From: an uncultured Spirochaetota bacterium
Lineage (GTDB): Bacteria; Spirochaetota; Spirochaetia; Treponematales; Rectinemataceae
Assembly: GCA_903821875.1 (NCBI GenBank)
Contig: CAIJMU010000131.1
Location: 1-64,000, forward strand
Direction: 5' to 3'
DNA: 64,000 bases
Shown: one piece after another, positions 1 through 64,000 of the stretch
Position numbering within the stretch: position 1 is the stretch's first letter
Layout of the letters: every line of letters begins with the position of its first letter
Made by a program: the position numbers and the translations under genes
Notes under the pieces: generated by a model
What the model was told of the DNA's origin: nothing
The model's input: the letters and a program-made list of their open reading frames with translations, nothing else
The model's database searches: none

Positions 1-125
1 CTTCGCATAAAGAGCGGACGGGAAAAAACACCTAAAAGGGCTTAAGAACTCGGTACTCTCAAGTGACGAACCAGAGCCGCGTCTTCCCGCAGCAGGGAGC
101 CGGGATAATGAACTGGACTTCGTCT

Positions 126-533
126 TCAAGGCGGCCCTCGTGCCTTTTGCGCAAGACAGGCAATGATGCCCCTGATCTCCGCCGGATCCCACTCACCCGC
201 GGGTGAGTAGGTCACCGTGATAACGGCCATCTTTCCTCCGCACTTTGGGCAGAGGAAGGGGTCCACCTCGTAGACCTTCGCGAGGAGCCGTGCCATCGCG
301 AAGGCGCAAGCGCCTTCGCGTGGGATGAAATGTGGCGAATTCTCCGAAAGTCCGCGCGACTACTGTCGCGATGGCTCGACACCATGCCGGTGGCCAAGGG
401 CCTGCCAGCAACCGCAGCATAATACTCGGCAATTAGGGCAAAGATCAGTTTACCGATGCCTGCGAACAGCGCTCGATCCCGCTTAAGGAATCCCCGCAGA
501 GCCTTGGGAATCGGCCATTGCGAACTTCGTTCG
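126..533 (-). pseudogene. IS91-family transposase remnant
   Basis: Three pieces of an IS91-type transposase lie in order on the minus strand but in different frames. The first (about 533-385) reads WPIPKALRGFLKRDRALF and on to AGRPLATGMV, the helical region before the catalytic core. The second contains TFGEFATFHP, the start of the HUH-type block. The third (about 302-126) reads ARLLAKVYEVDPFLCPKCGG and ends at a stop at 126-128, which is the usual zinc-finger-like C-terminus. The residues between FHP and ARLLAKVYE, including the rest of the HUH motif and the catalytic tyrosines, are missing. Frameshifts plus an internal deletion make it non-functional. Family assignment is from recalled motifs; exact outer limits are uncertain. 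Confidence 0.7.
297..320. repeat. 11-bp perfect inverted repeat (REP-like)
   Basis: Arms CGCGAAGGCGC and GCGCCTTCGCG are separated by two bases. The palindrome sits where the dead transposase loses its catalytic centre, between its FHP piece and its ARLLAKVYE piece, so it may mark the deletion junction or be a small inserted repeat. Confidence 0.6.
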
Positions 534-560
534 CGCCGAACTGCCGATGCGGCAGCCTGA

Positions 561-842
561 GGAGGAGGTCGCTGGCCAGGTATTCCCCGAGGAGGAGCGT
601 CCGTTTCTGGCCGAGCCATCACCTTCCTTGGGAGCGTCAACGAAAGCGCCAGCGCCTGGAAACTGAACTACGAGCTCCTTTGGGAGGATGACAGCCCCGA
701 GGCCGTCGCCTGGGTAGCCGAAGTGTTCGAGAGCCTGTGGCATGATTCCAAAGCGGTCGACCTTGCCTGCTGTCCCTTAAAAGGTCCGATGAACTCATTC
801 CCGAAGATCACCCACTCATTCCAAAAAGCTTTAAGGAATTAA
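561..842 (+). pseudogene. 3' fragment of SNF2/phospholipase D-like helicase
   Basis: From about 612 the frame reads RAITFLGSVNESASAW, then LNYELLWEDDSPEAVAW. This matches the PLD-like (HKD) region found in SNF2-type helicases with a phospholipase D-like domain, where GSVNES and the WEDDSPEAV block are typical. No helicase motifs or start exist upstream; a stop at 558-560 closes the frame. A second frame just upstream (about 505-615, reading RAELPMRQPEEE) may be the preceding part of the same gene after a frameshift. The stop at 840-842 overlaps the 3' end of the convergent AAA gene. The relic abuts the IS91 remnant, so the two may have arrived or decayed together. Confidence 0.5.
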
Positions 843-2426
843 GCCCTGCTTTTCCACATCCCAGCCCACCACGTTGCGTTCGACTTCATCGAAGATGATC
901 CCGATCTGGTACAGGGGCAGCACCGTACCGGTGGCGTCTTTCCGCCCGCGGTATTTTGCGGCGTAGTTCTTCCGCAAAATCTGGGCAAGAGGAGCCTCGT
1001 CGCCACTCTTGTCCAGCCCCTTCACCTTGAACTCGAAGATCCAGATGCCCTTGGGACCGATCACGGTCAGGTCGATGCGCCCCCGGTTCATCACATCCTC
1101 GGGAATCACCGTCAGTCCCAGGCTGGCGAAGTAGGCATAGACTACGCTGGCATAAAAGCCCTCATAACTGGAAATAGTGTTCTTACGGTAATTGTCCAGG
1201 GGAATGGACGCGAAAAAGGCGGTAAACAGCTCGCGAAGGCCTTCGCTGTCTCCTGCGTCGAGGATTTCCCAAAGGCGGTTTCTGTTTGTGTTGGAGTAGC
1301 TGGAATCACCGGTGGCGGTTTCCAGGCTCAGGCGCGAAAACGACGAGCGGACTTCCTGGTTGGGGAAGCCCAATCGATAGCTTTCACCACGGAAGCTGTC
1401 ACTATGGCGTTCTTTTATGGTCAGATACCCAGTCTGGAACAGCATGACCGGCAAGCTCATGGTCTCGGGCTCGAAACTGTCGGAAAGCTCAGCACCGATC
1501 TGCAGGGTATCCAGTTCCGGCAGGCTCCGGGGCTGCTCCTTCATCATCTTGATCAGGAAGCTGGGCGTACCTGTCTCGAACCACCAGGGGTGAAGTCGTT
1601 GATGATAGCACAGCTGAAGTATGTCAAAGGGATTGTAGACCCCTTCGGAACCCCAGTTGTAGCCATTGTACCAGCTGCGCACGGTTTCCCGGCTGAACTT
1701 AGTCAGCATTGGTGCGAAGATGGAATCCACATCTCCCTGGGTGTAGCCGCAAATCGGACCAAAATAATCATTGAGGGTCAGATCGTTGAGCTGGTTCAGG
1801 CCGCTAAAGACGCCGGCCTTGCTGAACTTGCTTACTCCGGTCAGGAAGACAAAGCGCAGGAACTCATCGGCGTCCTTGAGGATGCCATAGAAGCTCCGCA
1901 GCTCCGTGCGCATGAGGGTCGACAGCTCGATGTCAGGCAGGGCATCCAGAATGGGCTTGTCGTATTCGTCGATCAGGACCACGACGGTGGCCTTGTGCTT
2001 TTCGAAGGCCAGCTTGATCAGCCTGCGAAGTGCCAGGGACGGAAGGGAATCGGTGGGGACGGAAAGGCCCAGTTCTTGGTGGCGCTCTTCTATCTGAAAC
2101 ATAAGGCTCTGCCGCAACTCTTCTACATTTTTATAGCTCCCCGTTCCAAAACTGAGCTTGATGACCGGATGGATCTTCGACCAGTCCCACGCCGACTCGG
2201 GGCTGTCCAGATACAGGCCACTGAACAGCTCCCGCCTGCCGGAAAAAGCCTGCACCATCGTGTCGACGAGGAGGCTTTTGCCAAAGCGCCGGGGCCGGGA
2301 GAGAAAGTAGGGTTTCCCCATGCTGGCCATGCGGGCAATGAAAGGCGTCTTGTCGATATACACGTAGCCTTCCGTGCGGATGGTCACAAAGCTCTGGATG
2401 CCGATGGGCAATTTCAGGGGGCTCAC
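831..2426 (-). CDS. AAA-ATPase-like / PD-(D/E)XK nuclease family protein
   Basis: This 531-residue protein has the AAA-ATPase-like plus DUF1703 architecture common in Bacteroidetes, spirochaetes and clostridia. The degenerate P-loop RPRRFGKSL is at residues 44-52 and Walker B VVVLIDEYDKPIL at about 148-160. The C-terminus has a PD-(D/E)XK-like core, GRID (D452), then FEFKVK (E465, K467), next to the usual 'IDLTV...WIFEFK' pattern. The start is GTG at 2426, which overlaps the stop of the TfoX-like gene as GTGA, so translation is probably coupled. The substrate is unknown; members are thought to cut or remodel nucleic acid, but no firm role is established. The family is often multicopy and mobile, which fits its position beside transposon debris. 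Confidence 0.85.
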   Translation of the reverse strand: MSPLKLPIGIQSFVTIRTEGYVYIDKTPFIARMASMGKPYFLSRPRRFGKSLLVDTMVQAFSGRRELFSGLYLDSPESAWDWSKIHPVIKLSFGTGSYKNVEELRQSLMFQIEERHQELGLSVPTDSLPSLALRRLIKLAFEKHKATVVVLIDEYDKPILDALPDIELSTLMRTELRSFYGILKDADEFLRFVFLTGVSKFSKAGVFSGLNQLNDLTLNDYFGPICGYTQGDVDSIFAPMLTKFSRETVRSWYNGYNWGSEGVYNPFDILQLCYHQRLHPWWFETGTPSFLIKMMKEQPRSLPELDTLQIGAELSDSFEPETMSLPVMLFQTGYLTIKERHSDSFRGESYRLGFPNQEVRSSFSRLSLETATGDSSYSNTNRNRLWEILDAGDSEGLRELFTAFFASIPLDNYRKNTISSYEGFYASVVYAYFASLGLTVIPEDVMNRGRIDLTVIGPKGIWIFEFKVKGLDKSGDEAPLAQILRKNYAAKYRGRKDATGTVLPLYQIGIIFDEVERNVVGWDVEKQGLIP

Positions 2427-2845
2427 CTGCGCGTTTCAGGTTTTTTGGGCTGGGGCGTCAACGCGGCTGTGGCATGCGGTGGCCGGCCCTTCTTCGCCGC
2501 CTTTTCCTTCGGCGGCAGGGATTGGGATATCATCCAGCATTGTGCAAGAAAATCGGCGAGGGCTGTCCTGACTTCGGGGACAGCCTCGAGATCGAGGTAA
2601 TCACGCATGGGGCGGCCCGCCATGGGTTCGAACTGGCGGAGTAGAGGATGTGCCGCAAGCATGGCAGCCTGTCCTTCGCGCGGGACCCGGAAAAAGATCC
2701 GATCGGCGCAGGTGCCCATGACCATATTGCCGTGAAGGAAGAGGCAGGGACAGCCGAACATGGGCCTCCGTTCGCCATCCATGCCCTCAGTGAGCTCAGA
2801 AAAGAAGGCCTTTACCTCGTCCGTTGTCTTTCTGAAGCCTGCCAT
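2423..2845 (-). CDS. TfoX N-terminal domain protein
   Basis: A 140-residue protein. Residues 1-95 match the TfoX/Sxy N-terminal domain (PMFGCPCLFLHGNMVMG, then ADRIFFRVP and PMRDYLDL), a small fold first known in competence regulators. The C-terminal domain of classical TfoX is absent; instead there is a Lys/Pro/Arg-rich tail of about 30 residues. Stand-alone N-terminal domains of this kind are widespread and mostly uncharacterised, so a role in competence cannot be assumed. It is the upstream gene of a coupled pair with the AAA/nuclease protein. A GGAGG-like site (GGGAGG) lies before the ATG. Confidence 0.8.
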   Translation of the reverse strand: MAGFRKTTDEVKAFFSELTEGMDGERRPMFGCPCLFLHGNMVMGTCADRIFFRVPREGQAAMLAAHPLLRQFEPMAGRPMRDYLDLEAVPEVRTALADFLAQCWMISQSLPPKEKAAKKGRPPHATAALTPQPKKPETRR

Positions 2846-2893
2846 GTTTCCTCCCTAGCTGCAGAGTTGCCACGATATCCACCGATACCGATC

Positions 2894-3613
2894 CTATGCT
2901 GAACCGCCCTTGTCACCGCCCTTCCCAGACCCCAACATCCCTTCCAGTCCCGCAACGATCCTGTCCCGTTGAAGCACGCCAACGATGAACAGGAGCGACG
3001 CGAAAGCGAGCACAATGACTGCTACTGTATAGTCTCCCGCACCCGCGGCTGCGCCCATCAGGGAGCTCCCGAGGATGCCCGGAAGGCGTCCGACAAGGGA
3101 GATTACCAGGAAGACCCAGAAGCGCATGGGCGTGATGCCTGCGACGTAGCACAGGACATCCTTGGGAATGCCGGGAATCACGAAGAGGAGGAAAAAGCCC
3201 GCCGCTGCCTTGCCCGTGGAGGCGATGCCCTCCATCTTCGCAACCTGGGCCTCGCCGAAAAGCGAGACCACAAAGGGCTTTCCGAGGAGTCGGCCGGCGC
3301 TGAAGTTGACAAGGGAGCCGAGGCAGATCCCGATGACCGACAGGAGGGTCCCTCCCCAGAATCCGTAGATCCAGCCGCCCGCCACCTGGACAACTTCGCC
3401 GGGAACCATGAAGACGACCACCTGGAAGGCCTGTACGAGGATGAAGACCAGGTAGCCCCAGGTTCCGAAGGACTGGAGCCAGGACCGCAGCGAATCCCGG
3501 CTGGCGAGCACCGCCAGGATCTGGGTCCTGAAAACCCAGAAAAGGGCGACGATCGCGAGGATGAAGAGGGGGAAGGCAATGATGGCGAGGAGCTTCCTCT
3601 GGCGCGGTGGCAT
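2894..3613 (-). CDS. TVP38/TMEM64 (VTT domain) membrane protein
   Basis: A 239-residue integral membrane protein with an N-terminal anchor (LLAIIAFPLFILAIVALFWVF) and the VTT/DedA-type core: VVVFMVPGEVVQVAGGWIYG, then GSLVNFSAGRLLGKP, VIPGIPKDVLCYVAGITPM and a final LPGILGSS segment. The family is linked to lipid scrambling and membrane homeostasis in the inner membrane, from work on the related DedA/TMEM41/VMP1 proteins. It is separated from the TfoX-like gene by 48 bases and could share a transcript with it. It is divergent from tetR with 124 bases between, so the two promoters share that gap. Confidence 0.88.
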   Translation of the reverse strand: MPPRQRKLLAIIAFPLFILAIVALFWVFRTQILAVLASRDSLRSWLQSFGTWGYLVFILVQAFQVVVFMVPGEVVQVAGGWIYGFWGGTLLSVIGICLGSLVNFSAGRLLGKPFVVSLFGEAQVAKMEGIASTGKAAAGFFLLFVIPGIPKDVLCYVAGITPMRFWVFLVISLVGRLPGILGSSLMGAAAGAGDYTVAVIVLAFASLLFIVGVLQRDRIVAGLEGMLGSGKGGDKGGSA

Positions 3614-3674
3614 CCCCCACCCTAGCCCGAAGTGCGCCGACCCAACAAGCTTCGAGGAAGAGCCTCAGGCCTAC

Positions 3675-3717
3675 TTGTCAAAGGCAGAAAATCGCGCTAT
3701 TAATAAATGAACGTTCA
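3675..3717 (+). promoter_or_regulatory. tetR promoter and palindromic operator
   Basis: The -35 box TTGTCA (3675-3680), a 17-base spacer and the -10 box TATTAA (3698-3703) are followed by the perfect palindrome TGAACGTTCA at 3708-3717, where transcription should start. This is the normal arrangement for TetR-family autorepression. A GGAG ribosome site precedes the ATG at 3738. Confidence 0.65.
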
Positions 3718-3737
3718 GTTATTCTTCTGGAGCAAGC

Positions 3738-4349
3738 ATGTCACGACCGCGCGATGAAGGACTGATGGATAGAATACTCGGATCCGCCTTCACCACCTTC
3801 GGTGATCAGGGCTTCCAGGCTACGACACTCAAGCAGATCGCCACCGGTGCGGGAATCTCTGCCGGTTCCGTTTATAATTACTTTCCAGACAAAGAATCAC
3901 TCTTCAAGGCGACAGTCGAACACGGCTGGGATGTCTTCATGGTGGACCTGGAATCCATGACCCAGGCGCTGCCGAGGCGCGAGGACCGCATAAAGGTCCT
4001 CATGGACCGGGGTTTTGACATGCTCAAGCCGGCCCTTCCCCTCATCAGGGGCATGCTCTTCGAAGCCAGCCGCCTCAAGCTCCTCCAGCCACAGCTTGAA
4101 CGGCTCTCGGCGATCATCTCCTTGCTTTTCAGCCCCGATCCCGGGGACCCCGGCGAGGCAGCCTGGAAGGACTCAGAGGCCCAGCGCCGCGTAATGATCC
4201 GTGTCATCGTCCTCGGTGTCATGGCCAATGTGGCCCTGGTCGACGGCGAGGTCGAAGAAGCCTCGATCGCGACCATCAGGAGCGCCATGGACGATTTCAT
4301 AGCTGCAATCGCCTTTTCGGCAACGCTTCGACCGGGAAGCTCCACATGA
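3738..4349 (+). CDS. TetR/AcrR family transcriptional regulator
   Basis: A 203-residue repressor. The N-terminal helix-turn-helix covers about residues 28-62 (TLKQIATGAGISAGSVYNYF, then PDKESLF), a textbook TetR_N domain; the remainder is the helical ligand and dimer domain. It is the first gene of the efflux operon, and its stop overlaps the start of the RND pump as ATGA. It should therefore sense a pump substrate and repress its own operon through the TGAACGTTCA site. The ligand cannot be read from the sequence. Confidence 0.9.
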   Translation: MSRPRDEGLMDRILGSAFTTFGDQGFQATTLKQIATGAGISAGSVYNYFPDKESLFKATVEHGWDVFMVDLESMTQALPRREDRIKVLMDRGFDMLKPALPLIRGMLFEASRLKLLQPQLERLSAIISLLFSPDPGDPGEAAWKDSEAQRRVMIRVIVLGVMANVALVDGEVEEASIATIRSAMDDFIAAIAFSATLRPGSST

Positions 4350-7300
4350 GCCTTACCGAACTCGCGGTCAAGCGGCCGACAGCCCTCTTCGCCATCTTTG
4401 CCCTCTGCATCGGCCTCGGCGTCATGGGCTACATGAACCTAGGGGCGGACCTCTTCCCGACTGTCAACACGCCCTTTGTAGTCGTCAGTTCGATCTACGG
4501 GGGAGCGGGTTCCAAGGAAATCGAGAACGACCTCATGAAGCCCCTTGAGGACTCCGTCTCGAGCCTGGCGGGCATACGCAAGATCAGGACGACCTCGGCC
4601 GAGGGTTTCGGCTACATCCTCCTTGAGTTCTCCATGTCCACAAACCCGGACACCGCCGTCATGGATGTGCAGAAAGCGGTGGACGCTGCAGTCTCCAAGC
4701 TTCCTGGCGATGCGACCAAGCCGGTGGTCTACAAGTACAACCTCAACGCCCGCCCCATACTCATCCTTTCCTTGACCGGTTCAGTCCCCTACGAGGACCT
4801 CTACGCCACGGCGGAAAACCTGAAGCGCCAGATCGAGAACGTGAGCGGGGTCGGCCAGGTCAAGCTCGAAGGTGCTCCCAAAAAGCGGCTCGAGATCGTC
4901 CTCGACCGCATGGCAGTCGAGAACTGGGGCCTCTCCCTCCAGACGGTCATCGGTATCCTCAAGGCGAACAACATGAACGCCCCCGCAGGCGTCATCAAGC
5001 AGGATGGAGTCGACCGCACGGTCCGCATCGAGGGCCAGCTCGGGTCCATCGAGGAGATCAGGGGACTCCTCATCCCTCTTCCACGGGGGGGAGCCGTCCC
5101 CCTCGGAGAACTCGCACTGGTGAGGTTCACCTTCCCCGACGACGAGGGCAGGATACGGATGAACGGGAAGTCCGCGATAGGTCTCACCGTCATCAAGTCG
5201 AGCGACTCCAATGTCGTGGCGACCACGAAACGGATCAAGAAGGCCATTGCCGTCACTGCGGCTACCCTGCCCGGAAACATCGAATTCAAGGTCGCCTCCG
5301 ACCAGACCGTCTTCATCAACTCCTCCCTCGAGGAAACGATGCGGGACCTCTTCCTCGGCATCCTGTCCACCGCCATCGTCCTCTTCCTCTTCCTCCGGGA
5401 ATGGAGGAATTCGCTCATCGTACTGGTGGCCATCCCGACCTCCCTGATCTCGACCTTCTTCATGATGTATTTGCTGGGCTTTACGATGAACATCGTCTCG
5501 ACGATGGCCCTGGCCCTCTGCATCGGCATCCTCGTTGACGACTCCATCGTGGTCCTGGAGAACATCCACCGGCACCAGGCCATGGGAAAGGATCCCGTCA
5601 AGGCGGCCATCGACGGAAGGCGCGAGATCGGGATGGCTGCAATTGCGATTACCCTGAGCGACGTCGTGGTCTTCGCCCCGGTGGCCTTCCTCTCCGACTT
5701 GGTCGGCCAGTTCCTCCGACAGTTCGGCTTCACGATCGTCTTCGCGGCCCTCTTCTCGCTCTTTGTCTCCTTCACCCTGACCCCGGCCCTCGCTTCGCGC
5801 CTTTCGGGCACAAAGCGGCATCCGGTGGCTGGCGAGGCCGAGGGCAAGGTGCGCAAGGTCACCTTCTTCGACCGGCGCATCAAGACAGGGTACCGGAGCA
5901 TCCTTCTTGCCGCCCTCCGCCATCGCCTTCTTGTCCTCGGAGGCATCAGCCTCATGTTCATCGCATCTATCTCGCTCATACCACTGGGCGTCATTTCGAC
6001 CGAGTTCCTCCCGAGCTTCGACCAGGGCAAGCTTGCGGTCAGGCTCACCCTCGATTCGGGCTCTGACATCGAGCGCACCGACGCCATGGTGAAGGTCGTC
6101 GAGGAGCATCTTTTGTCCCTCCCCGAAACCCAGGACGTGTTCTCCGGCATCGGGGTCGGGGACGTCTCCAACATCGCCGACATCAGCGTCAACCTGAAGG
6201 AAAAGGGCGAGCGGAAAAAGCGGCAATCGGTAGTCGCGAAAGAACTCAGGGACTGGGGCCAGAACCTCCCCGGCGTCGTCTTCTCGGTCACCGAGCCTTC
6301 CATCGTCGAGCAGACCTCGACCGACGGTTCGAAGCCCCTGATCATCAACGTCGCAGGTCCTGACCGGGCGGTGGTCTCGGACCTGTCCTCGCGCATCGAA
6401 CGCATCGTGCGGGAAACCCAGGGGACAGTCGATGTCGAGAACTCGATGCGCTCGAGGCGGACAGAACTGACCTTCCGCATCGATCGGGTCGCCCTCAGCC
6501 AGTACGGCCTCACGGTCGGCGATGCCGCCATGACTCTCCGAACCGCCTTGGCCGGAACCGAGGTCGGCGTTTTCCGCCGCTCGGGCGAGGAGTACGACAT
6601 GCTCCTCCGCTTTTCCCCAGAACAGACCCGGACCCTGTCAGACCTTGCGGCCATCCAGATCGCCAGTCCCTATGGCAGCCTAGTGACGATGGGGCAGATC
6701 GCCGAAATCGGACGTGGGGCAGCTTCGAACACACTCAACCGGCTCAACCGCTCGAATGTCGCCACCATCCAGGCCAACCTCGAGGGAAGGGCCCTCGGCG
6801 CGATCACTGCCGACATCCAGAAAAAAGTCGCCGAAGAGCCCCTGCCCAACGGCTACAGGATCGACCTCCAGGGCGATTCCTCGATGATGAACGACTCCTT
6901 CGGTTCCCTGGCCTGGGCCCTGGCGGCCTCCGTCCTCCTCCTCTACCTTGTGCTCCTGGTGCTCTACGAGTCCTACCTGACGCCCCTCATCAGGATGCTC
7001 TCCCTTCCGGCCGGCATCATCGGCGGCCTCGCGGCTCTCGCACTCACAGGGAAGGCCATCAACCTTATGGTCTTCATCGGAATCATCATGCTCGACGGGC
7101 TTGCCTCGAAAAACGGTACGCTTCTCATCGACTACGCCAACACCCTCGTCAAGCGCGGCATGAGCCTCAGGGATGCCCTCCTTGAGTCGGGCATGACGCG
7201 ATTGCGACCAATTATGATGACTTCGATGACCATGGTGGTCGGAATGCTGCCGCTGGCCATCTCCTCCGGCTCGAGTTCCGAGATCAAGTCGAGCATGGCG

Positions 7301-7534
7301 ATACTGCTGATCGGTGGCATCATCGCCTCGACCATCCTCTCGCCCATCCTCATACCGGTCGTCTACACCCTGATCGACGACGCCAGGAACTCGGTCCGCA
7401 GGCGGAAACCCAGGCGGGCAACCGCTACCCCCAAGGGCATCGAGGTCGGGATTGCAGCCGAGGCAACCGCGGGCGAGACCGGCGCCGAAACACGCGGGGA
7501 GCCCGATTCCCGAAATGTGGAGCACCAGGCATGA
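4346..7534 (+). CDS. RND efflux pump, HAE1 family
   Basis: This 1062-residue inner membrane proton antiporter has the full RND length. TM1 is followed by GADLFPTVNTPFVVV, a typical HAE1 opening. The proton-relay aspartates are present in TM4 as LVDDSIVVLENI (D398, D399). Two porter-domain halves and a second hydrophobic block (LGSLAWALAASVLLLYLVLLV onward, then GIIMLDGLASKNGTLLIDYAN) complete the fold. It should act as a trimer with the adaptor encoded next and the TolC-type channel at the operon end. The order pump-before-adaptor is the reverse of the usual arrangement. Substrate class cannot be stated; drugs, dyes or lipophilic compounds are usual for HAE1. Confidence 0.93.
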   Translation: MSLTELAVKRPTALFAIFALCIGLGVMGYMNLGADLFPTVNTPFVVVSSIYGGAGSKEIENDLMKPLEDSVSSLAGIRKIRTTSAEGFGYILLEFSMSTNPDTAVMDVQKAVDAAVSKLPGDATKPVVYKYNLNARPILILSLTGSVPYEDLYATAENLKRQIENVSGVGQVKLEGAPKKRLEIVLDRMAVENWGLSLQTVIGILKANNMNAPAGVIKQDGVDRTVRIEGQLGSIEEIRGLLIPLPRGGAVPLGELALVRFTFPDDEGRIRMNGKSAIGLTVIKSSDSNVVATTKRIKKAIAVTAATLPGNIEFKVASDQTVFINSSLEETMRDLFLGILSTAIVLFLFLREWRNSLIVLVAIPTSLISTFFMMYLLGFTMNIVSTMALALCIGILVDDSIVVLENIHRHQAMGKDPVKAAIDGRREIGMAAIAITLSDVVVFAPVAFLSDLVGQFLRQFGFTIVFAALFSLFVSFTLTPALASRLSGTKRHPVAGEAEGKVRKVTFFDRRIKTGYRSILLAALRHRLLVLGGISLMFIASISLIPLGVISTEFLPSFDQGKLAVRLTLDSGSDIERTDAMVKVVEEHLLSLPETQDVFSGIGVGDVSNIADISVNLKEKGERKKRQSVVAKELRDWGQNLPGVVFSVTEPSIVEQTSTDGSKPLIINVAGPDRAVVSDLSSRIERIVRETQGTVDVENSMRSRRTELTFRIDRVALSQYGLTVGDAAMTLRTALAGTEVGVFRRSGEEYDMLLRFSPEQTRTLSDLAAIQIASPYGSLVTMGQIAEIGRGAASNTLNRLNRSNVATIQANLEGRALGAITADIQKKVAEEPLPNGYRIDLQGDSSMMNDSFGSLAWALAASVLLLYLVLLVLYESYLTPLIRMLSLPAGIIGGLAALALTGKAINLMVFIGIIMLDGLASKNGTLLIDYANTLVKRGMSLRDALLESGMTRLRPIMMTSMTMVVGMLPLAISSGSSSEIKSSMAILLIGGIIASTILSPILIPVVYTLIDDARNSVRRRKPRRATATPKGIEVGIAAEATAGETGAETRGEPDSRNVEHQA

Positions 7535-8835
7535 GTGAGAACCTTGGATTCCCCCCGCGCAGCTGCGGTACCGGGCAGCGAAGCGCAGGTGCCGCCGGCT
7601 TCCCCCGGAGGGTAGCGGTCGCCGCAGCCCTCCTCGCTGCCAGCCTGGCCCTCCCGATTTCCTGCGCCAAGCCCAAGGAAATCGTGGTCCGGCCTCCCCG
7701 CGCCGTCCAGGCCGAGACTGCCACGCGGAAGCCCTTCTTCCTCGAGGCCGAGTACGCAGCGCGCATCCTGCCTGCGAGCCAGGTCAACGTCACACCCAAG
7801 GTCGGCGGCAGGGTTGCCAAGGTCTTTGTGCGGGTTGGCGACTTTGTCACCAAGGACCAGAAGCTCTTTACAATCGAGCCCGGCGACTTCGAAGCCCAGT
7901 TCCGCCAGGCTAAGGCTGCCCTCCTCTCCGCCCGGGCCAACCTCTCACGGAACGAGGGCTCAGGGCAGGAATCGCAGATGCTCCAGGCTCAATCCACCTA
8001 CGACCAGGCCCTCATCCAGCGCGACGAGATCCAGAAAGCCTGGGACAAGACCAGGCGGCTCTACGACGGCGGGGTTGTCCCGAAGCAGCAGATGGACGAC
8101 GTGGACGCCAAGCTCAGGGCAGCCAGTCTCCAGCTCGAGGCGGCGAAAAAAGCGCTCACGCTGGTGCGCGACAAGTCCGGACAGCAGGCAAGCCAGGTCC
8201 TCGTAGGCCAGGTCGATGCCGCCCAGGCCCAGGCTGACCTTGCGAAAAGCCAGCTCGATTCGGCTGCGGTGCTTTCACCCCTGGCTGGCCACGTATCATG
8301 GAGCGATGTCGAGCCCGGAGCGATGATCGGGACCAACACCCTCGCCTTCATCGTGATCGACGATTCGAGCGTCCTGGCCGAGGCGGGGCTCACCGACCGC
8401 GCGATCGGCTACGTACACAAGGGCATGAGCCTCAAGATCGCCATACCCGCCCTCCGCGGAGCAGCCGCCGAGCGGGTCGGTACTGTCGACCGGGTGAGCC
8501 CGGCCGCAGACCAGCGCACCATGCTCTACACCGTGCGCGTCGCCATCTCCAACGACGACGGCGCCATACGCCCCGGAATGCTCGCGAAGATCCGCTTCCC
8601 CATCGAGGCAGTCCGCCAGGCCCTCCTTGTGCCCGAGCGCGCGACCTACACCGAAAACGGCCTCGACTACGTGATGGTAGCCGAAGAGGGCCTCGCCCAC
8701 CGGAAGCAGGTGAGCCTCGGTGAGTCGAGCGGCAACCTGGTCGAAGTCCGGGAAGGCCTTGACGAAGGAGCCCTCGTGATCACCGCCGGCCAGGAGGTCC
8801 TCTCCGACGGGGACAGGATCCTGGCCTCACCATGA
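7531..8835 (+). CDS. RND efflux periplasmic adaptor (MFP), lipoprotein
   Basis: A 434-residue membrane fusion protein. A long basic N-terminus leads to a signal peptide with lipobox LPISC (Cys45), so it is probably anchored as a lipoprotein. The lipoyl half-motif VTPKVGGRVAKVFVRVGDFV, the alpha-hairpin (about residues 125-225, heptad-rich), a second lipoyl half and the beta-barrel domain ending in a typical GLDEGALVITAGQEVLSDGD sequence follow in order. Its start overlaps the pump stop as ATGA. It should bridge the RND trimer and the outer membrane channel. Confidence 0.92.
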   Translation: MSENLGFPPRSCGTGQRSAGAAGFPRRVAVAAALLAASLALPISCAKPKEIVVRPPRAVQAETATRKPFFLEAEYAARILPASQVNVTPKVGGRVAKVFVRVGDFVTKDQKLFTIEPGDFEAQFRQAKAALLSARANLSRNEGSGQESQMLQAQSTYDQALIQRDEIQKAWDKTRRLYDGGVVPKQQMDDVDAKLRAASLQLEAAKKALTLVRDKSGQQASQVLVGQVDAAQAQADLAKSQLDSAAVLSPLAGHVSWSDVEPGAMIGTNTLAFIVIDDSSVLAEAGLTDRAIGYVHKGMSLKIAIPALRGAAAERVGTVDRVSPAADQRTMLYTVRVAISNDDGAIRPGMLAKIRFPIEAVRQALLVPERATYTENGLDYVMVAEEGLAHRKQVSLGESSGNLVEVREGLDEGALVITAGQEVLSDGDRILASP

Positions 8836-8894
8836 AAGCAGGTGAGCGCAAAGCCAGGCATCACCCAGGAAACCCGCCCACGAAGGAATGCACC

Positions 8895-11258
8895 ATGACC
8901 CGTCCAGACACCCCCCCCGCCCCGAAGCCCCGCCCTGGAACAATAGGCACAGTTGTCATCTTCATGATCCTGATGATGATCACAGCCCTGTCGTCCTGCA
9001 ATGGCCTCGGCCAAGGCCGCTACTACTCGGCTACCATCTCCGGCTACGTCAACGAGTCGAAGCTTGACGCCAACGGCAACACCGTCGGCGTCAATGGCGC
9101 CCAGGTTTCCATCTACCTCGTGGATCCTTCCTTGAACGCGAAGGCAGTCCCCTCGATCGTGACGAGCAGCATGACCAGCGGCAACAACGCCGGCTACTGG
9201 AGCCACAAGGTCATGTGGCAGACCGCCACCCCGAGTTTTGCCGACGAGGGCGACTCCGGCACAGTCTGGGTCAAGGTGATGAGCAAGGGCTATTTTCCCC
9301 AGACAGTCGAGGTGAACGGGATACTCTCCGACGCAAGCAATGTGGTGTCAACCATAGCCCTGGTCAAGATCGTCACCACCGAACTCAAGGGCCGGGTAGT
9401 GAACAAGGACGGAGCCGGCGTCAATGGCGTCAACGTCGTACTCGACCTCATGTCGACAGAGGACAACGAGGCTGACTATTCGGCGACGACCGCTACGGTG
9501 GACGGCGTCATGGGCGTTTTCACCTTCTCCAACATTGCCTGGGAAGATACGGACTCGAAACCAAGACTGATCGGCAGCGATGGAAAGGCCACCGAGACGA
9601 TAAAGCTCTACATAGATGATCCCAATTACTACTCAGACAGCAACTCGGCGGACCCGCGATACAAGACTTTACAGACGGCCTTCGGCATCACAAGCGGGAG
9701 CAAGTTCAATCGGATCACTTCCAATCCGATTTCGGTCTATAGCGCTGCCTTTTCAGCCAAGCTCCTGAAGGGCCGCGTAGTGGATATCAAGAAGGCCACC
9801 GCTGCCCTTCTCGCTGGAACAGCGCTGGGAGCTTCCGACGGCATCAACAAGGTCACCATCGCCCTCCTCTTCCCCATCCAGGGCGGCAATCCTGTGACTG
9901 TCACGACGGGCCAGCTCGGCGGAGCCGACGGCTGGTTCCAGTTCGACACGACCAACGCAACCTGGACCAACAACAGGCCGACGCACAGTGATGCGACAGT
10001 CACTGCCGAGGGCGCATATGTCCAGGGCGCAGAGGACGACGACGTGACCACGGCACGCATCTACCTCAACGACGGAAACTTCTACTCGGACAATGACACG
10101 AAGCATCCCCTCGAAGTGGCTATCACCTCGGACGGCAGCATCGACCTCTCGACCCTCGCAACGCCTCTGGCGATCACTGCAGGCGACGCCCGCTTCAAGG
10201 TCGCCACCGTGAAGGGCCAGGTCCTGCTGCGGGATAAAGCGACCGGCGTGAACGGAGTGCAGGTCAGCCTCCAGCTCGCATCCGGGCAAAACGCGATCAA
10301 CGTGACAACAGCCAACGACGGGACGAGCGACGGCATCTTCACCTTCAAGGACGTCACCTGGACCGATACGAACCCGAGCGATCGCGCCAAAGAAGCTGAT
10401 ACCGAGGAAGCGCGGCTCTACATCAGCGACGCCAACTACAACTCCGATATCGTGCAGGCGAGCCCCCGGCTCATCACCCTTGATTCCTCCACAACCGTCG
10501 ACCTCACTTCGGGTGTCACCCCGACCCCCTTAAAGGTGACCATGTTCAATTTCAACTGCCCCAAGGTCTCCGGCAAGGTCGTCAATGTCGTCGCCCCCAA
10601 CAACGGCATTGCCGGACTGACCGTCGTCCTCCACCGACAAGCGGATGCCACTGCCAACAACGATGTCAACGCGACCACCGACAAGGACGGGGCCTTTACC
10701 TTCTCCAACGTGGGATGGACCAACACCAAGCCCTTGGGAGACAACTCGGATACAGCCGACATCAAGCTGTCGGTCAACAGTGCCGACTATGTTACAACTA
10801 CACCGATCGCGATCAAGACCGTATCCTCCGACAAGGACCTGGTCCTCACCGATTCCCTCGTCGCCAGGCGAACGACAGCCTGGAACTACTCGGTAACACT
10901 CACCGGAACCGCTTCCTACCGGGCAGCCGCGGCCGATCCTTCCAAGGACACCACCCTCGGCGGTATCACTGTTACCATCGATTCGGCCGACCTGGACGCG
11001 AGCCTGGTCACCAGCGCGCGCAAGCTCCAGGTCCAGACGGCTAACGATGGCACCTACACGGCTACCATCACCTGGACCCGGGCCCCAGACTATGTCCCGC
11101 CCTCCGACGCGGCTGCCAACGGTGGCGACAAGCTGCCCCTGAGCGTCGTCTTCTCCAAGGCCAAGGTGACCGGCACCACCGAACTCGGGTCCTTCACCAT
11201 CACCCAGGACCTCCTGTCCTGGAGCAACAACAACATCGTCAATTGCGTCTATCAATGA
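8895..11258 (+). CDS. repeat-containing lipoprotein embedded in efflux operon
   Basis: I do not recognise a named family. From the ATG at 8895, preceded by AAGGA, the protein has about 787 residues, a signal peptide and lipobox ALSSC (Cys35). An alternative ATG at 8832 overlaps the adaptor stop and adds 21 residues. The mature part has five or six tandem units of about 110 residues. Each opens with a strand such as LKGRVVNKDGAGVNGVNVVL or VKGQVLLRDKATGVNGVQVSL, and most carry an FTFSNIAW / FTFKDVTW / FTFSNVGW block about 45 residues on. This resembles carboxypeptidase-regulatory-like or SdrD-B beta-sandwich repeats. Three units contain Asp/Asn-rich stretches (YIDDPNYYSDSN, YLNDGNFYSDND, YISDANYNSD) that might bind calcium. 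An exported, probably surface or periplasmic lipoprotein is the safest call. Confidence 0.75.
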   Translation: MTRPDTPPAPKPRPGTIGTVVIFMILMMITALSSCNGLGQGRYYSATISGYVNESKLDANGNTVGVNGAQVSIYLVDPSLNAKAVPSIVTSSMTSGNNAGYWSHKVMWQTATPSFADEGDSGTVWVKVMSKGYFPQTVEVNGILSDASNVVSTIALVKIVTTELKGRVVNKDGAGVNGVNVVLDLMSTEDNEADYSATTATVDGVMGVFTFSNIAWEDTDSKPRLIGSDGKATETIKLYIDDPNYYSDSNSADPRYKTLQTAFGITSGSKFNRITSNPISVYSAAFSAKLLKGRVVDIKKATAALLAGTALGASDGINKVTIALLFPIQGGNPVTVTTGQLGGADGWFQFDTTNATWTNNRPTHSDATVTAEGAYVQGAEDDDVTTARIYLNDGNFYSDNDTKHPLEVAITSDGSIDLSTLATPLAITAGDARFKVATVKGQVLLRDKATGVNGVQVSLQLASGQNAINVTTANDGTSDGIFTFKDVTWTDTNPSDRAKEADTEEARLYISDANYNSDIVQASPRLITLDSSTTVDLTSGVTPTPLKVTMFNFNCPKVSGKVVNVVAPNNGIAGLTVVLHRQADATANNDVNATTDKDGAFTFSNVGWTNTKPLGDNSDTADIKLSVNSADYVTTTPIAIKTVSSDKDLVLTDSLVARRTTAWNYSVTLTGTASYRAAAADPSKDTTLGGITVTIDSADLDASLVTSARKLQVQTANDGTYTATITWTRAPDYVPPSDAAANGGDKLPLSVVFSKAKVTGTTELGSFTITQDLLSWSNNNIVNCVYQ

Positions 11259-12670
11259 GAGCCGACCGACTAACCTGCGTTGTGGCGGCCGCGATCCTCC
11301 TGTCCGCTCTGGCCCCGCGTCCCGCCCTCGCACTGGGAGCCGTAGCGGGCTCCCCCCTCACCCTCGAGTCCGCCCTCAGCCTCGCCCATGAGCGCTCCGG
11401 CAGCCTCAAGATCAAGAAACTGGAGATCGACCGCAGCGGCTATGCAGTGAACGAGGCATTTACCCGCGGCCTGCCCTCGCTCTCCCTGACCGGTTCCTCG
11501 ACCTACATGACCGAACCACCGAAGGGCATCAAGATAAGCCAGGGCGCCTTTGGCCTTGCGCCTGCACCCGGCTCGCAGTATCCGGTCGCCTTTCCCGACA
11601 TTGATTACGTACTCCTCAAGGACACGCTCCCTTCCTACTTCAAGATAGATGCCAGCCTCGACCAGGTGCTCTGGACCTGGGGCAAGATCGAAAAAGCCAC
11701 GCGGCTGGCAAGGCTCGACGTGGATGCTGCCCGAGTCGCCGTCCAGGCCGAAGAGAAGGCCCTCATCCGAGATGTTTCTAAAGCCTACTTCGGTGTAGTC
11801 ATGGCCAGGGAAACCCTCGGCCCCCTCCGCGAAGCGACCACCATCATGGAAGGCATAGTCAAGGATCGGCGTAGTTCCTTCGGTGAGGGAAACGGCACGA
11901 AGCAGGACCTCCTGGAGGCGGGATCGAAGGCAGCCGAGCTGGCCTATCAGCTCGTGAAGGCCGAGCAAAGCCTTGAAACCGGCCTCGACGCGCTGGAGTT
12001 CTACCTCGGAAGCCGGCCAAAGGCCTCCGACCTGACTGCCAGCTTCCGCGCTGCCCCTCCACGCCTGGACCAGCAAAGCCTCGTCGAATCGGCGCTCCGT
12101 AACTCCACCGACCTGGAATCCCTACGGCTCAAGGGCAGGCAGGCAGCACTTGCAAAGGAAATCCGTTTGGCATCCCTTCCTGGGCTTCCAGACCTCTCCC
12201 TCAACGTCACCTGGGAAGTGACCGGCCAGAAAATCCCCCTATATTCCTCGAACTGGACAGACACCTGGAAAAACAATCTGATGATCACCCTAGGCGGGAA
12301 GGTTGTCCTCTTCGACTCCCTGGCCAGCTTCTGGCGCCTCAGGGAGGCAGAGTCGCAGGCCAGCCAGGCCGAGCTCGGTGCCTCGGAACTCACGCGCGGC
12401 ATGGGCATCCAGATACGCAAGCTGGTCGAAGCCGTCCAGGCCAATGCAGCGCTCACGATCCAGTGCGCCGCCGCCGTCGAGCTTTCGGCGGAGCGGGCAC
12501 GCGTCGCCCGGATCTCCCGCGAGAACGAACTGATCACGCGGACCGAGGAAGGGGGAGCAAAGATCGCCGATATTTCCGCCCGGCTCGCCCTCCTCCTCGC
12601 CCGTTTCCAGACCGAAAACGCCCTCCTTGACCTTGAATTTGCGACAGATGGAAGCCTCGTGCGCCCATAG
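11255..12670 (+). CDS. TolC-type outer membrane efflux protein
   Basis: Starting at ATG 11255 (overlapping the previous stop as ATGA), the product has 471 residues with a cleavable signal peptide (VVAAAILLSALAPRPALA). It shows the outer membrane factor layout: LTLESALSLAHERSGSLKIKK, long alpha-helical stretches with two repeats, and a beta segment near SLTGSSTYMTEPPKGIK. The second half repeats the pattern (ALRNSTDLESLRLKGRQAALAKEIR). It should trimerise as the outer membrane duct for the RND pump. It is the last gene of the operon. No clear terminator follows. Confidence 0.88.
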   Translation: MRADRLTCVVAAAILLSALAPRPALALGAVAGSPLTLESALSLAHERSGSLKIKKLEIDRSGYAVNEAFTRGLPSLSLTGSSTYMTEPPKGIKISQGAFGLAPAPGSQYPVAFPDIDYVLLKDTLPSYFKIDASLDQVLWTWGKIEKATRLARLDVDAARVAVQAEEKALIRDVSKAYFGVVMARETLGPLREATTIMEGIVKDRRSSFGEGNGTKQDLLEAGSKAAELAYQLVKAEQSLETGLDALEFYLGSRPKASDLTASFRAAPPRLDQQSLVESALRNSTDLESLRLKGRQAALAKEIRLASLPGLPDLSLNVTWEVTGQKIPLYSSNWTDTWKNNLMITLGGKVVLFDSLASFWRLREAESQASQAELGASELTRGMGIQIRKLVEAVQANAALTIQCAAAVELSAERARVARISRENELITRTEEGGAKIADISARLALLLARFQTENALLDLEFATDGSLVRP

Positions 12671-12699
12671 CACATATCCAGTCAAAATCGTTTCATTTA

Positions 12700-12822
12700 T
12701 TGAAATATTGCGTCTTTTCAGGATAATTACTATACATATGTTTGGTGTTTTTCGCTTCCTCGGCGGGATTGGCGCCTTGTCGCAGCCCCATCCCGTTGAC
12801 ACTCGATTGTCCCTGATATACA
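12700..12822 (+). promoter_or_regulatory. candidate promoters for the amino acid ABC operon
   Basis: Two candidates lie in the AT-richer gap before the binding-protein gene: TTGAAA (12700-12705), 16 bases, GATAAT (12722-12727); and TTGACA (12796-12801), 15 bases, TATACA (12817-12822). The first has better spacing, the second a better -35. AGGAGG precedes the ATG at 12858. Confidence 0.4.
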
Positions 12823-12857
12823 GGGTTTAAGCGCACTTCAACCTGTCAGGAGGAACG

Positions 12858-14000
12858 ATGAAAGCGTACACGAAATTTGTAGCAATTGGCGCAATAGCGC
12901 TCGGTCTTGGGATTGGCATGGCAGCCTGCTCGTCCGGCCCCAAGGAGATCGTGATCGGCGGCGTCGGCCCCGTCACCGGTGAGGCCGCCACCTTCGGCGT
13001 GTCCACCAAGAACGCCTACGAGATGGCCATCGCCGAATGGAACGCCAACAAGGGCATCAACGGCAAGCAGCTCAAGCTCGTCTTCGCCGACGACAAGGGC
13101 GATCCCACCGAGGGTGCGACCGTCTACACCAAGCTTATCCAGCAGGACAAGGTCGTCGCCATTGTCGGCACCGTCATGTCCAAGGTCTCCCTCGCCGGAG
13201 CCCCGATCTGCCAGTCCAGCGGCATCCCGATGATCAGCCCCACCTCGACCAACCCCAAGGTCACCGAGGTCGGCGACTTCATCTTCCGTGCCTGCTTCAT
13301 CGATCCCTTCCAGGGCACGGTCGGCGCCCAGTTCGCCTTCAATGACCTCGGCGCCAAGAAGGCCGCGGCCCTCTTTGATTCCGGCAACGACTACGCCAAG
13401 GGACTCAGTGAGTTCTTCAAGGCCAAGTTCGAGGAACTCGGCGGCGCAGGTTCAGTCGTCGCCTTCGAAGGCCACGCCTCCGGCACCACCGATTTCAAGG
13501 CCCAGCTCACCAAGATCCTGGCCGCCAAGCCCGATGTCCTCTACGTCTCCGACTACTACCAGGACGTTGCCCTCATCGCCAAGCAGGCCCGTGAGCTCGG
13601 TTTCAAGGGCCCGATGGTCGGCGGCGACGGATGGGACTCCCCCGACCTCGTCAAGATCGGCGGAGCCGCTGTCGAGAACGGATTCTTCACCAACCACTAC
13701 TCTGCCGAGGATACCAGACCAATCGTCCAGGACTTCGTGAAGAAGTACACCGCCAAGTACGGTGCTGCTCCCGACGCCCTCGCCACCCTCGGATACGATG
13801 CCATGACCCTCATGCTCGACGCCATCAAGCGCGCCGGCAAGACCGACGGCAAATCCATCCGTGACGCGCTCAAGGCAGCCGACCTCGCCGTGGTTTCCGG
13901 CCAGGTCAAGTTCGATGCCAGCCGCAACCCCGTCAAGTCCGCGGTCATCATCGAGATCAAGGACGGCAAGCAGGTCTACAAGACCACCGTCAACCCGTAA
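12858..14000 (+). CDS. branched-chain amino acid ABC transporter, substrate-binding lipoprotein
   Basis: A 380-residue periplasmic binding protein with lipobox GMAAC (Cys24). It opens with EIVIGGVGPVTGEAATFG and has LivJ/LivK features throughout: VAIVGTVMSKVSLAGAPICQ, then IPMISPTSTNPKVTE and DVLYVSDYYQDVALIAKQA. It captures leucine/isoleucine/valine or a related amino acid or amide and delivers it to LivHMGF, encoded downstream. A 10-kb-scale search of the window shows a decayed copy of its central part at 61067-61236. A hairpin just after the stop separates it from livH. Confidence 0.92.
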   Translation: MKAYTKFVAIGAIALGLGIGMAACSSGPKEIVIGGVGPVTGEAATFGVSTKNAYEMAIAEWNANKGINGKQLKLVFADDKGDPTEGATVYTKLIQQDKVVAIVGTVMSKVSLAGAPICQSSGIPMISPTSTNPKVTEVGDFIFRACFIDPFQGTVGAQFAFNDLGAKKAAALFDSGNDYAKGLSEFFKAKFEELGGAGSVVAFEGHASGTTDFKAQLTKILAAKPDVLYVSDYYQDVALIAKQARELGFKGPMVGGDGWDSPDLVKIGGAAVENGFFTNHYSAEDTRPIVQDFVKKYTAKYGAAPDALATLGYDAMTLMLDAIKRAGKTDGKSIRDALKAADLAVVSGQVKFDASRNPVKSAVIIEIKDGKQVYKTTVNP

Positions 14001-14023
14001 GCAGTCAGCTTCCATCAACGAGG

Positions 14024-14053
14024 GGGCCACGTCCGCGCGAGCAGGCGTGGCCC
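14024..14053 (+). terminator. intercistronic hairpin after binding-protein gene
   Basis: Eight-base arms GGGCCACG and CGTGGCCC, loop of 14 bases, then TTTCC. It lies between the binding-protein gene and livH, where partial termination or 3' end protection would raise binding-protein output over the membrane components. Confidence 0.6.
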
Positions 14054-14080
14054 TTTCCTTCACTCAACTAAGGGGTTCCC

Positions 14081-14986
14081 ATGGGTTCCACACTCGCCCA
14101 GCAGATCATCAACGTACTTCAACTCGGCTCAATCTACGCCCTCATCGCCCTGGGATATACGATGGTCTACGGTATTGTCCGCCTGATCAATTTTGCCCAT
14201 GGCGATTTTTTCATGGTCGGCGCCTATGTCGCCTATGCCGTCTTCTACGCCTTCAATGCCTACATCGGTGCCGGGTCGCCCCTGGCCTTCCTCGCCCTGG
14301 CGATCGCCATGATCGGCGGGGCAGCTATAGCCATGCTCTCGAACCAGCTCGCCTACAAGCCTCTCCGCTACAAACCCAAACTCTCCTCGCTCGTGACTGC
14401 CATCGGCGTTTCCATGTTCCTCGAGTACTTCTTCTCCGCCTTCCCCCTCATCGGCCCCTCGCAGCGCGGTTTCCCCGAGATCCTGCCCAAGCAGATGTAC
14501 ACGATCTTCGGGGCTGAAATCTCCAATTACGTCATCCTCGACCTCGCGGTCGCGGCGACCCTCATGGTCGGACTTACCTTTCTCATCCAGAAGACCTCCC
14601 TTGGCCGGGCCATGCGTGCCGTCTCGCAGGACAAGGACGCCGCCAAGCTGATGGGCATCAACGTCGAGAGCATCATCACCGCGACCTTCCTCATAGGCGG
14701 TGCCTTTGCCGGTGCTGCCGGACTCCTTGCCGGGCTCACCTACCCGAGGATCCAGCCATACATGGGCATCCTCCCCGGCCTCAAAGCCTTCATCGCGGCC
14801 GTCGTCGGCGGCATAGGCAACGTGCCTGGCGCCATGCTCGGTGCCTACATCCTCGCCCTCGCCGACAACATCAACGACACCTACATATCCCAGTTTTCCA
14901 ACCTCCTTGCCTTTTTGATACTCATCGCCATCCTGCTCATCAGGCCCACCGGCATCCTTGGCGAGAAAACCGCCGACAAGATCTGA
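14081..14986 (+). CDS. livH: branched-chain amino acid ABC permease LivH
   Basis: A 301-residue permease with about eight membrane segments. Typical LivH sequence is seen at the N-terminus (INVLQLGSIYALIALGYTMV, then YGIVRLINFAHGDFFMVGAY) and in the conserved EAA-like region (DKDAAKLMGINVESIITATF). The C-terminal GGIGNVPGAMLGAYILALAD is also characteristic. AAGGGG precedes the ATG. It pairs with LivM to form the membrane channel of the transporter. Confidence 0.93.
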   Translation: MGSTLAQQIINVLQLGSIYALIALGYTMVYGIVRLINFAHGDFFMVGAYVAYAVFYAFNAYIGAGSPLAFLALAIAMIGGAAIAMLSNQLAYKPLRYKPKLSSLVTAIGVSMFLEYFFSAFPLIGPSQRGFPEILPKQMYTIFGAEISNYVILDLAVAATLMVGLTFLIQKTSLGRAMRAVSQDKDAAKLMGINVESIITATFLIGGAFAGAAGLLAGLTYPRIQPYMGILPGLKAFIAAVVGGIGNVPGAMLGAYILALADNINDTYISQFSNLLAFLILIAILLIRPTGILGEKTADKI

Positions 14987-15002
14987 AAAGGAGCTGGAAA
15001 CC

Positions 15003-16007
15003 ATGAACTTCCCGAAATTCCTCGTGGCCTCGGTCGCGTTCTATGCGATAGTCCAGGTCCTTTCCATGCTGGGCATCTTCAACGGCTACATGATGATCAT
15101 CATCAACAAGTCTTTGATCTACGTCATCCTGGCGGTGAGCCTCAACCTCATCAACGGGATCACGGGCCAGTTCTCGCTGGGGCACATGGGCTTCGCAGCC
15201 GTCGGCGCCTATGTCTCCGGAACCATCACCACCCTGTTCTTCAAGCTGCGTGCCCCCCGCGAATTCAGCCTCGACGCCCTTCCGGCCGAGCTGGTCTTCT
15301 TCTGCGCGATCGTGGTCGGGGGCCTTGTCGCGGCCTTCATCGGGGTCCTCATCGGATTCCCCTCGCTCCGGCTCAAGGGCGACTACCTCGCCATCGTCAC
15401 CCTGGGCTTCGGCGAGATCATCAAGAGTGTCATCAACGGCATCGACTATGTCGGAGGCCCGAGGGGGCTCCTGGGCATCGCTCCCTTCTCGAACTTCACG
15501 GTGATCTTCATCTTCGCCTTCCTGACGATCGTCATAATACGTAACGTCATAGAGTCCTCCCATGGACGGGCCATGCTCGCCATCCGCGAGAACGAGCTGG
15601 CAGCCGACCTCGCCGGTGTCGACTCGACCCGCTACAAGGTCACCGGCTTCGCCATGGGCGCCTTTTTCGCGGGCATCGCCGGCGGCCTCCTGGCCCACCT
15701 GATCCAGATGGCCCACCCGACCCAGTACGGGTTCCTGGCCTCGGCCATGGTCCTCATCCTCGTCTACGCAGGCGGCATGGGTTCGCTTACCGGCTCGATC
15801 ATCGCTGCCTTCCTCCTGACCTTCCTCACCGAGGCACTCAGGCTCGGCGTCGACTGGGTCCACGAAATCACGAAGCTGCCGATCGGCACCGAGTGGACGA
15901 TGGTCATCTACGCCCTCCTCTTGATCCTCATAATGCTGTTCAAACCCGATGGCCTCATGGGGATGCGGGAAGCCAAGATCCTCCAGCTCGGGAGGAAGCA
16001 CGCATGA
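15003..16007 (+). CDS. livM: branched-chain amino acid ABC permease LivM
   Basis: A 334-residue permease. The ATG at 15003 follows AAAAGGAGC at good spacing and was preferred over an upstream TTG. Diagnostic sequence includes LNLINGITGQFSLGHMGFAA, LRLKGDYLAIVTLGFGEIIK and IRENELAADLAGVDSTRYKV. Its stop overlaps the livG start (ATGA). It forms the second membrane subunit of the transporter. Confidence 0.93.
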   Translation: MNFPKFLVASVAFYAIVQVLSMLGIFNGYMMIIINKSLIYVILAVSLNLINGITGQFSLGHMGFAAVGAYVSGTITTLFFKLRAPREFSLDALPAELVFFCAIVVGGLVAAFIGVLIGFPSLRLKGDYLAIVTLGFGEIIKSVINGIDYVGGPRGLLGIAPFSNFTVIFIFAFLTIVIIRNVIESSHGRAMLAIRENELAADLAGVDSTRYKVTGFAMGAFFAGIAGGLLAHLIQMAHPTQYGFLASAMVLILVYAGGMGSLTGSIIAAFLLTFLTEALRLGVDWVHEITKLPIGTEWTMVIYALLLILIMLFKPDGLMGMREAKILQLGRKHA

Positions 16008-16774
16008 GCACCCTACTCCAGGTCAAGGGCATGACCCACTTCTTCGGCGGCCTCAAGGCTGTCTCCGACTTCAACTTCGAAGTCCCGGAAGGCGTGATCT
16101 ACGGTCTCATCGGCCCCAACGGCTCGGGCAAGACCACGACTTTCAACCTCATCACGGGCATCTATACCCCGACCCAGGGCGAAATCTTCTTCGAAGGCAA
16201 GCCGCTCAAGGGAATGAAGCCCTACAAGATCGTCCAGGGTGGCGTTGCCCGTACCTTCCAGAACCTCCGCATCTTCGGAAACCTCCCTGTAATCGACAAC
16301 ATCCTCGTGGCAAAGCACTTCAAGGTCAAATCGAGCATGATGTCCTCTGTATTCAGGACCAGGGCCTTCCTGGCCGAGGAAGCGGCCATCCGCGATGACG
16401 CCATGCAGCTCCTTCGCTTGATGGGCCTCGAGGGCCGCGCAGACGAAAGGGCCAAGAACCTCCCCTACGGCGAGCTGAGGCGGCTCGAGATAGCCCGGGC
16501 CCTCGCCACCAAGCCCAAGCTCATCCTCCTCGACGAACCGGCGGCAGGAATGAACCCCAAGGAAGTCCAGAACCTCATGGGCCTGATCAAGCGCGTCCGG
16601 GACGAGTTCGGGGTCACCGTGTTCCTCATCGAGCACCACATGCACCTGGTCATGAACATCTGCGAGCGCATCAAGGTACTCGACTTCGGGGAAACGATCG
16701 CGGAGGGCCTTCCCGCGCAGGTTGGCAAGGATCCGAAGGTCCTCGAAGCCTATCTCGGAAAGGGAGGAGCCTGA
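16004..16774 (+). CDS. livG: branched-chain amino acid ABC ATPase LivG
   Basis: A 256-residue ATPase. Walker A GPNGSGKTT is at 37-45, the LivG-type signature is PYGELRRLEIARALATKP, and Walker B is LILLDEPAAGMNPKE. It ends in the long LivG C-terminal tail (KDPKVLEAYLGKGGA). ATG 16004 overlaps the livM stop. The stop also overlaps the start of livF by one base, so the two ATPases are made together. Confidence 0.94.
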   Translation: MSTLLQVKGMTHFFGGLKAVSDFNFEVPEGVIYGLIGPNGSGKTTTFNLITGIYTPTQGEIFFEGKPLKGMKPYKIVQGGVARTFQNLRIFGNLPVIDNILVAKHFKVKSSMMSSVFRTRAFLAEEAAIRDDAMQLLRLMGLEGRADERAKNLPYGELRRLEIARALATKPKLILLDEPAAGMNPKEVQNLMGLIKRVRDEFGVTVFLIEHHMHLVMNICERIKVLDFGETIAEGLPAQVGKDPKVLEAYLGKGGA

Positions 16775-17478
16775 TGCTCACCGTCAAGAATCTCAAGGTC
16801 AATTACGGCCAGATAGAAGCCATCAAGGAAGTGAGTTTCGAGGTCCCCGAAGGCAAGATCGTCACCCTCATAGGTGCCAACGGCGCTGGCAAGACAACGA
16901 CGCTCCGCGCGATCTCGGGCCTGGAAAAGGCCTCGGGAGGAACGATCACCTTCAAGGGCAAGGACATCACCAACCAGGAAGCCCACCAGCTTGTTCCCCT
17001 GGGCATCAGCCACGTCCCCGAGGGCCGGAAGATCTTCCCGACCCTGACGGTCTACGAGAACCTGGAAATCGCCGGCTGGACGATCAAGGACAAGAAGATC
17101 GTAAAACAAAGGATGGAGGAGGTCTTCACGGCCTTCCCCAGGATCCGCGAACGCATCTCCCAGCTCGGCGGCACCCTTTCGGGCGGGGAGCAGCAGATGC
17201 TCGCCGTCGGCCGTGCCATGGTCACCGGCGGAGAGATCCTCCTCCTCGACGAACCCTCCATGGGACTTGCCCCCGTTCTTGTCGACGAGATCTTCGAGCG
17301 CATCGTCGCGCTGAACAAGATGGGGAGGACTATCCTCTTGGTTGAACAGAACGCAGCCGAGGCCCTCGAGATCGCCGACTTCGCCTATGTCCTTGAGGTT
17401 GGCTATACGAAATACTCAGGTCCTGCGAAGGTGATGAAGGCCGACCCGAGGGTGCGCGAAGCCTACCTCGGGGTCTGA
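16774..17478 (+). CDS. livF: branched-chain amino acid ABC ATPase LivF
   Basis: A 234-residue ATPase. Walker A GANGAGKTTTLRAISG is near residue 33, followed by the LivF-typical GISHVPEGRKIFPTLTV. The signature LSGGEQQMLAVGRAMV and Walker B ILLLDEPSMGLAP are intact. It ends in REAYLGV. GGGAGGAGCC precedes the ATG. It is the last gene of the operon and meets purH tail to tail with a 17-base gap and no obvious terminator. Confidence 0.94.
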   Translation: MLTVKNLKVNYGQIEAIKEVSFEVPEGKIVTLIGANGAGKTTTLRAISGLEKASGGTITFKGKDITNQEAHQLVPLGISHVPEGRKIFPTLTVYENLEIAGWTIKDKKIVKQRMEEVFTAFPRIRERISQLGGTLSGGEQQMLAVGRAMVTGGEILLLDEPSMGLAPVLVDEIFERIVALNKMGRTILLVEQNAAEALEIADFAYVLEVGYTKYSGPAKVMKADPRVREAYLGV

Positions 17479-17495
17479 CCCCCTTCGCTGCGGCC

Positions 17496-19045
17496 TCAGT
17501 GCCGGAAGTGGCGGACGCCTGTCACGAGGAGGGCCATGCCCAGCCGGTCCGCAACCGCGATGACCTCGGCGTCCCGGATGGAACCTCCCGGATGGACCAA
17601 GGCGGTCACGCCAGCGGCCCCGGCCTCCTCGACGCCGTCCGGGAAGGGGAAGAAGGCGTCGGATGCGAGAACTGCACCCTGCGCCCGCAGCCCTGCCCTT
17701 GCGATGGCCTGTCGCACAGCGTCGACCCGGTTGGTCTGACCTCCCCCGATGCCGACCGTCGCCTCGCCTCTGGCGAGCACTATGGCGTTGGACCTCACCT
17801 CGCGGACTGCATCCCAGGCGAAGCGCAGCGCAAGGGACTCGGCTTCGCTGGGTTTCCGCGCCGACACGCAGCGCCATTGTGTGCCCTCAGGGTCGCCGGA
17901 ATCGGAGTCCTGCACGAGCCAGCCACCCGTCACGCTCCGCAGCTCGCGCGCTGGTACAGCCAGTATTCCCGGATCGGCGACTACCAGGCGGAGGTTTTTC
18001 TTTCCCGCGAGGGCCGCGAGGGCAGCCTCCGAAAAAGCCGGAGCGACGATGCATTCCAGGAAGATACTACCTAGTTCCTTGGCGGCTTCCTCGTCGACGG
18101 GGAAGTTGAACGCGACGACTCCCCCATAGGCTGAAACCGGATCGGAGGCCAGGGCCTTCCTGAAGGCAGCGGCTGCGTCCATGTCGAGGGCCAGGCCGCA
18201 GGGGCAGAGGTGCTTCACGATGGCGCAGGCTGGACGCGAAAACCTTCCCGCAGCCCTGAAAGCCGCGTCGAGGTCGAGGATGTTGTTGTAGGAGAGTTCC
18301 TTCCCCGCGAGCACCCTCCCGCCCAGAGGGCCGGGCGCTGCGCCCGAGGGTCCCACAGCGGCTGCCGCAGACCTGAACTCGCCCCGCTGATGGGGATTCT
18401 CTCCGTAGCGCAGGCTCCGCTCGGGAATGCCTGGAAGGCTTCCGTAGCCTGGCCTTCCTCGGCAGCCTCGCCTGCCGCCCCGGCCATCCAGGTGGCGATG
18501 GCACGGTCATAGGACGCGGTACGGGCGAAGGCTGCTGCAGCGAGGCGGCGCCTGAGGGCAGGAGGGCAGGGGCCCTCTTCGAAGGCCTTTGCGATTTCGT
18601 CATAGTCATGAGGATCGGCGGCGAGGGTGACCCGGCCGTGGTTCTTGGCAGCCGCACGGATGAGGGTCACACCCCCGATGTCGACCTCCTCGATGGCCTG
18701 GGCCTCGGTTACCCCGGGCCGGGCGACGGTTTCCTCAAAGGGATAGAGGTTGACCACCACGAGGTCTATGGGCTCCCAGCCCCTGGCGGCAAGCTCGGCG
18801 CGGTCGATCGGGCTGTCGCGGGCGAGGATGCCGCCATGGATGGCGGGATGGAGGGTCTTGACCCTCCCGCCGAGCATTTCGTCTGAATTGGTATAGACGC
18901 TGACATCGGTGACGGAAAGGCCGGCGGCACGGAGGGCGGCTGCGCTCCCGCCCGAGGCAAGGAAGCGGAAACCGAGGGCGGCAAGCCTCGTCGCGAAAGC
19001 TGCCAGTCCGGACTTGTCGTAAACCGACACGAGGGCGAGTGGCAT
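17496..19045 (-). pseudogene. purH: purH, bifunctional AICAR transformylase/IMP cyclohydrolase, frameshifted
   Basis: PurH catalyses the last two steps of IMP synthesis. The first frame (19045 to about 18434, ATG after AAGGAG) encodes the IMP cyclohydrolase half: LALVSVYDKSG, then KTLHPAIHGGILAR and VEEVDIGG-like EEVDIGGVTLIRAAAKNH. The second frame continues with PERSLRYGENPHQRG, then KELSYNNILDLDAAF, KHLCPCGLA and the normal end DRLGMALLVTGVRHFRH. The switch falls at about 18433-18437; one extra G on the plus strand (C in the gene) would restore A-F-P-G-I-P-E-R. All else looks intact, so this is either a recent mutation or a sequencing/assembly error in a short homopolymer. The usual KHxNPCG motif reads KHLCPCG here. 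Confidence 0.85.
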
Positions 19046-19103
19046 CACCTGGCTCCTTTACCACGCTGCAGGAACCCTGTTTTCCGGATATCCCCGGTAG
19101 CGA

Positions 19104-20657
19104 TCATTCCCATTCGATAGTCGCCGGCGGCTTCGAAGAGATGTCGTAGGCCACGCGGCCGATGCCTGGAACCTTGTTGGTGATGGCCGCCGATATGCCA
19201 AGGAGGTCCTTCATGTCGAAGGCGAAGGGCTCGGCCGTCATGCCGTCCTCGGAGACGACGGCACGGAGGGCGAGGACCCGGCCGTAGCGCCGCTCGTCGC
19301 CGGCGACGCCGACGGAACGAAGGGGCAGGAGCACTGCAAAGGCCTGCCAGATGCGGTCGTACAGGCCTCGCGCACGGAGTTCTTCGAGGTAGACGGCGTC
19401 CGCGTCGCGGAGGAGGTCGCAGGCTTCGCGGGTTACTTCTCCGAGGATGCGCACCCCGAGGCCGGGACCTGGAAAGGGGTGCCGTGAAAGTATCGCAGGA
19501 GAGACGCCGAGAAGCCTGCCCAAGGCACGCACCTCGTCCTTGTAGAGGCGGTCGAGGGGCTCCAGCACGCGGCCAGCGGCGCGCTTGGCCTCAACAAGGG
19601 GGCTCCGCACGTTATGGTGGCTCTTGATGACCTGGGCCTTTTTCCCGACGCCCTTGCCCGATTCGATGAGGTCTGTATAGAGGGTGCCCTGGACGAGGAA
19701 GGCCCCGGGGATTCCGAGGCGCTGGACCTCCCGCTCCTGGACCCTGATGAAGAGATCTCCAATGATACGGCGCTTTTCTTCAGGATCAGACTTTCCCGCG
19801 AGGGCGGACAGGAATTCCTGTCCCGCGTCGGCCATGCCAAGGTGGGTCGCACCGAGGCTCCGCAGGCTTTGCATCACCTCAACGCTCTCATCCTTGCGCA
19901 TGAGACCCGTGTCGATGTAGAGGAGGTGCACCCGCTCGTGAGGCAGGGCCGAAAGGAGGAGGGCGCCGGCCACGGTGGAGTCGACGCCTCCGGAGATCAA
20001 CAGGAGCACCTCGGAATCACCGACGCGGTTTCGTAGCTCCGCTTCAATCTGACTCCGATAGCCCTCCATGCTCCATTCGCGTTCCATGCCGCAGATACCA
20101 ACTATGAAGTTCGAAAGGAGTTCCCGTCCTCCCTCGCAGTGGCTCACCTCGGGATGGAACTGGATGCCCCACTGCCTCCTTCCCTCCCGGCGCAGCACAG
20201 CGGGAATGCCACCCTCGGAGCGCCCGAGGACCGAAAATCCCGGCGCTGCTTCGGCGATGGAATCGCCGTGGCTCATCCAGGTGGAGATGGAGGCCGGCAG
20301 GCCCGCGAGGAGGGGGTCGTCACCTGCGGCGAGGTCCACGGCCTTCCGGCCATACTCGCGCTCAGGGAGTCGCCTCACCTTTCCTCCAAGATCCTCGGTC
20401 ATGCGCTGGGCGCCATAGCAGAGGCCGAGGATGGGCAGGTCAAGGTCCCAGATCCCCGGATCGGGACGCGGAGCGTCCTCGTCGTACACGGAGAAGGGCG
20501 AGCCCGAGAGCAGGATGCCCCGCACTCCCTCGAGCGTTGCGGCGCCCAGGGCAGTCTCGCCCGGAAGGATCTCCGAGAAGGCCCCCAGGTCCCTGACGCG
20601 CCTTCCTATCAACTGGGTGTACTGGCTCCCGAAATCCAGGATCAGGACCCTGTTCAT
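19104..20657 (-). CDS. guaA: GMP synthase (glutamine-hydrolysing)
   Basis: GuaA converts XMP to GMP. About 517 residues from the ATG at 20657, which has GAGAGGGG before it; an in-frame ATG at 20669 overlaps the purA stop and would add four residues. The class I amidotransferase has LILDFGSQYTQLIGRRVR, the nucleophile in LGLCYGAQRM and HPEVSHCEGG. The ATP-pyrophosphatase has the P-loop LISGGVDSTVAGALL, and the C-terminal dimer domain has RHPFPGPGLGVRILGEV and ends YDISSKPPATIEWE. It sits in the purB-purA-guaA-purH operon, so both IMP branches are represented in one unit. Confidence 0.95.
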   Translation of the reverse strand: MNRVLILDFGSQYTQLIGRRVRDLGAFSEILPGETALGAATLEGVRGILLSGSPFSVYDEDAPRPDPGIWDLDLPILGLCYGAQRMTEDLGGKVRRLPEREYGRKAVDLAAGDDPLLAGLPASISTWMSHGDSIAEAAPGFSVLGRSEGGIPAVLRREGRRQWGIQFHPEVSHCEGGRELLSNFIVGICGMEREWSMEGYRSQIEAELRNRVGDSEVLLLISGGVDSTVAGALLLSALPHERVHLLYIDTGLMRKDESVEVMQSLRSLGATHLGMADAGQEFLSALAGKSDPEEKRRIIGDLFIRVQEREVQRLGIPGAFLVQGTLYTDLIESGKGVGKKAQVIKSHHNVRSPLVEAKRAAGRVLEPLDRLYKDEVRALGRLLGVSPAILSRHPFPGPGLGVRILGEVTREACDLLRDADAVYLEELRARGLYDRIWQAFAVLLPLRSVGVAGDERRYGRVLALRAVVSEDGMTAEPFAFDMKDLLGISAAITNKVPGIGRVAYDISSKPPATIEWE

Positions 20658-20665
20658 GGCCCCTC

Positions 20666-21895
20666 TCATCCCCGTGCCCAGGGGCTCTCCCTCACGATGG
20701 TCTGATTGCGGTCGGAGCCTACCGAGACCATCGAAACGGGGGTCTCGGTGAATTCTTCTATGAATTGCACGTATTCCTTGGCCTCCCTGGGAAGTTCCTC
20801 CCAGGAGCGGCAGGCAGAGATGGGAGCCTTCCAGCCACGGAAACGGCGGAGCACCGGAGTCGACTCCTCGAGGTCCCTGATCGAAGCCGGGAAATCGTCG
20901 ACGAGCTTGCCCCGCAGGCGGTAGGCTACACAGGTCTCGAATTCGGCCAGCTCGTCGTAGACGTCCAGGTGGGTGAGCACAAGGCGGTCGATGGAGTTGG
21001 CGGCACAGGCATAGCGGAGGGCAACCAGGTCGAGGTAGCCCACGCGCCTCGGACGCCCGGTAGTGACGCCGTACTCGTTGCCCGTGTCGCGGATGTAGGC
21101 CTGCAGCGAGCCGGGAGAATTGTCCGCGAACTCAGTGGGAAAGGGTCCGTTGCCGACGCGGGTTGTGTAGGCCTTGAAGACGCCAAGGACCCGGTCGATG
21201 CGGCGCGGCCCGACGCCACCCTGGGCGGCCGCGCCCGCCGAGCAGGACATGCCGCTGGAGACGAAGGGATAGGAGCCTGTGTCGAGGTCGAGGAGGGCTC
21301 CCTGCGCTCCTTCGAAAAGAACGTAGGTGTTGCGACGATGTCGGAGGTAGGTCACGAGGTCGACCTTCATCGGGAGTATCCTGTCCCGCCAGGCTTCGAC
21401 AAAGTCGCGGTCCGAGGCCTCCAGGTTGACCAGGCGCTCCGGATCGTCCATGTCGGCCACGCGGATGCCGTCGCGGTGCGACTTCATGCCATAGGCTACG
21501 CCGATGCCCCTGCCCGTGGTGCCGATGGGTTTCTTCCTTGCCGCGTCGAGTTCCTTGTCGATCCGGCGGTGGCTCGGAAGCACGAGGTGGGCCCGGTCCG
21601 AGATCAGGACGCGGCCCTTCCAGTCGATGCCCTTGCCTTCGAGGCCGGAAAGTTCCAGGAAGAGGGCCTCGGGATCGATGACCATGCCCGTACCGAGTAT
21701 GACGGTCTTGTCGGGATACAGGATGCCCGAGGGCACGAGGTGGAGGGCATAGCGCTCGCTCCCGATGACGATCGTGTGCCCCGCGTTGGCCCCCCCTGAA
21801 AAGCGGACGATCACCCCCGAATCTGCTGCCAGGTAATCGACGATCTTGCCCTTGCCCTCGTCACCCCATTGGGCACCCATTACTACGATGTTCAT
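20666..21895 (-). CDS. purA: adenylosuccinate synthase
   Basis: PurA makes adenylosuccinate from IMP, aspartate and GTP. The 409-residue protein starts VVMGAQWGDEGKGKIVDYL, which carries the GDEGKGK loop, and has NAGHT, the IMP-binding GTTGRGIGVAYGMK and TTGRPRRVGYLDL. It is slightly shorter than typical bacterial PurA (about 425-430), with a shortened C-terminal region. ATG at 21895 overlaps the purB stop as ATGA. It acts with PurB, the next enzyme in the AMP branch, encoded immediately upstream. Confidence 0.95.
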   Translation of the reverse strand: MNIVVMGAQWGDEGKGKIVDYLAADSGVIVRFSGGANAGHTIVIGSERYALHLVPSGILYPDKTVILGTGMVIDPEALFLELSGLEGKGIDWKGRVLISDRAHLVLPSHRRIDKELDAARKKPIGTTGRGIGVAYGMKSHRDGIRVADMDDPERLVNLEASDRDFVEAWRDRILPMKVDLVTYLRHRRNTYVLFEGAQGALLDLDTGSYPFVSSGMSCSAGAAAQGGVGPRRIDRVLGVFKAYTTRVGNGPFPTEFADNSPGSLQAYIRDTGNEYGVTTGRPRRVGYLDLVALRYACAANSIDRLVLTHLDVYDELAEFETCVAYRLRGKLVDDFPASIRDLEESTPVLRRFRGWKAPISACRSWEELPREAKEYVQFIEEFTETPVSMVSVGSDRNQTIVRESPWARG

Positions 21896-23352
21896 TCCGC
21901 GTTCCCTCCGGATATGATCTGCCTCATTGTGGCTTCGAAACGGTCAGCGACTGCGCGCGCCTTCTCGGACGCCCGCCCCGCATACTTCCAGGGTTCGGAG
22001 AAAAAGAGTTCAGCATTGTCATGACCCAGGATCTTCAGCCGCGCGGCAAGGGCCTCCCAGGCTCCTGGATCGCGCCTCAGGGCCGCGCCGAAACCGAGAC
22101 CCTCCTCCCCGACGGCGAGGGTGGCACGGCGGACGACCTCGTGGGCGTCGGCCCTCCCCGCCTCGGCCAGGAGGATGTAGGCGGGCTCAGCGAGGAGGGT
22201 CGCACCTGTCATCGCGAGGTTCTCCAGCATCCGCGCGCGGTCAGGCACGATGCCCTTCAGCACCGAGAGCATCCTGTTGGCAGCCGCCGAAAGACCTGCG
22301 AGCCAGTCCGCTACAAAGCGCTCGCTCGCCGAGTTCGTCAGGTCCCTCTGGTGTTCCGAGATCTGGTCGAGGAGGAAGCTAGCCACGCGCGGGGAGAAGG
22401 CCTTCCAGAGGCTCTTCACATGCTCGGAATTCCAGGGATTCCGCTTCTGCGGCATCGTCGACGAGCCCACCTGACCCGCTCCGAAGGCCTCGTGGAGCTC
22501 CCCGATCTCGGTGCGCTGGAGATTGCGGAAATCGTCGGCCAGGTTGGCGATCACGCCAAAGGAGAGGTCCAGTTCAAGCAGCAGCCTGAGCATCGGTTCG
22601 GGCTCGACAATCTGGGTCGAATGGCCCGAGGGAAGGAGCCCGAGGCCTCCGAGGAACTCGGCCTCGAAGGCCAGGGGATCGGCATAGATCATCGACAGCG
22701 CGTTGTACGATCCCGTAGCCCCGGAAAGCTTGCCGCGCAGGTCCCCGGCCAGGGGGCCGATGCGCAGGATGGAAGCACCGAGGCGGTGTGCGTATTCGGC
22801 CATCGCGAAGCCGAAGGTGATGGGCACGGCGTGCTGGCCGTGCGTGCGGCCGACCTGGGGAGTGTCGGCTTCGCGCCGGGCAAGGGCGCAGAGTTCGAGC
22901 TCGACCCGGGCCAGGAGGGGCAGGATCACCTCGAGGACTGCCGACCTGACTGCCAGCACACGTGCCGTGTCGAGGATGTCGGCGCTCGTCGCACCGAGAT
23001 GCACTAAGGGCTTCAGGGCTTCAGGAACATGGCGCTGTATCACATTGACGATGGCCTTGATGTTGTGTCGGGTCTTTTTTTCCTCGATGGCGACGGCATC
23101 GGGGCCTGTTTCATCGACGGCTTTGGCGAGGATCGCGGCGAGAATTGCCTCATCGTAGCTGCCAAGGGAGGGCAGCGAATCCCGTTTGCGCCTTACATGG
23201 GCGGCGACAAGGGCCGCCTCGACCCTGGCGCAGAGGCGCACCATGGCCCGCTCCGACAGCCGTTCCGAAAGTGCGGTGAAAACCTCAGGATTGGAGAGCC
23301 AGTAGCGATTGTCCAGGGGAGAGAGGTTGGAAAAGATGTCGCGGCTGGGCAT
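21892..23352 (-). CDS. purB: adenylosuccinate lyase
   Basis: PurB cleaves SAICAR and adenylosuccinate. From ATG 23352 (AGGA six bases upstream) the protein has 486 residues; in-frame ATGs at 23367 and a start at 23394 are weaker. The opening FSNLSPLDNRYWLSNPEVF, the KKTRHNIKAIV helix, LVHLGATSADILDT and the fumarate lyase signature GSSTMPQKRNPWNSEHVKSL are all present. It is the first gene of the purine operon. The hairpin at 23401-23431 separates it from the co-directional ferredoxin gene. Confidence 0.94.
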   Translation of the reverse strand: MPSRDIFSNLSPLDNRYWLSNPEVFTALSERLSERAMVRLCARVEAALVAAHVRRKRDSLPSLGSYDEAILAAILAKAVDETGPDAVAIEEKKTRHNIKAIVNVIQRHVPEALKPLVHLGATSADILDTARVLAVRSAVLEVILPLLARVELELCALARREADTPQVGRTHGQHAVPITFGFAMAEYAHRLGASILRIGPLAGDLRGKLSGATGSYNALSMIYADPLAFEAEFLGGLGLLPSGHSTQIVEPEPMLRLLLELDLSFGVIANLADDFRNLQRTEIGELHEAFGAGQVGSSTMPQKRNPWNSEHVKSLWKAFSPRVASFLLDQISEHQRDLTNSASERFVADWLAGLSAAANRMLSVLKGIVPDRARMLENLAMTGATLLAEPAYILLAEAGRADAHEVVRRATLAVGEEGLGFGAALRRDPGAWEALAARLKILGHDNAELFFSEPWKYAGRASEKARAVADRFEATMRQIISGGNAE

Positions 23353-23400
23353 GGGCAATCCTGTCATGGAGGGGCTTGGCACATCAAGCGTCACATGGAA

Positions 23401-23431
23401 ACGCCACCCTGGGGAAAACCACGGGTGGCGT
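23401..23431 (-). terminator. hairpin between ferredoxin gene and purB
   Basis: Perfect 9-base arms ACGCCACCC and GGGTGGCGT with a 13-base loop. On the minus strand it follows the ferredoxin gene and is followed by TTTCC, so it can serve as a weak terminator or as an attenuator in the purB leader. Confidence 0.5.
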
Positions 23432-23486
23432 CAAGTTCTGTGGCGCGAACCCTTGTTCAGCGCAATTCTGGGTTCAGCCCGCGGGC

Positions 23487-23657
23487 TCAGCCCGGGAGGA
23501 TCGCCTCGGTCGGGCAGACTGAAGCACAGGTGCCACAGTCGGTACAGGTAGCCGGGTCGATCCAGCGCAGTCCGTTCTTCTCTGAAATCGACCCGCTCGG
23601 ACACTCGGGCTCGCAGGCGGCGCAGTTCACGCAGGCATCGTTGATCTTGTAAGCCAT
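23487..23657 (-). CDS. 2[4Fe-4S] ferredoxin
   Basis: A 56-residue electron carrier. Two complete cluster motifs are present: CVNCAACEPECP (from Cys9) and CTDCGTCASVCP. This is the clostridial-type short ferredoxin, which transfers low-potential electrons in the cytoplasm and is typical of anaerobes. The ATG at 23657 follows GAGGG. A good promoter lies just upstream, and the gene appears monocistronic or weakly linked to purB. Confidence 0.93.
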   Translation of the reverse strand: MAYKINDACVNCAACEPECPSGSISEKNGLRWIDPATCTDCGTCASVCPTEAILPG

Positions 23658-23687
23658 GATATCCCTCGCTTGCAGTAAAGTGGCGGA

Positions 23688-23717
23688 ACTATAGCACCCG
23701 ATACAGGGATCATGCAA
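23688..23717 (-). promoter_or_regulatory. ferredoxin promoter
   Basis: On the minus strand TTGCAT (23717-23712), 18 bases, TATAGT (23693-23688), placed about 30 bases before the ferredoxin start. Confidence 0.6.
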
Positions 23718-23733
23718 GAAGAGCGGCTTCGGC

Positions 23734-24600
23734 TCAGAACCCGATCTCGACGTCCCCGGAAACGCTTTTGGCATGGAAACGGCGCCCGCCCTTGCCAACC
23801 ACAATCGCCGTGCGGCGAGGACCTGCTGCGCAGCCGATCTCGCCTGCGGGAACGAAGAGGCGGCCGGAAAGGGTTTCGGCCCGGAGCTCGATGTCGGCTC
23901 CCTCAAGGGAAAGATTGATATGCCCGCTCGCGGTCATGATGTCACCCCCGAGGAAGGGACCCGAGGTCTCGATCTCCACATCGCCTGAATTGGTCTGGAT
24001 CATTATGCGGCCGGAGGGACGGACGACATCGATCTCGCCCGACTTGGTTTCGAGGGTCAATTCGCCTCGGGAATCCTCTACCTCGATGTCGCCAGAGACG
24101 CTCCGCGCAATGAGGCGCTCGGCGATTCCCAGACAGGCGATGCGGCCAGTCTGGCTGCGAAGCTCGGCGTGGGCGACGTTTTCGACATCGATGTTGCCAC
24201 CAAGGCAGAGAACCTCGGCTGAATCGACCTCGCGGGCGAGGACATGGCCGGATTCCGATTCAACCAGGAGTCCGATCCCTGGGATGCGGACGTCGATTTC
24301 ACCACCCTGGTTGTGGATCTCGAGGTCGCGGATGGCTCGAGGTACGCGGATACGAAGTTCTGTCACCTCGATGCGGGCATCGGAGGGCGCAATCACGAGG
24401 AGGCCCTCGACCCGTCTGAGGGCTGGAGTCCAGCCCTCGACAGCCTCGCGCGGTCCCCGGATCTCGATTTCTACCTTGACGTGACCATTGTCGGAACCGA
24501 CCGCGGTGAGATCGGCATCCGGGAATCGAATCACCAGGCGTTCGGCACCCTCGAGCGCAAACTCCGATCTATAAAGACCAGGAGCGTGGGCGTCGGACAT
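23734..24600 (-). CDS. DUF4097-type beta-strand repeat protein
   Basis: A 288-residue protein from ATG 24600, preceded by GGAGGTAGTG. It is made of short beta-strand repeats with a recurring SGxIxV pattern: SVSGDIEVEDSRGELTLET, then KSGEIDVV, NSGDVEIET, ASGHINLSL and SVSGDVEIGF at the end. This is the DUF4097/adhesin-like right-handed beta-solenoid signature. There is no signal peptide or membrane segment, so it is probably cytoplasmic. DUF4097 proteins often sit beside membrane-stress or PspC-type genes; here the divergent neighbour is a multi-pass membrane protein. Function unknown. Confidence 0.8.
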   Translation of the reverse strand: MSDAHAPGLYRSEFALEGAERLVIRFPDADLTAVGSDNGHVKVEIEIRGPREAVEGWTPALRRVEGLLVIAPSDARIEVTELRIRVPRAIRDLEIHNQGGEIDVRIPGIGLLVESESGHVLAREVDSAEVLCLGGNIDVENVAHAELRSQTGRIACLGIAERLIARSVSGDIEVEDSRGELTLETKSGEIDVVRPSGRIMIQTNSGDVEIETSGPFLGGDIMTASGHINLSLEGADIELRAETLSGRLFVPAGEIGCAAGPRRTAIVVGKGGRRFHAKSVSGDVEIGF

Positions 24601-24608
24601 CACTACCT

Positions 24609-24663
24609 CCAGACTGTTTGCATGCGTCGATGAATAATCTGTGGAGGTTATCACACAGTCTGG
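24609..24663. repeat. 9-bp inverted repeat in divergent intergenic region
   Basis: CCAGACTGT (24609-24617) and ACAGTCTGG (24655-24663), 37 bases apart, flank the probable promoter region of the DUF4097 gene. It may be a regulator site pair. Confidence 0.35.
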
Positions 24664-24707
24664 GATTGGGCAATCGACAGAATATTCCTGATACTTCAGT
24701 CGACCCC

Positions 24708-24760
24708 TAGACATATTTCCGGCAAACGCTATGATATCAACTGGTTTATGCAATAAACCA
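24708..24760 (+). promoter_or_regulatory. promoter and operator of the Lol-like operon
   Basis: TAGACA (24708-24713), 16 bases, TATGAT (24730-24735), followed at the expected start of transcription by the inverted repeat TGGTTTA-N5-TAAACCA (24742-24760). The operon's second gene encodes a winged-helix regulator, the likely ligand of this site. Confidence 0.6.
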
Positions 24761-24772
24761 AGTGAGGAGCCC

Positions 24773-25459
24773 ATGACCATCGAGGAACTGGAAGAACTGA
24801 GGAGCGACCTTCGAGAGGTCCGGAAGGCCATCGATCGCCACAGTCCCCTCATCCAGCAGATCACAGCTTCAAATTTCCTGGCCCGCTTCTCCCTGCCCTT
24901 CGGGGCCCTGGTCTTCATCTTTGGCCTCGGCACGCAGTACCTCCTCGGCGCGGGTGGCGGCTTTGCAGGGCTTCCGCCCTGGTGGCTCCCTGCCTTCTGG
25001 GCTGTCGGATTACTCTTCCTCATTGGCGGCAGCCTGCTCAAGGTCATCGCATTCTCGAAGCGGGCGCAGGAAATCGGTGTGGGCATCTGGGCTGTGTATG
25101 GCGCATTTTTTGGCCCGGAGTCGCGCCACATGATCTTCGCAACCCTCATTGCCCTGGGCGGGGCAACTGCCTTTGCCCTAAGCATCGGCCATCCCTGGTT
25201 CATCCTTTCTGCCTTCACGGTATGGTATGGCAACTACTTCCTCCATCTCGCCGGCATGGTGCGACGCATTGAATACTGGGCTTCTGGCTGGCTGGGGCTG
25301 CTTGCGGGAACCATCTCGCTCTTCTCTGTCGAAGTACTCCCCTTTTTCTGGCTCGGAATCTGCGGCGGCGGACTCCTCCTCCTTTTCAGCATCCTCGGTC
25401 TGATTGCTTCAAGGGCGGATCGCGTCCGCCTTGCTCCAGACATGGAGAGCGCGGAGTGA
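24773..25459 (+). CDS. multi-pass membrane protein of unknown function
   Basis: A 228-residue protein from ATG 24773 (GAGGAG before it). After a charged N-terminal helix (EELEELRSDLREVRKAIDRH) come five or six membrane spans, for example FGALVFIFGLGTQYLLG, AFWAVGLLFLIGGSLLKVI and FFWLGICGGGLLLLFSILGL. I do not recognise a named family. It is the first gene of the operon, and its stop overlaps the start of the winged-helix regulator gene as GTGA. That coupling suggests it could act as a membrane partner or signal input for that regulator, but this is inference. Confidence 0.75.
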   Translation: MTIEELEELRSDLREVRKAIDRHSPLIQQITASNFLARFSLPFGALVFIFGLGTQYLLGAGGGFAGLPPWWLPAFWAVGLLFLIGGSLLKVIAFSKRAQEIGVGIWAVYGAFFGPESRHMIFATLIALGGATAFALSIGHPWFILSAFTVWYGNYFLHLAGMVRRIEYWASGWLGLLAGTISLFSVEVLPFFWLGICGGGLLLLFSILGLIASRADRVRLAPDMESAE

Positions 25460-25854
25460 AGCCCAGGGCGATCGGGGAACTCACCCTCGACCGCGTGATC
25501 CACGAGAGGGCCCGCCTCATCATCCTCTCGTACATCGCCCAGGCGGGGGATCGCGAGGTGGCCTTCACCGAGCTCCGCGACGGGCTCGGCTTCACCTCCG
25601 GCAATCTTTCCATCCAATTGAAAGTACTTTCAGACGCGGGTCTTGTCCGCGTGGAAAAGCGCTTCAGGGAGCGGAAACCCTTCACCGGGGCGACGCTCAC
25701 GGCCGAGGGGGGCCTGGCCCTCCAGGCCTATATCCGCGAGATCGAGTCACTCATCGACTCGGTGCGCACCGGTCAGGGGGGAGGCGCCATCCTCCCTGCT
25801 GCGGCTCTCCATGCAGGCGTTTCCGACCAAGGAGGTCACGATGTCGGTTCTTGA
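25456..25854 (+). CDS. winged-helix transcriptional regulator
   Basis: A 132-residue protein starting at GTG 25456. The winged helix spans about residues 8-75: RLIILSYIAQAGDREVAFTE, then GLGFTSGNLSIQLKVLSDAGL and VRVEKRFRERKPFTGATLT. This matches the MarR/ArsR-like 'winged helix DNA-binding domain' regulators found next to ABC exporters. It should bind the TGGTTTA inverted repeat at the operon promoter. Its 3' end overlaps the ribosome site and start of the ABC ATPase gene by 14 bases. Confidence 0.85.
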   Translation: MKPRAIGELTLDRVIHERARLIILSYIAQAGDREVAFTELRDGLGFTSGNLSIQLKVLSDAGLVRVEKRFRERKPFTGATLTAEGGLALQAYIREIESLIDSVRTGQGGGAILPAAALHAGVSDQGGHDVGS

Positions 25855-26596
25855 ACTCTCGAAGATAACCAGGGTCTACAGGAAGGGCGAGACGGAGGTG
25901 CGGGCCCTCGACGGGATCGACCTGTGCATCGAGGCGGGAGAGTTCCTCGCCATCGTGGGTCCCTCCGGATCCGGGAAAACGACAATGCTGAACATCCTGG
26001 GCTGCCTCGATTCGCCGACCACGGGCTCAATCGTCTACGACGGCACTGACCTCGGGAAACTCGACGAGGCCGGGCTCTCGGCCTATCGCCGCGACCGCAT
26101 AAGCTTCGTCTTCCAGTCCTTCAACCTCATACCGGTGCTGACTGTCCGCGAGAACGTGGAGCTTCCGCTCGTCATCGAGGCACGAGCCAGGCGCGGGAAA
26201 AAAGGCGCAGAGGGAGGAAGGGGCGATGCCGAAATCAAGGCCCTTGCCCTGAAGATGATCGAGGCGGTGGGGCTTTCCGACAAGGCCGACCGCTATCCGA
26301 GAGAACTCTCAGGTGGACAGGAGCAGCGCGTCGCCATAGCGCGGGCCCTTGTGAAGACGCCCCTGGTCGTGCTCGCCGACGAGCCGACTGCCAATCTCGA
26401 CTCCAAAACCGCGGGAGAGATCCTCGACCTCATGAAAGACATAAATGCGAAGATGGGAACTACTTTTATTTTTTCTACCCACGACCGCCTTGTCATGGAA
26501 CGGGCCCGGCGCATCGTCACCCTCCACGACGGCAGGGTGGCCACGGACTCATCCGGAGCCGGTGCCACTGGCGCCGGGCCGGCGGGGAGGGCCTGA
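25841..26596 (+). CDS. ABC transporter ATPase, MacB/LolD type
   Basis: A 251-residue ATPase from ATG 25841 (AAGGAGG upstream). It has Walker A GPSGSGKTT, the Q-loop in FVFQSFNLIPVLTVRENVELPL, which is specific to the LolD/MacB group, signature LSGGQEQRVAIARAL and Walker B VVLADEPTANLDSKTAGEI. With the two FtsX-like permeases it forms a mechanotransmission ABC complex that uses ATP in the cytoplasm to drive work in the periplasm, such as lipoprotein release or substrate extrusion. A short insertion (ARRGKKGAEGGRGDAE) follows the Q-loop. Confidence 0.92.
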   Translation: MSVLELSKITRVYRKGETEVRALDGIDLCIEAGEFLAIVGPSGSGKTTMLNILGCLDSPTTGSIVYDGTDLGKLDEAGLSAYRRDRISFVFQSFNLIPVLTVRENVELPLVIEARARRGKKGAEGGRGDAEIKALALKMIEAVGLSDKADRYPRELSGGQEQRVAIARALVKTPLVVLADEPTANLDSKTAGEILDLMKDINAKMGTTFIFSTHDRLVMERARRIVTLHDGRVATDSSGAGATGAGPAGRA

Positions 26597-26597
26597 A

Positions 26598-27857
26598 ATG
26601 GGAGTCCTCTGGAAGATCGCCCTCCGCAACGTGCTCAGGCACGGCAAGAGGACGGCCATCACTGGCATCGTGATGATGGTCGGCATCGGTCTCTTCATCG
26701 CCTACGATTCGATCCTTGCGGGAATGGACCGCATCTCGATCGACACGATGATCGACTATTCCTCGTCCTATCTCAAGGTCCGTACACCCGGGTACGTCGC
26801 CGACGCCATGGGCCTTCCCCTCGACAAGGGGATAGCCGATCCCGAGGCAGTCATGGCAGCGATCCTGAAGGCCGACCCCGGAGTGTCGGCAGTCGCCCCC
26901 CGCACCCTCTTCCTGGTGCAAGCCTCCAACTACATCGATTCCTCCCCCCAGATGGCTGCTGCCGTTGACCCCCTCCGCGACAGGGAGGTCTTCAAGGTTG
27001 CCTCGGACGTCCACGAGGGCAGCTGGCTCCGCCCCACCGCCGACCGCGAGGCCGTGGTAGCGATGTCTGTGGCCCGGGACCTCGGTCTCAAGCTCGGAGA
27101 TTCCATCCTCCTGTCGGCCAGAACCATCTACGACAATGACAATGCCGATGAATTCCTGATCGTCGGCCTCATCGACAACACGGCCGGACTATCCGGCACG
27201 GGCTCGATCTACCTGAGCTACCCAGCTGCCCGCGCCCTCCTCGGTGAGGGCCTTCCGGTCACCGAGATCGACGCGGCGGCCCCGCGCGCCGCCAGCCTGG
27301 ACGCGGAACTCGCTGGCTCTGCCAAGGCTGCTTCCCTGCTTGCGGCCGCCCTCCCCGCCCTGACAAGCCAGCCCATCGGGGAGTTCGCCAAGGACTACCT
27401 GGCCCTGCGCGAGTCCAAGTCGAAGGGTTCCTTCATGCTGATCGTGATGATCCTCCTCATCGCGGCGGTGGGCATCGTCAACACGATACTGATGAGCGTC
27501 TACTCCCGGGTCCGGGAAATCGGGGTCCTCCGCGCCTACGGAATGACGGCAGCTGACGTGAAGAAGCTCTTCGTGCGGGAAGGCCTCATAACCGGTGCGG
27601 CCGGCAGCGCGGCAGGACTCGTCCTCGGCGGCCTCCTTGTCTGGTACATGGCCAGCGCTGGCCTCTCGATCTCGGGCCTCTTCGGGAACCTGGACCTGGG
27701 GGCCATACCCGTCAACGCCGTCCTTCGCGGCGAATGGAAACCCGGCAGCTTTGTGACGGGCTTCGCCTTCGGACTCCTGGTCTCCTGGCTCGCTGCGCGC
27801 ATTCCGGCCAAGCGTGCAGCGAGGATGCAACCGACCGACGCCCTCAGGTTCGTATAG
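26598..27857 (+). CDS. FtsX-like ABC permease (first)
   Basis: A 419-residue permease from ATG 26598, one base after the ATPase stop. It has the LolC/E-MacB topology: one N-terminal span (TAITGIVMMVGIGLFIAYDS), a periplasmic domain of about 230 residues, then three C-terminal spans containing IVNTILMSVYSRVREIGVLR and AYGMTAADVKKLF, the conserved FtsX region. It is distinct from its neighbour, so the complex is likely a heterodimer like LolCE. Confidence 0.9.
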   Translation: MGVLWKIALRNVLRHGKRTAITGIVMMVGIGLFIAYDSILAGMDRISIDTMIDYSSSYLKVRTPGYVADAMGLPLDKGIADPEAVMAAILKADPGVSAVAPRTLFLVQASNYIDSSPQMAAAVDPLRDREVFKVASDVHEGSWLRPTADREAVVAMSVARDLGLKLGDSILLSARTIYDNDNADEFLIVGLIDNTAGLSGTGSIYLSYPAARALLGEGLPVTEIDAAAPRAASLDAELAGSAKAASLLAAALPALTSQPIGEFAKDYLALRESKSKGSFMLIVMILLIAAVGIVNTILMSVYSRVREIGVLRAYGMTAADVKKLFVREGLITGAAGSAAGLVLGGLLVWYMASAGLSISGLFGNLDLGAIPVNAVLRGEWKPGSFVTGFAFGLLVSWLAARIPAKRAARMQPTDALRFV

Positions 27858-27863
27858 GAGCGC

Positions 27864-29108
27864 ATGATGAAACTGCATGAAATGGCGCTCCGCAACCTCG
27901 GACGCAACAGGAGAAGGACGGCCCTCACCGCGCTTTCGGTGGGAATCGCCATGTTGATGGTGATGTTCCTCGATGGCTTCATCGGGGGCTTCATGACGAG
28001 CATCGTCAGCAACTATACCAAGAACGACGTCGGCCACCTCAACGTCACTACCTCGGAGTACCGTGAGCGCGAGCGCTTCATGCCGGTCTCGGCCTACATC
28101 CGGGACTCAAAGCGGGTAATCAAGGCAATTGAATCCATCCCCGACCTCAAGGGCAGGATCAGGATCATCGAGGAGCGGATCCGCTTCGGGGTCATCCTCA
28201 ACTCCGGCTCGAGTTCCAAGACCTCGCTCTGCGTGGCCGGCGATCCGGTGGCGGAAAAGGGGCTCCTGATGCTCGACCGCAGCGTCGCTCAGGGCAGCTA
28301 CCTCGCGAAACCGGGCGACGCCCTCATCGGCGCGGGCATCGCGAAGGACCTCGGACTCAAGGTGGGCGACACGCTCAAGGTCGTCACCCAGAAGGCCGAT
28401 TACGGCCTCGGCTTCAAGAAGTTCACGGTCTCGGGGATCTTTTCCACGAACGTCAACTCCCTCGACGGGAACCTCTTCCAGATCGGCCTCGACGACGCCC
28501 GCGAGCTGTTGGGCATGGCCGGCGGAGCCACCCAGGTCATCGTCATGCTCGATGATTACAATTACTCGGAAAAGGCCGCTCCCCTCGTGGCGGCGGCCCT
28601 CGGCAAGGCCGGCCTCGCCGGACTCTCCGCCATCCCCTGGACCCGCACCGGACCCTTCGCTTCCCTCATGGTAATGATGTCCTCGATGTACACCTGGATC
28701 TACCTCATCATCGCCTTCCTCGGGGCCTTCGTCATTGCAAATGTCATGATGATGGCCGTCCTTGAACGCCGCAAGGAAATCGGGATCCTCAAGGCCATGG
28801 GCATGCCCCCCCGCGAGATCCTCTGGCTCTTCCTCCTGGAAGGGACGATGCTCGGCCTCCTGGGCTCGCTCGCGGGGGTCGTCCTCGGCATGGCACTGAA
28901 CCTCGTGTTCGCCAGGGTGGGCATGGATTTCTCGGGCGCGATGGCGAGTTTCTCCTGGCCCATCGACAACATGATCTACACCACGGTCAACTGGCTCGAC
29001 GCCCTTCTCCTCGTGCTGCTCGGTGTCGGCGTTGCCGGAGCCATCGCCTTCCTCCCCTCCCGGAAGGCGGCGCGCATGGACCCAATCGAAGCCATCAGGT
29101 CGGCCTGA
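27864..29108 (+). CDS. FtsX-like ABC permease (second)
   Basis: A 414-residue permease from ATG 27864 (TAGGAGCGC upstream). Same topology as the preceding gene: TALTALSVGIAMLMVMFLDG, a periplasmic domain, then ANVMMMAVLERRKEIGILKA and MGMPPREILWLFLLEGTMLG. The periplasmic part differs from its partner's. The pair with the LolD-like ATPase, a LolA-like protein and a probable beta-barrel protein suggests transport across the periplasm to the outer membrane. Confidence 0.9.
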   Translation: MMKLHEMALRNLGRNRRRTALTALSVGIAMLMVMFLDGFIGGFMTSIVSNYTKNDVGHLNVTTSEYRERERFMPVSAYIRDSKRVIKAIESIPDLKGRIRIIEERIRFGVILNSGSSSKTSLCVAGDPVAEKGLLMLDRSVAQGSYLAKPGDALIGAGIAKDLGLKVGDTLKVVTQKADYGLGFKKFTVSGIFSTNVNSLDGNLFQIGLDDARELLGMAGGATQVIVMLDDYNYSEKAAPLVAAALGKAGLAGLSAIPWTRTGPFASLMVMMSSMYTWIYLIIAFLGAFVIANVMMMAVLERRKEIGILKAMGMPPREILWLFLLEGTMLGLLGSLAGVVLGMALNLVFARVGMDFSGAMASFSWPIDNMIYTTVNWLDALLLVLLGVGVAGAIAFLPSRKAARMDPIEAIRSA

Positions 29109-29122
29109 TGAAAGGAACCGGC

Positions 29123-29878
29123 ATGAATCGCATAGTTACCATGATGCTGACACTGGTGATCGCCGTCGTCACGCTTCCGGTGGCGGGCCAGGCCTCAGGC
29201 TTTCCCCTGGCAGCCGATATCCTGTCGCAGCTCGACGCCAACAGCTCCTTCAAGACCATCCGCTACTCGGGCCGGATGGAGATCACCATCGGCGGCGAGA
29301 CCCGGATCAAGGAGATGAAGGCAGTTGCGATGGGCTCCGACAAGGCCCTCATCGAATTCACCAATCCCGAGGACCGGGGCATCCGCTACCTCAAGCTCGC
29401 CCGGGAGCTGTGGATGTACTTCCCCAAGGAGGACGACACGGTGAAGATCTCCGGCCACCTCCTCAAGGAGGGCATGATGGGCTCAGATGTGAGCTACGAG
29501 GATGCGCTGGAGTCCTCGGACTATAGGCTGAGGTACAGGGCAGAGGTAAAGGGCAGCGAGGAGGTGGAGGGCCGGAAGGCCTGGATCGTCGAGCTTTCCG
29601 CGAAGGCGCCGACCGCCCCCTATGATCGACTGATCATGTGGATCGATGCGGAGCGTTGGGTGACCCTGAAGGAGGAGATGTACGCCAGGTCAGGCAGGCT
29701 TCTCAAGACCTCGAAGACCCTTGAGGCCAGGAAGGTCGGCAGCCGCTGGTTCGCGAGCTCCATCGTGATGGAGTCGAAGCTCAGGAAGGACACGAAGACC
29801 GCCTTCGTCATGAAGGATCTCGAGCTCGACCTGGTCCTGGACGCTGGCCAGTTCACGATGGCTGCCCTCACGAAGTGA
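29123..29878 (+). CDS. LolA-like outer membrane lipoprotein-sorting protein
   Basis: About 251 residues from ATG 29123, which has AAAGGA at good spacing; ATG 29108 overlaps the upstream stop and would add five residues. A signal peptide (MMLTLVIAVVTLPVAGQASG) is followed by the PF17131-type LolA-like fold: SFKTIRYSGRMEITIGGETR, KALIEFTNPEDRGIRYLKL, ELWMYFPKEDDTVKISGHLLK, and WVTLKEEMYARSG. These periplasmic carriers shield acyl chains or lipophilic ligands in a hydrophobic half-barrel. Next to an FtsX-type exporter it likely accepts the exported substrate. Its stop overlaps the next start (GTGA). Confidence 0.85.
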   Translation: MNRIVTMMLTLVIAVVTLPVAGQASGFPLAADILSQLDANSSFKTIRYSGRMEITIGGETRIKEMKAVAMGSDKALIEFTNPEDRGIRYLKLARELWMYFPKEDDTVKISGHLLKEGMMGSDVSYEDALESSDYRLRYRAEVKGSEEVEGRKAWIVELSAKAPTAPYDRLIMWIDAERWVTLKEEMYARSGRLLKTSKTLEARKVGSRWFASSIVMESKLRKDTKTAFVMKDLELDLVLDAGQFTMAALTK

Positions 29879-31056
29879 GCCTGCGAAGCAGCCGGCGCAG
29901 CCCGGCCGGAGTTGCCCTGTTCTGCTGCCTGGCCGCGTCGGTGGCGTCCCATGCGCAGGACACCATCTCGACCTTCGGCGGCGCCTTTACAGCCAGGGCC
30001 ATGGCTTTCGGCAGCGATGGCCTTGCGGGATTTCCGGATGGCTGGATCCTGGGACAGTCGACGGGCATCTCGGCAGGCATGACCGTGCGGGGACAGCGCA
30101 GCCGGGCCGAGGCCTCCTTCGCCGCTGCAGCAATGACCGGCTCCTCGGCTGCCCTGGCCCGCGCGGCTGCCATCTCCGACCCTGGCCTCATCGTGACGGA
30201 TCCAGCTGCGGACGAGGCAGCCTTCTCCTTCAGGCTCCGCACGCTCTGGGCCCGCCTCGACCTCGGGTCGCTCAGGCTCCAGGCGGGAAAGCAGGTCATC
30301 AACCACGGCCGTGGCGCACTGTGGAGTCCCGCCGATATATTCTCACAATTTGATCTTTCCGGTGTCTCGCCCGAGCGCCTCGGCACGGACGCCCTCCGGG
30401 CGAGCCTGTCCCTCGGCGACCTGTCGACCCTCGAGGCAGTGGCCGCTCCGAGGTCAGACCCGGCCAGGGGGCGCTACGCCGCGCGGCTTTCAGGCAAGGT
30501 CCTGGGACTTGATGGCAGCCTCCTTGGAGCCTGGGAGGGAGCAGGGGTCAGGGAAGCGCGCATTGTCGCCGCCGCCGACTGCAGGTTCGACCTCGGGGCA
30601 AGCCTCTATGCCGAGGGCGCAGTCTCGATCGATCCGGCCGCCTCTGTCCCCCTCGACAGCGCCCAGCCGCGCCTGGCCCTTGGCCTCGACTGGTCCTTCG
30701 GCGACTTCTTCGTGGCCTCCGAGTACTACTGGAATGGCAGTGGCGCGAAATCCGATCCGGCATGGCCGGGGCGGCACTGGTTTCAGGCAAGCCTGGCCTG
30801 GTCGATTTCAGACCGGGCGCGCCTTGCGGGGGCACTGACCGCTACGCCCTTTGATGACGCTGGGAACCTCGACGCTGAACGGCCCTGGCGCGCGCAAGCG
30901 AGCCTCGCCTTCGACAGCTCCCAGAATTCCAGTCTGCTGGCCTTCGTCGACATAGCCCGCGATTCCTTCGCTGCCCTTGCCACAGTTCCGGCTGGGGGCC
31001 CGGTCACGAAATCCTGGGCACGATCGCTGGGAGCTTCGCTTACGGTCAAATTCTGA
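29875..31056 (+). CDS. probable outer membrane beta-barrel protein
   Basis: A 393-residue protein from GTG 29875, coupled to the LolA-like gene. A signal peptide (VALFCCLAASVASHAQ) leads to alternating-hydrophobicity strands rich in aromatic girdles, for example LRLQAGKQVINHGRGALWSP, ALGLDWSFGDFFVASEYYWN and HWFQASLAWSISDRARLAGA, ending in a strand (LGASLTVKF) with a terminal Phe as in most barrels. The RLQAGKQVINHGRG section recalls porin-like proteins of the DUF1302 sort. It is presumably the outer membrane receiver or channel of the preceding export system. Confidence 0.7.
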   Translation: MSLRSSRRSPAGVALFCCLAASVASHAQDTISTFGGAFTARAMAFGSDGLAGFPDGWILGQSTGISAGMTVRGQRSRAEASFAAAAMTGSSAALARAAAISDPGLIVTDPAADEAAFSFRLRTLWARLDLGSLRLQAGKQVINHGRGALWSPADIFSQFDLSGVSPERLGTDALRASLSLGDLSTLEAVAAPRSDPARGRYAARLSGKVLGLDGSLLGAWEGAGVREARIVAAADCRFDLGASLYAEGAVSIDPAASVPLDSAQPRLALGLDWSFGDFFVASEYYWNGSGAKSDPAWPGRHWFQASLAWSISDRARLAGALTATPFDDAGNLDAERPWRAQASLAFDSSQNSSLLAFVDIARDSFAALATVPAGGPVTKSWARSLGASLTVKF

Positions 31057-31097
31057 GTCTTGCCGCCCTACCCTGACCCCGGCATACTGTGGGGATC

Positions 31098-32150
31098 ATG
31101 AACTTCGAGTTCCACTACTATGCCACAACCGCCCTGGCCCTGAGAGCTGGGTACAGCCCCGTGGAAGCGCGTCGCTTCGGACTCTCGTCCCAGCATGTCG
31201 ACCAGGCCAAGCTCTCCTGGCTCGTCGAGGACTGTCCCGGCCCAGGCGACGCACCGTATCAGACGCCGAAAACCCAGGACTATATCTTCTGGGACGAGTC
31301 GGTATTCCGTGACATCTACCTGCCCTTCCATTTTGTTCCGGGCGATCCGGAAAAGGCGCGCAGACAGCGCATCGATGGAAGCACGAATCCCTGGATCGTA
31401 ACACCCGACTCGCCGATGGCAAGGGAGATCCTGGTGCTGGCACTCCGCTCAGGGGATCCCTACCGTGTCGGGATTGCCCTGCATTGCTTTGCCGATACCT
31501 GGGCGCACCAGAATTTCTCAGGCCGCATGGAGGCGATCAACGACCTCGGCACGCGTTCGCCCCTGCCCGCGGCGGGACATTTCCAGGCCCTCGCCGCGCC
31601 TGACCGCGCCTCTGAGCTCTGGGACGATCCCCGGCTCTTCGATGCGCGCATCAACAACGTGGACCGCTTCCTCTCAGCAGCCAGGATGATCTACCGCTTT
31701 CTCCGCACCTCCCTCCGCAAGCCCTTCGACGATGAGGATTTCGTACTTTCCGAACTTGCCGATATCTGGGCGCGAACAGACCTCGACGACCGGGACCGAG
31801 CGGTGGAATTCACCCTCCGCTTCGACGTCGAGCCCTGGGATGCCAATGCCTGGTTTGCAGACGCCGGCATCGTCGCCTCGGATGGCGAGCTCGGGCCGCG
31901 GAACTACGATCGACTCCGCTGGCTAGGTACCGAGCTGCGGAAACGGAGCGGAATCGGGGAGGGCCTGACGCGCGTCAATACAGGAGGACGCTTTGCCCGT
32001 TCGGAATTCCACGCCTGGTGCGAAGCCGCGAAGGCACACCGCCAGGCTGCCCTTTCCGTGATAGATGCCCGCCTCGGCAATAGCGACAGCGCCGGCCTTG
32101 GCGGCAACCCTCGCCAAGACGGCAGCCTTCCCGGCTCAATGCCGGCATGA
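31098..32150 (+). CDS. DUF6765 family protein
   Basis: A 350-residue cytoplasmic protein from ATG 31098. It opens NFEFHYYATTALALRAGYSP and has FGLSSQHVDQAKLSW, the DUF6765 hallmark. The motif LHCFADTWAHQNFSG, with His, Asp and His spaced H-x3-D-x3-H, resembles the zinc-binding helix of phospholipase C/P1 nuclease-like enzymes, so a metal-dependent hydrolase is possible but unproved. No signal peptide. The stop overlaps the following lipoprotein start (ATGA), so the two are probably made together. Confidence 0.8.
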   Translation: MNFEFHYYATTALALRAGYSPVEARRFGLSSQHVDQAKLSWLVEDCPGPGDAPYQTPKTQDYIFWDESVFRDIYLPFHFVPGDPEKARRQRIDGSTNPWIVTPDSPMAREILVLALRSGDPYRVGIALHCFADTWAHQNFSGRMEAINDLGTRSPLPAAGHFQALAAPDRASELWDDPRLFDARINNVDRFLSAARMIYRFLRTSLRKPFDDEDFVLSELADIWARTDLDDRDRAVEFTLRFDVEPWDANAWFADAGIVASDGELGPRNYDRLRWLGTELRKRSGIGEGLTRVNTGGRFARSEFHAWCEAAKAHRQAALSVIDARLGNSDSAGLGGNPRQDGSLPGSMPA

Positions 32151-33139
32151 TTTCAATGAGTACTTTATCCCGGTCCCAGGCAGCGCGCGGCACCAAGGTA
32201 CCGGGGGTCCTGCTTCGCGGCCTGGCGTCCAAAGCTGCATCAAAGGCCGCCGGCCTTGCAGCCTGCATCCTCCTTTCAGGACTTGCCCTCTCCTGCGCAA
32301 CAGTCCCCGCTCCGGCCCCCGGTCGCGATATCCTAGGCTGCCTCGATCCCGCTGCCCTGGCCTATATCCGTGTTTCAGGGCCCGACCTCGTGAAGGCTTC
32401 AGGCGCTGCCCTCGCCTATGAAGGGATGTCGCTCGCCCCGCGCGCCGCCGTCCTGACCTCGTCGATCTCAGGCGTCGCCGAAAGGTCGCGCCGCATCTTC
32501 GTCGCAATCACCGGGACGGATCCGGCAGGCACGGCGGACATCGAGGCCGTGATCGAGGGGAACTGGACACCCCTTGTCCTGTGGCTCTCGCTGTCTGGCT
32601 CGAAGGACTGGCGGGATGAGGGCGGCGTCTGGAAGAACCGGAGCTCCGGCATCTCCCTCCGGGTCTTGGGCGGAGGCTGGCTTGCCGCTTCCACGGGAGA
32701 CCTCGACAAACTCATCGCACGCCTCGCCGCAGGTGGAGCAAGCCCCCTGCCCCCTCGCTTCCTCGAGCGCGGAGCGGATTTCACCGAGACTCCCAACCTC
32801 GCCTGGATACCCCGGCCGCTGTCGGGCCTCCTGCCTTCCCTCCGCCTCGGAGCCGGACTCCTTGGCGAGCTCTCGATCCCCCTCGAAGGCGCTCTCATCA
32901 AAGGACTTCCCTCCGACGACGGCAGTTCAATCGACCTCTCGCTCAGTCTCGTGATGGACGGACAGCGCTCGGCCCGAATCTACCTCCCGGCCGCCCGCAT
33001 CGCCTGGCTCTTCATTGCACCCGAGCTGCCCTTCGTCTCGGGCAAGGCCGAATTCGCGCGGGCCGACGACCTTGTCACGGTACGAGGCCTCGTGCTCGAA
33101 CCGGCCAGATTCATCATAACGCTGACGAATAGTCCATAG
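32147..33139 (+). CDS. lipoprotein of unknown function
   Basis: A 330-residue protein with a long basic leader and lipobox LALSC (Cys50). The mature domain includes DPAALAYIRVSGPDLVKASG, a stress on Ser/Gly-rich strands (VLWLSLSGSKDWRDEGGVWK) and a C-terminal AFVSGKAEF-like segment (LPFVSGKAEFARADDLVTV). I recognise no family. It has the shape of an envelope lipoprotein that may work with the DUF6765 protein it is coupled to. A shorter start at Met4 is possible. Confidence 0.7.
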   Translation: MISMSTLSRSQAARGTKVPGVLLRGLASKAASKAAGLAACILLSGLALSCATVPAPAPGRDILGCLDPAALAYIRVSGPDLVKASGAALAYEGMSLAPRAAVLTSSISGVAERSRRIFVAITGTDPAGTADIEAVIEGNWTPLVLWLSLSGSKDWRDEGGVWKNRSSGISLRVLGGGWLAASTGDLDKLIARLAAGGASPLPPRFLERGADFTETPNLAWIPRPLSGLLPSLRLGAGLLGELSIPLEGALIKGLPSDDGSSIDLSLSLVMDGQRSARIYLPAARIAWLFIAPELPFVSGKAEFARADDLVTVRGLVLEPARFIITLTNSP

Positions 33140-33232
33140 AGCTGCCGGCGGCACCCTCGCCGGCAGCGCCCTCGCCGCAAGGGCGCAAAGGCCGTCAAAG
33201 CGTTGGGCTGCAATGAACACATAGCCGAGCAT

Positions 33233-33264
33233 ATGAACATATGAACATATGTTCATATGTTCAT
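33233..33264. repeat. 32-bp perfect palindrome of four octamers
   Basis: Two copies of ATGAACAT are followed by two of ATGTTCAT, giving a perfect palindrome between convergent genes. A partial copy (ATGAACAC) lies 20 bases to the left. The centre contains GAACATATGTTC. The rest of the 178-base gap (33140-33317) shows nothing else. Confidence 0.8.
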
Positions 33265-33317
33265 GCGAAGGGATAGGTGTTTCGCTGGTGGACATGGCCT
33301 GCGCCACCGGCCATTAC

Positions 33318-34757
33318 CTACGGCACCCTGCCCCCGTCGACGCGGACGAGGCTACCTGGCAGGGGCTTTCCTTCCATGAAGGACGCAAGTGTTTCTACAA
33401 GGTCGGGCGACAGGGCGAAGGACGGGTCGGAGAAGGCAGCGTAGTTGAGGTCGATCTCGGCGGGGACTTCCTTGAGGACGTGGTTCATGCCCCTGACGAC
33501 CACTGCGGCTGCGTCGGCCCTTGCCATAGCGAGTCCCAGGAAATTGCCTATGTCCACCTGCATGTCGCGGTCGCCCTCGACGAGGAGGATTCGCCCCCCG
33601 ATCCGTGGCAATTCCGTCCGGAGGTCGTAACGGAGCCAGCTGGAAAGGTAGGGCTGGAAGGAAGGCCTGAAAACCTCGGCGAAGTATTCTGAGGGCGCAG
33701 GCCAGGTCCTGCCCGAGAGCATGGCCTCCAGGATGGCCCTCCCCTCGTCGACGAGCTCCACAGGCGAAGTCTCGATGGCCTTCGCGAAGGTATCGCGCGC
33801 GCTCGTCGATCCGGTGGCGAGCACTATGAGATCTGGCTGACGTTCCCAGGGCAGTACAGGAAGCGAAACAGCTGCGGCCAGTGTGGCGGCCGCGACGAGG
33901 GAACCCTCGGAGTGGCCCACGAGGGAAATGCCCGAAAACCCCGGTTCCTTGGCCAGCCTTGCGAGAATAGCCCGGAGATCCTCGATGTAGTCGTCGAAAC
34001 TGAGCCGTGACTCATCCGGAGCAAGGGCCCAGGACTCACCGACACCACGCTTGTCGTAGCGGAAACTCGCGATGCCTCGCGAAGCCAGGGCCAAGGCGAG
34101 CTGGAGGGTCGAATCGTTCGTTCCTGGAACCTGGTAATTGTTACCATCCCGGTCGGTGGAGCCGGAGCCCGGCACGAATATTGCCAGGTGGAAGCCGCCG
34201 GGCCCGATGTCGCCGGCTGCGTCGGCAGGCAGCATGAGGGTTCCCCTGAGTACTCCGCCGCGGACCATGACCTCGAGGGGACGTCCCCGCTCAGCTGCCA
34301 TGGCCTGCCTCGAGAGAGCGAAGCGGCCAGAGAGCCCTCCCTGTCCCACCCTACCCTCAATGCCTTGACCGCGCGGGGTGTAGCGTCCCTCGAAGCGAAG
34401 CGCGCCCTCCCCTCCCCCGAGGACAAAGGCGAATCGGTCCCCTCCAGATCCGGCCGGACTCAGGCCAAGGCTGACAGGGAGGCTGAAAATTCGGCGCTCG
34501 GGCAGATCCACGAGGATGAAGGATTCCGGGAGGACGCGGAGTGAAATGGCTTCCCGGTGGATCGATGAGCCGCCATCGGCAGCCTTGACTTCGACGCTGA
34601 TCTCCCCGCTGAAGCTGCCCGTCCGCTCAGGCCCGATCGTCAGAGTCGGGGCTGTTTCGGCAGGGAGCGCCGCAGCGCAGGCAAGGCTTAGGGCAAGAGC
34701 AGGAAAAAGCGAGCGACGGCCCCTGGGAGGTGGATGGTCGCAGGTGCCGCCGCGCAT
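33318..34757 (-). CDS. secreted alpha/beta hydrolase
   Basis: A 479-residue protein from ATG 34757 (a TTG two codons upstream is also open). A signal peptide (LFPALALSLACAAALPAET) is followed by a beta-rich N-terminal domain of about 150 residues, then an alpha/beta hydrolase domain. The nucleophile elbow is GHSEGS (Ser near 281), the oxyanion region FVPGSGSTDRDGNN is conserved, and acid and base lie in LVEGDRDMQVD and GMNHVLKEV. COG1073-type esterases/peptidases have this layout. It follows adk by 14 bases and may be cotranscribed with it. Confidence 0.87.
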   Translation of the reverse strand: MRGGTCDHPPPRGRRSLFPALALSLACAAALPAETAPTLTIGPERTGSFSGEISVEVKAADGGSSIHREAISLRVLPESFILVDLPERRIFSLPVSLGLSPAGSGGDRFAFVLGGGEGALRFEGRYTPRGQGIEGRVGQGGLSGRFALSRQAMAAERGRPLEVMVRGGVLRGTLMLPADAAGDIGPGGFHLAIFVPGSGSTDRDGNNYQVPGTNDSTLQLALALASRGIASFRYDKRGVGESWALAPDESRLSFDDYIEDLRAILARLAKEPGFSGISLVGHSEGSLVAAATLAAAVSLPVLPWERQPDLIVLATGSTSARDTFAKAIETSPVELVDEGRAILEAMLSGRTWPAPSEYFAEVFRPSFQPYLSSWLRYDLRTELPRIGGRILLVEGDRDMQVDIGNFLGLAMARADAAAVVVRGMNHVLKEVPAEIDLNYAAFSDPSFALSPDLVETLASFMEGKPLPGSLVRVDGGRVP

Positions 34758-34771
34758 CGACAAGACGGGCC

Positions 34772-35395
34772 TTACATCAATTTCGCGAAGCGACCATAGA
34801 CCTCATTGGGATCGCCCACGCCGTCTATCGTCACAAGCACGCCCTTCTTGCCGTACCAGTCAATGAGGGGGGCGGTCTGTTTGCGGTAGGTGTCGAGGCG
34901 GGTCTTGATGGATTCTTCCTTGTCATCGTCCCTCGTGTAGACCTCGCCTCCACAGGCATCGCAGACGCCTTCCTTTTTCGGGGGGCTGCTTTTCACGTTG
35001 TAGATCTTGCCGCAGGCCCTGCAGACGCGCCTGGTCGACAGTCTCCCGATCACGATCGCGTCGGCCACCTCGAAGTTTACCACCCTGTCCACTGCTGCGA
35101 TCTTCTCAAGAGCCTCTGCCTGGGGGATAGTGCGCGGAAAGCCATCAAGGATCCATCCCTTCTTTGCGTCAGGCTGGGCCAGGCGCTCCTTGACCATCTC
35201 GATCGTCACTTCATCGGGAACAAGGGCCCCTGATGCCATGATGCTTTTAACCTTGAGGCCAAGAGGCGTCTCGTTCTTGATCGCCGCCCTGAACAGGTCT
35301 CCCGTCGAGATGTGAGGCAGTCCGAGCTTTTCCACGGCGAGGTCTGAAAGGGTTCCCTTTCCGGCGCCGGGAGGGCCGAGAAACAACAACTTCAT
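34772..35395 (-). CDS. adk: adenylate kinase, zinc-type
   Basis: A 207-residue enzyme interconverting ATP+AMP and 2 ADP. P-loop GPPGAGKGT is at 7-15, the AMP site includes STGDLFRAAI and GFPRTIPQAEAL, and the LID has two CxxC pairs (CRACG and CDACG) that bind zinc, as in Gram-positive and thermophile enzymes. The start is ATG 35395, with AGGAGAATCAT upstream. The long C-terminus ends in GRFAKLM. Confidence 0.95.
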   Translation of the reverse strand: MKLLFLGPPGAGKGTLSDLAVEKLGLPHISTGDLFRAAIKNETPLGLKVKSIMASGALVPDEVTIEMVKERLAQPDAKKGWILDGFPRTIPQAEALEKIAAVDRVVNFEVADAIVIGRLSTRRVCRACGKIYNVKSSPPKKEGVCDACGGEVYTRDDDKEESIKTRLDTYRKQTAPLIDWYGKKGVLVTIDGVGDPNEVYGRFAKLM

Positions 35396-35601
35396 ATGAT
35401 TCTCCTGTTGCAGATCAGGCTGGCAGCGCCTTGGCGCAGCCGCCCTGCGCGCCGTTCCGGCATGCCATGGGCTCACAGCGGCCAGAGGACCCGCGTCTGC
35501 ACAGGATAGGCGACGACCGCCGGGTGAGGCAACGGGAATCGGCGGTCCTCCCACCTTCCAGAGCGCTGGACTCATCGCGCTGGGTGCTGTATACGTTTAT
35601 C

Positions 35602-36375
35602 GTGATTTTCCGCGCGGTAGCCTTTGACATCGATGGGACGCTGTATCCCTCGCTTGGCCTCTATTTCCGGAACCTGGGCTTCGGCTTCAGGAACTACCGC
35701 ATGCTCAGAGCCTTTGCGAAGGTTCGCTATGAGCTACATCAGAGGTCCATGGATCCTGCCTCCGAGCCGGGCATGCCCAGTGACCTCGCCGGCTTCCGCG
35801 CCCTCCAGGCACGCATCCTGGCCGATGGAACCGGCCTTGCCTTCGAAGAAGCCTTTGCGTGGGCAGAGCGCACCATGTACGGCGAGCTCGAGGCTTCCTT
35901 CCACGATGTGCGACTCTTCAGAGGTGTGCGCGCGACCCTCGATGCCTTCGCCGGAGCGGGGCTCCGCCTTGCCGCGCTCTCCGATTTCCCTGCTCCCCGC
36001 AAGCTCGAGATCCTCGGCATCCGCGACTACTTCGAGGTGGCGATGTCCTCCGAAGAGACCGGCTTCCTGAAACCGGCTGCCAGGCCCTTCCTGACCCTTG
36101 CAGAACGTCTTGGTGTAGCCCCCGAAGAGCTCTGCTACGTAGGCAATTCAAGCCGCCTCGATGTTGCGGGAGCCAAGGGCGTGGGCATGGGTTCCGCGCT
36201 GCGGGGTTCGAGCGGCTTCCTCAAGGGCCGGAGGGAACCCTACGCTCCCAAGGAATTCAACAGCCTCCGCGAAATAGCGCCCGATCTGGCCTTCACTGAC
36301 TGGCGAGATCTTGTCAATTATATCCTTCCCGAAACCGCTCCAGTCGGACGGGTTCTTGGTGTCAGCGGGGCGTGA
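35602..36375 (+). CDS. HAD superfamily hydrolase
   Basis: From GTG 35602 about 257 residues. Motif I is FDIDGTLYPS, motif II LSDFPAPRKLE, motif III a lysine in GFLKPAARPF, and motif IV YVGNSSRLDVAGAKGVGM, so a phosphatase of the YjjG/PGP-like group is likely. The open frame extends further upstream to 35431, but that part looks non-coding; GTG 35584 is another option, and neither start has a strong ribosome site. The 3' end overlaps the convergent C39 peptidase gene by 14 bases. Substrate unknown. Confidence 0.82.
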   Translation: MIFRAVAFDIDGTLYPSLGLYFRNLGFGFRNYRMLRAFAKVRYELHQRSMDPASEPGMPSDLAGFRALQARILADGTGLAFEEAFAWAERTMYGELEASFHDVRLFRGVRATLDAFAGAGLRLAALSDFPAPRKLEILGIRDYFEVAMSSEETGFLKPAARPFLTLAERLGVAPEELCYVGNSSRLDVAGAKGVGMGSALRGSSGFLKGRREPYAPKEFNSLREIAPDLAFTDWRDLVNYILPETAPVGRVLGVSGA

Positions 36376-37780
36376 GTCCCCCTCCCGGCGACCCGAGCCA
36401 CTGCTCGCCCGATGGCCCGGGCCAGGGACCGATCTTCAGCTCCCAATCCCCCGAAAGCCTCAGGATTGTCCCCCCATCGTCCCGGTCGCTGAAGCCAAAG
36501 CCAAGGCTCCAGCCCTCGAGCCTCATCGAGAAGGAGATTGAAAAGCTCCCCGACCAGGGGCTCCCACGGGATGCTCCGCTCCCGCGGGATGTCCCGCTGC
36601 CCTGGGCCGCTGCCTGCCATCCCAGTTCGCTGCCGAGGGTCAGGAAAAAACGCTCGCTGACCGCCTCTGTAGCCCTGAGAGCGACGGAGCAGCCCCAGGG
36701 CCTCGAAGTCCATCCGCCTGGATCCATCACCGTACCCACCATTTCAAGAAGGAGGGGATCCATGATCCGCGCCAGACCGAGGCGCAGGCTCGTGCCGGAA
36801 TCGGAGCCTGCCTGACCGCTGCGGGTTCCCGCGCCGGCGTCGGCCCAGGTCCTGGCCTCCGTTGCAGGCGGCGCGAGGGCGACTGCACATGTTGCCACCC
36901 AGGGAAGGGGCACGAGGGCAGCTGATGCCAGAATGCGTGGCGCCTCGACCCGTGGGGATCCCGCGCCACCGTCTCCAGGTGGAATCACCAGGGGCAGTTC
37001 GAACCCCATCGAGACCGTCCCGGAACGAAGGGAGACCGAGAAACGCGCATCTGCAGCCAATCCGGATGCCCCGCTTGCGAGGGCGAGGGAAGTCGCTACA
37101 TCGAGGGCGGCATCATCTGGAACAGCTGTCTGCGGCACAGCTGTGACAACCCTGCCCAGGGTGAGGTCCCCGGAGGGCTGGCTCCCGACCGGGTACGGAG
37201 GCATCCCAGCCAGGCGCGCCAGCCCATCCCAGCGCGCAAAGGCCCGCTCCCCGGCCTGCACTGCGCCCAGCCGCTTTCCACGATCGAGACTGGCCGGATC
37301 GATGACAATGGCCACCCCGCCAAATCGCCCGGCGAGCTCCCCACCGTCCAGGACCTCGAGCCCCCGGGCCGGGTCGGCCAGACTGTAGAGGCCTGGGCTG
37401 CGGTTCACGGCCACGCCAGCAGGGCCGCTGTCCCCGCCGCGACGGCCGAGGAGGAGGGCCCAGTGCCGCGTGGGCTGCTCGTAATTCACAATGATCGGTG
37501 CGAAGCCCTGCCCCAGGATCTCGTCGATCTCCCCGAGGCCCAGTCTGAGTGGACGCACTGAAAGGCCACCGTTTTCGAGGATCGAGGCGAGGTTGCCGAG
37601 GGTCAGGCCCCGCGACGGATCGCCGAGGCCCAGCGCGAGGTCTTCAGCGTCAGGCTCGACGAGGGCCCGCGCCACCGCGTAGCCGCAATCAAAGGCAGCA
37701 GCCTGCTCTGCCACGGGATCGAAGCGCAGCTCGCGGCGGGAGACCAGGAGGGCGAGGAAGAGGGACAAAAGGTCGTGCAT
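36362..37780 (-). CDS. C39-type cysteine peptidase fused to a beta-rich C-terminal domain
   Basis: A 472-residue protein. Residues 1-165 fit the C39 bacteriocin-processing peptidase fold: the catalytic Cys in FDCGYAVARAL, the GLTLGNLASILENGGLSVRPLR block, the catalytic His in TRHWALLLGRR, and the conserved end SLADPARGLEVLDGGELAGR then FGGVAIVID. Unlike exporter C39 domains there is no ABC ATPase or membrane part. The remaining 300 residues are rich in beta strands with aromatic ends (SISFSMRLEGWSLGFGFS) resembling an outer membrane barrel, though no signal peptide is clear beyond the short hydrophobic DLLSLFLALLVS. It follows dnaE by 57 bases. Confidence 0.7.
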   Translation of the reverse strand: MHDLLSLFLALLVSRRELRFDPVAEQAAAFDCGYAVARALVEPDAEDLALGLGDPSRGLTLGNLASILENGGLSVRPLRLGLGEIDEILGQGFAPIIVNYEQPTRHWALLLGRRGGDSGPAGVAVNRSPGLYSLADPARGLEVLDGGELAGRFGGVAIVIDPASLDRGKRLGAVQAGERAFARWDGLARLAGMPPYPVGSQPSGDLTLGRVVTAVPQTAVPDDAALDVATSLALASGASGLAADARFSVSLRSGTVSMGFELPLVIPPGDGGAGSPRVEAPRILASAALVPLPWVATCAVALAPPATEARTWADAGAGTRSGQAGSDSGTSLRLGLARIMDPLLLEMVGTVMDPGGWTSRPWGCSVALRATEAVSERFFLTLGSELGWQAAAQGSGTSRGSGASRGSPWSGSFSISFSMRLEGWSLGFGFSDRDDGGTILRLSGDWELKIGPWPGPSGEQWLGSPGGGLTPR

Positions 37781-37837
37781 GCCCCAAGAACGCCCTCAAC
37801 TGCGCAGCACGCTTGCGTCCGGTGGAGGAATTCGTCC

Positions 37838-40800
37838 TCAATCCCTCCACACCTCGGTGACGACAGAAAGCAAACGGAAACGTTCGAGGCTCTCCTCCGA
37901 AGGCGAACAGGTTATCTGCATGCTTGCCCGGACGATGGTCTCATCAAGCACCAGGGCAACCCGGCTCAGAGTTCCCCCACGAGGCCGCAGATCCCTGTCG
38001 CCTGCCACTTCCTCGTCCGCGGCGCCGCCGTCCCCGGCGCGGGCTTCATCGGCACAGGCCTCGATCGGCGCAGGCAGGGGGATGCCGTCCTCGTCGGTCT
38101 CGCAGTCCAGCTGACCCTCTTCCGCCTCGCCCGATGGCGCGGCTACGACCGGCGCCTCACGCGGGATATGGAAGAACAGATGGCAGCTGCCATGGCTGTC
38201 GAACACGGCATCGCGCAGGTCGAAAAGCTCGTCCTCCGCGCGGATTCCCGGAGCGAGCCTGAGATGGACTTCGCGCCAGGACTTGGCGGCCAGCTCCTGT
38301 GGATCGAGGAGTTCCTCGACCTTGAAGCTGGGGGCATTCCGCGAAAGGTCGATCTTGCCCTTCATGAAGAGCACCTTGTCCAGGAGGAACCTCTCGCGGT
38401 ATTTCTCCAGGACATCCGGGAAGACGACGATCTCGATTGACCCGGAGTAGTCCTCGACCCCGCAGAAGGCCATCTTCCTGCCCTTCTTGCTGAGGATCTC
38501 CCGGTAGTTCTTGAGCATCGCCACGAGCGTATAGGATCGTTCGGGGCTCGCTCTGTCGGGGTGGGCAAGAGGGGCGTCGGACGAACGTTCCCAGAGGTCG
38601 CGCCACTCGTCCATGGGATGTCCGGAGAAATAAAAACCAATGAGCTCTTTCTCGAGCCTGAGCAGGTCCGGTCGGGGGTACTCGTCGCGCGCCTCGTACT
38701 GGAAGGGAGGGAATTCCTGCTCGCCGGAAGCCTCGAAGAGGGAGACCTGCCCGTAGCGCCCGGCTTCCTCCTTCTTCGCCACGTAGTCGATGGCCCGCTC
38801 GATGTTCGCTACCAGCTCGCTTCTCGGGCGGTCCGTCCAGTCGAGGGCTCCCGCGTTCGCAAGGCACTCGAGGGTCTTCCGGTTCATCTGCCCCGAGCTC
38901 ATGCGCGAGATGAAATCGAGGAGCTCCGCGAAGGGTCCCCGCGACTCGCGCTCGGCGACGATGGCGCGGGAGACCCCCTCCCCGACACCCTTGATGCCCA
39001 GGAGGCCGTAGACGATCTTCCCCTCCACTACGGTGAAGTAGGCCTCGGAGAAGTTCACGTTCGGGGGCATGATCTCGAGTCCCATGGATCGTGCCTCCGA
39101 GATGTACTCAGAGAGCTTGTCGGTCTTGGTGATCTCGTTGCTGAGGTTGGCTGCCATGAACTCCGCTGGATAGTTGGCCTTCAGCCAGGCCGTGCGGTAG
39201 GCGACCACCGAATAGGCGGCCGCGTGGGACTTGTTGAAACCGTAGCCGGCGAAGGGGATGAGGATGTCGAAGATCGAGGCGGCATCGGACTCCTTGAAGC
39301 CGTTATTGATGGCACCCTCGACGAATTTCACCTTTTCCTCGAGCATCACGTCCGCTTTCTTCTTGCTCATGGCCCTGCGGAGGAGGTCCGCCTGGCCGAG
39401 GCTGTAGCCGGCTATGCGCTGCGCGACCTGCATGACCTGTTCCTGGTAGACGATGACCCCGTAGGTCTCCTTGAGGATGGGCTCGAGGCAGGGATGGGGA
39501 TACTTTATCGGCTTCCGGCCCCACTTCGAGTCGATGAACTGCGGGATGTAGGCCATGGGACCCGGCCGATACAGGGCGTTCAGCGCTATGAGGTCCTCGA
39601 TGCAGGTGGGTTTGGCATCCTTGAGGATGCCCTGCATGCCGCTCGACTCGAACTGGAAGACCGAGGTGCTCTTCCCCTGCCCGAGGAGGGCATAGGTCTT
39701 CGGGTCTGTGTCCGGGATCGCTGACTCGTCGATCTCGATGCCCAGCTTCCGGATAAGACCAATTGCGTTCTTTATCAGGGTGAGGGTCTTCAGGCCCAGG
39801 AAGTCCATCTTCACGAGGCCGCACTTCTCGAGGGCTTCCATGGTGTACTGGGTAGCCACGATGCCGGACTTGGCGTCGCGGTAGAGGGGCACGTAGTCGG
39901 AGAGGGCAGTCTTGGCGATGACGATGCCGGCAGCGTGGAGGCTCGAGTTGCGGTTCTTGTTCTCGAGCTTCCTGGCCAGCGTGAACAGGCTCGAGAGGCG
40001 CGTGGAGGCTGCCATTTCCGCAAGCTTCGGCTCGAGGGCGAGGGCCTTGTCGAGGGTCATCTTTATGTCCTCGGGCACAAGCTTGGCGATGGCGTTGGAC
40101 TCGTCGAAGCCTATCTCAAGGACGCGCGCGACGTCCTTGAGGGCAGCCTTTGCCTTGAGGGTACCGAAGGTGATGATCTGCCCGACCCGGTCCGCTCCGT
40201 ATTTCCCCGTGACATAATCGATGACCTCGCTGCGCCGTTCGAAGCAGAAATCGATGTCGAAGTCCGGCATCGAGATGCGTTCGGGGTTGAGGAAGCGCTC
40301 GAAGAGGAGACCGTAACGAAGGGGATCGATGTCGGTGATGGCCAGGGCGTAGGCGACGATGGAACCGGCGCCCGAACCGCGGCCCGGCCCGACGGGGATG
40401 CCATGGCGCTTGGCCCAGTCGATGAAGTCCCACACGATGAGGAAGTAGCCGGTGAACTTCATCCCCGTGATCACGTCGAGCTCGTACTCCGCGCGCTTGT
40501 GTATCTCGTCGCCGACCGAGGCGTAGCGCTTCCCCAGCCCCTCGAAGGTGAGGTGCCTGAGATAGTCCTCGGGGCTCGCAAAGCCTTCCGGAATGACATA
40601 GTCGGGAAGGAGGGGGCCAGGGTAGGGAATGTCGAGGTCCACCATCTCGTTTATCCGGAGCGTGTTCGATAGTGCCTCGGGAAGCTCGCCAAAAACCGCA
40701 GCCATCTCGTCGGCGGTCTTCATGTAGAATTCGCGGCCGGAAAACCGCATGCGTGTAGCCTCGGAGAGTTTTTTATTCGTGCCGATGCAGAGGAGGACAT

Positions 40801-41458
40801 CGTGGGCATCGGCGTCTGTCCGGTCGAGATAGTGCATGTCATTGGTCGCGACCAGGGGTATTCCCAGCTTCTTCGACATCCCGACGAGAACCTTGTTGAC
40901 CGAAGCCTGATCGGGAATGCCGTGGTCCTGGAGCTCGAGGTAGTAGCGCTGGGGGCCGAAGAGCTCCTTGAACCAGAGGGCCTTGCGTTCGGCTTCCTCG
41001 ACCTTGCCGTGGCGGACAAGGCCGGGGACCTCCCCTGCCAGGCAGGCCGAACTCGCGATCAGACCCTTCGAATGCCGTGCCAGGAGTTCGTCGTCGATGC
41101 GCGGCTTGTAGTAGAAACCCTCGGTGTAGGAGGCTGAAGAAAGCTTGAGGAGATTGCGGAAGCCCTCGACATCCTGGGCCAGCAGTACCAGGTGCCAGTA
41201 CTTGTTGCCGTTCTCCGTGCCTGTCTTCTCGAAACGGGAGCCCCCTGCGACGTAGAACTCGGAACCCACGATGGGATTGATACCCGCTTCCTTGCAGGCA
41301 TCAAAGAACTTGACCGCTCCGAACATGTTGCCGTGGTCGGTAAGGGCAAGACCCGGCATGCCGAGGCTCTTGGCCTTGTCCACCATGGACTTGACAGAGG
41401 CCGCTCCGTCGAGGAGGGAAAAATCCGAATGGTTGTGGAGGTGGACGAAGTCTGGCAT
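37838..41458 (-). CDS. dnaE: DNA polymerase III subunit alpha
   Basis: A 1206-residue replicative polymerase (DnaE1 size, no PolC exonuclease insertion). Domains in order: PHP (FVHLHNHSDFSLLDGA, HGNMFGAVKF), the polymerase core with the catalytic aspartates in MPDFDIDFCFERR (about residue 396) and VGPGRGSGAGSIVAYALAI, the fingers GYGFNKSHAAAYSVVAYRTA, a helix-hairpin-helix region (GLLGIKGVGEGVS), and a C-terminal OB fold (FCGVEDYSGSIEIVVFPDV). The C-terminal 130 residues carry an acidic, low-complexity linker (EAEEGQLDCETDEDGIPLP) before the tau-binding end. Confidence 0.95.
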   Translation of the reverse strand: MPDFVHLHNHSDFSLLDGAASVKSMVDKAKSLGMPGLALTDHGNMFGAVKFFDACKEAGINPIVGSEFYVAGGSRFEKTGTENGNKYWHLVLLAQDVEGFRNLLKLSSASYTEGFYYKPRIDDELLARHSKGLIASSACLAGEVPGLVRHGKVEEAERKALWFKELFGPQRYYLELQDHGIPDQASVNKVLVGMSKKLGIPLVATNDMHYLDRTDADAHDVLLCIGTNKKLSEATRMRFSGREFYMKTADEMAAVFGELPEALSNTLRINEMVDLDIPYPGPLLPDYVIPEGFASPEDYLRHLTFEGLGKRYASVGDEIHKRAEYELDVITGMKFTGYFLIVWDFIDWAKRHGIPVGPGRGSGAGSIVAYALAITDIDPLRYGLLFERFLNPERISMPDFDIDFCFERRSEVIDYVTGKYGADRVGQIITFGTLKAKAALKDVARVLEIGFDESNAIAKLVPEDIKMTLDKALALEPKLAEMAASTRLSSLFTLARKLENKNRNSSLHAAGIVIAKTALSDYVPLYRDAKSGIVATQYTMEALEKCGLVKMDFLGLKTLTLIKNAIGLIRKLGIEIDESAIPDTDPKTYALLGQGKSTSVFQFESSGMQGILKDAKPTCIEDLIALNALYRPGPMAYIPQFIDSKWGRKPIKYPHPCLEPILKETYGVIVYQEQVMQVAQRIAGYSLGQADLLRRAMSKKKADVMLEEKVKFVEGAINNGFKESDAASIFDILIPFAGYGFNKSHAAAYSVVAYRTAWLKANYPAEFMAANLSNEITKTDKLSEYISEARSMGLEIMPPNVNFSEAYFTVVEGKIVYGLLGIKGVGEGVSRAIVAERESRGPFAELLDFISRMSSGQMNRKTLECLANAGALDWTDRPRSELVANIERAIDYVAKKEEAGRYGQVSLFEASGEQEFPPFQYEARDEYPRPDLLRLEKELIGFYFSGHPMDEWRDLWERSSDAPLAHPDRASPERSYTLVAMLKNYREILSKKGRKMAFCGVEDYSGSIEIVVFPDVLEKYRERFLLDKVLFMKGKIDLSRNAPSFKVEELLDPQELAAKSWREVHLRLAPGIRAEDELFDLRDAVFDSHGSCHLFFHIPREAPVVAAPSGEAEEGQLDCETDEDGIPLPAPIEACADEARAGDGGAADEEVAGDRDLRPRGGTLSRVALVLDETIVRASMQITCSPSEESLERFRLLSVVTEVWRD

Positions 41459-41572
41459 GCCGGCAGTATATCGAAGCTGCGTGCCTGTCGCCTATTACGG
41501 AAGCGGCCCGGCTGTCTTGCGGAACACGCTCCCGCAAAGTACCCTTTCGCCTCGGAAGGATGGAAGAAAGCA

Positions 41573-43498
41573 GTGGACTTCAGCCTTGATCGCGACGCAC
41601 GGAAACTCGGCGCTGACGAAAAGAACCTCGGCCTTTTCTGGGCACGCTTCGGGCGAGCGAAACAATTCCTCGATACTGGACTCCGCAGTCTCTACGGCAA
41701 GGTTGCAGCCGAAACCGTCCTGCCCCGGCTCAACGAGCTTCTTCTCCGCGAATACCGCGCCCGCCCAGGCGAACTCCGCGCACGCGACGCCGAGGGCGAG
41801 GCTGCTGGACCCTGGTACCTGAAGCCCGGTCTCGCAGCCTGCATGCTCTACCTCGACCGCTTTGCGGGAGACTTCAAGGGCTTTGAAAAGAGGCTCCCCT
41901 GGCTCGAGGAGCTCGGCATCAACCTGGTCCACCTCATGCCCTTCATGAAATCGCCACAGGGTCCCAACGATGGCGGCTATGCGGTCAGCGACTACCTCGG
42001 CGTGGACCCCAGGTTTGGAAGCGACAGGGACCTCGCTGCCACGGCGGGACTCCTCCACAAAAAAGGCATGTACCTCGCCGCCGACCTCGTGCTGAACCAC
42101 TCATCCGACGAACATCCCTGGGCCGTGGCGGCACGGGAGGGTGATCCCGTTTATCGTAACTATTATTACGTTTTTCCCGACAGGACGCAGATCGACCGCT
42201 ACGAGGCTGCCATGCCGGAGGTCTTTCCCGCGACCGCGCCGGGCAATTTCACCTACGTAGAGGGTCTCGGCTGGGTCATGACGGTGTTCAACAGCTACCA
42301 GTGGGACCTCAACTGGCGCAATCCCGAGGTCTTCCTCGAAATGCTCGCAATTGTCCTGGGTATGGCCAACCAGGGCATCGACCTCCTCCGTCTCGACGCA
42401 GTGCCCTACCTCTGGAAGGTCCCTGGAACCAGCTGCCAGAATCTGGACGAGGCCCACGCGATCGTCGGGCTCCTCAAGGCCGCGGCCGGCGTCGTGGCCC
42501 CTGGCCTCGCCTTTCTGGCCGAGGCCATAGTCCAGCCGAGCGAGATCGTGAAGTACCTCGACGCCGACGACGGGCGGGGAGCAGTCCGCGAAGAGTGCCA
42601 GCTCGCCTACCACGCCTCGCTGATGGCCCTCCTCTGGGAGGCTCTCGCCACGAGGCAGAGCAGCCTCTTGTCCTCGAGTTTCGGCGCCGAGACGCGCCTG
42701 GCCCGGGGCACAGCCTGGCTTTCCTACGCGAGGTGCCACGACGACATCGGCCTGGGCTACGATGATGCCCTCATCAGGCGCCTGGGCCACGATCCATCAA
42801 GGCACCGCCGTTTTATCATCGACTGGTACACGGGAAAGTTTCCGGGGTCGCTGGCCACGGGAAGGCCCTTCATGGAGAATCCCGAGACCGGCGACGCGCG
42901 CATCTCGGGGAGCTGCGCCTCGCTCTGTGGCCTCGAAGGAGCGCTGGAAACCGGGGACGAAGGCGCGATCGAGTTCGCACTCAGGCGCATCGAACTCCTC
43001 CATGCACTCACCACTTCGCTCATCGGAATTCCCATGATATTTTCCGGCGACGAGATCGCCTCACCCAACGACTATTCCTGGGAGGGATCGCAACTCCACG
43101 CCGACGACAACCGCTGGATGCACCGCCCCCACCTTGACTGGAAGCGGGCCGCGAGGGCCAGGAAGGGCCTGGGTCCGGAGGGTCGCATCCTGTCCTTCAT
43201 CGCCGCCTGCCTGGCCAGGCGAAGGACTATCGAGGCCTTCGCTCCGGACGCTTCCTTCGAGGTTCTGCCAGCAGGACAGCATGTCCTGCTGGTTCGGAGG
43301 GAAGCGAAGGCCGCGTCAGCAAAGCCAGTTCTTGTCGCAGCGAATTTTTCCGAGGCAGCCCAGGAGTTCCTTGTCCCGATGGATGGCGAGGCCGGGGACC
43401 TGGTCTTTGACGAACTCCTTCGCGCTACGACGATCCCTGCGGCCCGAGGGCGTATCAGGCTTGAACCCCTTTCCGTACTTTGGCTTTCGCAGCGCTGA
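41573..43498 (+). CDS. amylosucrase-family glycoside hydrolase (GH13)
   Basis: About 641 residues from GTG 41573 (GGAAGGA about 12 bases upstream); the frame is open further but runs antisense to the dnaE start. The N-terminal helical domain (SLYGKVAAETVLPRLNELLL) and the GH13 barrel match amylosucrases: HLMPFMKSPQGPNDGGYAVS, nucleophile in DLLRLDAVPYLWK (near Asp275), acid/base in LAEAIVQPSEI, and ARCHDDIGLGYDD. Such enzymes use sucrose to build alpha-1,4-glucan or hydrolyse it. The C-terminal beta domain ends LEPLSVLWL. Genes around it give no pathway context. Confidence 0.88.
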   Translation: MDFSLDRDARKLGADEKNLGLFWARFGRAKQFLDTGLRSLYGKVAAETVLPRLNELLLREYRARPGELRARDAEGEAAGPWYLKPGLAACMLYLDRFAGDFKGFEKRLPWLEELGINLVHLMPFMKSPQGPNDGGYAVSDYLGVDPRFGSDRDLAATAGLLHKKGMYLAADLVLNHSSDEHPWAVAAREGDPVYRNYYYVFPDRTQIDRYEAAMPEVFPATAPGNFTYVEGLGWVMTVFNSYQWDLNWRNPEVFLEMLAIVLGMANQGIDLLRLDAVPYLWKVPGTSCQNLDEAHAIVGLLKAAAGVVAPGLAFLAEAIVQPSEIVKYLDADDGRGAVREECQLAYHASLMALLWEALATRQSSLLSSSFGAETRLARGTAWLSYARCHDDIGLGYDDALIRRLGHDPSRHRRFIIDWYTGKFPGSLATGRPFMENPETGDARISGSCASLCGLEGALETGDEGAIEFALRRIELLHALTTSLIGIPMIFSGDEIASPNDYSWEGSQLHADDNRWMHRPHLDWKRAARARKGLGPEGRILSFIAACLARRRTIEAFAPDASFEVLPAGQHVLLVRREAKAASAKPVLVAANFSEAAQEFLVPMDGEAGDLVFDELLRATTIPAARGRIRLEPLSVLWLSQR

Positions 43499-43562
43499 TT
43501 TTCCGCTTTCATTCAGGACCCCGATCCAGTAGTCTGTAGACCGCGATACAGGAGCAGCACTC

Positions 43563-45218
43563 ATGAAGCAGATCACCGTCACCTATCCAAGCGGCGAAAA
43601 GCTCGCCTATCCGAGCGGCGTGCGGGCCTCCGATGCCATCGGCCAGCTGGGAACCCTGCCCTGGCCCCTCGCAGCCGTGCTCGTGAACAACGAACTCCTC
43701 CCCCTCGATGCACTTCTGCTGACCGACTGCCGCCTCGAGGCAGTGACCATCGACACAACGCCAGGTGCGACGGTATACCGCCGCTCCCTCTGCTTCCTCC
43801 TCGCGCTGGCCTCACGAGAGCTCTTCCCCGACCGGGGCCTCGTCGCCGGCATGGCCATCGGAACGGGCTTCTACCACCACTTCCGTGATGGCAGCCCCCT
43901 CGGGGAGGCACAGGTCGAGGAACTTGAGCGTGCCATGTCCGCCTGGGTCGGGCGGGACATACCAATTACGATAGAGCACCGCGCCTACCTCGACGCCCTC
44001 GGGTACTTCAGGGAAAGCGGCCAGACCGAGACCCTCTCCCTCCTTGAGTATTCCAACCAGCCTGTGATCCAGCTCAATGTCTGCGGGGGGTTCCGTGACC
44101 TCCACGTCCATCCGCTGGTACCCTCGACAGGGGTGCTGCGCAGCTTCGAGCTCAAGCCCTACCACGGTGGCCTCCTCCTCCGTTACCCGCACAAGGAGCA
44201 CCCCGACTCGCTCACGCCCTTTGCAGACGATCCCCTCCTCTACAGCATCGCAGCCGAGTACCGTGAGCGGGCAGAGATCCTTGGTGTCAGCTCGGTGGGT
44301 GCCCTAAACGCCGTGAATGCCAGAAAGGGCATCAAGGACTTCATGCGCGTGGCCGAGGCCCTCCAGAACAAGAAGATCGCGGCCATCGCCGACAGGGTCG
44401 CCACGCGTTCCGGGGAAGTCAAGGTCGTCCTCATCGCGGGACCCTCGAGCTCGGGCAAGACCACGACCTCGAAAAAACTATCCATACAATTGACGGTAAT
44501 GGGCTTCGACCCCCAGATCATCTCCCTCGACGATTACTTTGTGGAACGGGAAACGACTCCCAGGGACGAGTCCGGACAGTACGATTTCGAATGCCTCGAG
44601 GCCCTCGACGTCGCGTACCTGAACGAGCAGCTCCTGACCCTCTTTTCCGGCGGGGAGATCGAGCTCCCTGCCTTCGATTTCAAGATCGGCTCCCGGAGGC
44701 CCTCGGGGAAGCTGCTCAGGCTCAAGTCCAACCAGATCCTCGTGATGGAGGGTATCCACGGACTGAACGACCGCCTCACGCCGCGTGTCCCGGCAGCGCA
44801 GAAATTCAAGGTCTATGTCTCTGCCCTCACCCAGCTCAACCTCGACGACCACAACCGCATCAGCACGACCGACAACCGCCTCCTCAGGCGCATGGTCCGC
44901 GATTTCAATTTCCGCGGCCATTCGGCCGTCGCCACGCTCAGGATGTGGCCCTCCGTCGGCCGCGGCGAACGGAAGCACATCTTCCCCTTCCAGAACTCGG
45001 CCGACACGGCCTTCAACTCGGCCCTCGACTATGAACTGGGAGTGCTGAAGGTCTACGCCGAACCCCTGCTGCGCACGGTCAAGCCCGACGTACCTGAATA
45101 CGCGGAGGCCAAGCGGCTCCTGGGATTCCTGGACAACTTCGCGCCCATCCCGGCACACGCCGTTCCGAACGATTCGATCCTCCGGGAATTCATCGGGGAG
45201 AGTGAATTTAAGTACTAG
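43563..45218 (+). CDS. nucleoside kinase with TGS and SAD domains
   Basis: A 551-residue fusion typical of spirochaetes, Thermotogae and clostridia. Residues 1-70 form a TGS domain, 70-220 a threonyl/alanyl-tRNA synthetase second additional domain with FYHHF and GGFRDLHVHPL as its metal-site signature, and about 285-500 a uridine-kinase/phosphoribulokinase fold with P-loop GPSSSGKTT and ISLDDYFVERE. The product presumably phosphorylates uridine/cytidine; what the synthetase-derived half does is unknown. CAGGAG precedes the ATG. It meets the oxidoreductase gene tail to tail with a 4-base gap. Confidence 0.9.
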   Translation: MKQITVTYPSGEKLAYPSGVRASDAIGQLGTLPWPLAAVLVNNELLPLDALLLTDCRLEAVTIDTTPGATVYRRSLCFLLALASRELFPDRGLVAGMAIGTGFYHHFRDGSPLGEAQVEELERAMSAWVGRDIPITIEHRAYLDALGYFRESGQTETLSLLEYSNQPVIQLNVCGGFRDLHVHPLVPSTGVLRSFELKPYHGGLLLRYPHKEHPDSLTPFADDPLLYSIAAEYRERAEILGVSSVGALNAVNARKGIKDFMRVAEALQNKKIAAIADRVATRSGEVKVVLIAGPSSSGKTTTSKKLSIQLTVMGFDPQIISLDDYFVERETTPRDESGQYDFECLEALDVAYLNEQLLTLFSGGEIELPAFDFKIGSRRPSGKLLRLKSNQILVMEGIHGLNDRLTPRVPAAQKFKVYVSALTQLNLDDHNRISTTDNRLLRRMVRDFNFRGHSAVATLRMWPSVGRGERKHIFPFQNSADTAFNSALDYELGVLKVYAEPLLRTVKPDVPEYAEAKRLLGFLDNFAPIPAHAVPNDSILREFIGESEFKY

Positions 45219-45222
45219 GAGC

Positions 45223-46767
45223 TTATTTTCCCGCCACGGACCTGCAGAGCGCCTGGGCGACCCTGAGACCGTCGGCGGCCGAGCTGACTATGCCGCCCGA
45301 CCAGCCGCTGCCCTCGCCGGCGACGTAAAGGTTCGCATAACCCGAGTTCAGCGACTCAGGATGGCGCAGTGCCTGGATTGCCGAGCTCGTCTTGCTCTCA
45401 AGCCCGAGGAGCTGGCCCTCGTCGTAGCCGCGCAGCTTGGCGCAGAAGGCGCGCAGGCCTGTCCGCAGCGGCGTGACGAGGCCCGGGGGCAGGAGCTCGC
45501 CGAGATCCGCAGCCACGAGACCCAGGGGATAGCTCGAGGGTCGGGGAGAGGCGCCCGAGCCGCCGGATAGGAAATCCCGCACCGACATCGCCGGCGCCCT
45601 GTAGCCGCCGGAAAAGTCATAGTACCTGCGTTCCAGCGCGTCGAGCCAGTCCAGGGCTTCCTTCGCGGAGACCTCCCGCCCGAGCAGGGCAGGAAGGCTG
45701 AGCCCCGCGACGACCGCCGCGTTGGCCCAGCGTCCATCCCGGGCATAGTCGCTCTTTCCATTCACGACAGCAGCCCCGGGGTAGGCAGAGGCGGGCACGA
45801 TCGTACCGCCGGGGCACATGCAGAAGGAGTAGACGCCGATTCCGCCTTCTGCCTGGGCTGTCAGCCGGTACTCTGCGGCCTTCACGCCGGTCAGTGCGTC
45901 CTGACCCCACTGCGCACGGTTGATGATCCGCTGCTCGTGCTCAGCGCGAAAGCCGATCGCGAAGTTCTTCGGCTGGAAGGACACTCCGCGGTCCATGAGC
46001 ATGCGATAGGTCTCGTAGGCAGAGTGCCCACAGGCAAAGAGGGCGTGATCGACCTCGTGCACGCCATCGTCCGTTACCAGGGCACGCACGCTGTCGCCTT
46101 TGACCAGCAGATCCTTCACCTCAGTGTCGAAGCGGAACTCCACACCCTCCTCGGTGAGGGTTTCGCGCATCCGGCGCGTCATGGAAAAAAGCGTATCGCT
46201 CCCGAGATGGGGGTGGGTCATATAGGCTATCTCAGGCGGCGCCCCCGCGGATATGAAGGCTGCGAAGATATAGTTCTGCTCGGCGTTGATGCCCTTGCTG
46301 CGCGAACTGAGCTTTCCATCCGAGAAGGTGCCTGCACCACCCTCGCCAAATGCATAATTGCTTCCTGTGGGAAAGCCGCCCCCTCCCTCGAAGGAGGCAA
46401 TGGCGGACCTGCGATCCTCGACCCTGCCGCCACGCTCGAAAACAGTGACCTTGAAGCCGCTGCGCGCGAGGTAGACCGCAGCGAATATTCCCGCCGGCCC
46501 CGACCCGATCACTCCTATCCTGGCAGAGCCTCCGACCGACTCATGGACGAGGCCGGGAGGCTGGGGAGAGTGTCCGCCCTTGAGCCCGGGCGAAGTGACA
46601 GCGACCCGGTATTCCCACTCGATACGGTACTTCTTCCTGGCGTCGAGGCTCTTGTTGATGATCGAAAAGGAGAATTCCGTGAGTCCCGAAACCTGGGCGA
46701 TAGCCTTCTTCAGCCCCCCATCGCCTTCGGAGACCGCAATCCGAATCTTGTATTCAGCATATCCCAT
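45223..46767 (-). CDS. NAD(P)/FAD-dependent oxidoreductase (COG2509 type)
   Basis: A 514-residue flavoprotein. A ThiI/FAD-independent N-terminal domain of about 80 residues (KIRIAVSEGDGGLKKAIAQV) is followed by the dinucleotide fold IGVIGSGPAGIFAAVYLA with ERGGRVEDR, FPTGSNYAFGEGGAGTFSDGKL, CMCPGGTIVPASAYPGAAVV and the C-terminal FAD closure NLYVAGEGSGWSGGIVSSAA. Uncharacterised members of this family have such layout; a cytoplasmic redox role is likely. AGAGGG lies before the start. Confidence 0.88.
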   Translation of the reverse strand: MGYAEYKIRIAVSEGDGGLKKAIAQVSGLTEFSFSIINKSLDARKKYRIEWEYRVAVTSPGLKGGHSPQPPGLVHESVGGSARIGVIGSGPAGIFAAVYLARSGFKVTVFERGGRVEDRRSAIASFEGGGGFPTGSNYAFGEGGAGTFSDGKLSSRSKGINAEQNYIFAAFISAGAPPEIAYMTHPHLGSDTLFSMTRRMRETLTEEGVEFRFDTEVKDLLVKGDSVRALVTDDGVHEVDHALFACGHSAYETYRMLMDRGVSFQPKNFAIGFRAEHEQRIINRAQWGQDALTGVKAAEYRLTAQAEGGIGVYSFCMCPGGTIVPASAYPGAAVVNGKSDYARDGRWANAAVVAGLSLPALLGREVSAKEALDWLDALERRYYDFSGGYRAPAMSVRDFLSGGSGASPRPSSYPLGLVAADLGELLPPGLVTPLRTGLRAFCAKLRGYDEGQLLGLESKTSSAIQALRHPESLNSGYANLYVAGEGSGWSGGIVSSAADGLRVAQALCRSVAGK

Positions 46768-46818
46768 GCCATCATATTACCCTCTTCATAGACCTTCGGA
46801 CAATGAGGAGGCCCTCGT

Positions 46819-47220
46819 CTACAGCGGCCCGGCTTTTTTCCGGGCTTCCTTCTGTGCCGCATCCCGGGCATTCCACTCGACCCGGTGCCTGACAATTTTG
46901 CGTACCAATTCATAGGGTATCCCCCTGTCCAGGGGGAACTGGACCGCTCCCTTGGAATGCGTGTAGGAGGATAGCTCGTCCTTGAAGAAGCTCACGCCCT
47001 CCCCCGTGGGATAGAAGCCGATGTGGCCTGCACAGGCGGCGAACCAGCAGAGCGCTCCCTTCAGCTCGAAACCCGGCATCCTGTAACTGATCTTCTCAAC
47101 CGCTCCAGGTGCCGCCTCGTGGATGACCTTCCTGAGCTCGGAGAGCCTCTCCCTGAGCCCTGGATCGCAGCCTGCGATGTATTCGTCGATGGTCGTGAAT
47201 TCCCTTGTTTCCACTGTCAT
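46819..47220 (-). CDS. DUF1801 domain protein (YdhG/Fra-like)
   Basis: A 133-residue protein from ATG 47220, with GGCAGGAGGACAG upstream. The sequence FTTIDEYIAGCDPGLRERLS, then ISYRMPGFELKGALCWFAA, HIGFYPTGEGVSFF and SKGAVQFPLDRGIPYELVRK fits the DUF1801 fold, whose members include the iron chaperone-like YdhG/Fra group. Function is unknown in most bacteria. It ends with a short basic tail. Confidence 0.88.
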   Translation of the reverse strand: MTVETREFTTIDEYIAGCDPGLRERLSELRKVIHEAAPGAVEKISYRMPGFELKGALCWFAACAGHIGFYPTGEGVSFFKDELSSYTHSKGAVQFPLDRGIPYELVRKIVRHRVEWNARDAAQKEARKKAGPL

Positions 47221-47269
47221 CTGTCCTCCTGCCTGATCCTTGGCCTTCCAGTCGAATATCCGGCTGCCT

Positions 47270-48079
47270 TCAGGGAAAGAGCCGAAGGGCATTCGCGCTG
47301 ATGAGGGATGCAAGCCCTTCCACTGTTGTTCCCCTGAGGGCTGCCGCCACGGCATAGGTACGACTTATGTCAAGGGGCGTCGAGGGTTTGCCCCTCCCGG
47401 GTTCGGGATTCATGTAGGGCGCGTCGGTCTCGAGGAGGAGCCTGTCGTCGGGAACCAGGGCAAGGGCCTCGCGGAGGGCTGCGGATTTTTTGTACGTAAG
47501 GTTTCCAGCGAAGGAAAGGTGGCAGCCAGCATCGAGGAAGGCCCGGGCTTCATGGGTTCCGTAGCCAAAGCAATGAATTATGACGGGCAGCTCGCGGGCC
47601 AGGGAACCGATGGCGGCCAGGGTCTCGGCAAAAGCCTCTCGGCTATGGACGAGGAGGGGAAGACCCAGGCGGAGGGCAAGTCCGCATTGAAGCGAAAACA
47701 GGAGCGCCTGCGTGGGCGGATCAGCCTCCATATGGTGGAAGTCGAAGCCCCCCTCTCCGATGGCCGCCACGCGCACACCCTCCCTGGCTGCCGCCTCGAT
47801 GGAGGCCACGAGTTCGGAGAGGGCTGCTTCGGGACGGTCGAGCGAGGGTCTGCCGGGCCAGAGCCCCGCCGAGAACCTGAGCCCGCCCGGAAGCTCAGCG
47901 CCTGCGAGCCGACGCAGGTCGGCGATCCTGGGGCCGAGGTCCTCTGACCCCGTGCCTATGTCGAGGAGGATGGAGGAAGGATCGGATGCATAGGCAGCGA
48001 GGATCCCCGCCATGGCCCCTTGGCCGCCTTCCCTGGCAGCCTTCCCGAGGTGGGCATGGGAATCGGTGAATGCATTCAT
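47270..48079 (-). CDS. TatD family metal-dependent hydrolase
   Basis: A 269-residue TIM-barrel enzyme. Metal ligands are seen in TDSHAHLG, EGGFDFHH, VHSREAF, HCFGYG and ETDAPYMNPEPGRGKP. TatD-family members are 3'-5' exonucleases or deoxyribonucleases in repair and degradation. It lies 66 bases downstream of clpB on the same strand, with a tandem repeat between. The usual family length is about 255-265. Confidence 0.9.
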   Translation of the reverse strand: MNAFTDSHAHLGKAAREGGQGAMAGILAAYASDPSSILLDIGTGSEDLGPRIADLRRLAGAELPGGLRFSAGLWPGRPSLDRPEAALSELVASIEAAAREGVRVAAIGEGGFDFHHMEADPPTQALLFSLQCGLALRLGLPLLVHSREAFAETLAAIGSLARELPVIIHCFGYGTHEARAFLDAGCHLSFAGNLTYKKSAALREALALVPDDRLLLETDAPYMNPEPGRGKPSTPLDISRTYAVAAALRGTTVEGLASLISANALRLFP

Positions 48080-48097
48080 AATTAGCTCCTTATCGGA

Positions 48098-48145
48098 CAG
48101 GCTGCCCGGGGCTGCCAGGCTGCCCGGGGCTGCCAGGCTGCCCTG

Positions 48146-48146
<1 letters not shown>
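48098..48146. repeat. 18-bp tandem repeat between clpB and tatD
   Basis: Two full copies of CAGGCTGCCCGGGGCTGC and a partial third (CAGGCTGCC) lie between the two genes. The third copy touches the clpB stop. Slippage-prone DNA; function unknown. Confidence 0.85.
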
Positions 48147-50740
<2,594 letters not shown>

Positions 50741-50746
50741 GAGGTA

Positions 50747-50788
50747 AAAGTACTGGCGCTGATCATGGAGGGCAACCCGCCATGATCA
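50747..50788 (-). promoter_or_regulatory. clpB promoter overlapped by an inverted-repeat operator
   Basis: On the minus strand TTGCCC (50775-50770), 17 bases, TACTTT (50752-50747). Initiation about seven bases downstream falls at 50740, the A of the clpB ATG. The arms TGATCATGG (50760-50768) and CCATGATCA (50780-50788) lie either side of the -35 box. It does not match CIRCE or CtsR sites that I know. Confidence 0.6.
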
Positions 50789-50806
50789 CAGCCCGCAACA
50801 ATACGC

Positions 50807-50837
50807 AAAGGGGCTGTCCATCACAGACAGCCCCTTT
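50807..50837 (-). terminator. strong terminator-like hairpin upstream of clpB
   Basis: Perfect 12-base arms AAAGGGGCTGTC and GACAGCCCCTTT with a 7-base loop. On the minus strand it follows the sugar-epimerase-like gene by about 40 bases and insulates clpB from it. The A/T tracts at both ends allow bidirectional action. Confidence 0.75.
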
Positions 50838-50874
50838 CCATCTACACCGATGCAGTCCAAGGCATGGAAGACTG

Positions 50875-52122
50875 CTATTTCAAGCCAGCAAGGAGGCGCC
50901 TCGTTTTCCCGAAGCTTGCGTCGAGGGTGACTGTCTGGAAAGACTTATGCCCCTTCAGGACCATGGCGCCATCCACCGCCTCTACTGCCCTGACACCTTC
51001 CCTTACAAGATCCGCTGAGAGCTCGATGAGCGCCGTGCCGTAGTAAAGCGTCCTCTGTCCACCTGCGGGAACCCTGAGGGTCGTCGGCTTTCCGAGCAAT
51101 TCCGGTCGCGACCGTGCATAGGCAAGGCCATTGGCAAAGGCACCGACCGCATTCTCGGTACCAAGGCAGAAGCTATGATCGGGCCCGCCCTCGTCGAGGG
51201 CCCAGGGCGTAAATGGCCTGCCTCCGTACTGGAACCAGAGGTCGTTGAAGCCGAGGGCTATCTCGCCCTCGGGAAGACCCTCTTCGCCGGGGAAAAATGA
51301 AAGATAAGCCAGGCCGAGGACAGGGTTGACAACGCAGCTCCAGCCAAGCGACAGCCGAGAGGGTACAGAGCCGGTTACAAAGTCGGAGAATCCGATCATG
51401 CCGGGCACAATTCCTAGATCGGCGACGCCGCCATCGCGGAGGGGCGCCGATGAGAGGCTCTTGAATTCTGCGCCCTGGGCCAATCGACCCGTGTCGTCGA
51501 ACTCGGTGCCGACAGGGGGGGTAAGAAATTCCTCGGCGCTGAGACTGATGCGACAGCCTGCCTGCAAGAAGGGAGAGCCGAGAGTGTTGTGCCGGGTCAG
51601 GTTGATGGCAATTGGGGCTTTTCCCTGGTTGGAAATGCGCATCACTGAATAATAGGCAGGCTGACCCTCATAGACGAGGTCGAGCTTGTCATGGAAAAGG
51701 GGCATCGATGGCGCAGGACTTGCAAGCGTAAAGCGCGCATAGGCTGCACCGGCATCGGCCAAAGTACCGCTGTCCTGGATCTCCCATTCCTCGGTCGCCG
51801 TCCAGCCGTGGGCGGACAGGTCCGCACCATCAACCTGGCAGGGCGGTCCAAAATTGGGGCTACAAGGAAAGTCGCCGGCGAGGAGGTAGAGAACCTTGCC
51901 CTTCCAGTAGCTGCCGTGTTCGCTTTCGGTGAAGGGCTGTCCCGTGCTGTTCCTGAAATCAGGAATCCAGTGGGCATTGATATAGCCCCTGCCCCTGCGC
52001 AGGCTGAATTCGGGCATCATCCCGCCTGTGGCGTCGATGACAGCCCGAACCTTCCCGTTGGAGAGGGAAACTGCCTTCCTGCCCTGGTACGAAAAACGTC
52101 TGGCTTCCAGTTCCATGCCCAT
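50875..52122 (-). CDS. galactose mutarotase-like carbohydrate protein
   Basis: A 415-residue protein from ATG 52122 (AAGGAGG upstream). It is beta-rich, with AVSLSNGKVRAVIDATGGMM near the N-terminus and GFNDLWFQYGGRPFTPWALD and CLGTENAVGAFANGLAYARS later, a layout that recalls aldose-1-epimerase-like folds. The match is weak and no catalytic His/Glu pair is certain. Its place at the end of the divergent half of the sugar regulon supports a role in sugar handling. Function otherwise unknown. Confidence 0.6.
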   Translation of the reverse strand: MGMELEARRFSYQGRKAVSLSNGKVRAVIDATGGMMPEFSLRRGRGYINAHWIPDFRNSTGQPFTESEHGSYWKGKVLYLLAGDFPCSPNFGPPCQVDGADLSAHGWTATEEWEIQDSGTLADAGAAYARFTLASPAPSMPLFHDKLDLVYEGQPAYYSVMRISNQGKAPIAINLTRHNTLGSPFLQAGCRISLSAEEFLTPPVGTEFDDTGRLAQGAEFKSLSSAPLRDGGVADLGIVPGMIGFSDFVTGSVPSRLSLGWSCVVNPVLGLAYLSFFPGEEGLPEGEIALGFNDLWFQYGGRPFTPWALDEGGPDHSFCLGTENAVGAFANGLAYARSRPELLGKPTTLRVPAGGQRTLYYGTALIELSADLVREGVRAVEAVDGAMVLKGHKSFQTVTLDASFGKTRRLLAGLK

Positions 52123-52154
52123 TGCTACCTCCTTGAGCCCTCTCGTGTCCTGTC

Positions 52155-53348
52155 TCAGGCCTTCGGGCCGAAGTGCTTGAGCATCACGAGCGCATCGGTC
52201 GGGCTCGTGTTCTTTACCAGCACACCCTCCCTCGCAGCCTTTTCCGTCACAAAAAGCTCGTCGTGTGTCATCTGGCCGAAGCGGATCAGTGCCGGGGACT
52301 CGATATCGAGATTCCCGAATTCGCCCTGCCCCTGGATGACGATGGCTCCATAGGGCCCCGCGTCCTTGATCAAAGCGGTCCTCCCCGGAAGGATCGTGAG
52401 TTCCTTGGCAAAGAAGAACTCGGACTTGTAGACAATGTCGTATTCCTCATAGCCGGCATCATGCATCTCCGGAAGGGGCTTTGAAGGCTGAGGCGACATA
52501 TACCGGTGCTCGAAGAACTCAGGATCGATGTTGAGCTCCCAGTCGAGGAGCTCGACATAGTAATCGAGGTCGGTCCTGCTCTTCTCTGGAATGTCCTTTT
52601 CCAGGAGCTCCCTGGGCGTATACGCCTCCCAGACGATGTTCTGGAACATCGCGAAGACATCCGACGCGCGCTGCGGCTCATAGGTCAGAAGCGAGCCAGG
52701 AGCGTGCAGGATGCCGGGGGGAACATCCCAGCCAGAGCCCGGGCGGAGCTTGTAGGCCCTGGAAAGATAGAGGATACCGTTGTCTTCTTTGTACCAATTG
52801 GAAAGGCACTTCTTCAGCTCGTCCTTCGTCGTCCCTGGGTTGAGCCCGAAGAAGGTGTAGGGGAAATACCCGCCATGATTGTTGAGCTGCTTGGGGAAAT
52901 AGTAGGCCTCGGGCTTTCCGGTCCGCCCGACCTTTGCAGCCATGGCATCCGTGTGGTGGATGTGGTGGGGAAGGGGTTCCTCGTTGTCGAAGAACTTCGA
53001 ATACATCATCCATCCGCCGTGCTTGCGCATGATCCCCTCGCCAAGGATCTCGTTTCCGGCTATCGCGAGGGCATCGCGGAGGAGGAGCTTATTTGAATCA
53101 TCGATGTGGATGAAGGAAAGCCCCTCGAAGGGCGTAGTCAAGGGCCCGTTGTCAGCCTTTGTCGTGGAGGAAAACCAGCGCTCGTCGATTCCTCCCCGGT
53201 TGGCACCATAGGCATAATAATCGTCCGGGTGCAGCTTGAGACGCCTTCCGGGTATGCAGAACGACCGCGGAACCCAGGCCGGCTCCAGCCTGAAGACACC
53301 CTTGCCCTGCTCCAGGGCCTTTTCCACCAACTGCTTTTCACCTGCCAT
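52155..53348 (-). CDS. cupin / phosphomannose-isomerase-like protein
   Basis: A 397-residue protein with two cupin-like halves. HHIHHTDAMAAKVGRTGKPE then AYYFPKQLNNHGGYFPYTFF carries a His-rich metal site, and VPPGILHAPGSLLTYEPQ the second-cupin strand, as in type I mannose-6-phosphate isomerases. An isomerase or epimerase of sugars is likely. It is transcribed from lacI through this gene to the mutarotase-like gene, with short gaps. Confidence 0.65.
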   Translation of the reverse strand: MAGEKQLVEKALEQGKGVFRLEPAWVPRSFCIPGRRLKLHPDDYYAYGANRGGIDERWFSSTTKADNGPLTTPFEGLSFIHIDDSNKLLLRDALAIAGNEILGEGIMRKHGGWMMYSKFFDNEEPLPHHIHHTDAMAAKVGRTGKPEAYYFPKQLNNHGGYFPYTFFGLNPGTTKDELKKCLSNWYKEDNGILYLSRAYKLRPGSGWDVPPGILHAPGSLLTYEPQRASDVFAMFQNIVWEAYTPRELLEKDIPEKSRTDLDYYVELLDWELNIDPEFFEHRYMSPQPSKPLPEMHDAGYEEYDIVYKSEFFFAKELTILPGRTALIKDAGPYGAIVIQGQGEFGNLDIESPALIRFGQMTHDELFVTEKAAREGVLVKNTSPTDALVMLKHFGPKA

Positions 53349-53368
53349 AGCGATTACCCCCTCGTATT

Positions 53369-54388
53369 CTAGTGTCCGACCAGCTTGCGTGAACCCGCAC
53401 CCGCGGGCGCGGTCGTTTCCCTGATCACCAATTCAGGACCGAGCACGATCCTGCTCGCGTCCGTGGTTTCCTTTCTGCTCGCCTTGACGATGAGATCGAC
53501 AGCACTCTCACACATCTGCCGGAAGGGCTGGGCCATGGTCGTCAACGCAGGCATGATCATCCATGAGTGTTCTATGTTGTCGAGGCCCATGATGGAGATG
53601 TCGCCAGGAATCGAGAAGCCACGGGCAGCGAGGCGGTTCATGGCTCCGATGGCCATATAATCGTTCTGGGCCCAGACTGCAGTGAAATCCGCTCCGGTAT
53701 CGAGAAGGAAGTCGGCTCCCCTGCCCCCGGAATCGTATTTGAAATTCCCCTCGAAAATATACCGCTCGTCCAGCCTGCCGCCACCGGTCATGATGGTGTC
53801 GCGGAATCCCGCAAGCCGTTCGCGGTTTATCGAGATATCCAGGGGCCCCGTGATGCAGGCAAAGCTCAGGTGCCCGAGGGACAGCAAGTGCCCTGCAGCC
53901 ATCGCCCCTGCGCCATAATTGTCGAGAACCACCGCAGGTATGTCCTCGCGGGCCAGGGAACGGTCGATGATCACAATCGGAATCTTGGTCCGGTCTATCA
54001 GCTTGAGGACGCGACTGTGGTCGGAGACCCGCGAAAAAATAATCCCGTCTATGTTCCTTCGAATGAGGTTCTCGATGAAGCGCTCTTCGGTTTCCGGATT
54101 GGTGTTCGTGGAACCGATCACGAGGTTATAGCCCCTCGCTTCCGCGCTCTCCTCTGCAAATTTGATGAAAGACGTGAAGGTCTCGTGCTGCAGCTCGGGA
54201 ACAACGACGCCTATGAGATTGGTGCTCTTCATCCTGAGACTGCGGGCAATGAGGTTTGGCTTGAAATTGACCTGCTGGATTGCCTTCTCCACCCGAAGCC
54301 GTGTCGCTTCATCGACGGGTATCGAGCTGTTGATCACACGCGACACCGTCGAGACCGAGACATTGGCCAAACGGGCGACATCCTTCAT
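53369..54388 (-). CDS. LacI family transcriptional repressor
   Basis: A 339-residue repressor from ATG 54388. The N-terminal helix-turn-helix and hinge read KDVARLANVSVSTVSRVINS, then LRVEKAIQQVNFKPNLIARSL, which is textbook LacI. The rest is a periplasmic-binding-protein-like sugar domain (LIGVVVPELQHETFTSFIKF). It is divergent from the ABC operon and should bind the two GATTGCACAA-type operators. An upstream TTG would give a longer N-terminus. The inducer is presumably a derivative of the imported sugar. Confidence 0.9.
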   Translation of the reverse strand: MKDVARLANVSVSTVSRVINSSIPVDEATRLRVEKAIQQVNFKPNLIARSLRMKSTNLIGVVVPELQHETFTSFIKFAEESAEARGYNLVIGSTNTNPETEERFIENLIRRNIDGIIFSRVSDHSRVLKLIDRTKIPIVIIDRSLAREDIPAVVLDNYGAGAMAAGHLLSLGHLSFACITGPLDISINRERLAGFRDTIMTGGGRLDERYIFEGNFKYDSGGRGADFLLDTGADFTAVWAQNDYMAIGAMNRLAARGFSIPGDISIMGLDNIEHSWMIMPALTTMAQPFRQMCESAVDLIVKASRKETTDASRIVLGPELVIRETTAPAGAGSRKLVGH

Positions 54389-54420
54389 TGACGCCAAACC
54401 ACTCTCCCAAGTGCGATAAC

Positions 54421-54459
54421 GATTGCACAAACGATATCATCGTATGAATATGATGTCAA
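54421..54459 (-). promoter_or_regulatory. lacI promoter with operator O1
   Basis: On the minus strand TTGACA (54459-54454), 17 bases, TATCGT (54436-54431). The operator GATTGCACAAACGATATC (54421-54438, plus strand) overlaps the -10 box, consistent with autorepression. Confidence 0.65.
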
Positions 54460-54478
54460 ACCACTAATTTATGTAGTC

Positions 54479-54560
54479 TTGACCATAATATATTCGAGGA
54501 TCGATAATATATAGAATAGCATATATTAATTTCCGTGAAATCGATTGCACAATCGATATC
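54479..54560 (+). promoter_or_regulatory. sugar ABC operon promoter with operator O2
   Basis: TTGACC (54479-54484), 18 bases, GATAAT (54503-54508). O2, ATCGATTG-CA-CAATCGAT (54540-54557), is a perfect 8-base inverted repeat downstream of the start of transcription. The 18-base core 54543-54560 matches O1 at 17 of 18 positions; the two lie 122 bases apart, so looping is possible. Confidence 0.7.
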
Positions 54561-54656
54561 GTAGAAAGAATGAGCTTTTTTCGACTCATTTTCATTGACA
54601 CTTCCGGAGAGCGGATTGAATATGGACTCGTTGTTTCAAATCCAAGGGAGGTACTC

Positions 54657-55550
54657 ATGAAGAAGGTTCTGATTCTGCTCACGATGGTTCTCGTACTGCT
54701 GCCTGCGAACATTTTCGCACAAAAGCAGATCGTCATTGGAATGACGGTCCCGGGTCTCCAGTTCCCGTTCTTTGTCACGATGAAGGCCGAGGCAGACGCC
54801 GCTGCCGCCAAGCTTGGCGTCAAGTTGCTCTTTATTGATGCGGAGAATTCTTCTGACAAGCAGATGGCGGCTATCGAGAGTTTCGTTGCCCAGAAGGTCG
54901 ACGGCATTCTCATTTCCCCGATGACCACCGATTCCCTGGTCCCGGCCATCGAAGCCGCGGTCAAGGCAGGCATCCCCGTCGCTACAGTCGACCGCAAGGC
55001 CAACACCAACGTCGTCCTCATCCATGTCGGCGCAGACAATGTCGAAGGCGGAAGGGCAGCAGCCCGCTACATCGTCGACAAGCTCAAGAACAAGGGTGGC
55101 GTCATCGAGCTCGAGGGAACCCCTGGATCCTCCGCAGCCGTGGACAGGAAGAAGGGCTTTGACGAGGTCATGAAAAAGTCCGGCGTCAAGATCCTTGTTT
55201 CCCAGACCGCCGAGTTCGACCGCGCCAAGGGTCAGTCGGTCATGGAAAACCTCATGCAGGTCTATCCCAAGTTCGACGCTGTCTTCGGTGCCAACGACGA
55301 GATGATCATCGGCGCCATCGAAGCCATGTCCGGAGCCAACATCGATCTCAAGACCAAGGTGACCATCGGCTTCGACGCCACGACCGATGCCCTCTCCTAC
55401 ATGGCTGAAGGCAAGCTCGGCGCAACCATCGACCAGTTCCCCGGCAAGCAGGCCGGCCAGGCGCTCCAGGCCCTCTTCGACAAGATCAAGAACAAGAAGA
55501 ATCCCGCCAAGAACGTCACCTACATCAATCCCCTTCCTGTCACGAAGTAA
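54657..55550 (+). CDS. sugar ABC transporter substrate-binding protein (RbsB-like)
   Basis: A 297-residue periplasmic protein from ATG 54657 (GGGAGG upstream), with a cleavable signal peptide (LILLTMVLVLLPANIFAQ). It has the type I sugar-binding fold: IVIGMTVPGLQFPFFVTMKA, then VDGILISPMTTDSLVPAIEA, AGIPVATVDRKAN and GADNVEGGRAAARYI. It delivers a monosaccharide or polyol to the ATPase and permease that follow. The sugar cannot be named from sequence. Confidence 0.92.
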   Translation: MKKVLILLTMVLVLLPANIFAQKQIVIGMTVPGLQFPFFVTMKAEADAAAAKLGVKLLFIDAENSSDKQMAAIESFVAQKVDGILISPMTTDSLVPAIEAAVKAGIPVATVDRKANTNVVLIHVGADNVEGGRAAARYIVDKLKNKGGVIELEGTPGSSAAVDRKKGFDEVMKKSGVKILVSQTAEFDRAKGQSVMENLMQVYPKFDAVFGANDEMIIGAIEAMSGANIDLKTKVTIGFDATTDALSYMAEGKLGATIDQFPGKQAGQALQALFDKIKNKKNPAKNVTYINPLPVTK

Positions 55551-55565
55551 ATAACTTCCGCAACC

Positions 55566-55590
55566 AGGGCCGACAATAGTTGTCGGCCCT
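55566..55590 (+). terminator. intercistronic hairpin after the sugar-binding gene
   Basis: Perfect 11-base arms AGGGCCGACAA and TTGTCGGCCCT with a 3-base loop, no strong U tract. It lies between the binding-protein gene and the ATPase gene. Confidence 0.65.
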
Positions 55591-55616
55591 GCATTTAGAC
55601 TGGCGGAGGGACTGAC

Positions 55617-57116
55617 ATGCAGACGCTCTTGGAAATGGTGGGAATATGCAAATCGTTTCCAGGCGTGCGCGCCCTCGACAAGATGAGCTTCGACCTGTTC
55701 GAGGGAGAAGTCCACGCACTTGTGGGGGAGAACGGCGCCGGAAAGTCGACCCTCATGAAGATCCTTTCGGGACTCTACCTGGCCGACGAGGGTGAAATCC
55801 GGCTGCGCGGCAAGAAGATCGTCGTAACGGGCATCCGCCAGATGATCGATGCAGGCATCAGCGTGATCTACCAGGAACTCAACCTCATACAGCATCTTTC
55901 GGTTGCAGAAAACATTTTCCTCGGACGCGAACCCCGATATGCAGGGGGCTTCATCAACTGGAAAAAAATGTACGCGGATGTCGATCGGCTCTTGAAACCC
56001 TTCAACGTCGATATCGATCCCCGTGCCAAAATACTCAGTATTGGTCCCGCATTCCAGCAGGTGGTCGAAATCGCCAAGGCCCTTTCCCTCAAGGCCGACA
56101 TCATCGTCATGGACGAGCCGACCGCCCCCCTCACCGGCAACGAGGTCGAGCGGCTTTTTGAAATGATCAACGCCCTGAAGAAATCGGGGGTTTCGATCAT
56201 CTACATCTCCCACCGGCTCGAGGAGCTGGCACGGGTAGCCGATCGCGTCACCATCATCCGCGACGGCAGCATGATAGTCACCAAGCCGCTATCCGAACTC
56301 AACACCGAGGAGATCATCCGGCACATGGTCGGCCGGCACCTGAGCGAGCAATACCCGGTGGCCGAAATTCCCGTAGGAGCCGAGGTCCTCCGCGTCGAGG
56401 CCCTGACCAAGAAAGGCGTCTGCTCAGACGTATCCTTCAGCGTCAGGAAGGGCGAGATCGTGGGATTCACGGGGCTGGTCGGCGCTGGCCGTACAGAGAT
56501 CATGCAGCTTATCTACGGCTACCTGAAAAGGGACTCCGGCAAGGTCTTCATAGATGGCAAGGAAACTACCATCCGCAACCCGAGGGACGCGGTACTCAAG
56601 GGCATCGGCCTGATCCCCGAAGAGAGGAAGAAGCAGGGCCTCGTGCTGGGTCTCTCCGTCTTCGACAACTCCGCCTTGACGATCCTGGACAAATTCTCGC
56701 GCTTCGGGCTTCTCAGGATGAAGACGATCGGCGACCTTGTCAGGGGCATGGTCGCGAAAATGGAAATCAAGACCCCGACCATCAGGCAGCAGGTGCGATA
56801 CCTCTCGGGCGGCAACCAGCAAAAGGTCGTCCTTTCCAAATGGTTCGTGCGGAACTGCAAGGTCTACATCTTTGACGAGCCGACGAGGGGCATCGATGTC
56901 GGCGCCAAGGTCGAGATCTACAAGCTCATGCAGAACCTCGCCTTGCAGGGGGCTGCCGTCATCATGGTGTCCTCGGAATTGCTGGAGATCATGAACATGA
57001 GCGACAGGATCGAGGTCGTGTTCAGTGGCAGGATCGTCAAGGAATTCAAGAAAGGCGAAGCGAGCAGCGAAGACGTGATGGAATACGCGCTGGGCCTGCA
57101 CTCACGCGCATCGTAG
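55617..57116 (+). CDS. sugar ABC transporter ATPase (RbsA/MglA type)
   Basis: A 499-residue double ATPase. The first half has GENGAGKSTLMKILSG, IYQELNLIQHLSVAENIFLG and the second-site DEPTAPLTGNEVERLF. The second half has GLVGAGRTEIMQLIYG, a degenerate P-loop, and LSGGNQQKVVLSKWF. This layout is specific to RbsA/MglA/XylG sugar importers. GGAGGG precedes the ATG. Confidence 0.94.
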   Translation: MQTLLEMVGICKSFPGVRALDKMSFDLFEGEVHALVGENGAGKSTLMKILSGLYLADEGEIRLRGKKIVVTGIRQMIDAGISVIYQELNLIQHLSVAENIFLGREPRYAGGFINWKKMYADVDRLLKPFNVDIDPRAKILSIGPAFQQVVEIAKALSLKADIIVMDEPTAPLTGNEVERLFEMINALKKSGVSIIYISHRLEELARVADRVTIIRDGSMIVTKPLSELNTEEIIRHMVGRHLSEQYPVAEIPVGAEVLRVEALTKKGVCSDVSFSVRKGEIVGFTGLVGAGRTEIMQLIYGYLKRDSGKVFIDGKETTIRNPRDAVLKGIGLIPEERKKQGLVLGLSVFDNSALTILDKFSRFGLLRMKTIGDLVRGMVAKMEIKTPTIRQQVRYLSGGNQQKVVLSKWFVRNCKVYIFDEPTRGIDVGAKVEIYKLMQNLALQGAAVIMVSSELLEIMNMSDRIEVVFSGRIVKEFKKGEASSEDVMEYALGLHSRAS

Positions 57117-57143
57117 ACGAAATCGATCCAGGAGACACGCGGC

Positions 57144-58082
57144 ATGAAGTTCAACCTGCGCAATACACTGAAGAATTATGGCATCGTGATCGCATTCCTG
57201 ATCATCTGCGCGCTCCTGGCTTTCATGTCGCCGGTGTTCTTCACGCTCAACAACATGATCCTTGTCATCCGGCAGACATCCATCTACGGAATCATGGCTG
57301 TCGGCATGACCTTCGTGATACTCACGGGGGGCATCGACCTGTCCGTCGGTTCCATCCTTGCGCTCTCGGGCGCGATCTGTGCGGGAATGCTCAAGAGCGG
57401 CATGCCCCTCCCCCTGGTACTGGCCCTGACCATGGCCGTCGGCCTCGGCTGCGGACTCTTCAACGGGCTGGTCATCACAGTAGGGAGAATCACCCCCTTC
57501 GTGGTCTCGCTCGGCATGATGAGCATCGCCCGCGGCATCACGCTCATCTACACCAAGGGCTATCCCATATCCGGGTTTCAGCCGGAGTTCCGTTTCATCG
57601 GGGGCGGCTATGTGTTCGGGGTTCCAGTCCCGATCATAATATTCCTCGGGATAGTGCTGATCGCCTTTGTCGTCCTGACCCAGACCCGGCTGGGCCGCTA
57701 TACCTACGCCATCGGCGGCAACGAAGAGACGGTGAAGCTCTCAGGCATCAACGCCGGCTTCTTCAAATCACTCGCCTACGTCATCGCCGGGCTTACGGCT
57801 TCCATCAGCGCCCTGATCTCCACGTCCCGGCTCAATTCAGGCGGACCCCAGGCGGGCATCGGCTACGAGCTCGACGTCATCGCTGCAGTCGTCATAGGCG
57901 GTACGAGCCTGAATGGCGGACGCGGCAGCATCTGGGGAACCTTCGTCGGCGCGCTGATGATAGGTGTCATAAACAACGGGATGAACCTGCTCGGTATCTC
58001 GTCCTACTTCCAGCTCGTGGTCAAGGGATTCATCATAATTGGAGCGGTCCTCCTGGACCGGCTGCGCGAACAGGCGGACTAG
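57144..58082 (+). CDS. sugar ABC transporter permease (RbsC type)
   Basis: A 312-residue permease with about eight spans. Typical RbsC sequence is seen in VGMTFVILTGGIDLSVGSIL, ITPFVVSLGMMSIARGITL and YAIGGNEETVKLSGINAGFF, then GIGYELDVIAAVVIGGTSLN and GGRGSIWGTFVGALMIGVI. CAGGAG lies before the ATG. It completes the importer. Confidence 0.93.
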   Translation: MKFNLRNTLKNYGIVIAFLIICALLAFMSPVFFTLNNMILVIRQTSIYGIMAVGMTFVILTGGIDLSVGSILALSGAICAGMLKSGMPLPLVLALTMAVGLGCGLFNGLVITVGRITPFVVSLGMMSIARGITLIYTKGYPISGFQPEFRFIGGGYVFGVPVPIIIFLGIVLIAFVVLTQTRLGRYTYAIGGNEETVKLSGINAGFFKSLAYVIAGLTASISALISTSRLNSGGPQAGIGYELDVIAAVVIGGTSLNGGRGSIWGTFVGALMIGVINNGMNLLGISSYFQLVVKGFIIIGAVLLDRLREQAD

Positions 58083-58134
58083 GGCATGAGGGCCCGGCGC
58101 CTTGCCAGGCCCCATCTTTCAAGGAGACATGGAC

Positions 58135-59097
58135 ATGAAAACCGAGGGCCTCTGCTATCTGGGAGAACGAAGGGTGGAGTTGCGGGAGCTGGAAATCCCC
58201 GAACCCGCCTCGGACGAAGTCGCCGTCGAGATGGAGCTGTGCGGAATTTGCGGCTGGGACGTCCTGTCCTATGCCGGGCGCTTCGGCAAGTTCCATCCTT
58301 ATCCCTACTTTGCCGGACACGAGGGCATCGGGAAAGTGACAAAGGTGGGCGAGCGCGTGACCTCGGTCAAAGTGGGCCAGCGGGTCGCCTGCCACGAAGT
58401 GCCTATCGACACTCCGGGAGGGCCCCTCCTGACCCGCCACGCCATCAGGACAGACCTGAAGGTCTCGGTGATTCCGGATACCGACATCCCCTTGAAATAC
58501 TGGGTTGTAGAGCCTGTTGTCTGCATCGTCAACGGCCTTGTCTATTCGGGCATCCAGCCGGGCGACTCGGTCGCCCTTGTCGGCGCCGGCTATATGGGAC
58601 TCATTTTCATGCAGGGCCTTGCACACATGCTCGCCGGCGAAGTCGTCGTCTTTGACGTGAACGAAAAAAGACTCGCCTTGGCCACGGAGATGGGCGCAAA
58701 CGAAACCGTCCAGGTCGAAGCCGGAAAACCCCTCGGAAGCCACGCGAAGCACTTTGATGTCATCATAGAAACAGCGGGGACTCCTGACTCGCTTCGCATG
58801 GCCCTGGCCCTGGCAAAACCGGGCGCGATCATCCAGAACTTCGCCTGGAACCATAATGAACTCCAGTTCGATCTGGATGAGTGGCACGTCAATGCCTGGC
58901 GCATCCTCAACATCCACCCCGGCTCGAACCCGCATTTTGGCGACCTTTTCCCGAGGACAATAAAACTGATGGCGAAGGGGGTCTTCTCGAACGAAAAGCT
59001 GGTTACTCATACAGCAGCCTTCGACAAGCCCACGGACATCTTCGATATCGCCCTCGACCGGAAGGATGGCTATATGAAGGGCGTGCTCTTGTTTTGA
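58135..59097 (+). CDS. medium-chain dehydrogenase/reductase, sugar-associated
   Basis: A 320-residue zinc-type dehydrogenase from ATG 58135 (AAGGAG at good spacing; ATG 58129 is too close). The catalytic zinc ligands are in LCGICGWDVLSYAG and YFAGHEGIGKV and E in VVEPVVCIVNGL. The four-cysteine structural zinc loop is absent: that region reads VPIDTPGGPLLTRHA. The NAD(P) fold VALVGAGYMGLIFMQGLAHM follows. It likely oxidises the imported sugar or polyol. Confidence 0.88.
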   Translation: MKTEGLCYLGERRVELRELEIPEPASDEVAVEMELCGICGWDVLSYAGRFGKFHPYPYFAGHEGIGKVTKVGERVTSVKVGQRVACHEVPIDTPGGPLLTRHAIRTDLKVSVIPDTDIPLKYWVVEPVVCIVNGLVYSGIQPGDSVALVGAGYMGLIFMQGLAHMLAGEVVVFDVNEKRLALATEMGANETVQVEAGKPLGSHAKHFDVIIETAGTPDSLRMALALAKPGAIIQNFAWNHNELQFDLDEWHVNAWRILNIHPGSNPHFGDLFPRTIKLMAKGVFSNEKLVTHTAAFDKPTDIFDIALDRKDGYMKGVLLF

Positions 59098-59161
59098 GCC
59101 AGGCGGCGCAGCAGGTCATGCGTAACTATGGCATTTTTCAAATTCCCCATTGTGGAGGCCC

Positions 59162-60292
59162 ATGATGGCAAAGCTTGAGAAAGCTCTTGAGCTGCAACTC
59201 GAGCGACTTTCGAAGGCGCTGATCGACCAGGAGAAAGCCCGCGTCATCGTCCCTCCCGAACGTCCCCTGCCCGGCTACTGGTTCGGTGGAGGGAACATGG
59301 CGGAGGCTCCTGACGGCAGCCTCTGGCTTTCGGGCCGCTACCGTAACGCAGGCGATTCCCGCACCGGCCTCGACCTCGGAGACCGAGGGCGGGAACTGGC
59401 CCTATTCCGCTCGGATGACCGCGGTGCAAGCTGGCGCAAGGTCCTTGGCCTCGACAAGAAACAGCTCTCGCCCAGTGGGCTCGAAGTCCTCTCAATTGAA
59501 GGTTCCGCCCTCCGCATCACCGCAGAGGGGACGGAACTCTACGTCTCCTCGGAAAAGCGCAGGCCCTATCCACAGGAAGTGGATTCCTACCTGAAACCCG
59601 GCACCGGTGTCTGGAGCACCGAACTCCTTTCAGCCTCCAATCCCGAGGCTCTCGCCGGGGCAGCGGTGACAACTGTGCTGCGGAGCGACGATCCGGCACG
59701 GCTCCACATCAAGGACCCCTTCCTGTACGCAAGCTGCAGTGGCGAGCGCTTCCTTTTCTTCTGCCACCACCCCTACCTCTGGTCGAGTTCCAGCACAGGT
59801 TATGCGCGCCTTGAGGGCAGCCTTCCCGGAGCCCCGGACTATTCCTTCCTCGAACATGGAACGACCTGGGACGTAGCGATCAGCAGGACTACCTCCATCC
59901 TCGATGTACCTCGGATGGGCGCCTTCGCCGATGCCCCGGCCTGCAGCCTCGTCTTCTACGACGGGGGCGAGTGCCTTCGCAGCCACGAGGAGCACGTGGC
60001 GGCCAAGAGGCGGCCCCGCGGCCACTCCTGCGAGGAATTGGGTGGAGTTGGGTATTTCTCTGGTGCGACAGAGGGCATGGCGCAAGGTGCAGCCTTCGGA
60101 AAAGTGGAACGGCTCTCCCCCCTCTTCCCTGCCTTTGTCAGTCCCTGGGGCACGGGTTCGAGCCGCTACGTCACTGTCCTGGTCTGCGAGGACGGCCTCT
60201 ACGCTTCATGGCAGCAATCCCAGGCTGACCGTTCCCAGGCCCTGGTGCTGAACTATCTTCCGATGGAGGAGCTGGGGAGGATGCTTGAGTAG
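59162..60292 (+). CDS. Asp-box (sialidase-like) protein of the sugar operon
   Basis: A 376-residue protein from ATG 59162 (GGAGG upstream). The N-terminal Glu/Leu-rich helix precedes a beta-propeller-like body with an Asp box, SDDRGASWRKVLG, and a related ELYVSSEKRRPYPQ area. It has no signal peptide, so an intracellular enzyme such as a sialidase/glycosidase relative is possible. No catalytic Arg triad was established. It closes the sugar operon. Confidence 0.65.
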   Translation: MMAKLEKALELQLERLSKALIDQEKARVIVPPERPLPGYWFGGGNMAEAPDGSLWLSGRYRNAGDSRTGLDLGDRGRELALFRSDDRGASWRKVLGLDKKQLSPSGLEVLSIEGSALRITAEGTELYVSSEKRRPYPQEVDSYLKPGTGVWSTELLSASNPEALAGAAVTTVLRSDDPARLHIKDPFLYASCSGERFLFFCHHPYLWSSSSTGYARLEGSLPGAPDYSFLEHGTTWDVAISRTTSILDVPRMGAFADAPACSLVFYDGGECLRSHEEHVAAKRRPRGHSCEELGGVGYFSGATEGMAQGAAFGKVERLSPLFPAFVSPWGTGSSRYVTVLVCEDGLYASWQQSQADRSQALVLNYLPMEELGRMLE

Positions 60293-60313
60293 GATCCTGT
60301 CATGGCGTAATGA

Positions 60314-60724
60314 TCAAGGCATGGAGGTGGCCGCGAAATCGATCCGGGCTACATCTGTCCGGGCAAAATCGCCGCCTTTGAACAACAAGCCCTCGTGGGC
60401 GACCGCAGCCAGGGCATAGGCGGCACAATCCCCGAAATTGAGTCCTGCTGGATGCTGCCCCTTCCCGTAACGCCTCCATGCGTCGAGGGCAACTTCAGCC
60501 TGGCTTGCATCGAAGGCAACAACCTCGATGGATGCCTCTGCCATCAACATGGCCAAGTCCCTGGCTCCGGCCTCCCCCTTTCGGGCTTCGACGACGATCG
60601 CGCTTTCGAGCCGGGTAACTGAGCTCATGAGCTTGCGTTCCGGTAGGGCGAGGGCGTCAATCATGGACGCCGCCTCAGCTTCGCCGAAGAGGATAGACAC
60701 GACCGCCGAGCTGTCAATCACCAT
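60314..60724 (-). CDS. vapC: VapC toxin, PIN domain
   Basis: A 136-residue PIN ribonuclease. Conserved acidic residues are in VIDSSAVVSIL (Asp4), LESAIVV (Glu), NFGDCAAYALA and FKGGDFARTDV. The ATG at 60724 overlaps the antitoxin gene by 11 bases, the usual coupling of antitoxin to toxin. Cleaves RNA, commonly tRNA, when freed from VapB. Confidence 0.93.
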   Translation of the reverse strand: MVIDSSAVVSILFGEAEAASMIDALALPERKLMSSVTRLESAIVVEARKGEAGARDLAMLMAEASIEVVAFDASQAEVALDAWRRYGKGQHPAGLNFGDCAAYALAAVAHEGLLFKGGDFARTDVARIDFAATSMP

Positions 60725-60971
60725 GTCCAAATACTCCAATTCCATCATAGCCAAGGATTTCGTCTGCGCTACGGGTATCATGGTCAGGGAGCGAGGCACA
60801 GTGCGACGCCAGTGCCGATAGACGCTCATGGAGTCGGACTTGGGCTTCGTCCTGGTCCTTTCGCTGGGTATCTAGAGCGTCTTCAATCACTTGGGTCATT
60901 GTCCGGCCTGTCCTGTGAGCTAGTTCACGCGCCTTTCTTTCTACGCTTGGACTTCTGATGCTGAGAGCCAT
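60714..60971 (-). CDS. vapB: VapB antitoxin
   Basis: An 85-residue antitoxin from ATG 60971 (GGAGGCATC upstream). The N-terminal ribbon-helix-helix-like part (LSIRSPSVERKARELAHRTG, then RTMTQVIEDALD) is the PSK/VapB-type (Rv0623-like) DNA-binding domain; the C-terminus wraps VapC. It autorepresses the operon through the operator just upstream. Confidence 0.9.
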   Translation of the reverse strand: MALSIRSPSVERKARELAHRTGRTMTQVIEDALDTQRKDQDEAQVRLHERLSALASHCASLPDHDTRSADEILGYDGIGVFGHGD

Positions 60972-60980
60972 GATGCCTCC

Positions 60981-61019
60981 GTATATGCGTAATATAACAC
61001 GCATATACGAAAGACTCAA
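60981..61019 (-). promoter_or_regulatory. vapBC promoter and operator
   Basis: On the minus strand TTGAGT (61019-61014), 17 bases, TATATT (60996-60991). The perfect repeat GTATATGCGT-N8-ACGCATATAC (60981-61008) has the -10 box exactly in its centre, so VapBC binding would block transcription. Confidence 0.75.
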
Positions 61020-61066
61020 GGCATGGGAATGGATACTTTTCCAATAGGGTTCCTGACCGAAGACAG

Positions 61067-61236
61067 GGCAATTCGGGGGCGGTGCCAAACGAGGTGCTAT
61101 CCTTTTCCACGAAATTTTGGACTATCGGTCTGGGGTCCTCGGAAGAGTAATGGTTGGTGAAGAACCCGTTCTCAACAGCCACTCCGCCGATCTCGATGAG
61201 GTCCACCCCACTGATAACTCTCGCCACCTGCGGACC
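61067..61236 (-). pseudogene. decayed fragment of a branched-chain amino acid binding protein gene
   Basis: The minus strand encodes DLIEIGGVAVENGFFTNHYS then SEDPRPIVQNFVEKDSTSFGTAPE, closely matching residues of the intact binding protein at 12858-14000 (DLVKIGGAAVENGFFTNHYS, AEDTRPIVQDFVKKYTAKYG). Only the middle of the gene survives, with no start or C-terminus. It is diverged but clearly homologous at the DNA level. It is either a remnant of a second liv locus or a partial duplication, in an accessory-type region next to vapBC. Confidence 0.8.
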
Positions 61237-61554
61237 ATTACAAACGTTGGGCAGGGAATTACTGCTCAGCAGCTTTGCCACTTGACGATTCAGGCATATC
61301 GTCTTACATTTCAACTACCGCCGAGTTGCCCCTATTGCAGGGCGGTATACAAGTACTCGCTAAAAAGGAAATGCCGGTTCCCGGTGTTCCCAATTTGGAT
61401 TATTTGCATACCATCTCTGCTTTATGACCAACTAGGCCTGCGGCCCGATTTGCACCTTGCTTGCGGGGCCGTCCCGGCATGCCCGGGGAACTGTCGTCCT
61501 TGGAGGCGACGGACCTGTGTCGCCCTTTTGGGGCGGCTGCTAAAGGGGGCCTTC
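61237..61554 (+). other. intergenic leader with promoter and possible structured RNA
   Basis: No gene was found here. A good promoter, TTGACG (61282-61287), 17 bases, TACATT (61305-61310), points to the MoxR cluster and would give an mRNA leader of about 240 bases. The last 120 bases are GC-rich with several possible stem-loops, such as CGCCC-TTTT-GGGGCG near 61521-61535, and end in a GGGGG ribosome site. A cis-acting RNA is possible; no known riboswitch motif was recognised with confidence. Confidence 0.4.
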
Positions 61555-62133
61555 ATGGCCACTATTATTTCCCTGTCCCAGCCTATTGAATCCGGTTCGA
61601 CTGTCCGCTATCCGGACAATGCTGCCTTGTCCGGCACCGACTGGACAGGAACCTGGGATCTCGGCAGGACCGGGTCCCCGCGATTCAGTTTCCTCCGTTT
61701 TCTTCCTGACGAGATCCATCCTTTGCTGTCACCGCTGCTCGAGGCGCAGGGGACGAGCTTTCCCCAGTGGCTTAGTGCGCTCGATGTGTCGATCGCACAC
61801 GATGGTATCGAGCCCTGGTGCGTGATTCTTTTCGACCGCCTCCTGCCCCTCCAGGACCACGCGGTCGAGCGAAGGAAGCATCCCCTCGATTATCGCGGCA
61901 TCACCTATCTCATGGCGCGTGAATGGATGCCCGAAGTCCTTCCTCCGCTCGGAGGTTTCATCGCAATAGTGAAGGAGGCGATGCGGCCCGAGGCTCCGGA
62001 TGAGGAGCCTTTTACGACTGTCTGGAAATCGATCAAGGACCTTTCTCCCGATCGGCGCTGGCTCTGCCTCGTCAGGGCTCCGGACAGGCTTGGCACGGTC
62101 TATCCCAGGCTTCACTGGAATGGGTTGGTGTGA
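61555..62133 (+). CDS. unknown protein upstream of MoxR ATPase
   Basis: A 192-residue protein from ATG 61555 (GGGGG upstream). It has no signal peptide or membrane span. Sequence includes WDLGRTGSPRFSFLRFLPDE and GIEPWCVILFDRLLPLQDHA, and a C-terminal RRWLCLVRAPDRLGTVYPRL. No family was recognised. Its end overlaps the next gene's start by 14 bases, so it is probably a functional partner of the MoxR-like ATPase. Confidence 0.7.
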   Translation: MATIISLSQPIESGSTVRYPDNAALSGTDWTGTWDLGRTGSPRFSFLRFLPDEIHPLLSPLLEAQGTSFPQWLSALDVSIAHDGIEPWCVILFDRLLPLQDHAVERRKHPLDYRGITYLMAREWMPEVLPPLGGFIAIVKEAMRPEAPDEEPFTTVWKSIKDLSPDRRWLCLVRAPDRLGTVYPRLHWNGLV

Positions 62134-63646
62134 GTTGAACACCACCACCGCGCCAGAGGCGCACCTCAGGTCCATCGGAGCCTATGGTTTCGACGAACGG
62201 GCACCGCAGATCCTTGCGGCCCTAGTCACGGAAGACCCAATGCTGCTCATCGGGGCATCGGGGACGGGCAAGACCTTCCTCCTCAACTCGCTGTCCGAGG
62301 CTCTCGGCCTCGAGCACCGGCACTACAATGCGAGCCTTTTGTCCTTCGATGACCTGGTGGGCTTTCCATTCCCCGACGCAGAGCGGAAATGCGTCGAGTT
62401 CCTCGAGACTCCTGCGACGGTCTGGGGTGCCGAGTCGGTCCTTGTCGACGAGATCAGCCGCTGCAAGCCAGAGCACCAGAACAGGCTCTTCAGCCTGATT
62501 CACGAGCGGAGGCTACAGGGCATCGCACTCGGCCGTCTCCGCTACCGCTGGGCTGCGATGAATCCCTGTTCTGCGGACCAGGACGCAAGCGGAGCCTATT
62601 CGGGTTCCGAGCCCCTCGATCAGGCGCTCGCCGATCGCTTCGGGCTCTTCATCCAGGTGGACGACTGGGCCGGTCTCGACGAGAAGGACCAGCTGCTTAT
62701 CGCCGATCCTTCGGGGGAAGGTACGTCTTCGCCACGGAACGAGGCCCTCAAGCGAGAGCTTGCGCGCTGGAGGGCCGACTTCGAGGAGGGGCTTCCACGC
62801 TGCCCCAGGGCCATCGTCAGTTACGCCAGCTCGGCGGCGACCTTCCTCAACGGCAACGGTCTCCGGGTTTCTCCACGAAGGGCGCGTTTCCTTTCCCGCA
62901 GCCTGTTCGCAATTACGATCATTACGGGAGGTCCCCTGGAGAAGGCCTTCCGGAACACCCTGGCGGCCAGCCTGCCCCAGCCGACCTGGGGCGCTTCGGT
63001 CGATCAAGCCCTGATCGAAGCTGCCCACAGGCTGGCCTGGGACTCCAGCTTCCTCGCCGGCGATGAACAGTGGATTCACCACTTCCACACCGAGCGTTTG
63101 CTGCTCCGCAAGCTCAAGCTCCTCCTCAAGGCCCCGAGCCCCGATGCGGCTACCCAGGCCATCGCCGAGTTCATTGGCAGCGAGGCACCCGAACGGGTGG
63201 CAGCTTTCTGCCCCCTTATCAACGCAGGAACCGAAACCGACAACGGGCAGACGGGCCGGAAGCTTGTGATGGACTACTACGGTCCCCGCGTCGGCCAGGG
63301 GGGCGGAGCCCTCTCCGGAAAGCACCTAACCCATGTCGACCGTCTTGGCGCCTATGCCGCAAGGGAAGCCGCGGTCGAGGCCGTGCGGAGCGGAGCCAGG
63401 GAATGCAAGATCATCCTCGCCTACGCTCCGAACATCCACGAGCCCCTCGAACTTGCTTACGAGATGGAAGGACGCGGCGTGACGCGTGGCAGATCTGACT
63501 TCAGTCACAGGGTGCTCCGACAGCGGTGCAGCGGTTTTATCATCGACGATTCCTGGGCAACTGGTACGCATTTCTGGGATGAGGCTGCCCCTTGGAACGC
63601 TGGACAACGCTGTCCGCCGCCCCCGCCTCCTGACCACCGAGGATGA
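62120..63646 (+). CDS. MoxR-like AAA+ ATPase
   Basis: About 508 residues from ATG 62120; a TTG at 62135 is an alternative. Walker A GASGTGKT is at 45-52 and Walker B SVLVDEISR near 107-114, followed by the MoxR-type CKPEHQNRLFSLIHERRLQG and WAAMNPCSAD. The C-terminal 200 residues are unlike ordinary MoxR and unassigned. MoxR proteins act with partner proteins to mature metal or cofactor enzymes. The closing CPPPPPPDHRG looks unusual and a frameshift near the end cannot be ruled out. Confidence 0.82.
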   Translation: MGWCELNTTTAPEAHLRSIGAYGFDERAPQILAALVTEDPMLLIGASGTGKTFLLNSLSEALGLEHRHYNASLLSFDDLVGFPFPDAERKCVEFLETPATVWGAESVLVDEISRCKPEHQNRLFSLIHERRLQGIALGRLRYRWAAMNPCSADQDASGAYSGSEPLDQALADRFGLFIQVDDWAGLDEKDQLLIADPSGEGTSSPRNEALKRELARWRADFEEGLPRCPRAIVSYASSAATFLNGNGLRVSPRRARFLSRSLFAITIITGGPLEKAFRNTLAASLPQPTWGASVDQALIEAAHRLAWDSSFLAGDEQWIHHFHTERLLLRKLKLLLKAPSPDAATQAIAEFIGSEAPERVAAFCPLINAGTETDNGQTGRKLVMDYYGPRVGQGGGALSGKHLTHVDRLGAYAAREAAVEAVRSGARECKIILAYAPNIHEPLELAYEMEGRGVTRGRSDFSHRVLRQRCSGFIIDDSWATGTHFWDEAAPWNAGQRCPPPPPPDHRG

Positions 63647-63675
63647 GCCTCCTCCCTCGCAACCCCAGGGCATTG

Positions 63676-63704
63676 TTGACAGATCGACTGGCACGTCGTA
63701 CGAT
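63676..63704 (+). promoter_or_regulatory. promoter for MoaD-like gene
   Basis: TTGACA (63676-63681), 17 bases, TACGAT (63699-63704), 43 bases before the start of the MoaD-like gene, in the gap after the MoxR gene. Confidence 0.6.
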
Positions 63705-63747
63705 TCAGCGGAACTGCAAGTTTCGGCTTTGTGTGCAGGAGCTGCCG

Positions 63748-63981
63748 ATGAGAATCAGGGTCTATGCCCCTCCCTTTGCAGACTTGTCCTGCATCGATGA
63801 AGAGGGCTTTATGGAACTCCCCGACGGAGCCACCCTCAACGATCTTTTCAAGACCCTCCACCTACCCTTGCGACACGGGATGGTGGCGTTCAGTATGGTT
63901 AACTATGAGAAATCGAAGCTGTCGCGCCTCCTGGCCGAAGGCGACACGGTAAGTTTTGTTTCCCTCCTCGCGGGAGGTTGA
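63748..63981 (+). CDS. MoaD/ThiS-like sulfur carrier
   Basis: A 77-residue ubiquitin-like protein from ATG 63748 (AGGAG upstream). It has the beta-grasp pattern RIRVYAPPFADLS, then LPDGATLNDLFKTLHLP and GDTVSFVSLLAGG with the C-terminal Gly-Gly needed for thiocarboxylation. Family members supply sulfur for molybdopterin or thiamine. A MoaD-type role in a molybdenum/tungsten enzyme operon is favoured by the MoxR ATPase upstream, but the rest of the operon lies beyond the window. Confidence 0.82.
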   Translation: MRIRVYAPPFADLSCIDEEGFMELPDGATLNDLFKTLHLPLRHGMVAFSMVNYEKSKLSRLLAEGDTVSFVSLLAGG

Positions 63982-64000
63982 CCGCTCATCCCCACATTGG

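Follow-up and report, generated by a model that had tools for sequence, protein, structure and literature searches.

We asked whether three neighbouring genes at the end of a spirochaete locus, which encode a 192-residue protein, a MoxR-like ATPase with an unusual C-terminus and a MoaD-like protein, belong to one unit for the maturation of a tungsten or molybdenum oxidoreductase, as an earlier note on this DNA had proposed. The window, meaning the whole stretch of 64,000 bases that was analysed, comprises bases 1-64000 of contig C131 (64854 bases) in genome G000, a draft assembly in 193 contigs that is 97% complete; the contig continues for 854 bp beyond position 64000. All three genes are real, with their ORFs present at 61555-63981 (Table 1). 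Our analysis indicates that the region holds two unrelated, adjoining units, a pair of genes for a MoaD-like protein and an aldehyde ferredoxin oxidoreductase (AOR) and a MoxR::MetK ORF that is a broken copy of a longer gene cassette, whether the cause of the break is biological or lies in the assembly. We put the probability of this reading at roughly 0.8.

Table 1. Features at the end of the window and in the contig sequence just beyond it.
Feature	Coordinates	Strand	Basis
192-residue orphan protein, probable gene	61555..62133	+	codon usage; directly upstream of ATPase ORF
MoxR AAA+ part of fused ORF, about 357 residues	62138..63211	+	identity to G375, L038; Walker A/B
C-terminal third of MetK-like protein, in-frame with MoxR part	63212..63646	+	PF02773; G375, L038 alignments
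MoaD/ThiS-like sulfur carrier, 77 aa, C-terminal Gly-Gly	63748..63981	+	PF02597; relatives' genes upstream of AOR
Aldehyde ferredoxin oxidoreductase, first 281 residues	64009-64854, cut by contig end		NF007354

The metal-pterin enzyme that had been predicted downstream is indeed present: an AOR gene begins on the same contig just after the MoaD-like gene. The sequence up to the contig end covers the N-terminal domain, with an NF007354 match of 6.1e-45 over residues 5-228 of those available, and the protein is 80% identical to the AOR of genome G003, which has a 689-codon open frame. A start of the MoaD-like gene at 63748 is more likely than one at 63643, because relatives' genes align over exactly the resulting 77 residues. 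Its product ends in LLAGG, scores just under the cut-off for Pfam ThiS PF02597 (5.1e-4; 21.0 bits against 22.5), and is 49-69% identical to MoaD-like proteins encoded directly upstream of orthologous AORs in six related genomes. Iyer et al. (2006; PMC1779556) described MoaD genes strictly adjacent to AOR genes, with a sporadic distribution, and proposed that they serve the synthesis of the tungsten-pterin cofactor; MoxR is not mentioned in that paper. We read the sequence from 63748 onward as an ordinary MoaD-AOR pair, in which the sulfur carrier would serve pterin-cofactor synthesis for the downstream tungsten or molybdenum enzyme. The forecast of an AOR was correct, but the arrangement is ordinary and has been known since 2006. 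On other contigs of G000 there are at least six further AOR-like matches.

The 192-residue ORF is probably a gene, because codon scoring gives a positive value in that frame alone (0.075, as against -0.43 and -0.51 in the others). The protein matches no family in Pfam, NCBIfam or PADLOC. A check of homologue neighbourhoods, as the earlier note had suggested, gave a single weak match among 393 genomes of the phylum, with internal stops and in a sugar-metabolism neighbourhood. Since no relative was found in the phylum genomes, in plasmids or among 920 ORFs from the cassette regions described below, the protein stays an orphan; its single-sequence fold prediction was unusable (mean pLDDT 40). Just upstream of this gene, at 60314-60970 on the minus strand, lies a VapBC-type toxin-antitoxin-like ORF pair, consisting of a PIN-like protein and an Rv0623-like antitoxin (both assigned by eye).

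The ATPase ORF, with a probable TTG start at about 62138, ends at 63646 and matches Pfam AAA_5 (4.7e-9) and AAA_3 (2.1e-6), with a bpMoxR match below cut-off. Its first part has a MoxR-type AAA core with Walker A (GASGTGKT) and Walker B (VLVDEISR) motifs, is 57% identical to the MoxR protein of another spirochaete genome, G375 (residues 4-354), and 69% identical to that of locus L038, and lacks the C-terminal ~100 residues of its family. The unusual C-terminus that the note had pointed out is real and identifiable: residues 362-445 match PF02773 (S-AdoMet_synt_C; 2.8e-19), residues 361-447 match solved S-adenosylmethionine synthetases with E down to 1.3e-13, and the segment aligns to residues 232-363 of a MetK-like protein in G375 (53% identity; 64% to L038). 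Judged by this homology, it is the C-terminal part of a paralogue of MetK, the enzyme that normally makes S-adenosylmethionine. The ORF lacks the N-terminal and central domains carrying His14, Asp16, Lys17, Glu42, Asp118 and Lys165 (residue numbers follow E. coli MetK and were assigned from motifs in a canonical sequence). We considered a frameshift at the MetK end but discarded it, since relatives align in frame with the tail, GTHFWDEAAPWN. No orthologue of the full-length ORF was found in 99 related genomes, where searches with the MetK part hit MetK genes and those with the ATPase part reach only distant MoxR proteins, and a wider search of the phylum gave one true relative of the ATPase, that of G375.

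In G375, separate genes encode MoxR, a 161-aa protein (p161), a protein that has both HExxH and VWA motifs, and a MetK paralogue of full length. Scanning an 84,980-species genome collection with the window and G375 ATPases as queries, we found 67 loci with relatives of the ATPase in about a dozen phyla, all from genomes titled as metagenome-assembled. The order MoxR-p161-VWA-MetK-like is found at 47 of the 67 loci, and at 9 of the 67 MoxR-p161-VWA is followed by a contig end nearby. At four Opitutae loci the place of the MetK-like gene is taken by a canonical-type MetK directly upstream, as it is at the partial locus L103. The MetK of the cassette is dedicated to it: each of these four genomes has another copy away from the locus, 55-57% identical to the one at L080. 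At four other loci (L044, L047, L051 and L099) the MetK-like gene is accompanied by an additional canonical MetK no more than a few kb away. HExxH is present in the VWA protein of all 56 complete copies and DxSxS in 55 of them. The predicted fold of the ~160-aa protein has a confident core (mean pLDDT 81), with no PDB match better than E 3.7.

Several loci depart from this layout. L046 (4333-5942) appears to hold a decayed cassette, with MoxR and a piece of p161 followed by 9.7 kb of free sequence, and L104 (10013-10193) has only a MoxR fragment, with room for the missing cassette genes. L085 has MoxR-p161-VWA but no MetK, although the sequence continues for 9.7 kb after MoxR. A putative viral contig from IMG/VR (L120, 1322-4316) carries genes for MoxR, a protein of ~180 aa and one with HExxH in cassette order, without MetK. 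Genes of the N-formylglutamate amidohydrolase family were observed near the cassette at L038, L041, L042 and L083. We found no description of a cassette combining MoxR, VWA and MetK in family libraries or in the open-access literature that was searched, and the four-gene cassette is apparently undescribed before.

The closest relative of both halves of the window ORF is L038. The alignment to this locus ends at 11050 and resumes at 13826, so that 2775 bases have no counterpart in the window copy, and no residue is lost at the seam between MoxR and MetK. The window copy has no p161 and no VWA protein, and its MetK-like part lacks the N-terminal two thirds; neither the VWA protein nor the MetK N-terminal part was found anywhere in G000, which has a canonical MetK on contig C97. 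In a MoxR tree the window sequence groups with one from Holophagaceae (100/99) and not with the other spirochaete, G375, a position that fits horizontal acquisition of the cassette without proving it. We propose that 62138-63646 is the remnant of a cassette of MoxR, ~160-aa, HExxH/VWA and MetK-like genes, probably acquired horizontally. The absence of ~2.8 kb, reaching from the C-terminus of MoxR into the central region of MetK, would have left an in-frame MoxR::MetK-C fusion. The C-terminus in which the note saw a maturation factor is instead the tail of the cassette's last gene, joined to the ATPase by loss of the intervening genes, and no domain built for maturation. Because the VWA partner and the larger part of the adenosyltransferase active site are missing, the window cassette should be inactive.

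Such a layout could come from a decayed cassette or from a deletion in the assembly. Gene content and order, the residue pattern and the gap in the assembled window are shown directly, while mobility, function, substrate and a possible biological cause of the deletion are inferred. If the assembly is at fault, the broken-cassette reading takes a different form, in which the organism has an intact cassette from which ~2.8 kb was dropped. A draft genome in so many contigs, the seam without a lost residue and the undamaged look of both ORF halves would fit such an artefact. The missing genes, however, lie on no other contig of this nearly complete assembly, and other apparently shortened copies exist (L046, L104); we regard an artefact as a minority possibility that nonetheless carries real weight. 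The fusion has an open frame, conserved motifs in both halves and normal codon usage, so that any real decay would be recent; alternatively, the fusion may be retained. These same features, together with the canonical MetK elsewhere in the genome, would suit a new functional protein in which a MetK domain, attached to a MoxR motor, would act on the MetK of the host. We think this very unlikely, as the fusion is unique among the 67 loci and has neither the family-conserved MoxR C-terminal region nor a VWA partner.

Comparison of the two units across genomes also bears on the claim that the ATPase, with its C-terminal domain as a maturation module, and the 192-residue protein mature the AOR. The proposal draws on the close spacing of the genes on one strand and on the assistance that MoxR proteins give to metal insertion in other systems (PMC9976466, PMC13036017). 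Against it, no AOR, MoaD or 192-residue protein occurs at any of the 67 loci with ATPase relatives. Orthologous AORs in G003, G010 and G037 (80%, 70% and 68% identical) are each preceded immediately by a MoaD-like gene. Within 8-9 kb on each side of these three pairs there is nothing related to the ATPase, to the MetK-like protein or to the 192-residue protein. Moreover, the ATPase has lost the VWA partner that such MoxR pairs use, and as assembled the ORF is a poor candidate for AOR maturation because it also lacks most adenosyltransferase residues. We consider maturation of the AOR by these genes very unlikely, and the earlier note needs correcting on this point: that a MoxR gene adjoins an AOR gene at this locus is no pointer to maturation.

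With the window locus read as an AOR pair beside a broken cassette, lasting interest attaches to the intact four-gene cassette and its dedicated MetK paralogue, of which the window holds a damaged copy. The MetK-like enzymes are homologous to MetK over their full length (TIGR01034, PF00438/PF02773) and form a clade apart from canonical MetK (100/100), with two members scoring 101.6 and 164.6 bits against a metK equivalog cut-off of 309.4. The clade keeps H14, D16, E42, D118, D163, K165, D238, R244, K245 and K265, and by alignment the residues for ATP, Mg and tripolyphosphate are kept. The full methionine pocket, Glu55, Gln98 and Lys269 together with Asp238, is not: E55 is lost in 47 of 47 sequences, 6 of 47 retain Q98 and a His replaces K269 in 42 of 45, with Asp238 kept in all 45 sequences that reach that position. 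In human MAT, whose pocket residues we equated with E55, Q98, D238 and K269 by an alignment-based reading, the equivalents of E55 and Q98 contact methionine (PMC7271947). It is plausible from these substitutions that the enzyme is an adenosyltransferase for a substrate other than methionine. The substrate may nonetheless be methionine, because Asp238 is retained along with most of the catalytic residues, and in human MAT2A loss of the Gln98 equivalent, Gln113, is mild on its own (PMC6850014). A viral scan with the G375 MetK-like protein gave no match. MetK matches from phages and plasmids lay below 60% identity, and the one phage case compared at each residue is canonical.

We tentatively suggest, at well under even odds, that the cassette is a new MoxR-VWA system built around a repurposed MetK that adenosylates a non-methionine substrate, and that it has spread horizontally among uncultured bacteria of about a dozen phyla. 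If the change in the pocket does mean a different substrate, the cassette would link a new ATP-driven adenosylation chemistry to a MoxR-VWA machine. MoxR-VWA pairs remodel partners and insert metals, as in NorQ/NorD (PMC9976466, PMC13036017), and by analogy the intact cassette is predicted to be a remodelling machine of this kind, a mechanism that we rate only a little short of an even chance. The partner is probably the MetK-type enzyme or the target of its product, because a dedicated MetK is present in nearly every complete copy. MoxR-VWA would activate, remodel or insert metal into this dedicated enzyme or that enzyme's target. For its part, the MetK-like enzyme would work through ATP and tripolyphosphate chemistry, and its acceptor is perhaps not methionine.

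The intact cassette could instead be an anti-phage or conflict system, in which MetK makes a nucleotide-type signal or feeds a modification. Its patchy spread over about a dozen phyla, a WYL-type regulator-like ORF at 5 loci and the MoxR-p180-VWA copy on a putative viral contig are consistent with such a role, and MoxR-vWA conflict systems are known (PMC7159879). The described systems of this type have no MetK, however, the words MetK and synthetase being absent from that paper; PADLOC models gave only short P-loop matches (best 8.5e-5 over 43 residues), and 76 neighbours of the cassette were mixed, with no clear enrichment in defence genes as judged with no background set for comparison. We consider a conflict role unlikely.

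The sequence from 63748 onward shows no difference from the MoaD-AOR pair of Iyer et al. (2006; PMC1779556). The cassette enzyme shares with MetK (TIGR01034) its full-length homology and its ATP, Mg and tripolyphosphate residues, but the E55, Q98 and K269 positions are changed. Like NorQ/NorD, CbbQ/CbbO and RavA/ViaA (PMC9976466, PMC13036017, PMC3893208), the cassette encodes a MoxR-class AAA+ ATPase with a VWA protein; unlike them, it also includes a MetK paralogue and a protein of ~160 aa, and HExxH is found in its VWA protein. The window copy is without the VWA protein. With the MoxR-vWA ternary conflict systems (Kaur et al., 2020; PMC7159879) the cassette shares a patchily distributed operon of MoxR, vWA and an accessory enzyme, but its match to the bpMoxR profile is below cut-off and its accessory enzyme is MetK-like.
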